Part shown: positions 1 through 64,000 of the stretch, piece after piece
How positions within the stretch are numbered: position 1 is the first letter of the stretch
Layout of the letters: the number at the start of each line of letters is the position of its first letter
NCBI GenBank assembly: GCA_033675265.1
Contig: JAUJYZ010000355.1
Location: forward strand, 62,001-126,000
Origin: Actinostola sp. cb2023
Taxonomy: Eukaryota > Cnidaria > Anthozoa > Actiniaria > Actinostolidae
DNA length: 64,000 nucleotides
Reading direction: 5' to 3'
The notes under the pieces: generated by a model
Databases searched by the model: none
The model's input: the letters and a program-made list of their open reading frames with translations, nothing else
Told to the model about the DNA's origin: nothing
Translations under genes and position numbers: made by a program

Positions 1-3000
1 CAAAACGCTTGATTTCAGCGTTATTTTGAACGTAAATGAGAGCAATGCGATAGCAAAACAAACGCTTGATTTCAGCGTTATTTTGAACGTAAATGAGAGC
101 AATCTGATAGCAAAATGCTTGATTTCAGCGTTATTTTGAACGGAAATGAGAGCAATCCGATAGCAAAACGCTTGATTTCAGCATTATTTTGAACGGAAAT
201 GAGAGCAATGCGATAGCAAAACGCTTGATTTCAGCGTTATTTTGAACGTAAATGAGAGCAATCTGATAGCAAAACGCTTGATTTCAGCGTTATTTTGAAC
301 GGAAATGAGAGCAATCCGATAGCAAAACGCTTGATTTCAGCGTTATTTTGAACGGAAATGAGAGCAATCCGATAGCAAAACGCTTGATTTCAGCGTTATT
401 TTGAACGGAAATGAGAGCAATGCGATAGCAAAACGCTTGATTTCAGCGTTATTTTGAACGTAAATGAGAGCAATCCGATAGCAAAACGCTTGATTTCAGA
501 GTTATTTTGAACGTAAATGAGAGCAATGCGATAGCAAAACGCTTGATTTCAGCGTTATTTTGAACGTAAATGAGAGCAATCTGATAGCAAAACGCTTGAT
601 TTCAGCGTTATTTTGAACGGAAATGAGAGCAATCCGATAGCAAAACGCTTGATTTCAGCGTTATTTTGAACGTAAATGAGAGCAATCCGATAGCAAAACG
701 CTTGATTTCAGCGTTATTTTGAACGGAAATGAGAGCAATCCGATAGCGAAACGCTTGATTTCAGCGTTATTTTTAACGTAAATGAGAGCAATCCGATAGC
801 AAAACGCTTGATTTCAGAGTTATTTTGAACGTAAATGAGAGCAATGTGATAGCAAAACGCTTGATTTCAGCATTATTTTGAACGGAAATGAGAGCAATGC
901 GATAGCAAAACGCTTGATTTCAGTGTTATTTTATTTTGAACGGAAATGAGAGCAATCCGATAGCAAAACGCTTGATTTCAGCGTTATTTTGAACGGAAAT
1001 GAGAGCAATCCGATAGCAAAACGCTTGATTTCAGCGTTATTTTTAACGTAAATGAGAGCAATCCGATAGCAAAACGCTTGATTTCAGAGTTATTTTGAAC
1101 GTAAATGAGAGCAATGCAATAGCAAAACGCTTGATTTCAGTGTTATTTTGAACGGAAATGAGAGCAATCCGATAGCAAAACGCTTGATTTCAGCGTTATT
1201 TTGAACGGAAATGAGAGCAATCCGATAGCGAAACGCTTGATTTCAGCGTTATTTTTAACGTAAATGAGAGCAATCCGATAGCAAAACGCTTGATTTCAGA
1301 GTTATTTTTATTTTGAACGTAAATGAGAGCAATGCAATAGCAAAACGCTTGATTTCAGCGTTATTTTGAACGTAAATGAGAGCAATCCGATAGCAAAACG
1401 CTTGATTTCAGCATTATTTTGAACGTAAATGAGAGCAATGCGATAGCAAAACGCTTGATTTCAGCGTTATTTTGAACGTAAATGAGAGCAATGCGATAGC
1501 AAAACGCTTGATTTCAGCGTTATTTTGAACGTAAATGAGAGCAATCCGATAGCAAAACGCTTGATTTCAGCATTATTTTGAACGTAAATGAGAGCAATCC
1601 GATAGCAAAACGCTTGATTTCAGCATTATTTTGAACGTAAATGAGAGCAATGCGATAGCAAAACGCTTGATTTCAGCGTTATTTTGAACGTAAATGAGAG
1701 CAATGCGATAGCAAAACGCTTGATTTCAGCGTTATTTTGAACGTAAAAATGAGAGCAATCTGATAGCGTAAAAAACGCTTGATTTCAGCGTTATTTTGAA
1801 CGGAAATGAGAGCAATCCGATAGCAAAACGCTTGATTTCAGCGTTATTTTGAACGTAAATGAGAGCAATCTGATAGCAAAACGCTTGATTTCAGCGTTAT
1901 TTTGAACGGAAATGAGAGCAATCCGATAGCAAAACGCTTGATTTCAGCGTTATTTTGAACGTAAATGAGAGCAATGCGATAGCAAAACAAACGCTTGATT
2001 TCAGCGTTATTTTGAACGTAAATGAGAGCAATCTGATAGCAAAATGCTTGATTTCAGCGTTATTTTGAACGGAAATGAGAGCAATCCGATAGCAAAACGC
2101 TTGATTTCAGCATTATTTTGAACGTAAATGAGAGCAATGCGATAGCAAAACGCTTGATTTCAGCGTTATTTTGAACGTAAATGAGAGCAATCTGATAGCA
2201 AAACGCTTGATTTCAGCGTTATTTTGAACGGAAATGAGAGCAATCCGATAGCAAAACGCTTGATTTCAGCGTTATTTTGAACGGAAATGAGAGCAATCCG
2301 ATAGCAAAACGCTTGATTTCAGCGTTATTTTGAACGGAAATGAGAGCAATGCGATAGCAAAACGCTTGATTTCAGCGTTATTTTGAACGTAAATGAGAGC
2401 AATCCGATAGCAAAACGCTTGATTTCAGAGTTATTTTGAACGTAAATGAGAGCAATGCGATAGCAAAACGCTTGATTTCAGCATTATTTTGAACGGAAAT
2501 GAGAGCAATCCGATAGCAAAACGCTTGATTTCAGCGTTATTTTGAACGTAAATGAGAGCAATGCGATAGCAAAACGCTTGATTTCAGCATTATTTTGAAC
2601 GTAAATGAGAGCAATGCGATAGCAAAACGCTTGATTTCAGCGTTATTTTGAACGTAAATGAGAGCAATCTGATAGCAAAACGCTTGATTTCAGCGTTATT
2701 TTGAACGGAAATGAGAGCAATCCGATAGCAAAACGCTTGATTTCAGCGTTATTTTGAACGTAAATGAGAGCAATCCGATAGCAAAACGCTTGATTTCAGC
2801 GTTATTTTGAACGGAAATGAGAGCAATCCGATAGCGAAACGCTTGATTTCAGCGTTATTTTTAACGTAAATGAGAGCAATCCGATAGCAAAACGCTTGAT
2901 TTCAGAGTTATTTTGAACGTAAATGAGAGCAATGTGATAGCAAAACGCTTGATTTCAGCATTATTTTGAACGGAAATGAGAGCAATGCGATAGCAAAACG

Positions 3001-5590
3001 CTTGATTTCAGTGTTATTTTGAACGGAAATGAGAGCAATCCGATAGCAAAACGCTTGATTTCAGCGTTATTTTGAACGGAAATGAGAGCAATCCGATAGC
3101 GAAACGCTTGATTTCAGCGTTATTTTTAACGTAAATGAGAGCAATCCGATAGCAAAACGCTTGATTTCAGAGTTATTTTGAACGTAAATGAGAGCAATGC
3201 AATAGCAAAACGCTTGATTTCAGTGTTATTTTGAACGGAAATGAGAGCAATCCGATAGCAAAACGCTTGACGCTTGATTTCAGCGTTATTTTGAACGGAA
3301 ATGAGAGCAATCCGATAGCGAAACGCTTGATTTCAGCGTTATTTTTAACGTAAATGAGAGCAATCCGATAGCAAAACGCTTGATTTCAGAGTTATTTTGA
3401 ACGTAAATGAGAGCAATGCAATAGCAAAACGCTTGATTTCAGCGTTATTTTGAACGTAAATGAGAGCAATCCGATAGCAAAACGCTTGATTTCAGCGTTA
3501 TTTTGAACGTAAATGAGAGCAATGCGATAGCAAAACGCTTGATTTCAGCGTTATTTTGAACGTAAATGAGAGCAATGCGATAGCAAAACGCTTGATTTCA
3601 GCGTTATTTTGAACGTAAATGAGAGCAATCCGATAGCAAAACGCTTGATTTCAGCATTATTTTGAACGTAAATGAGAGCAAGAGCAAAACGCTTGATTTC
3701 AGTTTTGAACGTAAAAATGAGAGCAATCCGATAGCAAAATGCTTGATTTCAGCATTATTTTGAACGTAAATGAGAGCAATGCGATAGCAAAACGCTTGAT
3801 TTCAGCGTTATTTTGAACGTAAATGAGAGCAATCTGATAGCAAAACGCTTGATTTCAGCGTTATTTTGAACGGAAATGAGAGCAATCCGATAGCAAAACG
3901 CTTGATTTCAGCGTTATTTTGAACGTAAATGAGAGCAATCTGATAGCAAAACGCTTGATTTCAGCGTTATTTTGAACGGAAATGAGAGCAATCCGATAGC
4001 AAAACGCTTGATTTCAGCGTTATTTTGAACGTAAATGAGAGCAATGCGATAGCAAAACAAACGCTTGATTTCAGCGTTATTTTGAACGTAAATGAGAGCA
4101 ATCTGATAGCAAAATGCTTGATTTCAGCGTTATTTTGAACGGAAATGAGAGCAATCCGATAGCAAAACGCTTGATTTCAGCATTATTTTGAACGTAAATG
4201 AGAGCAATGCGATAGCAAAACGCTTGATTTCAGCGTTATTTTGAACGTAAATGAGAGCAATCTGATAGCAAAACGCTTGATTTCAGCGTTATTTTGAACG
4301 GAAATGAGAGCAATCCGATAGCAAAACGCTTGATTTCAGCGTTATTTTGAACGGAAATGAGAGCAATCCGATAGCAAAACGCTTGATTTCAGCGTTATTT
4401 TGAACGGAAATGAGAGCAATCCGATAGCGAAACGCTTGATTTCAGCATTATTTTTAACGTAAATGAGAGCAATCCGATAGCAAAACGCTTGATTTCAGAG
4501 TTATTTTGAACGTAAATGAGAGCAATGTGATAGCAAAACGCTTGATTTCAGCATTATTTTGAACGGAAATGAGAGCAATGCGATAGCAAAACGCTTGATT
4601 TCAGTGTTATTTTGAACGGAAATGAGAGCAATCCGATAGCAAAACGCTTGATTTCAGCGTTATTTTGAACGGAAATGAGAGCAATCCGATAGCGAAACGC
4701 TTGATTTCAGGTTATTATTTTTAACGTAAATGAGAGCAATCCGATAGCAAAACGCTTGATTTCAGAGTTATTTTGAACGTAAATGAGAGCAATGCAATAG
4801 CAAAACGCTTGATTTCAGCGTTATTTTGAACGTAAATGAGAGCAATCCGATAGCAAAACGCTTGATTTCAGCGTTATTTTGAACGTAAATGAGAGCAATG
4901 CGATAGCAAAACGCTTGATTTCAGCGTTATTTTGAACGTAAATGAGAGCAATGCGATAGCAAAACGCTTGATTTCAGCGTTATTTTGAACGTAAATGAGA
5001 GCAATCCGATAGCAAAACGCTTGATTTCAGAGTTATTTTGAACGTAAATGAGAGCAATGCAATAGCAAAACGCTTGATTTCAGCATTATTTTGAACGTAA
5101 ATGAGAGCAATCCGATAGCAAAACGCTTGATTTCAGAGTTATTTTGAACGTAAATGAGAGCAATGCAATAGCAAAACGCTTGATTTCAGCGTTATTTTGA
5201 ACGTAAATGAGAGCAATCCGATAGCAAAACGCTTGATTTCAGCGTTAAATGAGAGCAATCCGATAGCAAAACGCTTGATTTTAGCGTTATTTTGAACGTA
5301 ACTGAGAGCAATGCGATAGCAAAACGCTTGATTTCAGCGTTATTTTGAACGTAAATGAGAGCAATCCGATAGCAAAACGCTTGATTTCAGAGTTATTTTG
5401 AACGTAAATGAGAGCAATGGAATAGCAAAACGCGTGATTTCAGCGTTATTTTGAACGTAAATGAGAGCAATCCGATAGCAAAACGCTTGATTTCAGCGTT
5501 ATTTTTAACGTAAATGAGAGCAATCCGATAGCAAAACGCTTGATTTCAGCGTTATTTTGAACGTAAATGAGAGCAATTCGATAGCAAAAC
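1..5590. repeat. 53-bp satellite array with higher-order structure
   Basis: About 105 head-to-tail copies of a 53-bp unit (CAAAACGCTTGATTTCAGCG, then TTATTTTGAACGTAAATGAG, then AGCAATCCGATAG) fill the start of the window, so the array probably continues upstream. Variant positions recur: GTAAATG or GGAAATG, CAGCG, CAGAG, CAGCA or CAGTG, CCGATAG, GCGATAG or CTGATAG. A rare variant, CAAAACAAACGC followed by AAAATGC, recurs at about 54, 1983 and 4053, giving a higher-order period of about 1.93 to 2.07 kb. Most units contain the inverted repeat AACGCT-7nt-AGCGTT. The array ends at about 5590 in unique AT-rich DNA. No coding potential was seen. Confidence 0.97.
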
Positions 5591-5993
5591 GCGAACGTTC
5601 GCTCAACCTATATAAAAACATGATGCACACAGTTTAGACTTCCTATAATTTTTTTTATTGATATGAATCTTTCATTTGAACCAATATTCAACAATAAATT
5701 TATTGTAAAGTCATACTATATACATGATTCATAAAACTAATATTGATGATCTGATCAATTATATCAAAATTGATTAAAACATGCAGATTGCGTCTAGCAA
5801 TTCTTATAGATAAATGGGGTCATTTTCACTTATTCTGAGTTGTCAAGAGTAAACTCAATAAACCTTAACTGTAACTATCATAAATATGCCATATCATAAA
5901 TTAATTTCGACATTTTTTTCAATAATATCTGGCAATACAATAATAATATAAATATAATGATAGAAGTACAGAAATATCAAAACTAAAACCTAA
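5591..5993. other. AT-rich sequence, no gene seen
   Basis: AT-rich unique-looking DNA between the satellite and the first gene. I see no ORF, clear repeat or RNA gene here. Confidence 0.6.
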
Positions 5994-6260
5994 TTAAACT
6001 ATTGGAGAAACAGAAACAGAATTTATATTACTTGTGTTATTGGCACTTTGAGGTGTTGATGTCACCACTGGCATCCTTGTTGCCCAACTCACTGGATCCA
6101 TGGGGAGTGGTCTTGAAGAGGCTTCTGGGTGCCTTGTCCTTTGCAGGATGGTGCCCCTTGTTCTGCTGGGCAAACTCTGGTAGTAGGAAAAGTCCAGGTC
6201 TTTCCTAATCTTTGTCAGCATGGACCTTTCCCATGGCAGCACTTTCGTCGTAGGACTGGG

Positions 6261-6303
<43 letters not shown>

Positions 6304-8355
6304 GATTTTACTTACATCTCGTACACGTCCTAGCCTTCTGCACGAGGTAGCATGTTTGGCACTAGTACCACTTCTCTTTCTTTTGGCTGCATCACATACA
6401 GATTTAAAATATGTTGCTGCTGCCCCTTGAATAAAAAATACAATCAAAAGAAAAATATTAGTTAGCTTTTAGCATGATAAAATACTCCAGCTTTTGATTA
6501 TTAAGATGCTGCTGTATATCTTGACAATAATAAATATTGAATGCATGTATTCAGCCCCAATTCAGAGAATAACCAGTGCAATTGAAATGCTGTACTGCAT
6601 GTACTCTAAAAAACATACAGTGCAAAATTACTTGGTTTGGATTGCTTAATTATATTGAGGAGGGCTTTATCCTTAATGATTGAGGTCTGTATCACTGGCA
6701 GACGATTGGTCAATAATGCTATAAGTTCACTTATGTTAAAACTAAGCTATATATGAACTAACAATTAACAAACAGACATATCGTTAATGTGTTGACACTC
6801 AGGACAGATTATCTTATAAGTAATTAGTAATAATAACAGTGATTATTAATAATAACATAATTAATAATTTATTTTGTTCTTGTTCTTTTTGGCATTTGTG
6901 AATAAAATGTAACTAAATTGAGGCTAAATCAAATTTAGATAAAAGTCTAGTGCTCACTGTGAATTGGCAACGACTATAGCAAAGCAAACTTGCAGTACAA
7001 TCAGCAACTTACCCTTAAGTTGTGCAGGTGACCATGGACAATTCTCAGCACCTTCTCACACTTTGGACTGCACTTATCACCTTGGATATCCGTTCTTGAT
7101 TGTATAATATGAATAATAATATTCTCACTATGTGCCTTTTTCAAGGAGGCGATGTGTCAATAAGAGTACAGACAATGCAAAAACCATCTGCAATGTGTTT
7201 TTTACAAAAGCACCAGGGGGAGGGGCATACAGCTCAATGCGACGTACCGTGGCCAACCAATTAAATTAAAAACTCTTTCAATTATATACATGACAACACT
7301 ACCGGTACATGAGTTAGATATAATTAAAATGGAAAGTTGGACATGTAGTGCTGAAAGTAACCCATATAAACGTTCTGAGCCATGAGCCCTAGAAACTGGA
7401 AATGGGCTCCAAATGGAGAAAGAGAAGAAAAAATATCTAACCCCTGGTCAGACATTTTCTTTTCATATAGATGTAATAAGGAGGATAATAATAATAGATA
7501 AAGTAAAAATAATAGTACTCAAAGAGTAATAACTACCTTTCTTTGACATTGAGGCCTATCTTCTTTGTATCAGCATCTTTCAGTGTCCTACACCATTTTC
7601 TAAAATCACCCTGAATAAAGAAAGACAAGTTGTTTATGATGTACAGTGCTTAGTGTCTCTAAAAACTAACATAAGAATGACAAGATGTAGAGAAGGTGAG
7701 AGCTATTTTGCAAGAATTAGATTCTGTGTGAAGTATAAACCTCTACCCAGTCAGAATAAATTATAACTCTTTTCCCGCCAAAAGTAAGAGCCCTTGAAAA
7801 CATCTGTGGGGGCACCCGGATAGCAAACGATCAACATACAACGACAAACAACGAGATGATTTTATACTAAAACTGTGATCGCGTAGTGTTTAAATTGGAC
7901 ATCAGTGCTATTTGAGTTGGGTGATTTTCGTTTATGAACTAAGATTGCTATCTTCAGGTTGTGCAAAGCAGCGAGTATCAGTATTAAAACTTTCCTAAAC
8001 TTTAGGCTAAAGTCGACTGTTTATCACGCCTTGGGTCACACTCACAACAATGAAATACAATACAATACAACGTCGAGTTTAGTACTAGTAGACAGCAAAA
8101 AGATCATTCCATCGAGCATGATTACTTCTATTAAAACCGATTATAAATGTTTAGTGAGCTTAAGCTTACCCTGCAAAGTTGAGGAACGGCGATCTTCTTC
8201 GGTTGCCTCTTTCCCCTTGAAGAAGATGCGAGCGAGTTTTCCACTTTGTCTTCAAGCCGTTTGAAGGAAAGTTGTTGTTCTGCTCTAAGTGCAGCATTTT
8301 CTTCAATAACTCTTTTTAGTAATGTGGCACAGTCGTTTTCTGGTTTCTCGACCAT
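5994..8355 (-). CDS. Spliced gene of unknown function with N-terminal coiled coil (probably transposon-borne)
   Basis: Exon 1 (8355 to 8170) starts at an ATG and encodes 62 residues: acidic start, a helix rich in E, K, L and R (about residues 10-45, coiled-coil-like), then a basic RGKRQPKK stretch. The donor GTAAGC is clear. Exon 2 (7610 to 7537) joins in frame and has acceptor TTCAG and donor GTAGTT. Coding-looking segments at about 6429-6315 (donor GTAAGT) and 6252-5994 follow, but the join between exon 2 and the 6.4-kb segment is not in phase by my reading, so an exon may be missed or the gene is damaged. The last segment ends at a stop at 5994. The gene is divergent from the transposon gene starting at 8623, only 267 bp away, so both may belong to one element. 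I do not recognise the family. Confidence 0.45.
6263..6301. repeat. Homopolymer run of 39 G
   Basis: Uninterrupted G tract on the plus strand, C on the transcribed minus strand. It lies immediately upstream of the inferred acceptor (GGCCCAG) of the minus-strand gene, where it would act as a pure-C pyrimidine tract. The length may be uncertain in any assembly. Confidence 0.85.
6448..7536. other. Intron-like AT-rich DNA
   Basis: Between coding-looking segments of the minus-strand gene. No long ORF or diagnostic repeat seen; the motif AATAAGAGTACAGACAATG near 7160 nearly recurs at about 45577, suggesting a dispersed repeat fragment. Confidence 0.4.
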
Positions 8356-9330
8356 CAGAGAAGTTCCACGATCAAAGATACTAGTTAAAATTTGCTGTAA
8401 AATCCAAGACACATGAAAGACACACGCTACTTCGATAGGATTCCTTCGATCACATGGAAGCTGTGACAAGCGATCGCGAAGTCACGACACTCCTCCTGCA
8501 TGGGAGCGAGGCTAGCAATATGATTGGACAAAAAACAGTTTTGTCAAGTCCCGCGGGGCATGAGTGTCCACGTGCTGTCCACTTGAGTTGCAAGAACATC
8601 AGCGTCGTTGAGTGCAGAATTATGTCGTCTATTGGGATCAAGAAAAGACGCAAACAAACGTTTTTTTGCCACCACTGTGATCAAGAACTATCAAGGGTTT
8701 GTTATTGGAAGCATCGCAGATCGTATTACAATGCCGAAACCCAAACTTGGGCCAAAAAGAAAACAACTACAGACACGCAATGCCGAACCAAAATCCAAAA
8801 GCGAGCTCCAAGTGATTGCACAGAAATATGGTCCGAAAGTAGTTCTTCCGAAGAGGATGTTTGTGAAGAAGGTATATTTTTTGCATAATACGTTGTCTGA
8901 CAAGACATTAGGTTGTTACATGTGCTGTATGAAGTCTCTGGTATCAAGTTACATGTATCATTATTATTAACACAGGGTACCCAACACAGTAGACATTGTA
9001 GTTGTAGATAAAATTTTAATTTGCCTGTGTCCATACTATTAGGTCACCAGGACACGTCCAACACCACCATGGATACCCTAAGTGTTGACCATGATCACCC
9101 TACTCTGGATGAAAATACGGCTGATATTGAGCAGGTAAATTGATGGTTTTACAACTACTGTATATATCTAGTACCATTAATAAGTAAGAGTTATTTACTG
9201 AGCACTGATACATTAAGCTATATACAGCCCAAGGGCCATATATGTAGTTTAATGCCGATGTGCGAGGTAACTAACAAACTCAGTTCTCAATTCACAAGGT
9301 TTCTGCACCATTGCTCATTCAATAGCCCAT

Positions 9331-9339
9331 TATAAATTC
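9331..9339. repeat. Left 9-bp target-site duplication of the MULE
   Basis: TATAAATTC directly abuts the left terminal repeat and is repeated exactly at 16842-16850. Nine base pairs is the usual MULE value. Confidence 0.92.
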
Positions 9340-9737
9340 GGCATGTGATAAAACCCGGAACGCCGGAACGAAACCACCGGAACGAAACCACCGGAACCAC
9401 CGGAACAACCGGAACGAGAATCGGAACCACCGGAACAAGAAATCGGAACGACCGGAACGACCGGAACAACCTATCTAGACGATCGGAACCACTTAAAAAC
9501 CATTAAAAAAATAAACTAAATAAATATATTGATTAGTAAAACTAATTCAGTTTATTCATTTTCTTTATTTCTTCATTTCTTTGTTTTTTCCTTATTGATA
9601 ATGATCGAAACGAAAAATACAGCTTCCCGTACCGTCCGTACGGTTGGGACCAACCTCAGATTTCAACAGATTTCGATCTGCGAACACGTGATATGCGTTT
9701 CCTGCGCTTCGTCCTCTTTCTTTACAGATCACGCATC
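9340..9737. repeat. Left terminal inverted repeat of the MULE
   Basis: Reverse complement of about 16431-16841 with scattered differences. It starts with tandem GAACGACCGGAAC-like units, then an AT-rich stretch, then a GC-rich core containing CCGTACCGTCCGTACGG. Confidence 0.9.
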
Positions 9738-10724
9738 AATCAATCAATCATTGAAAATAATAATCAGCATGGAAGACTATTTTTCACTACAACAGCACTC
9801 CATATTATTGTTCTTTTTTACTGTATTTCCGTAATCATATTTATTTTCATCTGATAAATAATCATTTTGCAAAGTAATTTATCATTATTACAACTCTATT
9901 TTGTATCAATCTAAAGTAATGATCTTTATAGAATGTTTGGTTGTTTTGTTCTTGGTGAAGAAAGTCTTTACAATACAAGGATGTTCCGCATTGCTACGAT
10001 GGCCAGCACTTTTAAAAGTATTTTCGGTCTTGTCAGAAGATGCACGTCGAATGTACGTCTAAAGAATCAGTTCAATCTATAGCTAATAAATTAAGATATA
10101 ATCATAATTCTAATAATCACATTTGCTCAGAAATTTGAACTACAACGACAGTATTTTGAATTTCAGTATAAATGTATTCTACTCTTTTACAATGAGTAAA
10201 CCGAACAGCAACACAAATGAAATAATATAAATCAAGAGACCTTAAAGGACAGAGAGGGACTCTTCCAGTATTGGCTTTGGGATATCAGTGTTTTTAGAGT
10301 GCTGTAACTCTTCGGAAACTCCGTTTCAGGGTCGTACGTCTAAGTCAATAAAACTTCCAATTCATCCTTTTATTTCAAGCACTAATTCTTGGTAGCAAAT
10401 TAGCAAACAATTTAAGTGGTAAATATTTTCAAAATTTTCAGAAACATGCAAGAAAAATGTTGAAAGGTTCCCAAGTGTCGGGTGCATGAAAAGTTTTGGA
10501 TTATTTCATGAGCGTGCGCAATTTGACGAGATCTATCTTCAGGCCACTTTTGAACACTGGGTGTGCGTTAGCGTGTTTGCTAAGAGGGACGCAAATTTAA
10601 AGTAACTCCCGAGGGAAACCGATATCAAGGATAGCGCGAGAGTCCCTCTCTGTCCATCATGTTCTTTTGTAAAATTATAATGTAAAGACTATGTTAAAGC
10701 TTAATGCAAAAACAGATTGGCTGT
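9738..10724. other. Non-coding left part of the MULE
   Basis: Between the left terminal repeat and the transposase stop codon. AT-rich, no supported ORF. Two similar phrases about serial small cuts (AGAGAGGGACTCT near 10251 and GAGAGTCCCTCTCTGTCC near 10631) are inverted copies, so a foldback element of about 400 bp (10240-10660) may be inserted here. Confidence 0.45.
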
Positions 10725-13700
10725 CTATTCAAAGAAATTGAACTCCTGGTCAAGCCACGCCCAGTGGGCAGCATCTAGGCTCGGCTTTAAGGCCTCTGGA
10801 ACCTGCAGCATTTTTGAATTGAAATCTTTGTGTTTTCTCTTAACACACGCTTTATAGAGGTGGTAATGGCAATTTTGCTGATCATTAGTGACCTTTCTTG
10901 TACCATCTGGCGCCGGATATACTCTATATTCTTTGTGCACTAAACAATAATTGTGTGGGGGGTTAGGAACAAATGGAGGAACTCGTATTTGATTTCCGCA
11001 GCCATAACACATTCGCACTTGGGTGCCAGTAAGCTGTTTGAGGCTGAATTTCTCTTCGTTGTTACTTGTTTCAGGTGTTCCTTTAGACAATGACAATAGG
11101 GCAGCTGCGGCAAAAGACTCGGATGAACTTGCTGTAGGTGAATTGAATACACTGGCTGTTGCGGTAGTTGTCCTGGTCTGTGTCCTGGTCTGTGTCCTGG
11201 TCTGTGTTCTGGTCTGTGTACCTGGTCTGCCGGATCGTTCACTGATGGTCATCAGCGGCGGCCTGCTGCTATTGGCTTTTCCTTTTCTCTTAGTTTTTTT
11301 TTTTTTACCAGCACACGTGGATAGGTTATTGGCAATCAGCTCGTGTGGATCAGGCAAGTTCTTCCTTTTCCTCACAATAGCCAGGAATTGCTGCAAGCAC
11401 AAGTCGTGCTCTGCTACAGCGACAGAGTGATCACAAATCATCGCGGATTTGTATTTGGGACAAGAACATTTCATCGTGTAGCCATTCACGGTAACGTTAC
11501 ATGGGAGGTTACCCAGCCCATTAAACACCATCTTTTGAGAACCGGTTGTGTCCCACGGGACAGATAAGACGCCTTGGTCCTGTCGCAGAATTTTGCTGGC
11601 GGAGCTCCACATTTGCTTCAGGTTAACAAGGGATAAAGTTGTTATCCCAGATTCCTCACAGGTAACACTTAGTTTCAATGCATTTTCTTCCTCTGCACTT
11701 GCTGCCTTCTGCGCATCCTCGAAACGGCCAAGCTTGTCTAAGGGGCTGTTGAAACATCGCTTAAGATGCGCCTCCCTCTGAGCAGGGGTCATCTTGAGCC
11801 ACTTGTCGCACCTCACCTCAAGGTGGTGAAACTGCGGGGAGAGTCGGAACTCACCCATCTGGTGCACAGCTTTCTTGAACTCCCTTTCCTGTTGTTCCAC
11901 CGTTTCCTGGAGGGAAAGGCAAAACTCTGACCAGACCATCTTGTGTGCTGCATCCCCTTTAAGACTCGATTGCAGCACTCAGCAACGTTCTGAGTGTAGA
12001 ATTCAGGTGGACAGCCTAGTCCTGCAATTTGCCTGATGGGAGAGATGACATTCTCCTGCATTACTTGGCTCAAATGCGTCTTGAACCATGAATGAAACTT
12101 TGGCTCACCAATATGTTGCTCTTCCTCCAATTCGTTCCATTCCTTCTGCGTCATCTCTAACATGTCGTCGAAATCGTCTGCGCTACTGGCATCAGCGAGC
12201 CCCTTCTCCCGTACTTGGCCATTTCTTCTTCCAAAAATGGAACTCAAAATGGATCTCCTGGCGTCATTTGAAAAGGACAGGTCACGCAGCTTACTCTCGA
12301 TGTTGTCTGCTAAATGTATTTTGCATCGTAGATGGATTGCATCTGGGAGCTCACATGCACATGCATTCTGGATATTAACCTCGCCATCAGTCCCGTAAGG
12401 CTGCAGAGACTCGAAACCTTTGCAATGTGCTTTTAGCTGCTTGGTTAAATAATGGTAATCCTCAAACTCCTTTGCATTGTTGTATGGAGGATGGAGGGTC
12501 CAATCACAGCAGGGTGCTTTCCGTTTTTGTTAACAAACATCTTGTTTGCGAAGGACGTTAGGGTGACGTAAAAAGGGTCACAGTTGAAGGTTGCGTCAAC
12601 ACTAAGTACTGAGCTGAACTTTTGGGAAAGACAGATCCTGGAAAGCTCTTCAAGCTGGAAATGAGTGGCTTGAAATGACCTTGGTTGTGTACGTTGCGAT
12701 GTACTCGATTTTCCAAAACGAAAGTCTCTAACAAATGTCCCAGTATTTAGCAATTCAAGAACATCATAGAAGTCATGGCGCTTTGCTGTCTGGCCCACCT
12801 TTTGCAAATTGTACGCCTGCTTTCTGTTTCTTGGAACATCTGCTGCAGAAGTACAACCAATGCTTCCTCCACCTTCTTCAAAACATTCATCTACAGCCTT
12901 CTTATAGGATTTGGTCTTGCACTTCTCTTTCAGTGCTTGTAGAACCGGACGAGAGGTTCTCATATAAGGCTCTGTATCTCGTCCTTTTGCGTTTCCGTGC
13001 TTTGACATCTTGATTGGAACTTCGATGCCACCTTCAAAGAAATATTGGACAACGGCTAGTGGTAGCATGGTTCCATCATGGTCGTGCACCGTGGCAATGA
13101 CCTTCCTAAACTCCGGAGTATGAGAATGATTGAAGTAGTTTCTGTAAAGAGTGTAGACATCATCAGGGTCGTCTCTGTTCTTCGGATGATATTGCTTGAC
13201 ACTTAGAACACCCAATTGCTCGGATAGCTCAACACTGTACTTGCGTCGAGGTTTCGAATGCCCACTCCAGCTACCGTTATCATCGCCAAAGCATAAAATA
13301 TCATTGCAGCCAATCGCTTCTATATCGACAACGTAAGCTGCGTGCTGACGTATTCCTCGAGGAACTTTACGACTGACATCTGACTTGGCCACTTGCTTGC
13401 CAACAATGATGTTAAGTAGTCGTTCTGCGGAATACCCTCTTACTGGCCTTTCGAAGACTGGATAGTTCTCTTTGCCAACACTGTTATCTTGTACTTCTGC
13501 CTTATATGATGCGGAGGTAGCCATGCATGCAGTATTATCCTTAATTTCATCGTCATCACAGGTTTTTATGTTGGTTGGAAGATCTCCTCCAGTGTTATGT
13601 GAGACCAGAGAAGGAGTGGCTTGCTTATCACTATCGTCGCTGTCATCATCAGATAAGATAACATAGACAGGTATGGAACTTTTATTGGTATTCTGAAAAG

Positions 13701-13839
13701 AAACGTTACATATAAATAAATAATTAATAAATAAATCTTAGATAATTAGTTTTTATAGATATTCAGATTTATAATTAGGACCACAATGTAAACTACTGGT
13801 TTTCCAGTAATTTGTGTCTATCCATTAAAGTCATTGTTA

Positions 13840-14121
13840 CAGTCATTTGCAAAAATTCTGGCCGCTACGAAATATCAATATATCGGGTGCATTATGGGTA
13901 ATTAAATAATCGAAAATTCCCCTTAAAACGGGTTAACGCCAGCAAAGTTCGTAAAAATATTTAGTATAATGTTTATTTTAGTGTTACGTTTGTTGTTTGT
14001 AAATTTTGCTTCATTTAATAAGTTAGGAAACTCAAAATAGTATTATTTAATTACCCATAATGCACCCGATATATTGATATATTGATATTTCGTGGCGGCC
14101 AGAATTTTTCCCAAATGACTG
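13840..14121. mobile_element. 282-bp palindromic MITE with TA target duplication
   Basis: Ends are CAGTCATTTG...CAAATGACTG with arms of about 70 bp that include GGGTGCATTATGGGTAATTA on one side and its complement on the other. TA flanks both ends, as in Tc1/mariner-type MITEs. It lies in an intron of the MULE transposase. Confidence 0.85.
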
Positions 14122-14405
14122 TATATATATATATATATATATAATATATCTATCATCTTTATATCTATGATATAAATATCACGTAGTTGAAAACAACATC
14201 ACGCTGTAAGAATCCTGAAGAGTGAGAGCACTTGTGCTCCCACGAAACAGAACTGTAGATTAAACAGCAATGAACGAAATGTAGTCCTTAATTACTCTTC
14301 ACTATAAAGCTCCAACTTCCAGTTGTAGAGCACTTTTCGAGGACAAATTGGTACCCTTCAGATTGTATATATATGCTATATATATATATATGCTATATAT
14401 ATATA
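14122..14405. repeat. TA-rich microsatellites and spacer
   Basis: (TA)n runs at about 14122-14150 and 14365-14405 flank non-coding intron sequence; no gene seen. Confidence 0.7.
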
Positions 14406-14777
14406 TGCGTGGAATCGATATGCTGAAATTAACCCCATTCAGCGATTACGACTGCTTGATTATGACACCCAGAAAAAAGTCTGCACTTTTTTAAAGGGAA
14501 TCTCCCGTTACTGGTTGTGAGCAAACAATGGGGTGTGGTATAATGTGACAATTTTTAATTAGCAGTTCTTCTCTTCTTGGTCACACCTCTAGTATTTTGC
14601 CTGGACCACTGACATGACTGATGTACTTACCATTTCTGGATCAAGTTTAATTTTCTTATTTGCTTTATTTGCATCTTCAGGTTGTAGACTGAAAAATGTA
14701 AAAATATATCGTAAGGATTTCAAGTGCTATGTTGAAACACGAAAATGACCCTCAAGCGAATTGTGCTGACATTCTAA

Positions 14778-14812
14778 ATAAATAAATGAATGAATGAATG
14801 AATGAATGAATT
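14778..14812. repeat. (AATG)n microsatellite
   Basis: Short run of AATAAATGAATGAATGAATG in an intron of the MULE gene; a degraded copy follows at about 14948-14990. Confidence 0.8.
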
Positions 14813-15546
14813 TCAGTGGCTGATCCAGGATTTTGAAAAGGGGGCTTCAAAAACGTGCAAAACACGTTTACAGTGTATTCTCAAAGGGAGGCGGCTTCAC
14901 AAAGGGGGATTCCATGGAACCTTGTAACCCCCCTGCATCCGCCACTTTGAATGAATGCACGAGCGAATGAACGAACGAACAAATAAATTAAATTAAATCG
15001 AGAAATCGAGGCCTACCTTTTTCTTCTCCTTTCAAGGTCTTCCAGGGCTTTTCTTACTTCTGAAATCTAAAGAGGAAATGCATTAATCCAAGGTTACTTA
15101 GCCTGCGTAGCGGCGCTAAAGGTTACTGTACAGTTTCAGAGCGTGAATTTGAACAAAAACATTTTATCTCCCAATACATTTCTTGGAAGCGAAACTTTTG
15201 TAACTGTTTTCAGTAAAAAGTGTTTCAAAATGTTGTATACTTCAAGAGACATTGATTAAAACGTATTTTTAAGGGAGAGCAAACAAACATGTCGAGACTT
15301 CATAATTTAATATTTCTGAAGCTTTACAGCGATTTTCGAAATAATTTGAACTCTTGACCTTCAAATTTGGTTATTCACTTCCGGAATTTGGTTATTCACT
15401 TCCGCCGATGAAAACAAACACTCAAAGATATCTAAAACCCTACCAAGTGAACAAATATATTCTTTAGACGGTTTATAATAGCTAAATATAATTTTGGTAA
15501 TATATATTTCTTCATATTTTTTATTTTGATTGACGGAAGAGTATAA

Positions 15547-15878
15547 GGGACCGATCGTTCATTACGTCGCAGGGGAGGGCGGTGGAATTTTGAAAAGAGA
15601 GTAAAGTAAAATTTGTACCCCCATCTCAGTCATCATCATTTAGAAAAAGTGTACCCCTCCCTCCTGTGTTGTATGTATTGTTTATAAACTGTACTTCACC
15701 AAATATTTCAGAATTACAAAAAAATGTATCCCCCAATTTCAACTAATTTTGAAAATTGTACCCTCCCCTCGATTCCACCGACCGACTCTGCGGCATGCGA
15801 CGTAATTAGCCTCCTTTGAAAAACCGCGACATTAAAAACGTCTGCAAAGGAGGCTAGCGACGTAATATGATCGGTCCC
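15547..15878. mobile_element. 332-bp MITE with TAA target duplication
   Basis: Starts GGGACCGATC and ends GATCGGTCCC; both arms carry ATTACGTCGC or its complement. TAA directly flanks both sides (15544-15546, 15879-15881), as expected for PIF/Harbinger-type MITEs. Located in intron 1 of the MULE gene. Confidence 0.85.
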
Positions 15879-16084
15879 TAACCATTCCAATTAACTTTTT
15901 CAACGTCTGAGTTTGCATAATTTCGAAAATCGCTGTAAAATGATGTAAAACACTTTGCATTTATTTTTAACGTGACGCGAAGAGAAGATAATTTTTAACA
16001 GAGGGGTACCCGTGAAACAACGGAGTAAATGATTGCTCGTAGAGCATCGAATTACACAGCTCAAAGTGATTGACCTCGATAAAT

Positions 16085-16320
16085 CTAGATTTTTCGAAGA
16101 GATTCTTCTAAAATTCTCTGGCACCTCCACGGGAATACTTCCTGGTTTCTCATAGCAAGCACTCTATGTGATGTGGATGTGCAGTTATCAAGAAGCTTTT
16201 TGTAAATAAAGCAACGGGCAGAGTGTGTGAATACATCAACAAAGCGGTCATAACATTTCAGTTCATGCACCCATTGTTGTTGCTCTGGAGGTCGTACAGT
16301 AGTTAAATCTAGGTCAATAG
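16085..16320 (-). other. Open coding-like segment inside MULE intron 1, unknown product
   Basis: The minus strand reads VTIDLDLTTVRPPEQQQWVH, then a segment ending WRCQRILEESLRKI before a stop. It has protein-like composition with several Cys and aromatic residues, but its frame is not needed by the MULE transposase, whose exons skip it. It may be an exon fragment of another element or captured sequence. I do not recognise it. Confidence 0.3.
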
Positions 16321-16430
16321 TAACCCTTTCTTATACCTACTTCATCCTAAACTACAATTAACATTATTCTGATTATTGAAACATATTATAGTGCAGCTCC
16401 TGAGCTCACCTTTTTCTCTATGTCATCCAT

Positions 16431-16841
16431 GATGCGTGATCTGTAAAGAAAGAGGACGAAGTGCGGGAAATGCATATCACGTGTTCGCAGATCGAAATCT
16501 GTCTAGGGTATGCAGGGGATACGTTACATAACGAGGTTGGTCCCAACCGTACGGACGGTACGGGAAGCTGTATTTTTCGTTTCGATCATTATCAATAAGG
16601 AAAAAATAAAGAAATGAAGAAATAAAGAAAATGAATAAACTGAATTAGTTTTACTAATCAATATATTTATTTAGTTTATTTTTTTAATGGTTTTTAAGTG
16701 GTTCCGATCGTCTAGATAGGTTGTTCCGGTCGTTCCGGTCGTTCCGATTTCTTGTTCCGGTGGTTCCGATTCTTGTTCCGGTCGTTCTGGTGGTTTCGTT
16801 TCGGTGGTTTCGTTCCGGCGTTCCTGGTTTTATCACATGCC
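16431..16841. repeat. Right terminal inverted repeat of the MULE
   Basis: Inverted copy of 9340-9737. Its inner edge is immediately upstream of the minus-strand ATG at 16430. Target duplication TATAAATTC follows at 16842-16850. Confidence 0.9.
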
Positions 16842-17235
16842 TATAAATTCAGCGGGCTAAATAAATTGATCTGGGTCAATAACCCATGTATGTAATAAAC
16901 AAACCCTAGATCACTCTTGAATGTCTTTTCTTCATTTGTTGTTTGATTTATTAAAGTTTTTTCTATTAAAGAATTGACTAAAGAGTGTCTTTGTTTAGTT
17001 TTTGGTAAAACTATAAACAGCTAACTCAAATGTGTAGCTTGACAAAATGTACATGTAGCACTGTAGCAGTAGCAAAGTATCACTCCGACGTGGTACATGT
17101 ATTTATCCCAAATAGCACTACAAATCATGATATTACCTATACAAACAGGAAATGGAATTTCTATATAATAGTATAAATACAACAAATGCACACAAATTCT
17201 TGACTGATGATTAATTTTAATAGTTGTCAAAATAG

Positions 17236-17495
17236 TAATACAGTGGAACCCGGTTAATATAGCCTGTCACCAAAGGTACAAGTAAATTTAGCTCATGGAC
17301 ACATTTTATTGATACAAATTTATAAAGACTAAAGCATACCTGTATACAATTTATTTATGAGCAACAGATCAAACAAAAATAAATTGGCGTAAGAATTTCC
17401 ACCAGTACATGAAAAAATGTAATACACAAGTGTCCCTATTAATCAAGTGTCAGTATTAAGTGGGTTTCCATCAACCGGGGTCCTACTATACTGTA
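17236..17495. mobile_element. Probable MITE
   Basis: Left end ATACAGTGGAACCCGGTTAA and right end AACCGGGGTCCTACTATACT form imperfect inverted repeats about 260 bp apart. The internal phrases GTCACC and GTGTCAGTATTAAGTGGG fit a common foldback family; a related fragment appears near 63467. Confidence 0.5.
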
Positions 17496-18309
17496 TTTAG
17501 TAATATGCAGTGCTATATACAGTAGCAACAATGTATTACTGTTGCATGCTTTTTCTGCTTGCACTCTATTTAGTACTAATAGTTAGTACTATAGTTTTCT
17601 AGGTTTCTTTTTTACACTTCTTATTAGTATCGTGAATGTAGAGTGCTTTAGTATATATATTAATAGTTAAAGCACTATATAAATTTTATTTATTATTATT
17701 ATTACTAATTAGCACTTTTCACAGTTTTATTGTTTGCGCTCTTTGGTACTCACTAATTATGATGCAATGATTTAATAATACTACTACTAATAATAATAAT
17801 GGTTTATTGGACAATATATCCACAGAGTGGCTCTTCACTTGTCCACCAACCTAACTATATACAATAAATATTAACAATAAATTAAATTATGAATTAAGTT
17901 GCTGCATTCACCATCCGCTAGATACATGTAACAGATAGAAAATATGGTAGAATGACAGCTGCAATGAAACTTCCACTTTATTCTTTGTAGACATTTATTG
18001 AGTTCATTTTGTTTTTCTTTTCCAGTCTCTCTCAGAGGGTACCAGCAATTGCAGTGATAATCAAAGTGAAAGTGATTTAGAAGGGGAGTCATTGATGTGG
18101 AATGACAATATCGAAGAACTTCTACAGGATGTTGCTGCAAATGATGAGCCTTTGCCTGAGCCTAGAGGCAAGACTTCTATCAAGCAAGCTGTAACTTCTT
18201 TGGTGTCCTGGTTTGTCTATTTTCTGCTGTTTTGGCAAACAACCTGTAAGCTTAGTGACAATGGACTTGAGTGGCTTCTTCGCTTTATGTTCCAGTTCTT
18301 ACACACAGT

Positions 18310-18589
18310 GGGTGTGTGTGGAGAATCAAAATGTCCCTATGAACAAAAAGACAGTGATCTCAAGGATGTAGCAAACGCCAACAACAACTTTTACCTTCAT
18401 GTCGAAGGGAACAGCCTTCGATTGAAGCATGACCATCCATACTATTTCCAGGTTCAATCTCAATTGGCTTCAACTGGGGCTGCTTTTAACGATTTCATTG
18501 TATATACAAACCGTAGTCTTTTTATTGAACGGCTACAATTTGATGTACATTTTTGGAGTGATGTTATAAGTAAAGTAGGATATAATTAA
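18310..18589 (+). pseudogene. C-terminal half of a YqaJ-type exonuclease domain
   Basis: The frame continues without a stop from the CMC-like exon into GVCGESKCPYEQKDSDLKDV and then LRLKHDHPYYFQVQSQLAST, DFIVYTNRSLFIERLQFD and FW, ending at TAA 18589. These match the YqaJ family pattern: an ESK that corresponds to the ExK catalytic residues, HPYYFQVQ, DFIVYT and FIERI-like motifs. The N-terminal half of the fold, with the acidic metal ligand, is missing. The junction coincides with a GTGTGTGT donor-like sequence at 18309, so this may be an accidental join of two element remnants rather than a working fusion. Confidence 0.6.
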
Positions 18590-18638
18590 TTTCACCATAA
18601 GAACAATAAGAGGCTGTAAGGAATATTACAGTTCAATG

Positions 18639-18771
18639 ATAGAGTGCAATTTAGAAAAGCATGAAATAGTACTAACTTTAAATAGTGCTATTTCTATTGT
18701 TTTCTATTGTTTCATTAGTGCTATTTAGTACTAATTAGTTATTTAGTTTTCAAGCTTTTCTAAATTGCACT
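18639..18771. repeat. Foldback repeat, about 130 bp
   Basis: TAGAGTGCAATTTAGAAAAG at the left recurs inverted as CTTTTCTAAATTGCACTCTA at the right, around an AT-rich centre made of AGTACTAA/TAGTGCTATT phrases. The same low-complexity phrases occur at 17560-17760 and 18840-18990. Confidence 0.7.
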
Positions 18772-18994
18772 CTAGCACCTACTTGTCCATAAAGAAATAC
18801 AATTAAACAATACTTCTTTGATTAATTTTTTTTCATGGGTATAATGACTGCACTCTATATACTATTTATAATAGTATTATTATAAATAGCAGTAATTAAC
18901 CAATAGTAAACAATAGAAATATCACTATTTAGTACTAACTACAATGTAGCACTATTTATGGTGCATGGGTTTACTGTTTGTACTCTATCAGAGC

Positions 18995-20016
18995 AAACTT
19001 AAATACTCACACTGCCTGAAGGAGTAATTCCCACTAAACTCTTGTATGTCTCTCTACTCTTGTAGTCAGAATACATGTTGCACTTAAGCTCAAGGGAGGA
19101 GGGAGCTTCACAGAATAATTCTGTGCAATCAATTATAACTCTGGTCTTGGGGAAATTTTCTTTAAAACTCAGTGGCTTGTTGATATCAATCTGTTCCCTT
19201 GTGGGCCATATTGGTAATGGTGACAGTTGAAAATATAATTTTCCCCCCAGCTGTTAAATAATCTGCTGACTGTGCTTTTATCACATCCAAACAACCATCC
19301 TAAGTGTTCAGTCGAAAATCCTCTACGTAGCCTCATCAAAGTGAGAATAAACTGTAGCTCACCATTAATAGAACGTTTTCAACTACGTCCAGTTTCTGAG
19401 GTGTTAAGTTTGACGTTTTCTCCATTTTTACCAGGGTTAAAAAAATCAAACGCAGCCACAAATACATAATAGTTGGGAAATCCTGTGTAATGGACACACT
19501 TTTCATCACTCGCCTTAATAACATCAACAGAGAACATTGTATTATCATGGCGAAGTGTAGACAATTCGTTGCTTATTTAACAAGATGATTACATTTTTTT
19601 GGACGACTTTTGCTGCCAAACACGGAGTTTATCTACGTTGTAAAATATTTCCTTGGTTCTTGCCACTTTGCATGGTACGCTCATCGATTCGTATGTGGCG
19701 GTCGGCGAACTACTTCGTCTGGTTGGAGCTTTCCTCTTCCTCTCTTTCTCAGGTAACATATGGTACTGCATCTTTCTTCAAACACAGCCGAGCACTTCCC
19801 GGTGCCCATAGAAAATCACTTTGTTTGAAGTGTTCGTTGCAATCTTTTGTGGCCTTCTTTATCTAAAAACCCACTTTTTCTTTCTTTTCTACCCATGCGG
19901 TTTGCCCAAACACCACGGAGGACTTTCTCTTGTGGCACACCGAAAAAACGTTTGGCATCATACATCCTGTTAGAACAGCCGAAAAAGGCACACTGTTTAC
20001 CTTGTGAAGACGCCAT
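18995..20016 (-). pseudogene. THAP-domain plus DDE_Tnp_4 transposase (ISL2EU/IS4EU-like), decayed
   Basis: From ATG 20016 the minus strand encodes a THAP-type zinc finger: CAFFGC, RFFGVP, W.N, then after a frameshift CNEHFKQSDF and AVPY (about 19820-19755). A basic linker follows (19750-19590), then a helix-turn-helix typical of this family, FILTLMRLRRGFSTEHLGWL...STVSRLFNSW (about 19370-19270). The DDE domain begins with VIIDCTELFCEAPSSLELKC and YSDYKSRETYKSLVGITPSG (19157-19010), where the D of IIDCTE is the expected first catalytic acid. The frame then ends at about 18995, so the rest of the DDE domain is lost. At least three frame breaks or stops. Family assignment is firm, element boundaries were not found. 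Confidence 0.8.
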
Positions 20017-20335
20017 ATTGGAATTCTAAACAATACATCTCCTGCCTCGTTTTCGTGCGACTGGAAGTGACATAAAATGTTAGTACAAAGAGTCTATAGA
20101 CTGACACGTCATGCCATACAAAACGCGACAAAGAATTTAATATATGCTCTAGAGTAATACAATCATCGCAATAATACAGATATACGAATGCTAAGCTTGA
20201 AGCAATTATAAATAGCTAAAGCTATCTATTATCGTACTGAAGACGGCAGTGAAAACTATGTACTGCAAGGAAATATGCTTAATACGTCGGTGAGACCAAT
20301 ATAGTTGTAGGGGAGTGTACAAAGTGTAGCTACAG
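20017..20335. other. Non-coding spacer
   Basis: No supported gene or repeat. Probably the promoter side of the THAP element followed by unrelated DNA. Confidence 0.4.
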
Positions 20336-20621
20336 TCTATTTCAAGAGTGAATAGTAAGCTGGTTTGCATAGTCGGTCATAGAGAACTAAACACCGTAAA
20401 CTGTAAACTTTATACTTATCTCTAACGGGCATGGATGAGGAACGGCGGGAGCCGTGGCAGAAGTAGAAGCTGCAGGAATCATTGCTGCCGGCCTGTGATG
20501 CAGAGGCAGAAGTAGAAGCCATTTCACTGATACAGGCTTGAGCAACCGACACATTAGGTTTTGGAACTTGCTTTTGCTCACTCTTAAACTTGCATTTCTT
20601 AAAATTCTTATTGTAAGACAA
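20336..20621 (-). other. Short ORF of doubtful meaning
   Basis: An open stretch rich in Ser, Ala and Lys. It has no recognisable motif and no splice or start context that convinces me; listed only because it is the sole coding-like segment between the THAP pseudogene and the tandem repeats. Confidence 0.15.
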
Positions 20622-20940
20622 GGGTACTTGAATTCAGAATGGCAATATTCTTGTTTTAATGGTCACATGTCTTAATTTAAGACATTGGAAAACAAAATCA
20701 AGACTATTTCTTGAAAGTGTCCTGTCTTAAAATAAGGCACTTTCATTCGTACTTGAATGAAGACAACCTACTAGAAGTAAGACTATTGTCAAAATAAGAC
20801 ATTTCTATTCCTACTTAAATTAATACAACCTATTAGAAGTAAGATTATTCTCAACATAATACATTTTCATTCGTACTTAAATTAAGACAACCTACTAGAA
20901 GTAAGATTTCTCAACATAATACATTTTCATTCGTACTTAA
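20622..20940. repeat. Tandem repeat, about 60-65 bp unit
   Basis: About five degenerate copies of a unit containing AAGACAACCTACTAGAAGTA and ACATTTTCATTCGTACTTAA. The array truncates the downstream end of the Gypsy pol region. Confidence 0.75.
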
Positions 20941-22103
20941 AGGGGGACTAGTACGTAAGGGAGGTCAGGTTGTATGATAGGTAAGTGGAGTTCATCGACA
21001 TTTACTAAGTCCTGGGCTTGTGGTGTCTATTTTCATCATTAGGTCACATCGGTCGTCCAATCTGACGCTTGTGATTATTTTGTTTTGGTGGCTGTCCACG
21101 TTGTATACCGCGTTTTCCGTTGAAATGGTTCCAAGTATAACTGTAACTGTCTCTGTGTCACTGGAATCGTCTTCTTCGTATGTGTAGGTGTTGCTACTGC
21201 ATTCTGAGTAGTTGTCGGCCTGTAGGTGTATGTCTTGACCTTCGTAGTCGGGATCATCCACGATTTCATGTAGCTCTTTTACTCTTCTTTTCAAACAGGA
21301 AGTGTCCTGTTTTCCCGCAGTATCTGCATTTTGCCTGTATGGCTGGACATGGAGCTGATTTTTCGTGATTTCCGCCGCACCGCATACATCCTTTATATTT
21401 GAAGTTGAACTTTCTTGGTTTAGATTTAGATGAGCTTCTTAGCTGTTGGTCAGCATTGTAACTTTGATAATGTTGTTTAGAATCTCGACGTCGTTGGGAT
21501 TCCTGTGGTCTTGAACTTGGTTTGCTTTTGCTTCGAACCGAGTGTGTGTTATTAATGTCGATTCCACCTTGAGTTATAATTTTCATTTGTGCTCTGGTGC
21601 TTTCTTCTGTTTTGGCGAGGTCATATACTTGTTGAAATGTGAGGGTCTTTCCAAGTGCTATGGCATCTTTTCGTGCTTTGTCAGATTTGATGCCAAACAC
21701 TAGGGTGTCTCGCAATGTCTCGTCTTTGAATTTGGCGTCGTATCCGCCGTCCACGTGTCTTTGTAACAAATTCTTCAAATGGCATATCTGCTTGTTTGAG
21801 ACATCTGAGTTGAAAACGAGCTAACATGTGGTTGCTTTGAGGTTTAGTATAGGCTTCGAGGTTTTCGAACACAGGTTTGAGCTTGAGTTTAGCATCTTTG
21901 TCGGCCCACATCGCAGTGTTGTAAATTTGTAATCCCTTGTCGCCGACCCATAGTAACAGCAATCTCACCTTTTTCTTTTCCGCTGTTGCTGCCAATGGTC
22001 CTTCGAATACTAGTTCACACTTTTGTTTGAACAGTTTGAATCGTTTGTACATATCTCCTGGACTTGTCCAGTCCATTGTAGGTGGTTTAAGCCTATCTGC
22101 CAT
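20941..22103 (-). pseudogene. gag: Ty3/Gypsy-type gag and start of pol, truncated
   Basis: ATG at 22103 opens a capsid-like Gag (MDWTSPGDMYKRFKLFKQKC...), which shifts frame near 21750 and continues to a CCHC zinc knuckle (CRYCGKTGHF, preceded by a CMRCGGNH motif) near 21310. The next frame leads towards a retropepsin: LMMKIDT near 21035 stands where the active-site DTG is expected, but it reads DTT and then stops at 20992. Beyond 20941 pol is gone. Upstream, the leader, primer-binding site and probable LTR lie at 29816-31055, separated from gag by the insertion of the TTAA transposon. Non-functional remnant. Confidence 0.75.
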
Positions 22104-22131
22104 GATGTCTGTGTTGTTGTGTTAGCGCGAC

Positions 22132-22135
22132 TTAA
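22132..22135. repeat. TTAA target-site duplication, left
   Basis: TTAA abuts the left terminal repeat; the same TTAA is at 29812-29815. TTAA duplication is typical of Kolobok and piggyBac superfamilies. Confidence 0.9.
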
Positions 22136-22866
22136 GAGTGGGTGTCTGAGAAAACCAGGCAGAGCCAAAAGATGGGGGTCGGCCGATTCCCTCCAAATTT
22201 AGTACGTGGATAACCTATCGAGATTGATTATAAATGGTGGTATTTACCGATTCGCCTGGCTTTTTACTTTCGAGTTTGACCACCCCCCTCTGTTTTTGGC
22301 CAAATTTACATTTATAAATTTGAAAATTTGAAGCATATTTAATGAGCAAAACTAACCTCTTCTATTTACTGTAATCATCTTTTGCTTTCTGTAGTACCTT
22401 TTCACTTTTAGAAGAAGTAATAAACGGCTAGTACTGTTTATTTGACCAAATATTCATTGCAATAAATCGAGCCGAACTTTGTGTTCGAAACGATACCGAT
22501 CGCCGGTTGCAATTTTGACCATTTTAAAAATGACTTTTCTCAAAAGTGCGGCAGTCGATTTCGAATGTAAAATAAGTTTTGGGAAGGCCTAATGGTTGAC
22601 TTTAAGGATATGAAAAGTTACAATTGGCTTCTATTTTATTTCAAACGCGAGCGGCTCCCAAATCTCGTACATTTTGCACTGACGAAGCACGTTCCGTTTC
22701 ATGTTTTAACTTCCGGTCGGGCCCAGTCTTCATGGCGCGAATACTGGATTTGCTCAAAAGGGCTTCAAAATCACCTACAATATATCCCTGTTATTACAAA
22801 GAATACCAATAAAGAGATGTGTAGTAAAACTCGGTGTTTGAAATGTATTTTTAACAGCTAATAAGT
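22136..22866. repeat. Left 731-bp terminal inverted repeat
   Basis: Near-perfect inverted copy of 29081-29811. Differences seen by eye include single substitutions near 22195, 22253 and 22729 and a small cluster near 22820-22855. Confidence 0.93.
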
Positions 22867-23365
22867 AAATACTTAGGTTTACAATTACTGACCGTATACA
22901 TGTATACATGTACATGTTTTATATTTTTAAAGGCGATTATTGGTAAATATTCACCAAACTCACTGAGCCTGAGGTGAATAATTGTTTTAGTATAAGTTTA
23001 GACTTGGATATCAGAGAAAAGACGAAATTCAGGATTAAAAAAAAAAGGAATTTCAGCATTGGTGATTTTACTCGACCAGTGATTATCGTCTCATAATCAC
23101 TGGTCGCTCGACCAGTCACAGCGCGCGAAACTCAAGTCTAAAATTGCACTAAATATATATATATAATTCTTATTTCGATTCACACTGATACGACTGGATA
23201 AATGTTTATATTTGCTCTTTAACTATTTTTTTAATGATAAAGTAACTAAGAAGAAGAAAACGAAACAGAAACGAAACTCCATTTCATAGTAATTTCATAT
23301 AGACGTTGAATTTCAAGTCTGCTTGTTAACGACAAAACTTTTATACTTCCTACAACTCATCTGGC

Positions 23366-23486
23366 CCCAGTTGCACGAATGGTGAATAGCGCTATCCACC
23401 GGATAAGTCTTATCCAACGGATAAAACTGATGCAGTTAGCCAAAAAAAAATTTCGGTGGATAGCGCTATTCACCTTTTGTGCAACC
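23366..23486. repeat. Short foldback MITE
   Basis: AGTTGCACGAATGGTGAATA with GCGCTATCCACCG is repeated inverted as CGGTGGATAGCGCTATTCAC with GTGCAAC about 85 bp later. Palindromic element of about 120 bp in the non-coding part of the TTAA transposon. Confidence 0.8.
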
Positions 23487-23811
23487 GGCCGGGCCTGTTG
23501 GTTATCGTAACGTTTACAAAAATTGTCATTATGATGCTAATTTTGTGTTTTGTTACCTTGATATTGTTACCTTGCTATGCTATATTAGCCAGTATATTTC
23601 TGGTCGACAATGGTTTACATCACATTACGCCGGTATTCATGAGTTTCGGCGATTTCATTCTATCTACAAATAATGTACTATGACTGGTACGCGTTATCCT
23701 AAGATTCAGAGTCAAATGGCTGAATTAGAATATACAACAGTACAAAACAAATAAAATGAGCTATATACAATGTAGCATTAGTTGAACGGTGTGGGATATG
23801 CCGATATTGTC

Positions 23812-26800
23812 TTAGTTCGTGCTAAAGCAAGTACATGAGCCTTTAACAAAAGATTCCAACGGTTTAATGTAGCTGATCTTCCTCCCCTTTTGGCCATCGA
23901 CTTGGATTTGGAGGTTGGTACATATGTCCATCAGTTCGGCTATCTTCAGTAATGAAAGCTTTTTAGAATGCACCAACTGACATATGTTTTTCTGTGCTAC
24001 CATGATTGGGTGATCTGGTTGGTTAAAATCATTCACTACTCCGCTTTGCAACTCTTTGAATGCGGCGGCTGCCTCCCACGCCCTTATGTCCTCTTCTTGA
24101 ATCTCGTTCTCGTCTGCATATTCTTCGATTTGTCTTTGGCGCTGAGCTGCTGCAGATAGCCTGGAGAAGAAGCTGGCAATTTGTTGGCTTGTTCGCCATT
24201 CTTGTGGAGTAAAAAGTGTTTTTCCATTTTGATCTTTTGCTAATTTCAACTCCTTCGCCACCTCAATGGGGTTTGCTTTTAGGCCGCTCTGTACACCGGC
24301 GTCAAAGCACTCTACTAAATAAGCTTTAACTTTATCAGACATCCTTGAAGGCTTCTTGGTAGCTTTTAGGGCCCAACCTCTTGGCTGTCGCTCTGCTTGG
24401 GTATCTGAGATGGACTGTTCTCCACCAGATGACGGTAGTTGATTGCGAGGCTGGACACCAGTGACAATATCAGCCCACTTTTTTCTTACTGAATCATAAA
24501 GAGATTCCTTCTCCACTTGACGTACGTGTTTCCCAGTGTCCATATGGGCGACAGCTTCTGCCTCACTTCTAAATGTTAGCACGCATCCAATTTCGTTGCA
24601 TGAGAAAATTTCGGCGTTTGTGGTTGAACTGTCCGCTCTCATAGTTCCATGCTGCGTTCTTGCGCCAAAACCATGAATAACTCCAAGACACGTCTTTCTC
24701 TGTGGTTGAACTTGAAGGTCAGCATAAGTAAAGAGGCGTCCTGGCCCAATGTTGTAGCTTCTCCACGCTCGTATACCATCATATTCATATGAGAAGTTAT
24801 TGAGTAGACTGATTCCCGGTATTTTGTTGTCTGAACTATTATCTGTAGAAGGATCAATTTTAACAACGGCTACTCTGCACCCTTTGAGGCCTCCATGTGA
24901 TTCAAGTGCTTGTTTCATGTGTTGTGCGGTGATAACATCATGCTTCTCGTTGATCCATCTCCTGATATGAGCTTTCATTGATGCTGTTCTTCTATCGCAT
25001 ATATCTTTACCTGCCTGGGGATCTGAGAAATCATAACGTTGAGGCACAATACCCGATCTTTGTCCGATGAATGGGAGACTTAGAAGTAGAGGGCCATTGT
25101 GGTAGCATCCAGCATTGTCTGATCTAAAGTAGGCTTTATTGATTGTAGGATTTTCTTCCTTAATGGTAGTAAGGAGGTTTTCAATGATAGAAGCTACGGC
25201 AAAGCTGTTTTGAATACAAGATTCAAATAAGTGGACAAAGCATTCAACTTTGTATTTTACATCGGATTTTGTTATTACTGAACTCACATGCCAGCTCTTA
25301 CCGCGTTTTCCGAAAAAGTCCGACATGCGTTCGCGGTAACGTTGCGGAAGAAACTTCATAGCCCAGTCCATGATTATTAAACATTCTTGGTCGTCAAGGC
25401 TAAATAGAATGTCCTGCTTGGCTTCTTCCTGGTTCAAAAGTCGAAGCAAATGTGCTTTCCATGCGTAAATGGCGCCAACAGACTCTGTATATTCATACGT
25501 AATCCTGTCTTTTTGCTCTTGGTCTGTGATTACTTCTTCCATTTTTTGGGACATGTCTTCAAATACTTTGTCAAGATTAATGCACTGTTCACATACTGTG
25601 TCGTGAGTGTGTTCACAATCGATTTGATAGGAAGCGGTGGTGTTATCACTGAGGGCATATGTCACACAGTGGTCGCTGCATTTCTCGTCTCTTCCCACGT
25701 GTGATTTAAAATCCGTTTTGAGATATCTTTTGCCATCTCTCAAACCAACTTCCACGTTCTTTCTCCAATCATTCCCAGCTCCATTTTCAGCTAGTGTGTC
25801 GACGATGGCCACCATGTTATCGAACGCTTCAGTCCCATCTGCTGTTACACTGTCGAGTCCCTGTAGCGACTTCTGCAGTGAGGCGCTGCAAACTTCCAGT
25901 ATTCTGAAGAGGGAACGTTCACCAGCAGGTTCAAATTGTTGTTGTGCACAGAGTCGCGTGTACTGCGCAATTATTCTTGAAGGGATCAATGTTCTTATAA
26001 TAGCTGGGATGTGGATCTTTTCACCTGAATCTAATTTCAGTGTTTTCGTTCCGAAGGGTACATCCTGCAAAAATTCGGGTCTTGAAATAAAGTCCAGAAA
26101 ATGGTCAATTTGTAGTTCGTCAATTCTCTGACGAAACACTTGCTGACTGGCTACTGGCTGACCTTTACCGGTTTCAATCGCATGTTGGCGGGCTTGATCG
26201 ATTCGCCACTTGGACAGGCCTGGTATCATATCCTGAAGTTGAGATCTACTGAAGTCGTTGGCAAAAAGTGAGAGGATTTGTCGTTTGGTTTGCCAGGATT
26301 CCGCTTGATTGTATGATTTGACAAGAGCATCTATCACACCTGTAGTGTCGAAATTCTTGAGATTTGAAGAACTGGCCACTCCTTCAGTTTCCATCGCTGT
26401 TCCACGCCTAACTTCACTCCATACTTGTATTTCTTGTCCTGGACTGATAACCGATAACATTGCCGAAATAGCTTCCTTCGCTTTCCGAGAATAGTAACTT
26501 TGCTGAGTGGTTGAAATATCATCCCATGTGGTGTTTAAGGTAGAAAGGATAGGACTCACTCGACCATCTGTAAGTTTTCCAATAGCATCATTCAGGGTCT
26601 GCCTTCTCTCATGTTGAACTTCCACTTCGTCAACCCAAATACTTACTTCATGCTCAGCTTCAGTACTTTGAGATGACTGTGACGATATCGTTTGCGTATC
26701 ATCACGGTGCTCAATTGACGAACCACTGCCAGAAGGCAAATCTTCATCAGCTGACATTGTCACATGGTGTGGTGATGGCTCAACAAAACTCACACCGACC

Positions 26801-28721
26801 TACAATTTGATAAAAACGTTAATGATTTTACGGACGATTAGTATATATTCATTATTCTTTCCGTTCATTTCTCTACATTGTTGCAACATATTATGTTTCG
26901 AATTTTTATCCATTTGTGAAAGCATCGAGTTTATGAAATACATTTCAAGAAATAAAGTATTATTATTATCATTATTATTACATGTACATTCAAATTCTCT
27001 ATGAGAGTACGTGCAAGTTAGTTCTTCCTTCATTCTTTCCCTCCCATTCTTTCCCTCCCATTCTTTCCCTCCCATTCTTTCCCTCCCATTCTTTCCCTCC
27101 CATTCTTTCCCTCCCATTCATTTATTTATTTGTTTCCTTCCTTCTCTCTTTCTGACTTTTTTCGTTTCTGTCTTTCTTTCTTTCCCATTAGTTGATTGAC
27201 CCTTACTTACATCACCCGTTTCTTCATCCTTATCCGTTTCTTTGTCATTCCCTCGCATTTTGTAATGTATGGTCCGACAGCCAGCGCAGATAGCTAGAAG
27301 TAAATAATTTAATTTGTGGGAAAATATGTGTAAAAAAAGCGAAACAATCCACTTATTTGTTTTACACGTTCTTGTGATTCACTTTGTCATTCACTTTGTC
27401 ATTGATATGTTTACAGTCAGTTTATCTATTCGCGGTGAATGTTAGAGCACTAAGAGGCAGGCGAATGAGCTACGAACCACTTTGACAGCTGATCGCTGCT
27501 TTGCGGTTCTAAACTCCATTCGAGAGAGAAAGAAAAAGAGGGAGGAAAAGAGGGAGGAAAAGAGGGAGGAAAAGAGGGAGGAAAAGAGGGAGGAAAAGAG
27601 GGAGGAAAAGAGGGAGGAAAAGAGGGAGGAAAAGAGGGAGTCTAATTGTAGTAGTCTAATTAGTAGTCTAATTGTTCTAGTAGAAACCAACTAGCATACT
27701 ACCTTCGATTTTATACCCGAATATTTATTGATTTTTCGCTTTTTTTTCTTTTCAAAATGCCGGCTTTTTCGCTACTCATCAATATTATTATTTAATACTG
27801 TAGTACTAAGTCTTACATTACGGAAGCGATAACCTACGTTGAAACACACTCAACCACTGCAGGAAAAAAAAGAGAAATCTGAAACAAATCTGCAGTGGTT
27901 GAGTGTGTTTCAACGTAGGTTATCGCTTCCTTATTCATTTATGTGTATACTCATCATTCTAAGTCTTACATTGATTTTTTTTAAATAATTTTTATATAGT
28001 CTTGTACCAAGACACTTACCATTACTATTGTTATTACTACTTTCTATTATTGTTATACAAAAATATTATTATTATTAATAATAATATTAGTAGTATTAAT
28101 TAATATTATTATTTTATTATTATTTTTATTATTGCTACTATTATTGTTACTATTATTATTATTATTATTACTATTATTATTATTGTTACTATTATTTTTA
28201 TTCTTCTTATTATTTTGACTTTTCATAAGTGAATCCCATTTCCTTTACAAAATAATATATTTGGTATAAACTTCAAGTGAATCCTACAAATATAATGTGT
28301 ACTTACCAGCACCAATTGGAACTACCTCTTTATGCAGATCAAATATTTCTTCAGACATTGTGGCATTTACTCGTCGTGGAGACTTCATTTGTTTTCGTTG
28401 CCCTTTGTGATTTGGATGCAAACATGATCTGCTTTTACGACCTTCCCAATCTGTTGTTAAACTTTTCCTATGCTTGGGACAAACCGTCATAGCAGTAATT
28501 TCGCTCTCTGTGCGATGGAAAACTCCAGCACGATTTAGTATTAGGTCTTTCTCGGTAAGGAGGGATTTCCCCCGTCCTCGCTTGCTGGTCACCATAAGGC
28601 TGAGTAAATGAGATGTCACATCATGATTGCACGCATCCAATGGTACTATAGATGAGCCCGATCCAACCATGCCACATTGAGAAGTCTGGGAGCCAAACGA
28701 ACAATTTACCTGCTCCGCCAT
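23812..28721 (-). CDS. Putative transposase of the TTAA element (1161 aa, three exons)
   Basis: Exons 28721-28307, 27293-27211 and 26799-23812 have canonical GT-AG borders and join in phase (415+83+2988 nt). The N-terminal domain has a Cys/His pattern (C81, H84, C100, H105, C141, C144) that spans the first two introns and is completed only by splicing, which supports the model. The large exon is acidic at first and then carries a probable RNase-H-like core: CLIIMDWAMKFLP (D about residue 644) and KAYFRSDNAGCYH (D about 727), followed by FSDPQAGKDICDRR. A C2H2-like motif CNEIGC...HMDTGKH follows at about 905-930. I recall this as a repeated family in cnidarian and fish genomes but cannot name the superfamily with certainty. 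The promoter probably lies in the right terminal repeat. Confidence 0.75.
27030..27120. repeat. 15-bp tandem repeat
   Basis: Six to seven copies of CCCATTCTTTCCCTC in an intron of the TTAA-element gene. Confidence 0.95.
27531..27640. repeat. Purine-rich 12-bp tandem repeat
   Basis: About nine copies of GAGGAAAAGAGG, a strand-asymmetric purine tract in an intron of the minus-strand gene. Confidence 0.95.
27822..27930. repeat. Perfect 41-bp inverted repeat (hairpin)
   Basis: Left arm 27822-27862 and right arm 27890-27930 are exact reverse complements, separated by a purine-rich 27-nt loop. The direct repeat CTAAGTCTTACATT occurs at about 27807 and 27959 on either side. It could be a small foldback element or a transcribed hairpin. 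Confidence 0.93.
28020..28220. repeat. ATT-rich microsatellite
   Basis: Long run of TTA/ATT trinucleotides and variants in the intron just after exon 1 of the TTAA-element gene. Confidence 0.85.
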
Positions 28722-29080
28722 GTCCAAGATACATGCAGTTTGATTGCAATTATTTTGATTATATCGATATTCTTACAACAGTGAATTTGAAGAAACGCTT
28801 GACAGTATAGACTTTACGCAATATGCCGTCGCGCCGTGAGGTTGCGAAAGTCTAGCGTGACAATTATGGTCACGCTCGACTTTTTGCCGTCGGCTTCCTC
28901 CCGCCATGATATATTGCGAAAGATCCGTATTGTTTCCGACATTGAAATGTAATCGATGTTGATTTTATAGCTTTACAAATTTTATAATGAATAGTGTCTG
29001 TATTACTGTGTTGTCCTCGAACAAATAAATTTATCGTTCCATACTTGCATAATAGCGATTAGGAAAACAGAACTGTGCAT

Positions 29081-29811
29081 ACTTATTCGCTGTTAAAAAC
29101 ATATTCAAACACCGAGTTTTAATTACACATCTCTTTATTGGTATTTTTTGTAATAACAGGGATATATTGTAGGTGATTTTGAAGCCCTTTTGAGCAAATC
29201 CAGTATTCGCGCCATGGAGACTGGGCCCGACCGGAAGTTAAAACATGAAACGGAACGTGCTTCGTCAGTGCAAAATATACGAGATTTGGGAGCCGCTCGC
29301 GTTTGAAATAAAATAGAAGCCAATTGTAACTTTTCATATCCTTAAAGTCAACCATTAGGCCTTCCCAAAACTTATTTTACATTCGAAATCGACTGCCGCA
29401 CTTTTGAGAAAAGTCATTTTTAAAATGGTCAAAATTGCAACCGGCGATCGGTATCGTTTCGAACACAAAGTTCGGCTCGATTTATTGCAATGAATATTTG
29501 GTCAAATAAACAGTACTAGCCGTTTATTACTTCTTCTAAAAGTGAAAAGGTACTACAGAAAGCAAACGATGATTACAGTAAATAGAAGAGGTTAGTTTTG
29601 CTCATTAAATATGCTTCAAAATTTCAAATTTATAAATGTAAATTTGGCCAAAAACAGAGGGGGGTGGTCAAACTCGAAAGTAAAAAGCCAGACGAATCGG
29701 TAAATACCACCATTTATAATCAATCTCGATAGGTTATCCACGTACTAAATTTGGGGGGAATCGGCCGACCCCCATCTTTTGGCTCTGCCTGGTTTTCTCA
29801 GACACCCACTC
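29081..29811. repeat. Right 731-bp terminal inverted repeat
   Basis: Inverted copy of 22136-22866, followed by TTAA at 29812-29815. Confidence 0.93.
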
Positions 29812-30102
29812 TTAACGTCTCGAGTATAAATTGACTTGTTTTGAACTTGAATATTGAAACTTGAAAACTTGAATTTGAAATGTAGAATTCTTGAAAGGTT
29901 TGAATTTGGCTTACTTGACTCATGAACTTGAAATTGGAATCGATTTGAATTGATCTTGACCAGATTTCTTCGTGATTTAACTTGACTTGAACATTGGATT
30001 GTGTAGGTTGATCGAATTGAGTTTTACAATCGTGTTGAAATTGAAGTTATCCATTGATTTTTTTGGCTCGGAATGTGTTGTAGTTATTGTAGAAAACTTG
30101 AT

Positions 30103-30118
30103 CCCGCTTCTTACACCA
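30103..30118 (-). promoter_or_regulatory. Probable tRNA primer-binding site of the Gypsy element
   Basis: On the minus strand TGGTGTAAGAAGCGGG follows directly after a sequence ending in CA, the arrangement of primer-binding site and LTR end in Ty3/Gypsy elements. It lies upstream of gag (22103) once the TTAA transposon is removed. Confidence 0.55.
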
Positions 30119-31055
30119 TGTCAAAGTGCTGGAAAGGCAGCGATAGCTTCATGTATACTAAGTATTTACTCGAATGGCCAGTGGTAGGCCGCCATGCTTT
30201 ATTACTAACAATCGACACGAGGGAGAAGGCTAGTCCTAGTCTCCTGTTGACATTATCACACAGGGAGCCCGTACTATGACACAAAGTAACAATAATTTGG
30301 ATTCATTATTGAAATATGGACTTGGACTGAACGATCCATCCTGGTGTTCATCAATATACATCTACCTGGTATCTTTCAAATATTATATTTGAACACTTTG
30401 AAGCATCGAGCACAGGAAACTTGTCAAGGATTGATAAATCATCACTTACAAGGACAAAACCTATTTATTGGACTCAGTTTTCAGTACTGCTTAGCACCGT
30501 TATGTGAAACTGCTTTATTGATTGGCTACAAAGCCATCATCTGACTGCTGAAAACATTACCCTCTGGGATAATATATGCTGACAGGATTACTGTTTCCTT
30601 ATAATGCTTTGCCTCAATGTAAACAGAAAATATCACACACTGGATCAAGACTGATCTACGTGTACTTGTTTTTTTTTGGTGAAGAGTTTTGAGTTATCTA
30701 CTTCTGTTAGTCTACAATGTATTACTTGTTCAAATCTCTATGACTTTATCCCAGAACATTATAACATACATGTACAGTATGAATCAAAACTATAAATATT
30801 ATTTGCTGGATCCAACACAACATTATATTCTACAAGACAGTGTACTAGTTCGACATCTTTATAATATACACCAAACACAATTCTCTATTTCATTGAATCT
30901 ATATTTGTATTAATTACTGCAATCAGTACAAACTTTATGAAATGATGAGAATAAACGTGATCAATGACTGCTGAAAGTATATAACTGTCTGTCTATGACC
31001 AGATTGTTATAATGAACTGTCTGTCTATGACCAGATTGTTATAATGTTACCAACA
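30119..31055 (-). mobile_element. Probable 5' LTR of the Gypsy element
   Basis: Read on the minus strand, the region would start TGTTGGTAAC near 31055 and end CA at 30119, just before the primer-binding site. The right boundary is a guess based on TG and on resemblance to Gypsy LTR starts. The second LTR is not in the window, so it cannot be confirmed by comparison. A direct duplication CTGTCTATGACCAGATTGTT occurs at about 30987 and 31021. Confidence 0.4.
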
Positions 31056-32843
31056 CCATACTGCATTTTTATTATTTTATTTTACAAGTTTAATGCGCCT
31101 CGTTGACAAGGGACAAAGCCACATGTATGCATTACATGTATGGCAGTGCACAACTCGCAGCACCTCACTTTCTACCAGAAATTACTAGTATCTACTTTGC
31201 TAATATCTGTTTCACGGGTTAAGTGCCATCACTCTATTCATACAGTCATCTAGATCAGATTATCATTGACTACTAGTCATCTCACAGCCACGCGTTGTTG
31301 GGTCTGCATATACACCTATTTACTAGGGCACTTCCGTAGGAAGCCCGAGTTATAAAATGCGCTTTCTTTTTTTATTTTTTTTATTATTATTTTTCTTCGT
31401 AGTACACAAAATGCGAAGTATTTGATTGTATCGAGTTTCAAGATTACTCAGCAGATAATGACGGTCGCTGTGCATGCTGCATGACTGCCGTCTTGCCGTG
31501 ATAAAAAAAACGTTTTGTTTTGTATTGCAGGAATGCCCGTTTCAGGGTTTCGATTGGCTGAAAACGGGGACGATGATATCTCAACGCCTAATGAAGTAAT
31601 TCTATGCCAGACGGCTCCGATCTTTATGGCCGATTCATGTGGGCCCACTCTGAAATATGTCGTTTCATTAACAAAAACAAAAGCGCCTTCATTACAACGA
31701 ACAAACGAAAGACGTTATCAGAACCATCTGACCATGAATATGCAACCTCAACTGGACGTCCCAATTGCGTACTGTAGACGGACGATTCGGAGACCTTTAT
31801 CTATGCACGGGCAACAGGTCACTAGAGTCAGTATTTTGGGTAATATTTGTATTACCCTGCTTATAAGCTCTCCGAAGCTCTGTTATTGTCTGTATTTGTT
31901 TCTGATGACCTTTAGATATCCGAACCCCCAACAGTAATCCGAACGCCGACATCTGGTTTTATTTATGGGAGCTTTCACTGACGTCATAGTGACCTGTTGC
32001 CCGCGATCTATGCTCACCGACACATAGTCTCCCTCGTCACGCAACTGTCATTGTCATAATGCCCGAGTGTACGCTCATTGAGTGTCTTGTTCAATTATGT
32101 TAGTCCCAGGTGTGACCCTGAAGGATCATGGGGGCTTCTATGCTGCAAATTCAAGTGACAGTAAAATGAGTTGGCCAATTTTTTTGTCAAAATGTCAAGG
32201 AAATCGGCTGGAAAGACTTGGTAAACAGCATTTCCCATGATGTGGGGTTGCACCTTTGTGAGTCAAGGTGACTAACTTAATTGAATTAGCTAGGTGTACA
32301 ATACAATCAAGTTAAATACAGTACATATATTGTATCAATATATTTCTGAGTCGTTGCTATTTAAAATGTAAATATTTTAGTACATGCAGGTACGTAAATA
32401 AAACTATAGCTAGACTGACAAGTCAAATACTTGCTGTTTCAGGGGAATGAGAGGGGGCAACCTTTTATATTTGTAAGAGTGAAAAACTTGATAAGATAGA
32501 AGAGCAGAAGATTGGATAACTGCACCATTTCTTTCAACAGGCTCACTAATTTATATTGCATTCAAATCATTATGGAAAGCAATGGTGTCAACAGTGTTTA
32601 CAAGAAAAATAGTCCACACATTATTAATTCCCCATATTTGTACCAAACAGGCAAATGTAGGAAGTGCACTTTCTTCACATGCAATATGAAGAAAGTTTTT
32701 TTTTTTTTGCCAGGACAATAAGTAATTCCATTCAAGGTAACAGAGTTGCAGAGAAAAACCTGGTTGGTTGGAGATACTTGATACAAATCACCAAATGATG
32801 AATATAACAACCGCTGCACCTTATTTCTTTCCTCTCCATTTAG
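31056..32843. other. Mostly non-coding DNA with repeat fragments
   Basis: No gene I can support. GGGCAACAGGTCACTA near 31809 recurs inverted near 31985, suggesting a short foldback element, and a T-rich run lies near 31365. A 140-codon ORF at 31515-31937 has no recognisable motif. Confidence 0.4.
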
Positions 32844-33595
32844 TTATTTCCTTTTACCAAATTCTTGTTCATTTCCAAATAGAGGAGAGGTATCTTTGCT
32901 GTTATCAATCTCCATATAATCAGTACACATTAATTTTTGGTTTCTGTGTGCCAAGCTATATGGCAAATTTTTGAAATTCCTTACTCTGCTGGCTAGATCT
33001 TTAAAGTGTGCATGTTTCCCTTCAAAGCGCATACACCATGCATGTATTAGTGGACCAAATTGCAAGATCTGACTTGGAAGATGAACCATAAAGTGCTGTT
33101 TTGGTATGATTGGTGCATTAATATACAAACTTTTAAACAACTTCAAGTGTCTTTTTATGGCTGTCCTCAAGTATATAACAGTTTCAGTTCCAATCTTAGA
33201 AGAAAAGCAAATTCTCATTATCTCTATAAGAGATGAAAGACAAGCCCAGTGTTCATCATCAGTACTTACAACATCTGATAATATCATTGGGAGTACAGAT
33301 GCCAACAACCACATCCTTGCAGCTGTTTGTCCAAGGTTAGTAGAGCTTTCCCTGGCAAGATCTGTAACTTTAATGGGATAAGGTCGATCTTTCAACTGAG
33401 ATTAGCCAAATGGAAAACTCTGTATCTGTTTGTTGAGCTGTTGCAGAGAGAAATTGTTTTCTGTTTCATTTTGTACGTAATATCGCAAACCATACTTTAT
33501 TTCATAGTCTAGAACTCCTTCAAGAAAGATATGCATGATATCTTGTGGCAACTGAAGACATCCATCAAAATAACGTGTATGTGACAGTTCACTTC
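32844..33595 (-). pseudogene. CMC/EnSpm-type transposase fragment with an in-frame stop
   Basis: From an acceptor near 33595 the minus strand reads CLQLPQDIMHIFLEGVLDYE, then an in-frame TAA after FPFG near 33400, then LKDRPYPIKVTDLARESSTN, MWLLASVLPMILSD, DDEHWACL, IPKQHFMVHLPSQILQFGPL, HAWCMRFEGKHAHFKDLASR and SLAHRNQKLM. These are characteristic blocks of a large metazoan CMC-like protein family that I recognise. The fragment is on the opposite strand to, and far from, the exon set at 8623-18309, so they are separate insertions. No terminal repeats identified. Confidence 0.7.
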
Positions 33596-34681
33596 TGCAA
33601 TTGATACCAAACGTTTTGAAATAAAATTTATTTAGAAATGTTGATGAAGCTGTAAAGGAAAGGCCGGCTCAAAAAAAATAATTAGGTTTAACGATTTAAA
33701 ATTTATATTTCTACAATAAGTGACCCAAGAGCATTATTATGGGCGAACTTGAGAAATCCTACTTTTTCTATCCTGTAGTACCATAGTTGATATTTACGCG
33801 GAGCCGCTCTTAAGCTCTCAGCAGAATGACTTGAGTCATCTGACAGGTAGGTTTGATCAAGAGATGTCGTCTTTAACTGGACTCTTTCATTCGATCTATT
33901 GTAATGATCAAGTTGCAGTGGAAACAAACCCAGTCGTCAGGCAAACATTTGACGACATGACGTCACAGGTTGAACCCGCTGACCATAACTGTGCCTGGGA
34001 ATATTTCTGTTCAATTTCTCTTTTACTTTTAATAATTGGTGATTTTTTGTACTCAATTCTTATTAACCTATGTAAGGACTTAATTTATAAATACATTCCT
34101 GACGATTTGTCTAATTGATGTAATTGTACCTTTTTGACATCAGGACCATCAGTCATGCCATCTTCAGTTCGTACATTCATTGCTAATTAATAATTAATAA
34201 TTGTCCTTTTGTCTTCTGCTAGGTGAAGGTTATGTAATTGTTTTTCTAGGGTATTTAGCTCTGCAGAGTTTGTGCCAATAATGATATATTGTGCTTTTAT
34301 GGTATACTCTTCACCTTTTCACCTTGCTGGGTGGACTCTTTCATTAAATGCATTTACTTTTTTGTTTTGTATTAATAAGAGGTAATCCATTGGGTAGTCA
34401 ACTTCACTGTTTTCTTGAATTATTCTATCCTTGACTTTCAAAATGCCATCATGGGTGTGTAAGTGTAAACACGGCATTAGTCTAAGTTGCAGTTGGAATA
34501 CATCACCAATATCAACGAACCTTTGATACTAACACCTTCAAAGTCTTCTCGACTCCCTTTACAGTCAACACACTTCACGCATGAACACACATTTTTGATT
34601 AATCAATATGTTTACCAAAATAAATAAGAATTTTTGAATATTATTTATAACTAATTGAACGTTCAATACAATACGGTATAC
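33596..34681. other. Sequence left of the hAT insertion
   Basis: Low coding potential. Before the hAT insertion it was continuous with 41379 onward, where a Penelope-like RT fragment lies on the minus strand, so part of it may be the decayed downstream end of that element. No firm feature seen. Confidence 0.35.
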
Positions 34682-34687
34682 ACTATC
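34682..34687. repeat. 6-bp target-site duplication of the hAT element, left
   Basis: ACTATC next to the left terminus, repeated at 41373-41378. Six bp rather than the usual eight; some hAT clades are described with shorter duplications. Confidence 0.75.
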
Positions 34688-34699
34688 CAGGCCCTCTGA

Positions 34700-35100
34700 T
34701 AGGGTGCGGAAAAAAACCGGAAATTGTGCGGAAAAAAAACGGAGATTACGCGGCAAGAAAGGCCGATTGTGCGGAAAATTACGCGATTTCTCCAAACGTT
34801 AATATAAAAAAAAAGGAAATTGTGCGAAAAAAACCCCGAAATTACGCGGCAAGAAAGGCCGATTATGCGGAAATTACGCGATTTTTCCAAACGTTAATTT
34901 AACCTTGTTTTACTAGGTTTTAGAAGTGGAAAATCAGTTTTCAAAAAAACGTAAATTGTGCGGAAAAAAATCGGAAAGAAACGGAAATTGTGCGAAAAAA
35001 CCCGGAAATTATGCGGCAAGAAATGCCGATTATGCGGATAATTATGCGATTTTTCCAAACGTTAATTTAACCTTGTTTTGCTAGGTTTTAGAAGTGGAAA
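34700..35100. repeat. Subterminal repeat array of the hAT element
   Basis: About four degenerate copies of a unit of roughly 110-130 bp containing AAATTGTGCGGAAAAAAA, ATTACGCGGCAAGAAAGGCC and CGATTTTTCCAAACGTTAAT. Confidence 0.85.
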
Positions 35101-35431
35101 ATCACTTAAATGCTGTCCAACACAATTACAACGCAACCCCTTTCACCACTGCTTGTTTATTTAGAATAGCAACCTAAACACCAGCAGTTTCTGCTTGCAC
35201 ACATTCAATAAGTATATAGTAGTACATGTACATGTACCGGCAATATTTCATTCTGGTGTACATATATAACATGATAAAGATATATAAGGATGCACTTTAG
35301 CTGTCTTTTTTTCTCTGTGTTAATCTTGCCATTTATGTTCAGCTCGTTTATATTCAGTTAAGAATTGCAAATATGTAAACACTCAAACACTCAATTACGA
35401 CAAACTATCATGCAGTTATTGCAGACTTGAA

Positions 35432-38400
35432 TTAAGGACCCTTTCTGCTTTTCTTTAACCACTGGTACACTTGTTCCACTTCACTCAATTGTGGAAGAGT
35501 AAAAGGGCCAACACCCACAACAGCAACAGGGCCATAAAACACGCACGAACTGTGACATCTATCAATGTCATCACGTCTTGGCCAGGCGAACACTTTTGCT
35601 CCACTGCAAACTGTAGAGTGCAGGAATTTGAAATCGACGAAACCTGCACCATCATAACTTCCTAGGACTCGGCCAAAGTAGTACGTCTTCTGATATTCTA
35701 CAGCGTAGTATCTATCCTGTTGAACAAAAGGGCGAGTAAAACTGTGCAGCTCTTTCTCATGCAACTCCAAGATCATGTGACGCCTGAAGTTATGGCTATC
35801 GCTGTATGGAACTGGAGATTGCAGTAAGCATCTGGCATACAAGCATATAAACAAACCACAGTCGAAGCTGTTTAGCTGTTGTGGGATATCCTTCGGAGTG
35901 TTTGTGTAAAAGCGCCACTGCTTTTTGTCAAGGCTGCTGTCAACGTCCTCTAACAACTTCCACATCTTTTGGATGGCATTCTCTGCTGATGGCTTTGTAA
36001 ATGACCCTGCTAAGCTGTCCAAAACTAGAATTTCTTTTTCTTTTGGAAGAACAACAAGAAGGAACCAATGCTTGCTTTGGCCAGGGTTACATGGAACCAG
36101 AACAACGTCTTGCTCCATCAGAGGGGCTTTCCCCTTCAGCAGATCTTGAGTTGACATCCTGCCTGCAGGCCCCTTCTCGAATGCCTCCCACCCCAGACTT
36201 TCTGCTTGCACACCTTTGGAAGAACCTGTGCTTGTAATGATATCGAAGTAGGCCTCAATGACAAAGTTAGTCAGGTATTTATCTTCGTCGCGTGGTTTGC
36301 AACCATGAAGACCTTGAAGATCTTTTTCATCAAGCACACTGCTGCCTTTGGACCTAACTGAACCATCGAGCAAACAATTCAGGAGGGGTTCTTTCTGCTC
36401 TGGGAAAACACAAGTTGTTTGTGCGTTGAATCTGGTGGCTGTATTCTTGAGCAGTCCATAATGCACGTCTGTGGCTGGTAACACCCTGGGTGAATGCTGA
36501 GTGTTATCAGCCGTGGACTGATCACTGCCAATCTCTGTACTTCTTTCATCTGTTGGTTTCACATTAAGAAACGTACGAAGAGAGGCTCTGAAAAGCTTTC
36601 CCCGGTCTGCCGATTTGACACTTTTTTTTTTACACTAATTTTCTTCCTTTTGTGGGGCTGACTGGAATCTGCGGCATCGCTTTTGGTTCTTTTTCGTACT
36701 TTCTCTGTACTTAAATAAGGCTTAGGTGTAGGTTGCTGGCGTCTTTCTTGAGCAACCTTGAACAATCTTGGAAACTCTTTTGGAGTGTCTCTTGGCACTG
36801 GCTTCTCTTTTGGAGTGTCTCTTGGCACTGGCTTCTCTTTTGGAGTGTCTCTTGGCACTGGCTTCTCTTTTGGAGTGTCTCTTGGCACTGGCTTCTCTTT
36901 TGGAGTGTCTCTTGGCACTGGCTTCTCTTTTGGAGTGTCTCTTGGCACTGGCTTCTCTTTTGGAGTGTCTCTTGGCACTGGCTTCTCTTTTGGAGTGTCT
37001 CCTGGCACTGGCTTCTCTTTTGGAGTGTCTCTTGGCACTGGCACTGGCTTCTCTTTTGGAGTGACTTTGTCAGCCATGTTTGTCGTTTCAGGACGTGTGG
37101 TAGTTGGTTTGCTCTGCTGTTCCCTTTCTTGCTGAATCGAAGACTTCACTCGAAGATTCCAATTTAGGAAATGGAATGCTTTAATTGAGCTTTCATCTAG
37201 AGATCTTCGTTTCTCACCAAGAATTTCTTTGTAGGCAGAAAACGATCGTTCTACATCGTAAGAGCCGATGGTAGTTGTACAATAGCATGATGCCAAATTG
37301 TAGAGCTCAGGTAGATTGCTTGCCTTTGATTTCCAAAACAACTTCAGGTCCACCTTTCCATCCGTGCTGTTCTTAACAGCCGAAGGACCCAGGATGTTGA
37401 CATAAAGTTCCCACTCATTCCTTGAAACTTCTTCAAATCCAGGGATGCTATCTATGGAATCAAAGTTGAGATCCACATCAATAAGATTTCTCGGATCTAG
37501 GACTTGAATCTGATCTAGAAACTTTGAAGCTGGCTGTGCCCCATCCACAACATACTTGCTAAGTTTCTTATGAGCAGCGAGAAAAGCTGAACTGAAGAGA
37601 CACAACAATTCTTTCTTCTCGTGGCTGCTGAAATTGAAGTCCCCTTTGAAACAATATCCAAGATCTTCTTCCTCCAGGGAAGTGTTCACATGAAGGTAGT
37701 TTAATAAATTCTCCATTTGTTTTATGTGCCTGAGTGACGTTTGGCATTCTCTCCTGAAAATAATTCAGGAAAATCATGAAAGTGGGTGCCTTGACTTTCA
37801 GAAAGGCAAGTTGTGCGTGAAGGTTCTTCATAAAACGTTGGTCTTGGTACATTTCTTCTAATCGTAGGAGGGAATTACTAGCAGCATTTCGTCCCCGACT
37901 AAGTTCTTCTTGAACAAAATCTTCGAAGAGGAAACAGTAATCAGCATGGTAAAGAACAGAGTCAAACCAGGCACTCCAGCTTTTGGTTGTTGGGTTCGGT
38001 GGCATAACGACACTGTCTTCTGAATTAAGAGCCCCTTTTAGGAAATTCAGAAATCTGCTTTTCCTTCCACTGGGAACGAAGAAGAGATTACGGAAACACT
38101 TCACAAACTCAGTGACCTCTTTGAAGCTCTTTTTAAAATCAGAGGCTGCAAGATTTACTATGTGGCTGTGGCAGGTGATGTGAATGCAAAAAGGAAATAA
38201 GCAGGATAATGTGTCACAAAAATGCCTTTTTCATGTATGGCACGTTGTCGGAGTTAAAAACGCGGACATTGTCATAGTCTATGCCGTATTCATGCACAGT
38301 TTTCACAACCGCCCGAGACACTGTTCTGTTGTTGGTTTCATGTAAAAAAGCGGAGTCGAGTAAATATGCAACAGAGTTCCCATTGGGTGAAAGTTCGTCG

Positions 38401-38883
38401 AAATCGAGTAAAACAGCCATTACATCAAGCACACATCTGCCTTCTGTGTCACTCAGCTCGTCCACAATCAAAGCCACTTGTTTGTTTTTTACCATCTCTT
38501 TCAGCTCATCCTTTTCAGCCTGATACACATCAAAGAGATAATAATCTCGTAACTGTGAACATTTAGGAATGGCTCCGCCATTTTTAACTCGAGATTGAAG
38601 AAATTTTCTCACATGCGGGTTATCAGACTTGTTCAGCGGAATGTTTGCAGCAGCACATACACCAATCCACTCGTGGCAAATTCTAACTTTCTCAACTTGT
38701 GCATCTGTTTTGCAGTTTAAAGCTGTTATAAGGGTTTGCTGCTTGCCACTTTTTTGTTTTTCTCCACTTTCTCTTTGTGTGAGACAGCTCTAAGATGTCT
38801 CTCCACTACAGACTTTCGTAAGTGATCAATCACAACATTGCACGCCGAGCAGAACAGCAGGCCATCGTCAGCGTGAAATGTGC
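35432..38883 (-). pseudogene. hAT transposase fused (or adjacent) to a ULP1/SENP-like cysteine protease
   Basis: Starting after a TTGTAG acceptor at about 38883, a BED-type finger reads CSACN...VVERHLRAVSH. The hAT core follows (VALIVDELSDTEGR, FNSDNVPYMKK, CHSHIVNLAAS). The dimerisation region reads LPELYNLASCYCTTTIGSYD with VERSFSAYKEIL...RRSLDE (about 37330-37180). Then come about nine 10-residue repeats (TPKEKPVPRD, 37060-36770), a basic stretch and a C48-type protease domain: SKHWFLLVV (His), ILVLDSLAG (Asp), PQQLNSFDCGLFICLYA (Gln and Cys), about 36100-35830, with stop at 35432. Frame breaks near 38760, 38210, 37730 and at an A10 run (36622-36631) interrupt it; correcting the last would make transposase and protease one protein. 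Catalytic residues of the protease are all present. Confidence 0.78.
36772..37064. repeat. 30-bp coding minisatellite
   Basis: Nine to ten copies of TGGAGTGTCTCTTGGCACTG plus GCTTCTCTTT, nearly identical, encoding the TPKEKPVPRD repeats on the minus strand. One copy has CCTGGCAC instead of CTTGGCAC and the last has an extra GGCACT. Confidence 0.97.
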
Positions 38884-39088
38884 CTACAATACAATAACCT
38901 TTATTTTAACTCGAAATTAGGTATCAAATACATAATTACTCGTGCCCAGGCCTTTGGCCGGCACAAGTTGAAAAACACAGCCCGTATTTTTTGTTTGTTT
39001 GTTTTACTGGGAAGAGAGATTACATATCGCAAACCAATCAGGAAGCAACGGAGGTCAAAGAGAAAGTTCAGCTGTCAAATTCACTCAC

Positions 39089-39378
39089 GTAAAGATCTCA
39101 AGCAGGTCTTTATTGCACGATCTAAGCCTACGAGCACGAATGTAGGGAGCAAGTAGTAGATACAAGAATAATACACTATATGTATAGTAAAGATCTCAAG
39201 CAGGTCTTTATTGCACGATCTAAGCCTACGAGCACGAATGTAGGGAGCAAGTAGTAGATACAAGAATAATACACTATATGTATAGTAAAGATATCAAGCA
39301 GGTCTTTATTGCACGATCTAAGTCTACGAGCACGAATGTACGGAGCAAGTAGTAGATACAAGAATAATACACTATATG
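39089..39378. repeat. Three-copy tandem repeat, about 97-bp unit
   Basis: Each unit starts GTAAAGATCTCAAGCAGGTC and ends AATACACTATATGTATA; the third has ATATC for ATCTC and a few other changes. Non-coding. Confidence 0.95.
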
Positions 39379-39983
39379 TATTTTAATGTAATTTAATTCG
39401 ATTAAAACTGTTCAAGGTTTTAGCACTTTCTGAATTAATTGATTGATTAATTATATTACGATGCGCGTGTGATTGGTTGCCAGGATATGATTGACAGCGA
39501 ATATATATATTTTTTGGTATTTGGCTTTCAAATACCATGCGGATATTCTTCGATTTATCAAGGAAATTCAATGTTGAAAGAAAAACATTCAAAATCCATA
39601 AATCATCAATAAATTATACCCTTTTAGGTATTACGTTGTCAGAAGACGATTACGAATGGTTTCTAGAGGCTCATGAGGATACCAAACACCGGTGTGAAAT
39701 TATCCTCTTTCAATATATTAAATGTATCTCAATTTTTTTAAACAAATACTATCATTTTTAGATTGTCCTTGCTTTAAACATTTATTTCCCAAAGTTTTAA
39801 GCTTGTAGACCATTCCATGACAGAATAATACTAAAATACGTATTATAAACATGTCATCGACCATTGTGACGTATTTTGCAGTCTAAAATGGTGAAATCAA
39901 AAAAACAATCAACTGTTCGCGCCGTTATTTCTTGGTTGGCAGCACTTTGACTCGAGAGTCAGCTGTTGTTTTTGTGCTTTATA

Positions 39984-40490
39984 ATGACAAAATGACTGAA
40001 AACCCTAACGAAGAAGCAATTTCACAGTCTTCTCAGCTAGAAGAGGACTTACAGAAACTCGAAGAAGAATCCATGCTCCAAAAACACGAGGAGACAAATT
40101 AAACTTTGTGGGGAATTAATGAAAAAGTTCAGTGACTGCACGGTGCGCCGTGCAGTCACTTCAAAAATCAAAAATTTCGATTTTTGAAAATTCATATCTT
40201 CGCAATTTGTGAAGCGATCTTTTCCAAACAACACATGTTTACTAATTTCAACGAGCTCTTTCCAGGTATGATAATATATATTTTTTCCTATGTCTCCTAT
40301 AAGTTTTAATATTACATGTCCTTTTACTTTAATACAGAATTGAGCAGCATTCTTCGCAGATTTTATGCAGAGTTTAAGACAAACCAGAAGAAGGATCTCA
40401 CACCAATTTAGTGCCTTGACCGGTATCACAGCTGCAAGAGACCGTAGTAGCTCCATTCCCGGCGGCGAATTTGATTTGATTGAATGTAAG
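39984..40490 (+). pseudogene. Fragment resembling a Crypton-derived DUF3504/KCTD1-like protein
   Basis: A short acidic first segment starts at ATG 39984 (MTKMTENPNEEAISQSSQLE) and stops at 40101. A second segment after the acceptor TAATACAG (about 40335) reads LSSILRRFYAEFKTNQKK and, after a frame change, FSALTGITAARDRSSSIPGG, ending at GTAAG near 40487. The pattern LS..LR.FYAE....LTGI.AA.DR is what I remember from the N-terminal part of tyrosine-recombinase-derived DUF3504 proteins. Several stops; inside the hAT element on the opposite strand, so probably a nested insertion or captured fragment. Confidence 0.4.
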
Positions 40491-40951
40491 TTTGTCTTCG
40501 TCGAGCGAAACCCGCTCACTTCAGTTCAGGCAAATTAAACTTCCAGTTCAGTGATTGTTCAATTGTTTTAACACTTCTAAATGACTATTTCTTTGCTGTT
40601 GATGGAATTATGCTATTTTTTCTTTCAAGAAAACTTAATTTTTAAAGCTTAATTAAGCTTACTTATGAATTCATGTAGTTTACGACACCGAGTTCGTGGA
40701 ATCTTTTGAAAAACGTGCAGCAGTGAGTTTACCTGTGGGGTATTTTCTTGCCCTCTCTTTTGCAGTGATGTTCACTGCAAGGTGCGATCTTTTTTTTTCT
40801 CATCTGGTTTGGAAGCCACTTTCAGCACAAACTTATCCATGTCTTTTAAAACATGGCCAGCCGCGTCGTTTTACTTACACCAAGCGACCGAATGGCATAT
40901 AAAGTAGGCCAAATTCAGAAACATAACCCCCCTCCCCCTATAATCCTGACT

Positions 40952-40985
<34 letters not shown>

Positions 40986-41284
40986 CCCCCCCCCATTCGC
41001 GATGATTTGTAGCCGCAAGAAAAAAAGCCCATTGTTTAATCCGGCCTGCCACAGGAAGACCGCCGTAACTAGTGCCAGGCCTCCAAGGCATTCCACGCAT
41101 AGAACGCCTAGATGATATTTACACATTCGTGTTGCAGAAAGAACGGGATTGTTGAGGATTGTTGAGGGGATTGTGAGGTGTTTTCAAAGGTAAAAACTCT
41201 GAAATAACGTTCAACTGTCAATGAAAGTTTAAATAAAGCGAATATTTGCTTTGGATTTGTTCATATTGTGCTATTTTTCATGAA
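40491..41284. other. Non-coding right part of the hAT element
   Basis: Contains a C tract at 40953-40994 (30 C, one T, 11 C) and AT-rich spacer. The plus-strand frame near 40690-40780 looks mildly coding (TEFVESFEKRAAVSLPVGYF) and may be another piece of the Crypton-like pseudogene. Nothing else seen. Confidence 0.4.
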
Positions 41285-41378
41285 TTACGCGGACATCGGT
41301 GAATTACGCGATCGGATGCGATTTGAGGCCAATTGTGCGAAATCGCACCATCGCGTAATATCAGAGGGCCTGACTATC

Positions 41379-41868
41379 TTTGTTTTCAAGTCGTAAAAGA
41401 AATAGAGTATATGCATAGATCGTAGTTTAGTGCATTCCTGGTTGAAAGCTTCAGGCATCAAAGACAGCGCTTGGGCATGATGTAACATAGTGGTAATATA
41501 GCATTGCTTGTATCGTTTGTCTAAATGGCTCTGGAAGTGTAATAGCAATCCAGTATTCCTACGTTTTCTGTAGACCTGTGTTTCCAGTTTGGCACCTTTC
41601 TTGATGATATCCATGGCAAGAAACAATGATACATTGTACCATCATTTCCCTGACGATGGGTCTGGAACCCGAAAGCTCGGAATAAATCCGTCAAAAAATA
41701 GCGTAGATGAAGCTTATTGTCTTGATTTTTTTCCAAAAATGTTTGATGGATTCTTTCAATGGATACAAAGAACTGTAACTTTACAGTTGTAAGTGGATCT
41801 TGGATGTGATCTCGGAGATTCTTGAAGGACTGGCTAGATGTGATCTTGCTCTTTGGTAGTTTTGTCAC
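41379..41868 (-). pseudogene. Penelope-like reverse transcriptase fragment
   Basis: The minus strand near 41640-41400 reads FLAMDIIKKGAKLETQVYRK, NTGLLLHFQSHLDKRYKQC and MLHHAQALSLMPEAFNQECTKLR. This block (LET.VYRK.TNTGLLLH.QSHVD.RYK, then EECD.LR) is characteristic of the C-terminal RT region of Penelope-like elements. Upstream codons (41868-41640) are shifted in frame. The hAT element interrupts its downstream end at ACTATC. Confidence 0.65.
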
Positions 41869-42114
41869 TTCTGTAGCTATTAGTTAGCTATTTATCTACG
41901 TTATTAGCTATTGACGTAGGTTAGCCTTCTGCTTATTATAAATAGCTTGATCACTTGTTATTTATGAATACTGACATTATTGACAGTCTGCCACATATTT
42001 TTTGTTATGTTTCTTGGTCAAAACTGGTCACGTGGTACAATTTCACTAGACGCTAATATCTTTTAGTTTTGAGATGATATCTCCCAATTTTGAGAAAAAT
42101 GAAATTATCTAAAT

Positions 42115-42330
42115 ACTCCAGTTTCGCGTTGTTTAGAGATGACCGCTGTCCTTGACAAAAGACGCATTTGTACAGGGTTAGCCTCGATTCAGAAAACAGT
42201 CCGTGCAATTCAAAAATGTTTCTATTGTTTAATGTCAACATTTGTTCGTGTTGTTGTTGATAGTTGTGAATAATTTACACTGACTCGAGGCTAACCCTGT
42301 ACAAATGCGTCTGTTGTCACAACGGGATCT
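42115..42330. mobile_element. Foldback MITE, partial
   Basis: GACGCATTTGTACAGGGTTA with GCCTCGA (about 42160) is repeated inverted as TCGAGGCTAACCCTGTACAA (about 42285). The outer flank ACTCCAGTTTCGCGTTG matches the ends of the complete relative at 44526-44752. Confidence 0.7.
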
Positions 42331-42501
42331 GTGAACGCGAAAAGGCACTATTGTAATGGCAGAACAACAATTCCGTTTTGGAGAGTGACCTGGAAATAAA
42401 GGTGGTAGACAAAACAGTCCGAAAAACGCGAAAAAGTAAACTAAGCAAAAAATGTGGGTTTTCCGAGCTGAGTATTTTATTTACAGAAGACGGCCAGCTG
42501 T

Positions 42502-43178
42502 CTATTTTTCGGCCATCTCTGAGCCGCGGACATTATCAGCCGATATACCAGTCACCAAAAGGGGTTTATTTACTAAATATTTGTCACATAAGCACTGCAT
42601 ATTTTGTAGATATGGGTGCCCATCGCTTTCTTCATAGCCCGTCTCCCTTTTTGTTACATAGCGCCACACACTATCGTTGTTGTGATGGACACTGGAGTAG
42701 TGGACGCTCACTCCAAACCTTTCCTGTAAAACCCTCTTGTAAAGCAGCCATCTCTGCAATTTGTAGAGGTTGAGAACCATATGATAATGCTGGCCATTAT
42801 CACTATGGTTCTTTGCTGGTCCATTATTCATTATTCATACATGGCTTTTGCTGGGGTTTTCGCTGCTTCTCCGATTTTCTTTGCCTGATTTTGATTCGCT
42901 TGTGGATGGTTGTACTTGCCCTTTTTCAAATTCACTGGGTAAGCATGCACGGTCTGTTGTTACTGCCCATCGCTTTCTTCATAGCCCGTCTCCCTTTTTG
43001 TTACATAGCGCCACACACTATCGTTGTTGTGATGGACACTGGAGTAGTGGACGCTCACTCCAAACCTTTCCTGTAAAACCCTCTTGTAAAGCAGCCATCT
43101 CTGCAATTTGTAGAGGTTGAGAACCATATGATAATGCTGGCCATTATCACTATGGTTCTTTGCTGGTCCATTATTCAT
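42502..43178 (-). pseudogene. Tandemly duplicated exon resembling an HUH (Rep-like) endonuclease domain
   Basis: Two copies of a 349-bp unit (about 42617-42965 and 42966-43314) each encode on the minus strand an NGQHYHMVLNLYKLQRWLLY segment, then FGVSVHYSSVHHNNDSVWRY and VTKRETGYEESDG. HYH fits the two-histidine metal motif and YVTK, 41 residues later, the YxxK motif of HUH nucleases; spacing and the KRW...K pattern agree with Rep-like proteins of eukaryotic elements as I remember them. The first-motif strand and any helicase are not seen. The left copy continues to a stop at 42502, the right copy stops after SDGQ. Probable decayed mobile-element fragment; function is inference. Confidence 0.42.
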
Positions 43179-43314
43179 TATTCATACATGGCTTTTGCTG
43201 GGGTTTTCGCTGCTTCTCCGATTTTCTTTGCCTGATTTTGATTCGCTTGTGGATGGTTGTACTTGCCCTTTTTCAAATTCACTGGGTAAGCATGCACGGT
43301 CTGTTGTTACTTAA

Positions 43315-43738
43315 GGCCGGAAATGTCAGACTTCAGGACGGACGTTAGTTCATGGACTTAAATGTTGATTCCAATTATTGGGATTCAACAGGTTACTGAA
43401 AACCAACCTTAGAAATTTCTTTATGTCTCTCAATTGCAAAATAGCTTTTCAACATTCTCTTGAATGTCCTCAATTATTATTTTTTTTTGTGGGGACCATC
43501 CTTTGATATTAATGGTTTCTGCTTTTTTATGATATGCATTCCTCAAAAGGATATTATCATTTTTTAAATCGACAAATTAAAACAAATTTGCTTAAAACAT
43601 AGGTACTGTTATGGTGGATTTATCCTTTGTAATATATTGCATTGATAATGACCAACTAATTTCTTACACATTTAAAATATATGTAATGTTTAATTGGGAT
43701 GACATATGTACATTCATGCTATTTGCGTCTATTTCCTC
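43315..43738. other. AT-rich spacer
   Basis: No gene, RNA or clear repeat seen between the duplicated exon and the tandem array. Confidence 0.5.
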
Positions 43739-44040
43739 TAAAGATACCATAAATTTATGCTTCCCCTGAACTAAATGAAGGAAGCCATACATTTATGCTT
43801 TCCCTGAACTAAATGAAGGAAACCATAAATCTATGCTTTCCCTGAACCAAATGAAGGAAGCCATAAATTTATGCTTTCCCTGAACCAATTGAAGGAAGCC
43901 ATACATTTATGCTTTCACTGAACTAAATGAAGGAAGCCATAAATTGATGCTTTCCCTGAACCAAATGAAGGAAGCCATAAATCTATGCTTTCCCTGAACC
44001 AAATGAAGGAAGCCATAAATCTATGCTTTCCCTAAACCAA
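43739..44040. repeat. About 41-bp tandem repeat
   Basis: Seven degenerate copies of CCATAAATTTATGCTTTCCC followed by TGAACTAAATGAAGGAAG. Non-coding. Confidence 0.93.
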
Positions 44041-44175
44041 ATAGCCAGGCACAGAAACGCGTGTCTAGCTAAAATGATATCTGATTTTTATATTCAAATT
44101 CTGTTGGTGTCGCAAAGACTGAATAACGATTTGTGAGGTGACTAAATAACGTTGTCGCATTGAAAACAACAAGCA

Positions 44176-44365
44176 CGAAGCCAAGACCGAAGTGAATGCT
44201 GGTTTTGTGTTGGCAAATTATTCAAATCAGATCTATTTTCTAAGGAACGAGCACGTGAAAATGTTCACATTTTATAATTTATTAGTCCTTATAGAAACAT
44301 TCAATTGTGATCGATTTCACTAATTTCCAGCACAAAACCAGCATTCACTTCGGTCTTGGCTTGGC
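44176..44365. mobile_element. Palindromic MITE, about 190 bp
   Basis: AAGCCAAGACCGAAGTGAAT with GCTGGTTTTGTG at the left recurs inverted as CACAAAACCAGC with ATTCACTTCGGTCTTGGCTT at the right. Confidence 0.88.
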
Positions 44366-44525
44366 ACTTCTTGCTTTGAATGGGACAACGTTAATGGCCG
44401 AGAACTGCCATTTATTTTGTTCTTGATTTTTCGTTGATTTTTAATTTTATTTCTTTTTTACTTACAATAAAAACATAAAGTAGTTTGTAAGGCTTCGTCA
44501 AGCGCAAATAAAAACGAGCCCAGAC

Positions 44526-44752
44526 GGGAATACTCCAGTTTTGAGTTGTGCACCGCTGTACTCCTTGACGAAAGACGCATTTGCTCAGCCTTAGCCTCAA
44601 TTCAGTGTAAATTATGCACATATACCGACGAGAACGCGAAAAGGAAACCATTTTTAATTCCACGGATTTCTCTGGATTGAGGCTAAGCCTGAGTAAACGT
44701 GTCTTTTGTCAAGGAGTACAGCGGTGCATAAACAACTCGAAACTGGAGTATT
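44526..44752. mobile_element. Complete foldback MITE
   Basis: Arms of about 85 bp: ATACTCCAGTTTTGAGTTGT, GCACCGCTGTACTCCTTGAC and GCCTTAGCCTCAATTCAG on the left have inverted counterparts on the right ending AACTGGAGTAT. Related to the partial copy at 42115-42330. Confidence 0.85.
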
Positions 44753-44811
44753 GAACCAGTGACCTACTGGATACTAGTCAGGTGCTATAAACACTGAGCC
44801 AGTGGAACTCG
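44745..44811 (-). repeat. tRNA-like sequence (probable tRNA-derived SINE head)
   Basis: On the minus strand, TGGCTCAGTG resembles an A box, CTAGTAT a loop with anticodon-like AGT, and GGTTCAATACTCC a B box, with tRNA-like spacing. Stem pairing is imperfect, so this is not called as a functional tRNA. It overlaps the end of the foldback MITE. Confidence 0.4.
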
Positions 44812-44929
44812 TATGATTGAAACTTATAACCAAACCGAGCAAGTTGTACACAATGTTGTAGTTTCGCGAGCTAAAAGCTGTAGCCATGTAAATGGTAAGC
44901 AAGTCATGACTTGAGCAAGTTGCGTGCGA

Positions 44930-45275
44930 CAGCCGCGGCTACACGAGCGTTTTGCTTGCACAGGCGACGCGATTTTTTGAAATAACCATGCGCGGTGAAA
45001 ATCGCCTGTGTAGCCACCCTTGCACAGGCGATGCGACAGCTGAAAAAATCGCAAAAAAAAAAGTCATGATAGATTAAATGAGTTTAACTTTTTGTGACGT
45101 GTAGCCACTTGTTGCACCTTATCTAGCCAATAAGGTGCAACAACGAAATCGAGGCTTTGGTTTTTCAAATTGGCGGCCTTTAATCACCAGCATTTGTCAC
45201 CGCGTTGGTGATTTCAAAAAATTGCGTTGACTGTGCAAGCAAAAAATCACTCGTGTAGCCGCCGTGGCTTTAAGG
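44930..45275. mobile_element. Foldback MITE, about 340 bp
   Basis: GACAGCCGCGGCTACACGAG and TTTTGCTTGCACAGGCGACG near 44930-44970 have inverted counterparts near 45222-45270 (TGTGCAAGCAAAAAATCACT, CGTGTAGCCGCCGTGGC). An internal GCACAGGCGATGCGAC copy lies near 45023. Confidence 0.75.
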
Positions 45276-46174
45276 TCCTGTTACACGCACACTTTTCCGT
45301 GCCTTGCCTCGCCAAAAAAATGTTGCAAGTTGCAACCGTCATGTTACATGGCAATTTTTTGTTGCAATCAGCTTCGCAAAAAAAACCAGGTCAGTACGAT
45401 GTTTATATTTTCCTCGCTGCTGATTGGATAGCGCTCTAATTGTAGCCACACAAGTTGCACAAACCAAGTCATACGCACTGACGAATAATAATCTACGACG
45501 TGAAAACTCACTTGTCAAATTTCTCGGGTGCTGATCCACTTGAGTTTTGAACATTTTATGGCGTCATCCATTGTAGATAAGAGTACAGACAATGGAAAAC
45601 CATGTTCGATTTGTTAATTACAACAATATTAAGCAGAAAATGCTCCCAAAGCGAAAAATTAATTTGAAAGAAAAACTGATTCAAGTGCGCGCTGGTTCCG
45701 TGCTCGAGTGAAACGTCATTCTATGTGTCTGTCCTCTTATCATTGAAACTCTCCTTATTTGGACTTCAAAATATTTTGAAATTCTTGTCATATTGATTGG
45801 TTCTAAACCTTTAGTATTAAATTTTTAGAACCAATCAATTTGTCCTCTTATCGACAATGACTTTTATCCGATTAGCGAGCGATAAATTTGACAAGTGTTG
45901 TAAAAAGTGAAATGAACATTATTCGTCAGTGCTCACACCGTCGTTCTCACCTTCCGAACCCGTCCTATAATTTTCTGGAAACCTTACAAACTGTTTTACG
46001 AACTATTACCAAGCGAAAACATTAATCTACAAATAAAAACATAGTTATAGACACAAAATAATGATGCAGTTCGAAAAGCTTTGTAACGTACAATACACTT
46101 ACCTTACTGTACTGTATTCTGCCTTTCTATGAAGTCCACCAATTATTGTTACAGTAACGCCTTTGATGTCCTCT
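45276..46174. other. Non-coding DNA with MITE fragments
   Basis: A segment near 45280-45380 has repeated phrases CCTGTTACACGCACAC and CATGTTACATGGCAATTTTT typical of another MITE family, and CTTATC/TCAATTTGTCCTCTTATC phrases near 45735 and 45835 are imperfect inverted copies. No gene seen. Confidence 0.4.
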
Positions 46175-46355
46175 CTATTTTTGAAAGACGGTTATTTTAT
46201 CTGCTATCCCGATCCATGGTTGCTGTGTGTTCATGCACAAATCATTTTCCTTGAGGGCATTCACAAGCTCACTGACAAGCTTCACGTCCAGAGCTCTATC
46301 AGTCCCCATTTTTCGGCAGGATCTTTCAATTCTTTTACGCGCAAATGATATCGTC
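46175..46355 (-). other. Possible terminal exon, unknown protein
   Basis: After the acceptor TTTTTATAG the minus strand stays open for about 59 codons and includes KMGTDRALDVKLVSELVNAL and NTQQPWIGIADKITVFQK before a stop. The composition is protein-like and the acceptor is good, but no upstream exon was identified. I do not recognise the family. Confidence 0.35.
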
Positions 46356-47132
46356 CTATAAAAAGAAGTATCGGCAAATAATTACATGCACGGAAGTCAC
46401 GGTAATGAAAAAGATTACAAAAGTCATCTGAAATTCCTAGTTTTTCGATAATGTTTGTTAAATATTATTATATGGCACAATCTACTACCGGACACAAAAC
46501 ATCAAGCCAATCTGACAATTTCTACAATAATACATATCACAATAGACCTCTTTTAATAGCTTTGAGGGAGCCCATTCCATTCTTGATATCATTTATTCAT
46601 AAATAATCATATATTTTTGCTTTTGTTTTAGAAATCATTCAGAGAGTGTTACACGGCACTGAAAGGTCCTCATCCCCGAATACACTAGCTTGGATGAGAG
46701 TGACTTATCGGAAGATGAAGATGGAAATATATATATCGCTTTGTTACTTTGAATACAATAAAATCTTTCAGTCATTAAAAAATGCAGTGGTTTATTGTTC
46801 ACAGTGCTTTATGGTAGATACTTTAATAATGATCTATATATATATAAAAATGATTTCACTCACAAATAGTCTGGATAAATACAACGCAAATGACTATTAT
46901 TCAATATTTCAGTCCATGGGTTTACGTAAGCTTTTATGGGGTGCCAAGTGTCTAATAATTATATGTCAAAATTATATGAATTATATATAAATTATGTAAA
47001 TAAATGATATTATATCAAGCCATAAAAAATTTAACAATACAATTATATCAAACAAATATCAAATAACGAAAACATATTTAAAACATTATATGATACCATG
47101 ACTATAGATTATAAATCGTTATTTCATATAAT
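46356..47132. other. AT-rich DNA, no supported gene
   Basis: Contains small ORFs without motifs. CATTATATGATACCATGA near 47083 occurs inverted near 53830 beyond the transposon at 47136-53684, suggesting that the target was itself a foldback sequence. Confidence 0.4.
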
Positions 47133-47135
47133 GAA
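47133..47135. repeat. GAA target-site duplication, left
   Basis: GAA precedes the left terminus and follows the right terminus at 53685-53687; 3 bp is typical of EnSpm/CACTA elements. Confidence 0.75.
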
Positions 47136-47169
47136 CACGCTGGGCATAAATGACCTCGAAATCGCTCAT
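47136..47169. repeat. Left 34-bp terminal inverted repeat
   Basis: Exact inverted match to 53651-53684; beyond it only scattered similarity (TTCGCCATT) remains. Confidence 0.93.
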
Positions 47170-47219
47170 TTCGCCATTCTTTATGTTCAGCGGTTTCGCG
47201 CAGGAGAGTACTCTTCAAA

Positions 47220-48243
47220 ATGGCGGCTCATTTGAACGTCGAAGACATTATCGAGCTTGTACAACGCGAGGATAGCGACGAGGATCAGTCCGTTGAAAGC
47301 GATGAAGATGAGGACGAGGAGAAGTTGACAAACTGTCTTGATAGTTTTGATGGAGGAGACAGTTTCAACAAAGCCTTTTTCAAGGAGAATGCCATCGGTG
47401 TGCTAATGCCACTGGTTCAAGCAGCAAAACCCTCAAATGATTTGGGTGAACAGCCACAAAGGTTGACAGGTATGAGCAATATTCTACTTGGATCCCTCAG
47501 AAAATCAATAGATTTGAAAATTGCCGTCATATTTGCTTAATAGTATGATTGAGAGTGCCGATTTACAAACTCAAAATTAGCTAATATTATAAGCTTAATA
47601 ACTTTAGGAATGATTTGTGATCGTGTTATAAATAAGCAGATCTTACATAAATGTACTTTAATGATGATCTCGTCCCATAGGGGTTTTCAGAGTCAATGAT
47701 TACAATATAGTATTGTTAGTAGTATATGATATATTATGCTTTTCTCTTTTAGCTGCCAAACTGTTGTCAACCATCAACATCAATGCTGGATCATTGCTGA
47801 TGAGAGAGTCCAGACTTTGGCTGAAGATGATTGAGAAGAGATTGGCAGGGAAAGTGTCCATCAGAAGACCATATTATGCCGAGATTGTCCGCAGCATTCC
47901 TTATGACATTTTTGCATCCATGAATTGTGTCATAAGGAATGCTGATGACGAATCGTTCAAGGAACCAGCCTGCTACATGTTAGAAAACAAGAAGGCTGAA
48001 GTAATTTCATTTACCTCTCTTTGCTCATTGCAGAAGTTATTTTCATTGCTTTCTGGAATGAGCATAAGAGAGGTAAAGAAATTTTTCAGCCGAAAACTTT
48101 CAAGCACTAGCAGGTCTGGCAATAAAGTCAAGCTACTTGTCGAGGAAACAAAAGACTTTTTTTTTTTTTTCAAAACTTCATCTGGGAAGCTCACATTGCA
48201 GTTTTTATGGGGAATGGAACATGCATGGCTTTCCCCGACATAA
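47220..48243 (+). CDS. Two-exon protein of unknown function carried by the CAC...GTG transposon
   Basis: Exon 1 runs 47220 to about 47469 (ATG in AAAATGGCGG; donor GTATGAG). It encodes a short hydrophobic start and a strongly acidic stretch (EDSDEDQSVESDEDEDEEK). Exon 2 begins after the acceptor CTCTTTTAG at about 47751 and runs to TAA at 48243: KLLSTININAGSLLMRESRL and WLKMIEKRLAGKVSIRRPYY, then a Lys/Ser-rich region (VKKFFSRKLSSTSRSGNKVK). A run of 12 T near 48160 encodes consecutive Phe and might hide an indel. No catalytic motif is recognised; it may be an accessory protein such as an end-binding or regulatory factor. The start lies about 85 bp inside the left terminus. Confidence 0.55.
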
Positions 48244-48299
48244 TTGTACCATGAGGGAACTATCATCCACAGAATTATAAACTGTGCCCTCTGGTTACA

Positions 48300-48590
48300 A
48301 CAGTTTTTTGTTCTATGGGTATTTAAAGCTACACTGAGCTACACAGATTAGAAGGAAGTCGAAAGTGAGACTGACGCTCTGATAGCAGTGCTCTGTTCTA
48401 TGGGTATTTAAAGCTACACTGAGCTACACAGATTAGAGTGACGTCGAAAGTGAGCCTCGACAGTGCTGACATCACTAGTGCTCTGTTTTACTGGTATTTA
48501 AAGCTACACAGATTAGAAGGAAGTCGAAAGTGAGCCTTGACAGTGCTCTAACAGCAGTGCTCTGTTCTATGGGTATTTAAAGCTACTGTG
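48300..48590. repeat. Tandem repeat, about 80-90-bp unit
   Basis: Three to four copies of GCTCTGTTCTATGGGTATTT plus AAAGCTACACTGAGCTACAC and AGATTAGAAGGAAGTCGAAA, with variable spacing. Confidence 0.92.
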
Positions 48591-49131
48591 CCTACCTCTG
48601 AGTCTCAACCTTGGTGGCTGTTCATCCATATCATTTGAAGGTTTTGCTGCATGAATCAAGTGTAATTAGTACCTAGATGGCATTCTCTGAAAAATATTTT
48701 ATTGAACTTCTTCTCCATCAAAACTATCAAGAAACTTTTCCAACTTCTATTCATCGTCATTTGCATCTTCAGTGCTTTCAACTGACTGGTCCTCATCGCT
48801 TATTGTCGTGTTGTACAAACAAAAATATGAATCAAGAGAACTCGTTATTAAAAACAGATTGACATGATTTGACATTGAAGAGATTTGTAATATTGCACTT
48901 TGCTGCTATTAATACAACTTTGGTGAATGGCTTTCCACAACAAATAACTGCGTACAAATAACGGCCTGAGCATGCGCAGTGAAGATTAAGCAATGTTCGC
49001 TGCAAATACCGGTCTGAGCATGCTCACTTAATTGATCATTCACAGTGTAAACATGGCAGCTCGTTTTACAATATTTTTTCTTGATGTTTATATTCAATAA
49101 ATTCCTTATTGATAGAAATGAGTCGAATGAT

Positions 49132-49165
<34 letters not shown>

Positions 49166-50466
49166 CGTGATTTGTCAGTGTCTCGCAGATTAATTATTTG
49201 CTTATTTACAAAAATAGTGTTCAAATGCAAAATAATAAATATATGTTTATAAATAGATAACAATTACAATACAATTCATATGTTGTTTACATAGTTTTCT
49301 GTTTTGCAGTTGTGAATTATTCACAAGATAACTGCTACACAATCTAACATTTGTCATGGTTTCATGCTTATAAATAGATAATAATTCATATGATTTTCTA
49401 CATGTACCTGTAGTTTTGTGTTTTGCAGTTGTTAATTATTCACAAGATAACTGCTACACAATCTAACATTTGTCATGGTAACCATACTCAATTACTGAAC
49501 TATTTCCATCTATTTTAATTGGTAATGAACACAATGCATACATTATGCTACATTGTATGTCCCAGCTAGACCATTCAAGTAAACCAATATTCAAAGTGAA
49601 ATAGCTAGTAACTAATAGTGACTACGCTGCATTATGCTCAGTCTTTTATTTTCAGGATATATGTATATGGCTATATGTGCAATACAGTTATGAACCAACC
49701 CTCCGTTCGTAAATTATAAACATTTTGTTCATGCCAGCTACTGTACATTGTATTTGTTTTGATTACACCAGTATCAAAGTGAGCTTTTAAATATTTTGGT
49801 TTGTATCCGTATTTGACATCAGAAAAAATGGCAGTGGGGAAAGTGGAAGGAAAAATTATAGGTGCCCCTTAAAAGTGATACAAAACTTGGCCATAACAAG
49901 CAATTAATGGCATACGTGTATATGTTATATATCGTATCAATGACTGTCACACTGACACTGAGCTCCTGGACCATGTTATTACTTCGTGCAAGACTTCATG
50001 AAAGGTACCCATGTTTGGGTATAAGTTTGAAACCACCTACCCTGTCTAGGACAACTCCCTCTATTTTAGGACCCTGTTTAGTACAAAGGACAAAATACAC
50101 ACTGTCTTTGTTTACACAATTTTAATGTGTTTTATGTTAACTGATGACCTGCTAAAGATCGGCAAACTTCTCGCATCTTGGTTGGATAAATATCGGTTAA
50201 CCATATTTAACGATGACAATCATGCATTACCAAACCCTGTTTAGGACAGAGAGGCCAAAAACCATACCCTGTCCAACGGCACGTCCCCGTATTAGCCCAT
50301 ATATGTGAGTGTCCCCCCTACCCCCGGGATTATTATTATTATTCCACTCAATCGCTTCTAACGTGGCTGAGGAGCCTTGTTGGCTATCAGCTCTCATGTA
50401 CAACTCGATTCCATGGAATAATTGTTACACTGTAAGTGTAGTGTTTAGGTGTTATTCTAAATTGAC
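48591..50466. other. Non-coding middle of the CAC...GTG transposon
   Basis: No supported gene. Includes a tandem duplication of about 110-125 bp (49245-49370 and 49371-49485; GTTAATTATTCACAAGATAA and CTGCTACACAATCTAACATT) and a MITE-like segment near 50010-50300 with repeated ACCCTGTTTAGGACA and CCTGTCTAGGACAACTCC phrases. Confidence 0.5.
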
Positions 50467-52820
50467 TTATAATTTAAGTTCAGAAAACACATTTTTACAT
50501 TCTTCAATACTTAACTTTGTTCTCTCCATGTAGCTGTGAGAACAGAAACAACACTTTTCATCAGTATCATTTTCTTTTTCTAGTCCACAGTAGCAGTAAC
50601 TAGGGTCTTTAGTTGCACGTACTGGAATGTAAGAAACATTTGAAGCCTTCATATTTGTACAATTATAACCACGTTCTCTGAGCCAAATAAGTGAAACATA
50701 TTCATGTAAAAACACTTGCTCCCACCTTAACTTGTGCAAAGTATTCATACTCTACTTAGAAATGGAAATATGTTTCGCTTCGCGTTCTTCCGTTGAGTTG
50801 AGAGCAAGACCCATCCCATACTTACTTAGCATGTCTTAAGTATGAACAGGTACTACTTGTGTAATATGCCAAACAGTAGGATGTATGTTAAAAAAAAGTA
50901 TATTAGCACGAAAATAACTCCTACAATGAGTCTTCAGGCTGGCTACCTGTTCATCTGAGAGCTCAAGTCTGTTGAAAAGAGAAACACAATCTCTTAGGCA
51001 AAGGCATATGTAAGAAAGAATATGAAGAATTATAGTTGGCCTTGCTGGCTTTGCATCACCTATCACTGCTGAAATCAGAAACATGAAGTTATGTAAGAAC
51101 ATTTTGGATTCTTTGCCAGTGAATCGGTAATCAAAGTCTTTTCCAATGCTTTTTGTTTCGTCAAACCATCTAATGATTTTTTTGGAAAGACACATCAGAT
51201 TACACTTAGTACGCATTATGATGTACTTATTGTTATTGTTACTGAGGGGAGAACTTGCAGGAATCGTGGAAAAAGATTGACAAGAAGACAGTTCAGACAT
51301 ATGTACCACTTCAGTCAAAAGAAGACGATGTGCTAGAGCACAAGCATTATTCTTTAGATGTAACGGTTCAATATGAGCGTGATCAATTAACTCACCTATG
51401 GGAGGTGTGAATTCCTGTCGACTGCCTTTACTTGCAATAAATGTAGTTACCTTTGTTCTGATTGTTGAAGAGGCCAATTTTTTCTTTGACTTTTCTAAGG
51501 TCTTTTTAAGTGCATCTACCTGTTTAGCTACTTGCAGTCTTTCATTGTATTTCCAGGAATGTCAAGTGCTACTTCTGTCATTTAAAGAAAAAGTACCTCG
51601 CATGTTGCAATAATCATCTTTCCTAACATTAGCAAAATTCGAAAAATACTTAGCGCTATTACTAAGTTCACCTGCCAGGAATGCAATCATTTTCATGTCA
51701 TTGGGAATTTCTGAAAAATAAAACTTAACGACAACAGGTGAACCATTAACCATAACAGAATAGGTAGATTGTTGAATAACACTAATGTCAGCCATAAGTG
51801 ACTTCACAAATCTGGAAACAGGAACAGCATTTTCACTACAGTTGGCTCCAAACAGAAGGAAGTTGTCATTACTGCTTAAAATTGCTCTACCGACATTTAA
51901 AAAACCCACAAGCCAGGAGCATGCTACATCATCTTTCCCAAACGGAGCACCGTCACCTCCTAGAGAAACATAGAATTTATTACTTTCTCCATTGAACCAA
52001 ACAAGATCATACATACCTTGGTTGTTTAGATAGAATCTAGCCATGGTTAGCAATAAGTCCTTTATGTCACGATACACACCATTTACTTTCTCTTCTTCTT
52101 TTAGTCCAGTACACAAAGTTTCCCTAACACTGTACATATTTCCAATGTCAATACTCTTCAAAAAAGGCATGAGTTTATTATAAGGCACTAATCTAGCTAC
52201 GGGACAGTTGTTAACTGTGATGCGCTTAACCTTATTAGAACGTTCGTAACTAATATTCTTGTAAACAGATTTGTATTTCTGTTTCCCCATCACCCCACTA
52301 CTATAATATACCCCAATACTGCGTATCATTTTTATCTCAGATGCTTCATATTTACGTAAATGATCTATAGATGTTAGGTATAACTTTCTTTGTGATCTTA
52401 TCGTTAGTTGAAAACACTTTAGATAAAGTGGTGTCACTACAATAATTTACTACAGTATCAGCTAGGCCTATTTCACCAGGTGTCTTGTCAACTTTGGTTG
52501 CTCCGTGGATAGCACAGGCTGCAGCATCAAAGGTCTCGTTTCTTCTTCTCCTGGCTGTTGCTAAACTAAGGTTAAGTTTCCCTTCTTTAAAGCGAGTTGG
52601 TTTTCTAGTCTTGACGTCCTGGATGTTCAATTTTGTTTTTTTCCCTAACTGCCTATCAATATCATCTACCTACATGTACACGATTTAAGATACATTAATA
52701 ACCAAACTTGAATATATTAATTTTATATCTTTCTCTCAGTATTTCCTCTATTTTCTTGACACTGAATCTACATAGATAATAACAATAATAATATAATAAC
52801 AACAGTTAATTATTAATAAT

Positions 52821-52869
<49 letters not shown>

Positions 52870-53229
52870 TTTGCACTTGGCTTACAACAAGCCAGGATTA
52901 ACAAAATATTTGTAAGGTTCAAAAACCAAAAACATTGATTACTGACAGCAGGGAATACTAAGCTTATAATAATAAACTTAATGATTGAATGCAGATTGAA
53001 ATCTCTTATACAGCAAACTTTAATCTGATTATTATATAATTTATTCACAAGTTTTACTTACTTTATCAGTCGTCCTTTTTGAACTGTCTTGTTTACAATG
53101 CAGCTTCTTTCGCTCTCTGTCAAGTTCCATTTCTGCTAACTTTATCGTAGGGTAATTTTCGTTCAACTTCCGCTGCATCGCAACGTACTTTCCTACGTAT
53201 TTCCGCTTTCTTGCGCCACTTGATGGCAT
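50467..53229 (-). pseudogene. Large decayed protein with GGDGAPFG motif, main gene of the CAC...GTG transposon
   Basis: Exon 1 starts at ATG 53229 (MPSSGARKRKYVGKYVAMQR, basic) with donor GTAAGT near 53067. Exon 2 follows the acceptor CATGTAG near 52673 and runs on: YYSSGVMGKQKYKSVYKNIS, SIDIGNMYSVRETL, FYVSLGGDGAPFGKDDVACS, WLVGFLNVGRAILSSNDNFL, LFGANCSEN, MKMIAFLAGELSNSAKYFSN, FIASKGSRQEFTPPIGELID, HAHIEPLHLKNNACALAHRL, ICLCLRDCVSLFNRLELSDE and a C-terminal CYCG...CCFCSH zinc motif ending at 50467. A frameshift near 52365 and in-frame TGA (about 51565), TAA (about 50836) and TAG (about 50757) disable it. I recognise the blocks as a repeated metazoan family, presumably transposase; which acids are catalytic is not known to me. 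Confidence 0.72.
52806..52868. repeat. (AAT)n microsatellite
   Basis: Run of AATAATAATAAT units of about 50 bp in an intron of the decayed gene. Confidence 0.95.
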
Positions 53230-53650
53230 GATATCTCGTGATTGTAGACGATATTTCAAAAAAGAAAAACATACGATTGTTGTCCCTTTATACCATTGTC
53301 AGGTGAAAGCATAATCTTGTAAACATAGTTTGAATGAACGAAAATGAATGAAGCTCAAAAAAGGCTCTTGATTTAAAAAAACCATAATGACGAAACAAAG
53401 TACAAATCAGCAGTACATGTCAGTTATGCCATTCTGCAGGTGAATGGTTGATTTTGCCGATTTAGATGTCAAAAGAAAGCTTGATCCTCCATCTTGGCGG
53501 CAAAATCAAAGCCAAAGCTACCAATATATTACAAAGGCATTCTGGGGCGGTCTAAAGAATAGCCTTTCACTACCCCCCTGCCTATATTTAATTAGTTACC
53601 AGTCTCCCAAAAATTGCTAACGTCTAAAATGGCGAATTGGCGTGCGTATG

Positions 53651-53684
53651 ATGAGCGATTTCGAGGTCATTTATGCCCAGCGTG
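53651..53684. repeat. Right 34-bp terminal inverted repeat
   Basis: Exact inverted match to 47136-47169, followed by GAA at 53685-53687. Confidence 0.93.
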
Positions 53685-53849
53685 GAATAGTCCCATTTTA
53701 GTTATATGAAACCATAAGATATTTGCACTTCTCATGGTTTAAACCATGGAAGCACCTAATTTTAGTTGTTTCATATAAGTTGATTTTCGTAACTGAATTA
53801 TTTGAAACAATAAGTCCGACTTTAAATTCATGGTATCATATAATTAATG

Positions 53850-54456
53850 ACATGAAGTAATGCATTATTTGAAACAATTTCATGGTTTGATATAAATGCA
53901 TTATTTGAAACAATTTCATGGTTTGATATAAATGCATTATTTGAAACAATTTCATGGTTTGAAACAATTTCGTGGTTTGAAACAATTTCATGGTTTGAAA
54001 CAATTTCATGGTTTGAAACAATTTCATGGTTTGATATAAATGCATTATTTGAAACAATTTCATGGTTTGAAACAATTTCGTGGTTTGAAACAATTTCATG
54101 GTTTGAAACAATGTCATGGTTTGATATAAATGCATTATTTGAAGCAATTTCATGGTTTGATATCAATGCATTATTTGAAACAATTTCATGGTTTGAAACA
54201 ATTTCATGGTTTGAAACAATTTCATGGTTTGATATCAATGCATTATTTGAAACAATTTCATAGTTTGATATAAATGCATTATTGGAAACAATTTCATGGT
54301 TTGAAACAATTTCGTGGTTTGATATCAATGCATTATTTGAAACAATTTCATGGTTTGATATAAATGCATTATTTGAAACAATGTCATGGTTTGATATAAA
54401 TGCATTATTTGAAACAATTTCATGGTTTGATATAAATGCATTATTTGAAACAATTT
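53850..54456. repeat. 18/36-bp satellite
   Basis: Alternating 18-bp units TTTGAAACAATTTCATGG and units ending TTTGATATAAATGCATTA. About 33 half-units; single changes such as CATGG to CGTGG and TATAAAT to TATCAAT mark sub-blocks. The array ends exactly at the left end of the integrase-RING element. Confidence 0.95.
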
Positions 54457-54922
54457 AATCAGTGAAAGAAAGTGGCAATTCATATGTTTACCAACAATAG
54501 GTTATTGATCTTCTAAATTCAGCTATTTTTCAATTTTCAAATTTTGTTTTGCTTTTTGAAATTCAAATGTGTATGCCTTTTTTCAATTTTTTTACTCAGT
54601 TCGATAACTTGAAATTTCCCAGGCTTTTTTCTTTAAAACCCGAAAAAATGGTACTATTTTCATGTTTTAGAAATAATTTTGAATGTTGAAAATTCATACC
54701 CTTTTTCCAAATTTTCTGTCCTGTGCGAGAATATGAAATTTCCCATCTTTTTTTGCGAGAAGGTGTTTAAAAGGGTGCTATTTTCGTATTTATTAAGCTG
54801 ATTTAAATGTTGCATTTTAACACTTATTTCCATTTTTTCATTTGATTGTGATGAATTGAAATTGAAATTGTTTTCATTGAGCTCGCGTGTCAGCCACGCA
54901 CTGCATGTGCCGCAAAATTTCC
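54457..54922. repeat. Left arm of the copy-1 inverted repeat
   Basis: Near-identical inverted copy of about 59046-59511, containing AGCCACGCACTGCATGTGCC near its inner end. Beyond 54922 the two arms diverge except for E2F-like motifs. Confidence 0.88.
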
Positions 54923-54938
54923 CGTCAAGAGATTCTCA

Positions 54939-54980
54939 TTTCCCGCCAAAACAGGCTATTAAATCATTTTCGCGCCAAAA
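54939..54980 (+). promoter_or_regulatory. Pair of E2F-like sites upstream of the integrase
   Basis: TTTCCCGCCAAAA (54939-54951) and TTTCGCGCCAAAA (54968-54980) both fit the E2F consensus TTTSSCGC, about 115-155 bp before the integrase ATG at 55094. Related sites lie at the same relative position in the other arm. Binding is inferred from sequence only. Confidence 0.5.
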
Positions 54981-55093
54981 TATAATGTCAAGCATTATGT
55001 TTTCATTTATCTTCGTATGCCCGTGGGAAAATGCGCGCCAGGAACGGAATACTTTTTGTCCGCCAAAGACTGATCTATTTAATGTGAAACATT

Positions 55094-57201
55094 ATGGATG
55101 TTTTGGAGGCAAATATTGAGCGTATACGAGAATATCGGCAAAACAACCTAACTTATCAACAAATCAGTCAGTGAGTTATTCCATGAGAATTTCCCTGAAG
55201 TACGAAGAGGGTTTTCTGTGAGAAGTATTCGTTTGGTATGCACGAAACATGGATTGAAGAAAACAACCGATGTAGAGGTAGACCAAATCGTACGAAGATG
55301 TGTGAATGAGGTATAACAAACATGAAATTCAAATTCTTCTGAATTGATAGTTTATTCGGGACTTATCGTTGTCAAATTCTCTTTTATTCAGGTTGGTCCA
55401 ACGTATGGACGTAAATTAATGACCGGCTACGTGCGCAGTAAGGGCTATAGCTTTAGCGGTAATCAAGTTGCTATGTCACTGCGACGTGTAAATCCCACAG
55501 ATCATGCAAGAAGAAGGGCAGATACAGTGCGAAGACAGAATCCGGTACCATACAGTCCACTTTACTATGGCCACAAACTACATTGCGATCAAAATGAGAA
55601 ACTTGCTATGTATGGGTGTACTTTATATGCTTTTAATGATGGCCACAGCTCAAAAATCGTCAGATTGTTTTGTATGCCGAAGAAAAATGCTTTGGTGATA
55701 TATTCTCACTTCAGGTGAGTTGTTGCCATAACGTTGATTATTGGCTCCCAAAATGTTAAATTGTTTCTTATGACACCAGATCGTCCGAATTTTCGCAAAA
55801 CTAGCCTGCCATGCACTATATCTGTGATACCAGTTGAACCTCCCATAAGCGACCACCCAAAATGTCAAGCTTTGTGGTCGCTTACGAGAGGCGGTCGCTT
55901 ACGAGAGGTTCCAACACTTAATTAGCCATTTCAAAAACGAGTGGAGGACTGGTTTAGTTAGATATTGAACGAGTAACAGCTTTCCAAACATCTCAAAAAT
56001 TACAAAGAAATGTATGTTTACCAGGGACAAGTGTCCCCCGTAACCATACATTTCTTTGTAATTTTTGCAGTTTTTGAATGTCTGCAGTTCATTTACTACT
56101 TGTCCAAACCTATCAAACTCCTGAAACTTACTAATTCTGATATGCTCTTTCTTGTGATGGAGTTCATTTTTTAATTAGAGTAATTCTAAAATCTAGTTCC
56201 CAGTCCTCCACTCGTTTTTGAAATGGCTAATTGGAAACTTTTGGTATTTTGAAAAACTGGCGGTCGCTAAGGAGAGGTGGTCGCGGCTTACGAGAGTGGT
56301 CGCAACATACATAAACTTTATTAATCACAACCGGAGGTTCAACTGTAGTATCTTTGTGTATTTTTAAATGTATTTCTTATGATTACTCAACAGAGATGTA
56401 TTGATCAAAGAAGGGATATGGGACACTGTGAGAGTCGATCATGGGACTGAGGCTTGTCTTATGCTGTTTGTTCAGAATATGTTAAGACATCTAAGGCAAA
56501 ATCAAGCGTGTGAACCATATGTCCAGACTCGTTCCCGACAGGTAACTTTGCGAGGTTGTAGATTTCATGTGAGCTGATTAAAGTTTCTGAACTCAAATAT
56601 TATTATTTTTGATCTCTTTAGAATCTACCAGCAGAACGAAAGTGGCCCGAGGTAAATCAGCGTGTGTTATACCCAATAAAAGAAACGTTGGTGAGAATGG
56701 AAAATAGTCTTCTGATAAACCGCCTTGATCCAGTTGAACAATTTTGCCATGAATGTTGTTGACGTTGGATTACAAAGGGTATTGGCTTCTTGGAATTCAC
56801 ATTCAATCAAAGGTTTGTTTCTACTATCACAACAATCGCTCAAAATAATGTCATTAAGACTGCCTATTTATTTCTACACAGGTAAAAACGACAGAATTCC
56901 GAACTTTGTTGCAAGTAATACCAACAGTCTTAATCCAGTTAATGGAGCCTCTGTGCCAACTTCCGACGAAGTATTATGTTTGTATACCGAAGCAGGTGGA
57001 CACATAACTACAGACTGCCATTTTGGCATAGATCCCCTAGCAGGGGATGACATACTTATTAGGAGACGTGACGAAGAATTTGCACAAAATAATCACTCTT
57101 TCACTGAAATATTCAATAATGTTGTAAATGGAAACGATTTATTTCTAGAACAAGCAGTTAGACATTTCATATTACTTACAAGGAGTTTATCTTCAACTTG
57201 A
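55094..57201 (+). pseudogene. Five-exon DDE integrase (rve-type core), copy 1, frameshifted
   Basis: Exons 55094-55310, 55392-55714, 56394-56541, 56622-56812 and 56882-57201 have GT-AG borders. Exon 1 is helix-turn-helix-like (LTYQQIS, then after a break FHENFPEVRRGFSVRSIRLV). The integrase core follows: YGHKLHCDQNEKLAMYGCTL (first Asp in HCD), WDTVRVDHGTEACL (second Asp in VDHGTE) and NLPAERKWPEVNQRVLYPIK (Glu in PAER, the third acid). The last exon ends in a helical segment FGIDPLAGDDILIRRRDEEF. A 4-bp AGTC tandem duplication near 55150 shifts exon 1, and exon 4 has a second frame break near 56750, where several codons present in copy 2 are missing. I recognise this as a repeated metazoan integrase-core family. 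Intron 2 holds nested palindromic repeats. Confidence 0.78.
55836..56346. repeat. Nested palindromic MITEs in an integrase intron
   Basis: Outer pair AGTTGAACCTCC...GGAGGTTCAACT with GTCGCTTACGAGAG phrases. Inside it is TTAGCCATTTCAAAAACGAG with GTGGAGGACTGG, inverted at about 56203-56233. Inside that is AAAATTACAAAGAAATGTAT, inverted at about 56040-56063. This looks like three palindromes, one within the other. Confidence 0.8.
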
Positions 57202-57514
57202 GCTGATCGAATATACATCTACTCAGTTTCGTATATAAAAATGTAACGATATGAATAGAAAATAAAATATTACTTTAACTAGAATGATATTAAAATGTCC
57301 TACCTAAGCACTTTTCAACGGCACACATTAAAACCTAAATCAACGCTCAAGTCTAAAGTCGGCCCTCAGTCTAATGTCAGATTCAATATAAAGAACGAGG
57401 ATAAACATTTAACGAGCATTTTCGTCCTGTAACGGACTGATGCGGCGTGACTGATTGAAATTTGCATATAAAACTCAACAGTTCACAACAGTCGTTCATT
57501 CTACTGATTCTATA

Positions 57515-58867
57515 TCAACCAAATACAGGTCGAAGTAGGTCTTCATCATCATCATCATCATCATTAGAATCTGGGCCAGAATTTACAGCAGGGCCAGTGT
57601 CTACATTAGTGGCTGCAGAAATAGGTGGCATCCTTTGACCCAGCAGATCCATAATTCCTCTAATTACCGGGACCACGTTGTACATGCTGGTTGTACGGCA
57701 CAGTGGACATTTCGATATGGATAACGATGAATTAATCCATTGCTCTGTGCATGGTACACACCCAATAAATGCATAACATGCCGAGCAGCTTGCAGCAGGG
57801 AATTGTGCTGTTGAGAGGCATATCGTACATCTCATAATCTCAGCGGCGGTATCTTTGGCAGAAGGGACAGTCGCACTACTAGTTGTGGATGTACTCGATG
57901 TCGTAGACTGTGCACGTGCATGTGAATCCAAGCTCTGGTTACCAGGTGGATCGATCATTCTTCGTATTTCTTCAATGATGTTTAAATCAGTTTTACTTCC
58001 TCTGCTCTGTATACTGCATGCTCTTTCTTCTCAAGTTGGTCACTTCGGATTTCTTCGCAACATAAACTTTACGCGCAGTTTTCCAAAATTGGGCTCCTGG
58101 AAACATAGAAATAAAGAACAGATTATATATTGGAAAACATAGAAATGATGGATAATAAAATGCACATACCTTTTGTCATCTCACAGGATACTATCGGCAA
58201 AAACTTTGAATCTAGTACGGTGACTTCATGGCCAATCTGATCTTGCAGTTTGTCACTCACCGTCTGGACAGTTGAAGAGTTCTCATCAAGCACGAGGTGA
58301 ATTTGAAATTTTTCAGTGATAGTTCCGTTTCCGTCAATTTCTACTAATATCACAGACTTTTTCCATCTGCTTGCTGATCTTGTAAATTTGGGCCTTTTCA
58401 GCGTCAACGACGGCTGTCCTGCTGGAGGTGGATTCAGTCTGCCACGCTGGATATTTGGCTGTTGGTAAGACAATGGTATCCCAAGCTGGCTCTGTGGATT
58501 TTGAGCGGGATTTTGAGCGGTTGGAGATAGGGCGTCAATAGCATCTCCACTGACAATGTATTTCTTTGTTGGATCGACTACGAAAACTCCATTGTCATTA
58601 GATATAATTATTTCGTTCTCCCCATCTGAAAGCATGTATACACTGTTGCGGTTAAGTCTAAATATCATTGATACAGTATTAACAGTTAACACTGATTCTC
58701 TATATATTTTAATATTTTTTTATTTTTTTTTTGAGCCGCTCAGTTTTAGCGGCTCAAAAAAATATATAAAATAAATAAATAAAAATAAATAAATAAAAAA
58801 TAAGAGTTAACACTGATTCTCTAAGCATAACTGAGCGGCTCCCATAAGAAACATTAACAAGCGCCAT
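57515..58867 (-). pseudogene. RING-type zinc-binding protein, copy 1, disrupted
   Basis: Exon 1 (58867-58170, donor GTATGTGC) and exon 2 (58096-57515, acceptor TTTCCAG) correspond to the intact copy 2. Exon 1 is interrupted at about 58684-58822 by an insertion flanked by the 17-bp direct repeat GTTAACACTGATTCTCT. The rest of exon 1 stays open (MIFRLNRNSVYMLSDGENEI...RGRLNPPPAG...LKRPKFTRSA...VSCEMTKG). Exon 2 begins AQFWKTARKVYV, shifts frame near 58005, and then continues with RCTICLSTAQFPAASCSACY, AFIGCVPCTEQWINSS and SKCPLCR: eight cysteines of a RING-like finger. The C-terminus is an acidic tail with a run of Asp and LLRPVFG. Probable E3 ubiquitin-ligase-like role by the finger; substrate unknown. 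Confidence 0.75.
58684..58822. repeat. Insertion in the RING gene with 17-bp direct repeats and a hairpin
   Basis: GTTAACACTGATTCTCT occurs at both ends. Between them is AT-rich DNA with the palindrome TTTTTTGAGCCGCT-7nt-AGCGGCTCAAAAAA. AACTGAGCGGCTC, the inner part of the palindrome, also occurs in the adjacent gene sequence at about 58829. Confidence 0.85.
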
Positions 58868-59005
58868 GCTTGCCACAAGTGAAATTTCTCGTGGGAAAGT
58901 CTGGTTATATTCAGGGGGGTTTTACGAGACTTCTAGCTGTCAATCAAACAGCAGATTTTAGCGGGAGATCTCGCCAATATTATTGGAGGATCCTTGCACA
59001 CTAAC

Positions 59006-59050
59006 ATTTTGGCGCAAAATCTAATTAGTAATAAAGTTTTGGCGGGAATT
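59006..59050 (-). promoter_or_regulatory. Pair of E2F-like sites upstream of the copy-1 RING gene
   Basis: ATTTTGGCGCAAAAT (59006-59020; TTTGGCGC fits TTTSSCGC) and TTTTGGCGGGAATT (59037-59050) lie about 140-180 bp upstream of the minus-strand ATG at 58867, in the part of the arm that has otherwise diverged from the left arm. An inverted CCAAT pair (CCAATATTATTGG) lies at about 58973. Confidence 0.5.
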
Positions 59051-59511
59051 TGCGGCACATGCAGTGCGTGGCTGACACGCGAGCTCAATGAAAACAATTT
59101 CAATTTCAATTCATCACAATCAAATGAAAAAATGGAAATAAGTGTTAAAATGCAACATTTAAATCAGCTTAATAAATACGAAAATAGCACCCTTTTTAAA
59201 AACACCTTCTCGCAAAAAAAGATGGGAAATTTCATATTCTCGCACAGGACAGAAAATTTGGAAAAAGGGTATGAATTTTCAACATTCAAAATTATTTCTA
59301 AATCATGAAAATAGTACCATTTTTTCGGGTTTTAAAGAAAAAAGCCTGGGAAATTTCAAGTTATCGAACTGAATAAAAAAATTGAAAAAAGGCATACAAA
59401 TTTGAATTTCAAAAAGCAAAACAAAATTTGAAAATTGAAAAATAGCTGAATTTAGAAGATCAATAACCTATTGTTGGTAAACATATGAATTGCCACTTTC
59501 TTTCACTGATT
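59046..59511. repeat. Right arm of the copy-1 inverted repeat
   Basis: Inverted copy of 54457-54922; ends CTTTCACTGATT at 59511. Confidence 0.88.
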
Positions 59512-59572
59512 CTGTACCTCTCAGATTGTATAGCCACGGAAATTATTCACGTCTATATCGTTTTCTATGCAG

Positions 59573-60543
59573 AACCTTCCTGCCGAAAGAAAGTGGCCAG
59601 AAGTGAACCAACGCATACTCTACCCAATCAAGGAGACTCTTGTGAGAATGGAAAACAGCTTGTCAATTAATATGCATGATCCAACTGTCAAATTTTGTGT
59701 GTCATTTATAACATTAAATTTAGTGCAGGTTGGATTAGAAAGATTTGTAAACTCATGGAATGCACATCCCCTAGAAGGTAATTGTCATGTTGAGATAAAG
59801 CCCGTTTAAATGCAAATTAATTTTGCTGTTAACGGTTCATGCAGGGGTATTTGAATACTCGGAAATCCAGGGGCTGATTCAGTGGGACAGAGGGGGAGGG
59901 GAGAAAACGAAGGAAACACAACTGAACAGCCACTGGATTTCCGAGGAATTTCCGAAGATGGGGTATTTGCGGTAGCATGGGCGGATCCAGGGATTGTTGA
60001 GGGGGGTACGTGTCCCAATGCAAAATTTACTTCAAACCTGTGGCAAAAATAGATTCTAGGATAAAACAATCAATCAGGTATGACAGGTCCCCATACCCTC
60101 CCATTGGATCCGCCACTGGGTAGTCAGCCATTGAAGAAACACATGTAATTTATGTTCTATTTTATTCATTTTGTGCTCAATTTTTATGAGATGCTGAAGT
60201 GTTTATTCACTTATTTTTGTCAATAGGCAGAAGCATGAGAGAGCCAAACCTAACTGCAGCAAACACAAATAGAGTCCAACAAATTCCCAATCCCTCTATT
60301 ATTCCCAGTGTTGATGAAGCAAGAGCTATGTATGAGAATGCTGGAGGAAACATCACAAGAGAATCATCATTTGGTATTGATCCTCTAAAAGACAATGATT
60401 TATTAATTGCCAGAAGAGAAGAGCTGTTTAGGCAAAATAACTACTCATTTGAGAACATGTTTGGGTCAATAGTGAATGGGAATTCAACATCAATGGAAAG
60501 AGCACTTCTATCTTTTATTGACATTACTAGAAATATGCACTAA
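59573..60543 (+). pseudogene. 3' half of a second integrase gene, copy 2
   Basis: Two exons are intact: 59573-59777 (acceptor CTATGCAG, donor GTAATT) and 60227-60543 (acceptor CAATAG), joined in phase at the same position as exons 4 and 5 of copy 1. They encode NLPAERKWPEVNQRILYPIK (third catalytic Glu in PAER), then VGLERFVNSWNAHPLEG, and FGIDPLKDNDLLIARREELF, ending in LSFIDITRNMH. The helix-turn-helix and the first two catalytic Asp residues are absent, because intron 3 ends abruptly at the terminus of copy 1 (59511). Outside the conserved blocks the two integrases differ at many residues, so they are separate families, not a recent duplication. Confidence 0.8.
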
Positions 60544-60924
60544 TCAAGTTACAAAATGGAACATATATACCTTTTATTACTGAGAAAAAAAAAACTTTAA
60601 TCACAAACCTGCATGTACACCTTACGGGTTTGTTTGCGTAGTTTATGAAGATACTTTGATGCTTGTAAACGAATAAAGTTGTCCTAGCTTAACTTTAACT
60701 CAACCAGGGGCGTAGTGAGGATTTGGGGTTTGGGGGGGGGGGGAAGACAGGGGGGGGGGGGGTGGGGGGCATCCAGTATATAAAAAAAAGGAAAGAAAAG
60801 AAAGAAACAAAAAGAAACAAACATATTTACCAAAAAGTTAGGGGGTACGTGTCCCCTCGTACCCCACCCTCCTGACGCTAGTGAACTCAACAAGATATGA
60901 CATTGTACATGTACAGTTTTGTCA
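60544..60924. other. Spacer between convergent genes of copy 2
   Basis: Contains a G-rich low-complexity tract (about 60727-60770) flanked by CAGGGGCGTAGTGAGGA and GTGTCCCCTCGTACCC, phrases typical of a dispersed repeat. No gene seen. Confidence 0.6.
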
Positions 60925-62960
60925 TTATGCAAATACTGGTCGTAGAAGCTCATCATCAGAGTCATTCTCGTCGTCATTAGCAGCAGTGTTTTCATCTGAT
61001 GGTTCAGGGCCATTAATGACATTACTCTGTTGTGCAGCAATGGGCACGGTCTGTCCAAGAAGAGATGTGATACCTCGGATAACTGGAACAACGTCGTACA
61101 CTCTCGCTGTGCGACACAATGGACACTTTGAACGTGATAATGTTGAGCTTATCCATTGCTCAGTACATGGTATGCATCCAATGAACCCATAGCATACAGA
61201 GCAGCTTGCCGCTGGGAAGTGGGCAGTTGACAGACATATGGTACACCTCATGATTTCAGCTATTGTCTCTTTAGCTAAAGGAATAGTGTTGCTTGCGGAC
61301 ACTGTGGATGACTCATCTGACTCCAAGCTCTGGTTAATAGATGGTTCACCAATCATTCTTCGTAACTCTTCAATAACATCACTTCCTCTACCTTGTCGTT
61401 TTAATTTGTTAACTTCAGCTTTCTTACAAACGTACACCTTGCGTGCAGTTTTCCAAAATTGGGCCCCTTGAAAATACAGAAATAAATAACAAATGAGAAC
61501 ATAGATTCTCGCGATAAAATAACAATCAATTAACTTAACAGTAAAACTCAATTGTCTCAAAATCCCCGCTATTTCGAAACACCTATTTCCCGAACGATTT
61601 CTCAAAATAGCTGGGCTCGATGTTTATTTCAACCAATCACAGCACATCATTCCCACGGTAGGGAATATCTTTGACAGATTACTCACAAATTACAGTTACT
61701 GAAATTATGTATAGTTGTGTAAAAGCAAATGAAAAACTCACAATAATATTTTCCTTTTGTATTTCTTAGTCGGTGTATCTTAGAACTAATAAAGACGAAC
61801 CCAGTATTAATACCGCCGATTCCGATGAAACGCGACCACCTAGACTTTGATTTGATGGTTTGTACTTTGCATTAGGTGGACGTCAATCACATGTGAATCA
61901 TCGAAGTATGAATAGTTTTCGCTCAATAATTCAATTGTATCGTTTATTAGCCATTTCCTACAACACTAAACCAATATGAAAGTTATTCTAGCACGTTAGA
62001 GCTTAATCTACATTCCGTAATTCCGCCTAAAGCAATGTACAAACTCAATCCTCAAAGTCTAAGTGGTCGCGTTTCATCAGAATCGGCGGTAATCGTATGC
62101 AAATATATGGGCCATATAAACTTGCCCGCGACTGAATTTTTACAAATCTTGAAAATGCTCGAGGCCTCGGGAATACTCTGATACATTGAGGTATCAGTTC
62201 TAAAAATGTCGTCTATAGTCCGACAAACTTTCTCTACTTTACATAGTACTATGTGTATACAAACAAGTCAAATATAAAGAAGAACTGGCTCCTCCTCCTC
62301 CTCACACATAAAATAATATAATATTTTCTCGTTGGAAAAGTTGGTTAAATCAGATATGATATGACTGTTATTGCACGTACCTTTGGTCATTTCACACGAG
62401 ACTACAGGTAGCAACTTGGAATCCAACATTCCTATTTCGAACCCTAGCTGTTGCTTGAGCTGCTCGCTGATTAACTCGACTGTGGAAGATTCTTCGTTCA
62501 ACATAATGTGGATTTGGTAGTTTTCAGTTATGTTCCCATAAGCGTCAATGCTTACAACAATGAAACCTTTTTTCCATGCACTGTTTGTCTTGGCCTGCAT
62601 TGTAAATTTCGGTCTCTTCAACTGCAACTGTCCTGGAGGAGGATTTAATCTTCCGCGATCGTTGCTTTGGTAGGACATTGCGATCCCAAGACTTTGGCTT
62701 TGCGGACTTTGTTGACTGTGGACTGCTGGAGTGTACTGAGTGTCAATCGGATCTCCATTCACGATGTACCGTTTTCTACAGTCTACAGCAAATAATCCCG
62801 TTTCGTTCGGGAATGCGACCTCATTATTTTCTTCAGACTGCAAGTATAATCTTTGCTGGTTAAGGCGAAATAAAATACCGAGATTGGTTATATTAATGGC
62901 CGATTCCCTCAACATGACAGTGCGCGAGTGATCAACATCCGATACACGTACCAACGCCAT
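60925..62960 (-). CDS. RING-type zinc-binding protein of the integrase element, copy 2 (373 aa, intact)
   Basis: Exons 62960-62381 (donor GTACGTGC) and 61466-60925 (acceptor TTTCAAG) join in phase, 580+542 nt. The N-terminal region (about 1-190) has two conserved blocks shared with copy 1: LFRLNQQRLYLQ...NETGLFAVDCRKRYIVNGDP and, after a Gln/Pro/Ser linker and RGRLNPPPG, WKKGFIVVSIDAYGNITENY...VVSCEMTKG. Exon 2 begins AQFWKTARKVYVCKKAEVNK, a basic segment. The finger has Cys 268, 271, 282, 285, 291, 294, 308 and 311, ending CPLCR, an all-cysteine RING-like pattern. The tail is acidic and ends ELLRPVFA. No stop or frame break. It is convergent with the integrase. Likely a ubiquitin-ligase-type factor helping or protecting the element; this role is inference. 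Confidence 0.78.
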
Positions 62961-63036
62961 GACCCAGTTGTGTGGGGGCCTCGTGGCGGTTCACCTTGAA
63001 AATACCTGGAATTACGTCATCAACTATGGACACAAA

Positions 63037-63047
63037 TTTTGGCGGGA
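63037..63047 (-). promoter_or_regulatory. E2F-like site upstream of copy-2 RING gene
   Basis: TTTTGGCGGGA, 77 bp upstream of the ATG at 62960, followed by GATCTC as in copy 1 (GCGGGAGATCTC at about 58957). Sequence match only. Confidence 0.4.
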
Positions 63048-64000
63048 GATCTCAAGAAGATAACGGCTCAAAACACTCTGTGTTTCACTCACTCATCGTT
63101 GAGACAGTGAATTTCATTTCCTGTTCTTATTCAAAAGGTGGTAGATACAAGTTTAAAAAAAAGAACAATATCGATTTGCAAAGTAAAAATAATTACGATT
63201 AAATTATGTGTCATCAAGTGCTACAACTATTTACTAGTATATTAAATGCGTTTGATTTCTTCTTTCTTCACTCGCGATCAGGATTTTCCTGGCTATTTTA
63301 AGTTAAAAAAAGTTAAACTGCTAAAAAAATATATTCATATAATGGCAAATAGACCATTTCACACATTTACTGTAATTTATTATGCGCAGTTCAATGTCAA
63401 CCTTTTCCCTCGTAAAATAAAATTGTCAAATCAAATCAAACCTTGACTTGGAACGAGTCTCTTTGTCCAAGTGTCCGTATTAACCAAGCTGTCAGAAACA
63501 AAGCATATTTTATTGATATCAAGTGAAGACTAGTGTCCGATAATATAAGGTTGATTAATGGAGCGGTCATTATTTATGCGGGTGGGGTAGGGGGTGGGTG
63601 ATTTCTTGCTTCAAATTCTTAAATTTTCATAACCCTCCCGTGGCTAAAAATGTTTTAAATAACCCCTCCTTCTGGGGTTTGACAAAAAACGTAACCCCTC
63701 CTCCTTGATAACTAGACTACACCAAATATGATGAATGCTGAATATAACTTCACTTCAATCTGGTCGGCTGGCAACAACCTGGCGTAGCAGATTTTTATAA
63801 ACATATAACCTTTTGTTAAAACGGAAGCAATTTCTCATCAAGGAAATGCCTTTTCGTGATGAATAATATCAATAAAATCGATTTATCTTTGAAAAATGCT
63901 GTAGATACCTAGTAATGACTGATCTACTCCCAATGTAACAACATGTTAAAAGTATTTCTCTTACTGCTTTATTTTTTCTATTGACCCCTCTTTCAATTGC
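63048..64000. other. Non-coding DNA at the window end
   Basis: AT-rich, no supported gene. A MITE-like phrase (GAGTCTCTTTGTCCAAGTGTCCGTATTAACC) near 63455 is split here for length: GAGTCTCTTTGTCCAAG and TGTCCGTATTAACC. CCCCTCC-rich phrases near 63580-63710 resemble another foldback family. The right terminus of copy 2 was not located. Confidence 0.4.

Follow-up and report, generated by a model that had tools for sequence, protein, structure and literature searches.

The Repbase superfamily IS3EU includes fungal elements that carry alpha-kinase and TET/JBP genes, and the latter may act on DNA methylation; in the passages of the source that deal with the TET-bearing members, the alpha-kinase gene is opposite in orientation to the transposase gene (PMC12730594). 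The locus analyzed here shares with IS3EU an integrase-like DDE transposase, of the type akin to IS3/IS481, terminal inverted repeats (TIRs) and 6-bp target site duplications (TSDs), and with those fungal members a second gene in the opposite orientation. It differs in the partner, which is a RING-type protein rather than a kinase or dioxygenase, in the TIRs of about 460 bp of family f1 and in its ends: complete IS3EU families are described, in the part of PMC10045372 that treats them, as TA..TA, whereas the ends here start with AATC[A/C]GTG. A single-gene element of the same sea anemone genome, C123, has IS3EU-like ends. The relation to IS3EU was judged from published features and from C123.

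GingerRoot elements have an integrase-like transposase and 6-bp TSDs as well, and supposedly occur in animals too; their ends are mostly TA..TA and sometimes TG..CA, neither of which was found in the present two-gene elements, and the passages describing them mention no RING partner (PMC10045372). Ginger1 and Ginger2 have TSDs of 4-5 bp, in contrast to 6 bp here. A RING finger is combined with a DDE recombinase in Chapaev and RAG1, and the RAG1 RING is reported to be a ubiquitin ligase; there, however, the RING is fused to a transposase of another superfamily, whereas here it is encoded by a separate gene on the opposite strand (PMC4411706). The relevant passage of the same source stated in 2015 that no other known transposable elements encode a RING finger plus Chapa domain (PMC4411706). 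No published integrase-RING transposon pair was found in searches of the open full-text literature, and the same literature gave no support for a HECT-type partner in fish elements.

Organization of the two copies in the window

The window, which is the whole stretch of 64,000 nucleotides analyzed, contains two copies (Table 1). The sequence-only reading had presented them as side-by-side copies of a mobile element pairing a DDE integrase with a RING-type protein. An element with both genes enclosed in TIRs is indeed present, but the genes of copy 1 are broken, copy 2 is incomplete and the copies, although adjacent, are not simple neighbours: the right end of copy 1 lies inside an intron of the copy 2 integrase gene. 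A tandem duplication was ruled out, as the copies belong to separate families (f1 and f2) and copy 1 terminates within copy 2.

Table 1. Features of the two copies, in window positions. The ends of the copy 1 RING exons were positioned by eye.
Feature	Position	Strand	Remarks
36-bp tandem array	53859..54456		left flank of copy 1
Copy 1 (f1), whole element	54457-59511		inverted arms enclose integrase and RING genes
Left TIR, copy 1	54457..54916	+	terminus AATCAGTG; ends recur in other f1 copies
Integrase exon A, copy 1	55094..55310	+	frameshifted
Integrase exon B, copy 1	55392..55714	+	HCDQNEK motif, with the first catalytic Asp
Integrase exon C, copy 1	56394..56541	+	VDHGTE motif, with the second catalytic Asp
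Integrase exon D, copy 1	56622..56812	+	frameshifted; catalytic Glu in PAERKW
Integrase exon E, copy 1	56882..57201	+	
RING gene exon 2, copy 1	57515..58096	-	frameshift near 58000
RING gene exon 1, copy 1	58170..58867	-	split by hairpin insert of ~120 bp at about 58700-58820
Right TIR, copy 1	59049..59511	-	complementary to left arm
Copy 2 (f2)	59512..64000		truncated at left end; runs beyond window to C1570:126880
Integrase exon D, copy 2	59573..59777	+	Pfam rva_4 PF24764, E 1.1e-9
Integrase exon E, copy 2	60227..60543	+	
RING gene exon 2, copy 2	60925..61466	-	eight-cysteine RING-type finger; C-terminal tail acidic, with DDELLRPVFA at its end
RING gene exon 1, copy 2	62381..62960	-	two conserved N-terminal blocks

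The two arms of copy 1, about 460 bp each, are 99% complementary and enclose both genes, as had been proposed. Integrase exons A and D and RING exon 2 are damaged by frameshifts, RING exon 1 by the hairpin insert; in the f1 copies L010, L012 and L013, exon A reads as one frame over 73 aa. The tandem array on the left of copy 1 also borders copy 2 on its right side, and no TSD was found at the ends of copy 1. Since the right end is located in the copy 2 intron, the left end in the array, and a TSD is absent, copy 1 is probably a hybrid remaining after a deletion between two f1 insertions.

Copy 2 is 97% identical to copy L009 on C849. Its left 1.48 kb are gone and its right TIR lies beyond the window, at C1570:126526-126880 (window numbering 64526-64880). 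In the window its integrase is reduced to exons D and E and lacks the HCD and VDHGTE motifs that had been attributed to both copies. Other claims about the pair agreed with the data. The copy 2 RING gene is intact, being open across 373 aa; the proteins of the two families are strongly diverged (61% identity for RING and 72-76% for integrase, with f1 represented by the C849 copy); and both the RING intron and the intron separating exons D and E match in the two copies. At gathering scores, Rfam gave no match in the window.

Integrase, element ends and genome-wide linkage

The integrase domain corresponds to Pfam rva_4, which matched copy 2 exon D, C808, C123 and a coral protein; no match was obtained with the separate exons of copy 1 or with two exon-B pieces. 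The catalytic motifs HxDQNEK, DHG/DKG/DMG and the E in ER.W or EGVW were identified in eight of nine lineages, f4 being represented by exons C and D only.

The elements end in AATC..GATT, with termini AATCAGTG..CACTGATT in f1-f4 and AATCCGTG in f5. Both ends could be seen for 11 elements, and 9 of these are flanked by TSDs of 6 bp (TTACAC, CTCAAA, CAATTT, AAGGAG, TACTTC, CTCCTG, AAAATA, CCCTAA and GTGTAA; C1314 and C77, both TACTTC, were entered once, and the ends of the GTGTAA element are 47 kb apart); copy 1 and C746 have none. In two f1 copies (TTACAC, CTCAAA), one f3 copy (CTCCTG) and two f5 copies (AAAATA, CCCTAA) both genes lie inside the TIRs and TSDs; their co-occurrence within common inverted repeats was one of the checks suggested by the sequence-only reading.

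The partnerless element C123 contains one ORF, TA..TA ends (TATGG..CCATA) and the TSD GGGTTC. Its clean TSD indicates that the partner is dispensable for the chemistry in that branch. C123 was used as outgroup for the integrase tree, which is weakly supported at depth; sponge, hemichordate and fish elements fell among the RING-bearing ones, so on the tentative extended reading given below a partner would be expected in those elements too.

Linkage was analyzed in the 424-Mb assembly holding the window. An integrase match was found within 10 kb of 37 of the 39 RING loci, against 0.15 expected genome-wide. The pairing recurs across the genome and therefore exceeds chance. The genes are convergent at 30 loci, including C1570:119521 and C849:323495, divergent at five and on the same strand at two; the search behind the two loci without an integrase match (C1575 and C506) scored 123 of the 503 candidates for the integrase.

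Unlinked copies, which the sequence-only reading had counted as evidence against a pair, were more apparent when the integrase was the starting point: at 43 of 80 integrase loci no RING match lay within 10 kb. Five of these loci were inspected; three carry a diverged partner, and the remaining two, one a truncated copy and the other a distant element with a single gene, do not. In the f1 copy C1448, the 9.9 kb fetched contain one TIR and the integrase but no partner. The exon-B set comprised the 50 of 127 rows in which 91 or more of the 106 residues were aligned at an identity of 44% or higher, the other 77 being dropped; 39 of the 50 were paired with a RING gene by script, and two of the remaining 11 were shown by eye to have one. 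Among the 39, C849:293002 only borrows the RING of its neighbour, and C849:325961 was matched to a neighbour in this count. In a coral the pair is on consecutive locus tags, OS493_006730 (RING) and OS493_006731 (integrase), whose contigs are equal in length. When viral contigs were scanned with the alignment of the partner, six pattern matches came up, none of them confirmed by tblastn.

Conservation and selection of the RING gene

Between lineages with 20-67% protein identity, the RING gene keeps the place of its intron and the finger cysteines. The eight zinc ligands occur in RING order: C268, C271, C285, C291, C294, C308 and C311 are invariant in all seven aligned proteins, and the third ligand, C282, is placed two residues later in f7 and f8. 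The best profile matches were the TRIM37-type C8 RING (3lrq; E 8e-7) and BRCA1 (E 2e-5), both confined to the finger. Single-protein Pfam scores for the finger were below the curated cut-offs, and the spacing from its fourth to its fifth ligand is one residue longer than in TRIM37.

An Ile, a Trp and a Pro that contact the E2, and a basic linchpin after the last Cys, have roles in RING E3 ligases. The corresponding residues I270, W298, P309 and R312 are invariant in the seven aligned proteins. Among these positions f6 has Val and Lys, and in f9 (C808, C614) Leu replaces Trp; in C261 the Trp is not evident and a stop lies within the finger.

Pfam gave no confident family for the two N-terminal blocks in the seven aligned proteins, and no DNA-binding family beyond weak zinc-finger scores. 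By eye the blocks have a beta-grasp (ubiquitin-like) look, an impression that carries no weight.

Open frames free of stops were found at many RING gene matches. The dN/dS ratio was 0.075 between f3 and f4, with dS near saturation, and pN was 0.25 versus a pS of 0.76 between f1 and f2. For recent copies pooled, pN/pS was 0.47 (22 synonymous and 36 other changes), and for recent f4 copies alone 1.17, on five changes. The RING gene is under purifying selection, as the sequence-only reading had anticipated.

Mosaic lineages and the possible role of the RING protein

The integrases of f1 and f3 are 96-98% identical (dS 0.08-0.20) and both families have the terminal 26 bp in common, whereas their RING genes differ at 195 of 239 synonymous sites and the RING proteins are 44% identical. 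What f1 shares with f2 is the RING gene together with the inner TIR, whose positions 27-360 are 64-73% identical. The integrase and RING trees are incongruent (AU tests, p 6e-6 and 9e-6); hence the f1 integrase and terminal 26 bp have a history different from that of the RING gene and inner TIR. From these mosaic lineages the terminal 26 bp emerge as the likely site of the integrase. Different lineages have apparently swapped integrases while the pair stayed together, which argues against a RING protein adapted to its particular integrase and lends some weight to a target in the host; the partner is probably not bound to one particular integrase.

We therefore regard the RING protein as a probable E3 ligase that is encoded by the element, is independent of any single integrase and perhaps has a host factor as its target; its assignment as a ubiquitin ligase is made from motifs. 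The interpretation of the RING gene as the partner gene of the element is thus supported, with two points changed, namely the tie to the integrase and the putative ligase activity, for which the basis is motifs. We consider it fairly probable that the locus represents a two-gene, IS3EU-related DDE transposon whose putative E3 ligase targets a host protein and not its own integrase. The integrase would bind the terminal ~26 bp, cut, and insert the element; the RING protein would ubiquitinate a substrate chosen by its N-terminal blocks, the likeliest candidate being a protein of the host that restrains transposition through chromatin silencing or through repair at the integration site, and such a ligase would raise the spread or survival of the element.

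A less probable explanation is that the RING protein regulates or assists the integrase, through turnover, complex assembly or as an accessory TIR-binding subunit. The close linkage and purifying selection suit this role too, in RAG1 a RING and the DDE core share one protein (PMC4411706), and the RING gene and inner TIR were kept together in f1 and f2 while the integrase differs, as if the partner rather than the integrase read the inner TIR. The two may, however, have stayed together merely because one exchange tract spanned the integrase; f1 is paired with the integrase of another lineage, and the Pfam results speak against a DNA-binding subunit. A RING protein acting on a conserved part shared by every integrase may still be compatible with integrase exchangeability. 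Unlikelier again is a binding scaffold, a RING-like zinc fold that no longer binds an E2: the weak Pfam scores, the extra residue and the missing Trp of f9 and C261 would fit such a protein, but the contact and linchpin residues, invariant in the seven aligned proteins, would not. Transposons do capture genes, and both genes of copy 1 are broken; even so, it is most improbable that the partner merely hitch-hikes as a degenerate piece of some captured host gene, devoid of function. The low dN/dS and pN values, the many matches free of stops and the constancy of intron place and finger layout oppose this reading, which was rejected on dN/dS and intron conservation.

Returning to the host-directed ligase, we tentatively extend it, with clearly less confidence, to a deep clade of animal DNA transposons carrying their own ubiquitin ligase against a host silencing or repair factor, in which the RING gene and inner TIR would form a stable backbone and the integrase and terminal ~26-bp site a swappable cassette. 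The mosaic lineages amount to a natural swap experiment in which the role of the RING protein is separable from any one integrase. RAG1, a single protein holding both a DDE recombinase and a RING, offers a parallel. If the reading is true, a conserved, separate gene of ubiquitin-ligase type might give eukaryotic DNA transposons a further means of manipulating their hosts, besides the TET/JBP genes of the fungal elements.

Structure and mobility of the two-gene elements

Copy 1, an element of family f1, carries an integrase gene of five exons (A to E) on the plus strand and a two-exon RING-type gene, its partner, on the minus strand, arranged tail to tail. Both lie between the long inverted arms, as the sequence-only reading had stated. 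The three catalytic acids, in integrase exons B, C and D, are all found within HCDQNEK, VDHGTE and PAERKW. The integrase is broken by two frameshifts, and the RING gene by one frameshift in exon 2 and a short hairpin insert in exon 1.

Copy 2 (family f2) has a RING gene that is open over 373 aa, in line with the first reading of it as intact. Of the architecture said to be common to both copies, the gene pairing was confirmed, but the integrase of copy 2 is represented in the window by exons D and E only: exons A-C are absent along with the rest of the left 1.48 kb. Its right TIR lies just beyond the window edge. Pfam scanning identified exon D of copy 2 as rva_4 (E 1.1e-9); no Pfam match was obtained for the exons of copy 1, each scanned separately.

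The right end of copy 1 lies within the integrase intron of copy 2 and the left end within a 36-bp tandem array, which is also the right flank of copy 2; the flanking hexamers are unequal (CAATTT vs CTGTAC). The simplest history would be that f1 inserted twice, once into the array and once into copy 2, and that a deletion then fused both insertions. The array received several of these elements, including a 2.5-kb derivative with the target site duplication (TSD) CAATTT, which may reflect a target preference.

Exact 6-bp TSDs were found in 9 of the 11 elements for which both ends could be seen; copy 1 and the C746 element were without one. Five copies, two of f1, one of f3 and two of f5, have both genes between their ends, and in these the pair shares common inverted repeats. 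The pair is a mobile element. The f2 element of contig C849 contains nested elements of f1 and f5, each with TSDs of its own, and the right TIR of the f2 element is seemingly split.

The window also contains another transposon-like unit beside a ubiquitin-like-modifier enzyme, in which a Ulp1/C48 protease ORF overlaps a hAT dimerisation ORF.

Locations of the elements and of other features (bare coordinates are window positions; C and number, contigs of the same assembly)
Feature	Location	Details
53-bp satellite	1-5592 (left end)	~105 copies
Ulp1/C48 protease ORF	35435-36634 (-)	E 2.5e-18
hAT dimerisation ORF	36562-37764 (-)	E 1.1e-8
36-bp array	53859-54456; C1570:126881-129538	AATTTCATGGTTTGA...
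Copy 1 (f1)	54457-59511	inverted arms ~460 bp, 99% complementary
Hairpin insert, copy 1 RING exon 1	58685-58823	direct repeat ~18 bp at flanks
Inverted pair, copy 2 RING-gene intron	61811-62091	40 bp, 201 bp apart, 95% complementary
f2 element	C849:284225-331329 (L009-L011)	GTGTAA flanks 47 kb apart
f1 element	C849	TSD TTACAC
f1 element	C1310	TSD CTCAAA
f1 derivative, short		TSD CAATTT
f2 derivative		TSD AAGGAG
Miniature	C1314 and C77	TSD TACTTC; identical flanks, counted once
f3 element		TSD CTCCTG
f5 elements, two copies		TSDs AAAATA and CCCTAA

Recurrence of the pair in the genome

The genome searched comprises 424 Mb in 1594 contigs, and the window corresponds to C1570:62001-126000. The RING exon of copy 2 yielded 42 matches in 39 loci, and an integrase match was located within 10 kb of 37 of these, against 0.15 expected under random placement of loci. 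The predicted genome-wide co-occurrence was borne out from the RING side. Thirty loci were convergent, five divergent and two on the same strand; for the other two (C1575 and C506) no integrase match was found within 10 kb among the 123 of 503 integrase candidates scored. Family f8 (C680) showed a head-to-head gene order.

From the integrase side, no RING match was present within 10 kb of 43 of 80 integrase loci, many of which are distant (25-29% identical). Five of the 43 were inspected: in C808, C614 and C261 a partner was present in the same convergent layout, too diverged to be detected by the RING query and, in C261, with a stop within the finger. No partner was found within the 9.9 kb fetched for C1448 (family f1, one TIR), nor at C123, whose distant element has a single gene, encoding a 518-aa rva_4 protein, between TATGG..CCATA ends with the TSD GGGTTC.

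Where integrase exon B is nearly complete, 39 of 50 loci had a RING match within 10 kb, as counted with two RING queries and, for C808, by visual inspection. The match at C849:293002, counted among the 39, is merely borrowed from the neighbouring element, and the 11 loci without a match include C614 and C261, both of which have a partner. Locus counts are not independent, many loci being haplotigs or recent copies; about ten distinct lineages were read in sequence (f1-f9 and C261, with C614 grouped with f9).

Relatives in other animals and among known elements

A profile of seven partner proteins was searched against 5.8 billion proteins (4866 candidates). Of the five matches obtained, two were from Desmophyllum pertusum, a coral. 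One of these two, the RING protein OS493_006730, and the coral integrase OS493_006731 have consecutive locus tags and lie on contigs of equal length. A protein of Actinostola sp. cb2023 is 99% identical to the copy-1 integrase over 51% of the query, and integrase relatives occurred in fish, hemichordates and sponges among the best 120 of 136 matches. In a tree of 32 integrases, with weak deep support, sponge, octocoral, hemichordate and fish sequences fall among the RING-bearing anemone lineages. A predicted protein of Ptychodera flava (P0009) joins a BTB domain to an rva_4 integrase; it may be a fusion produced by the gene model, or else a further partner linked to ubiquitin.

The anemone element resembles IS3EU in its integrase and TSDs but lacks the TA..TA ends that PMC10045372 reports for IS3EU elements; it is therefore classed as related to IS3EU, outside the superfamily itself. 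Some fungal members of IS3EU carry an alpha-kinase gene in the orientation opposite to that of the transposase (PMC12730594), so the anemone element is not alone in having a further gene on the opposite strand. A stand-alone RING partner was not found in searches of the open full-text literature; as of 2015, the RING finger was described in PMC4411706 as present in no known transposable elements except the Chapaev type.

The RING-type partner and mosaic lineages

The partner consists of two N-terminal blocks, a conserved (F/Y)W...(A/S/T)RK motif directly after the intron, a variable linker and the finger, with an acidic tail ending near LLRPVF in f1-f4 and C261. The place of the intron corresponds in translations of f1-f9, the splice sites having been viewed in the two window copies. 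In profile comparison the finger matched the RINGs of TRIM37 (E 8e-7) and BRCA1 (E 2e-5), and zf-RING_2 weakly in all seven aligned partners (best 5.7e-5); no confident Pfam family match was obtained for their N-terminal blocks. The Ile, Trp, Pro and basic linchpin residues, which matter in RING fingers, are invariant in these seven. Elsewhere, Val and Lys occur in f6, Leu replaces the Trp in f9, and no Trp is evident in C261.

The proposal that the RING gene is kept by selection was supported by the f3-f4 comparison (dN 0.232, dS ~3.1, ratio 0.075) and by that of f1 and f2 (nonsynonymous proportion 0.25 vs synonymous 0.76, the latter beyond correction). Seven recent-copy comparisons gave a pooled ratio of 0.47 (22 synonymous and 36 nonsynonymous changes; one at 1.17 on five changes, one with zero changes), as expected if copies decay after insertion.

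Mosaic lineages had not been foreseen. The f1 and f3 integrases are 96-98% identical (dS 0.08-0.20), yet identity between their RING proteins is only 44%, and of 239 synonymous sites in the RING genes 195 differ; f1 and f2 show the opposite pattern (RING 61%, integrase 72-76%). AU tests, on groups chosen after the identities were known, rejected f1+f2 for the integrase tree (p 6e-6); for the RING tree they rejected f1+f3 (p 9e-6) as well as f1+f3+f4 (p 7e-5). At TIR positions 1-26, f1-f3 identity is 92% and f1-f2 73%; at positions 27-360, f1-f2 hold 64-73% whereas f1-f3 drop to 33-40%. From these identities and the AU tests, f1 resembles a backbone of f2 type, made up of the RING gene and the inner TIR, with an acquired f3/f4-type integrase and matching ends, in a small sample of six pairs of four families. 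We infer the direction of this exchange from the position of f1 only.

The terminal ~26 bp are probably the site that the integrase recognises, and it would move the element by 6-bp staggered insertion. The main rival account of the partner is that it acts on the integrase in general or serves as a subunit at the inner TIR, the region that in f1 appears to have stayed with the RING gene. If f1 is such a mosaic, the RING gene does not have to be matched to the integrase beside it. Most probably the partner is a ubiquitin ligase, which would act on a host protein that limits transposition.
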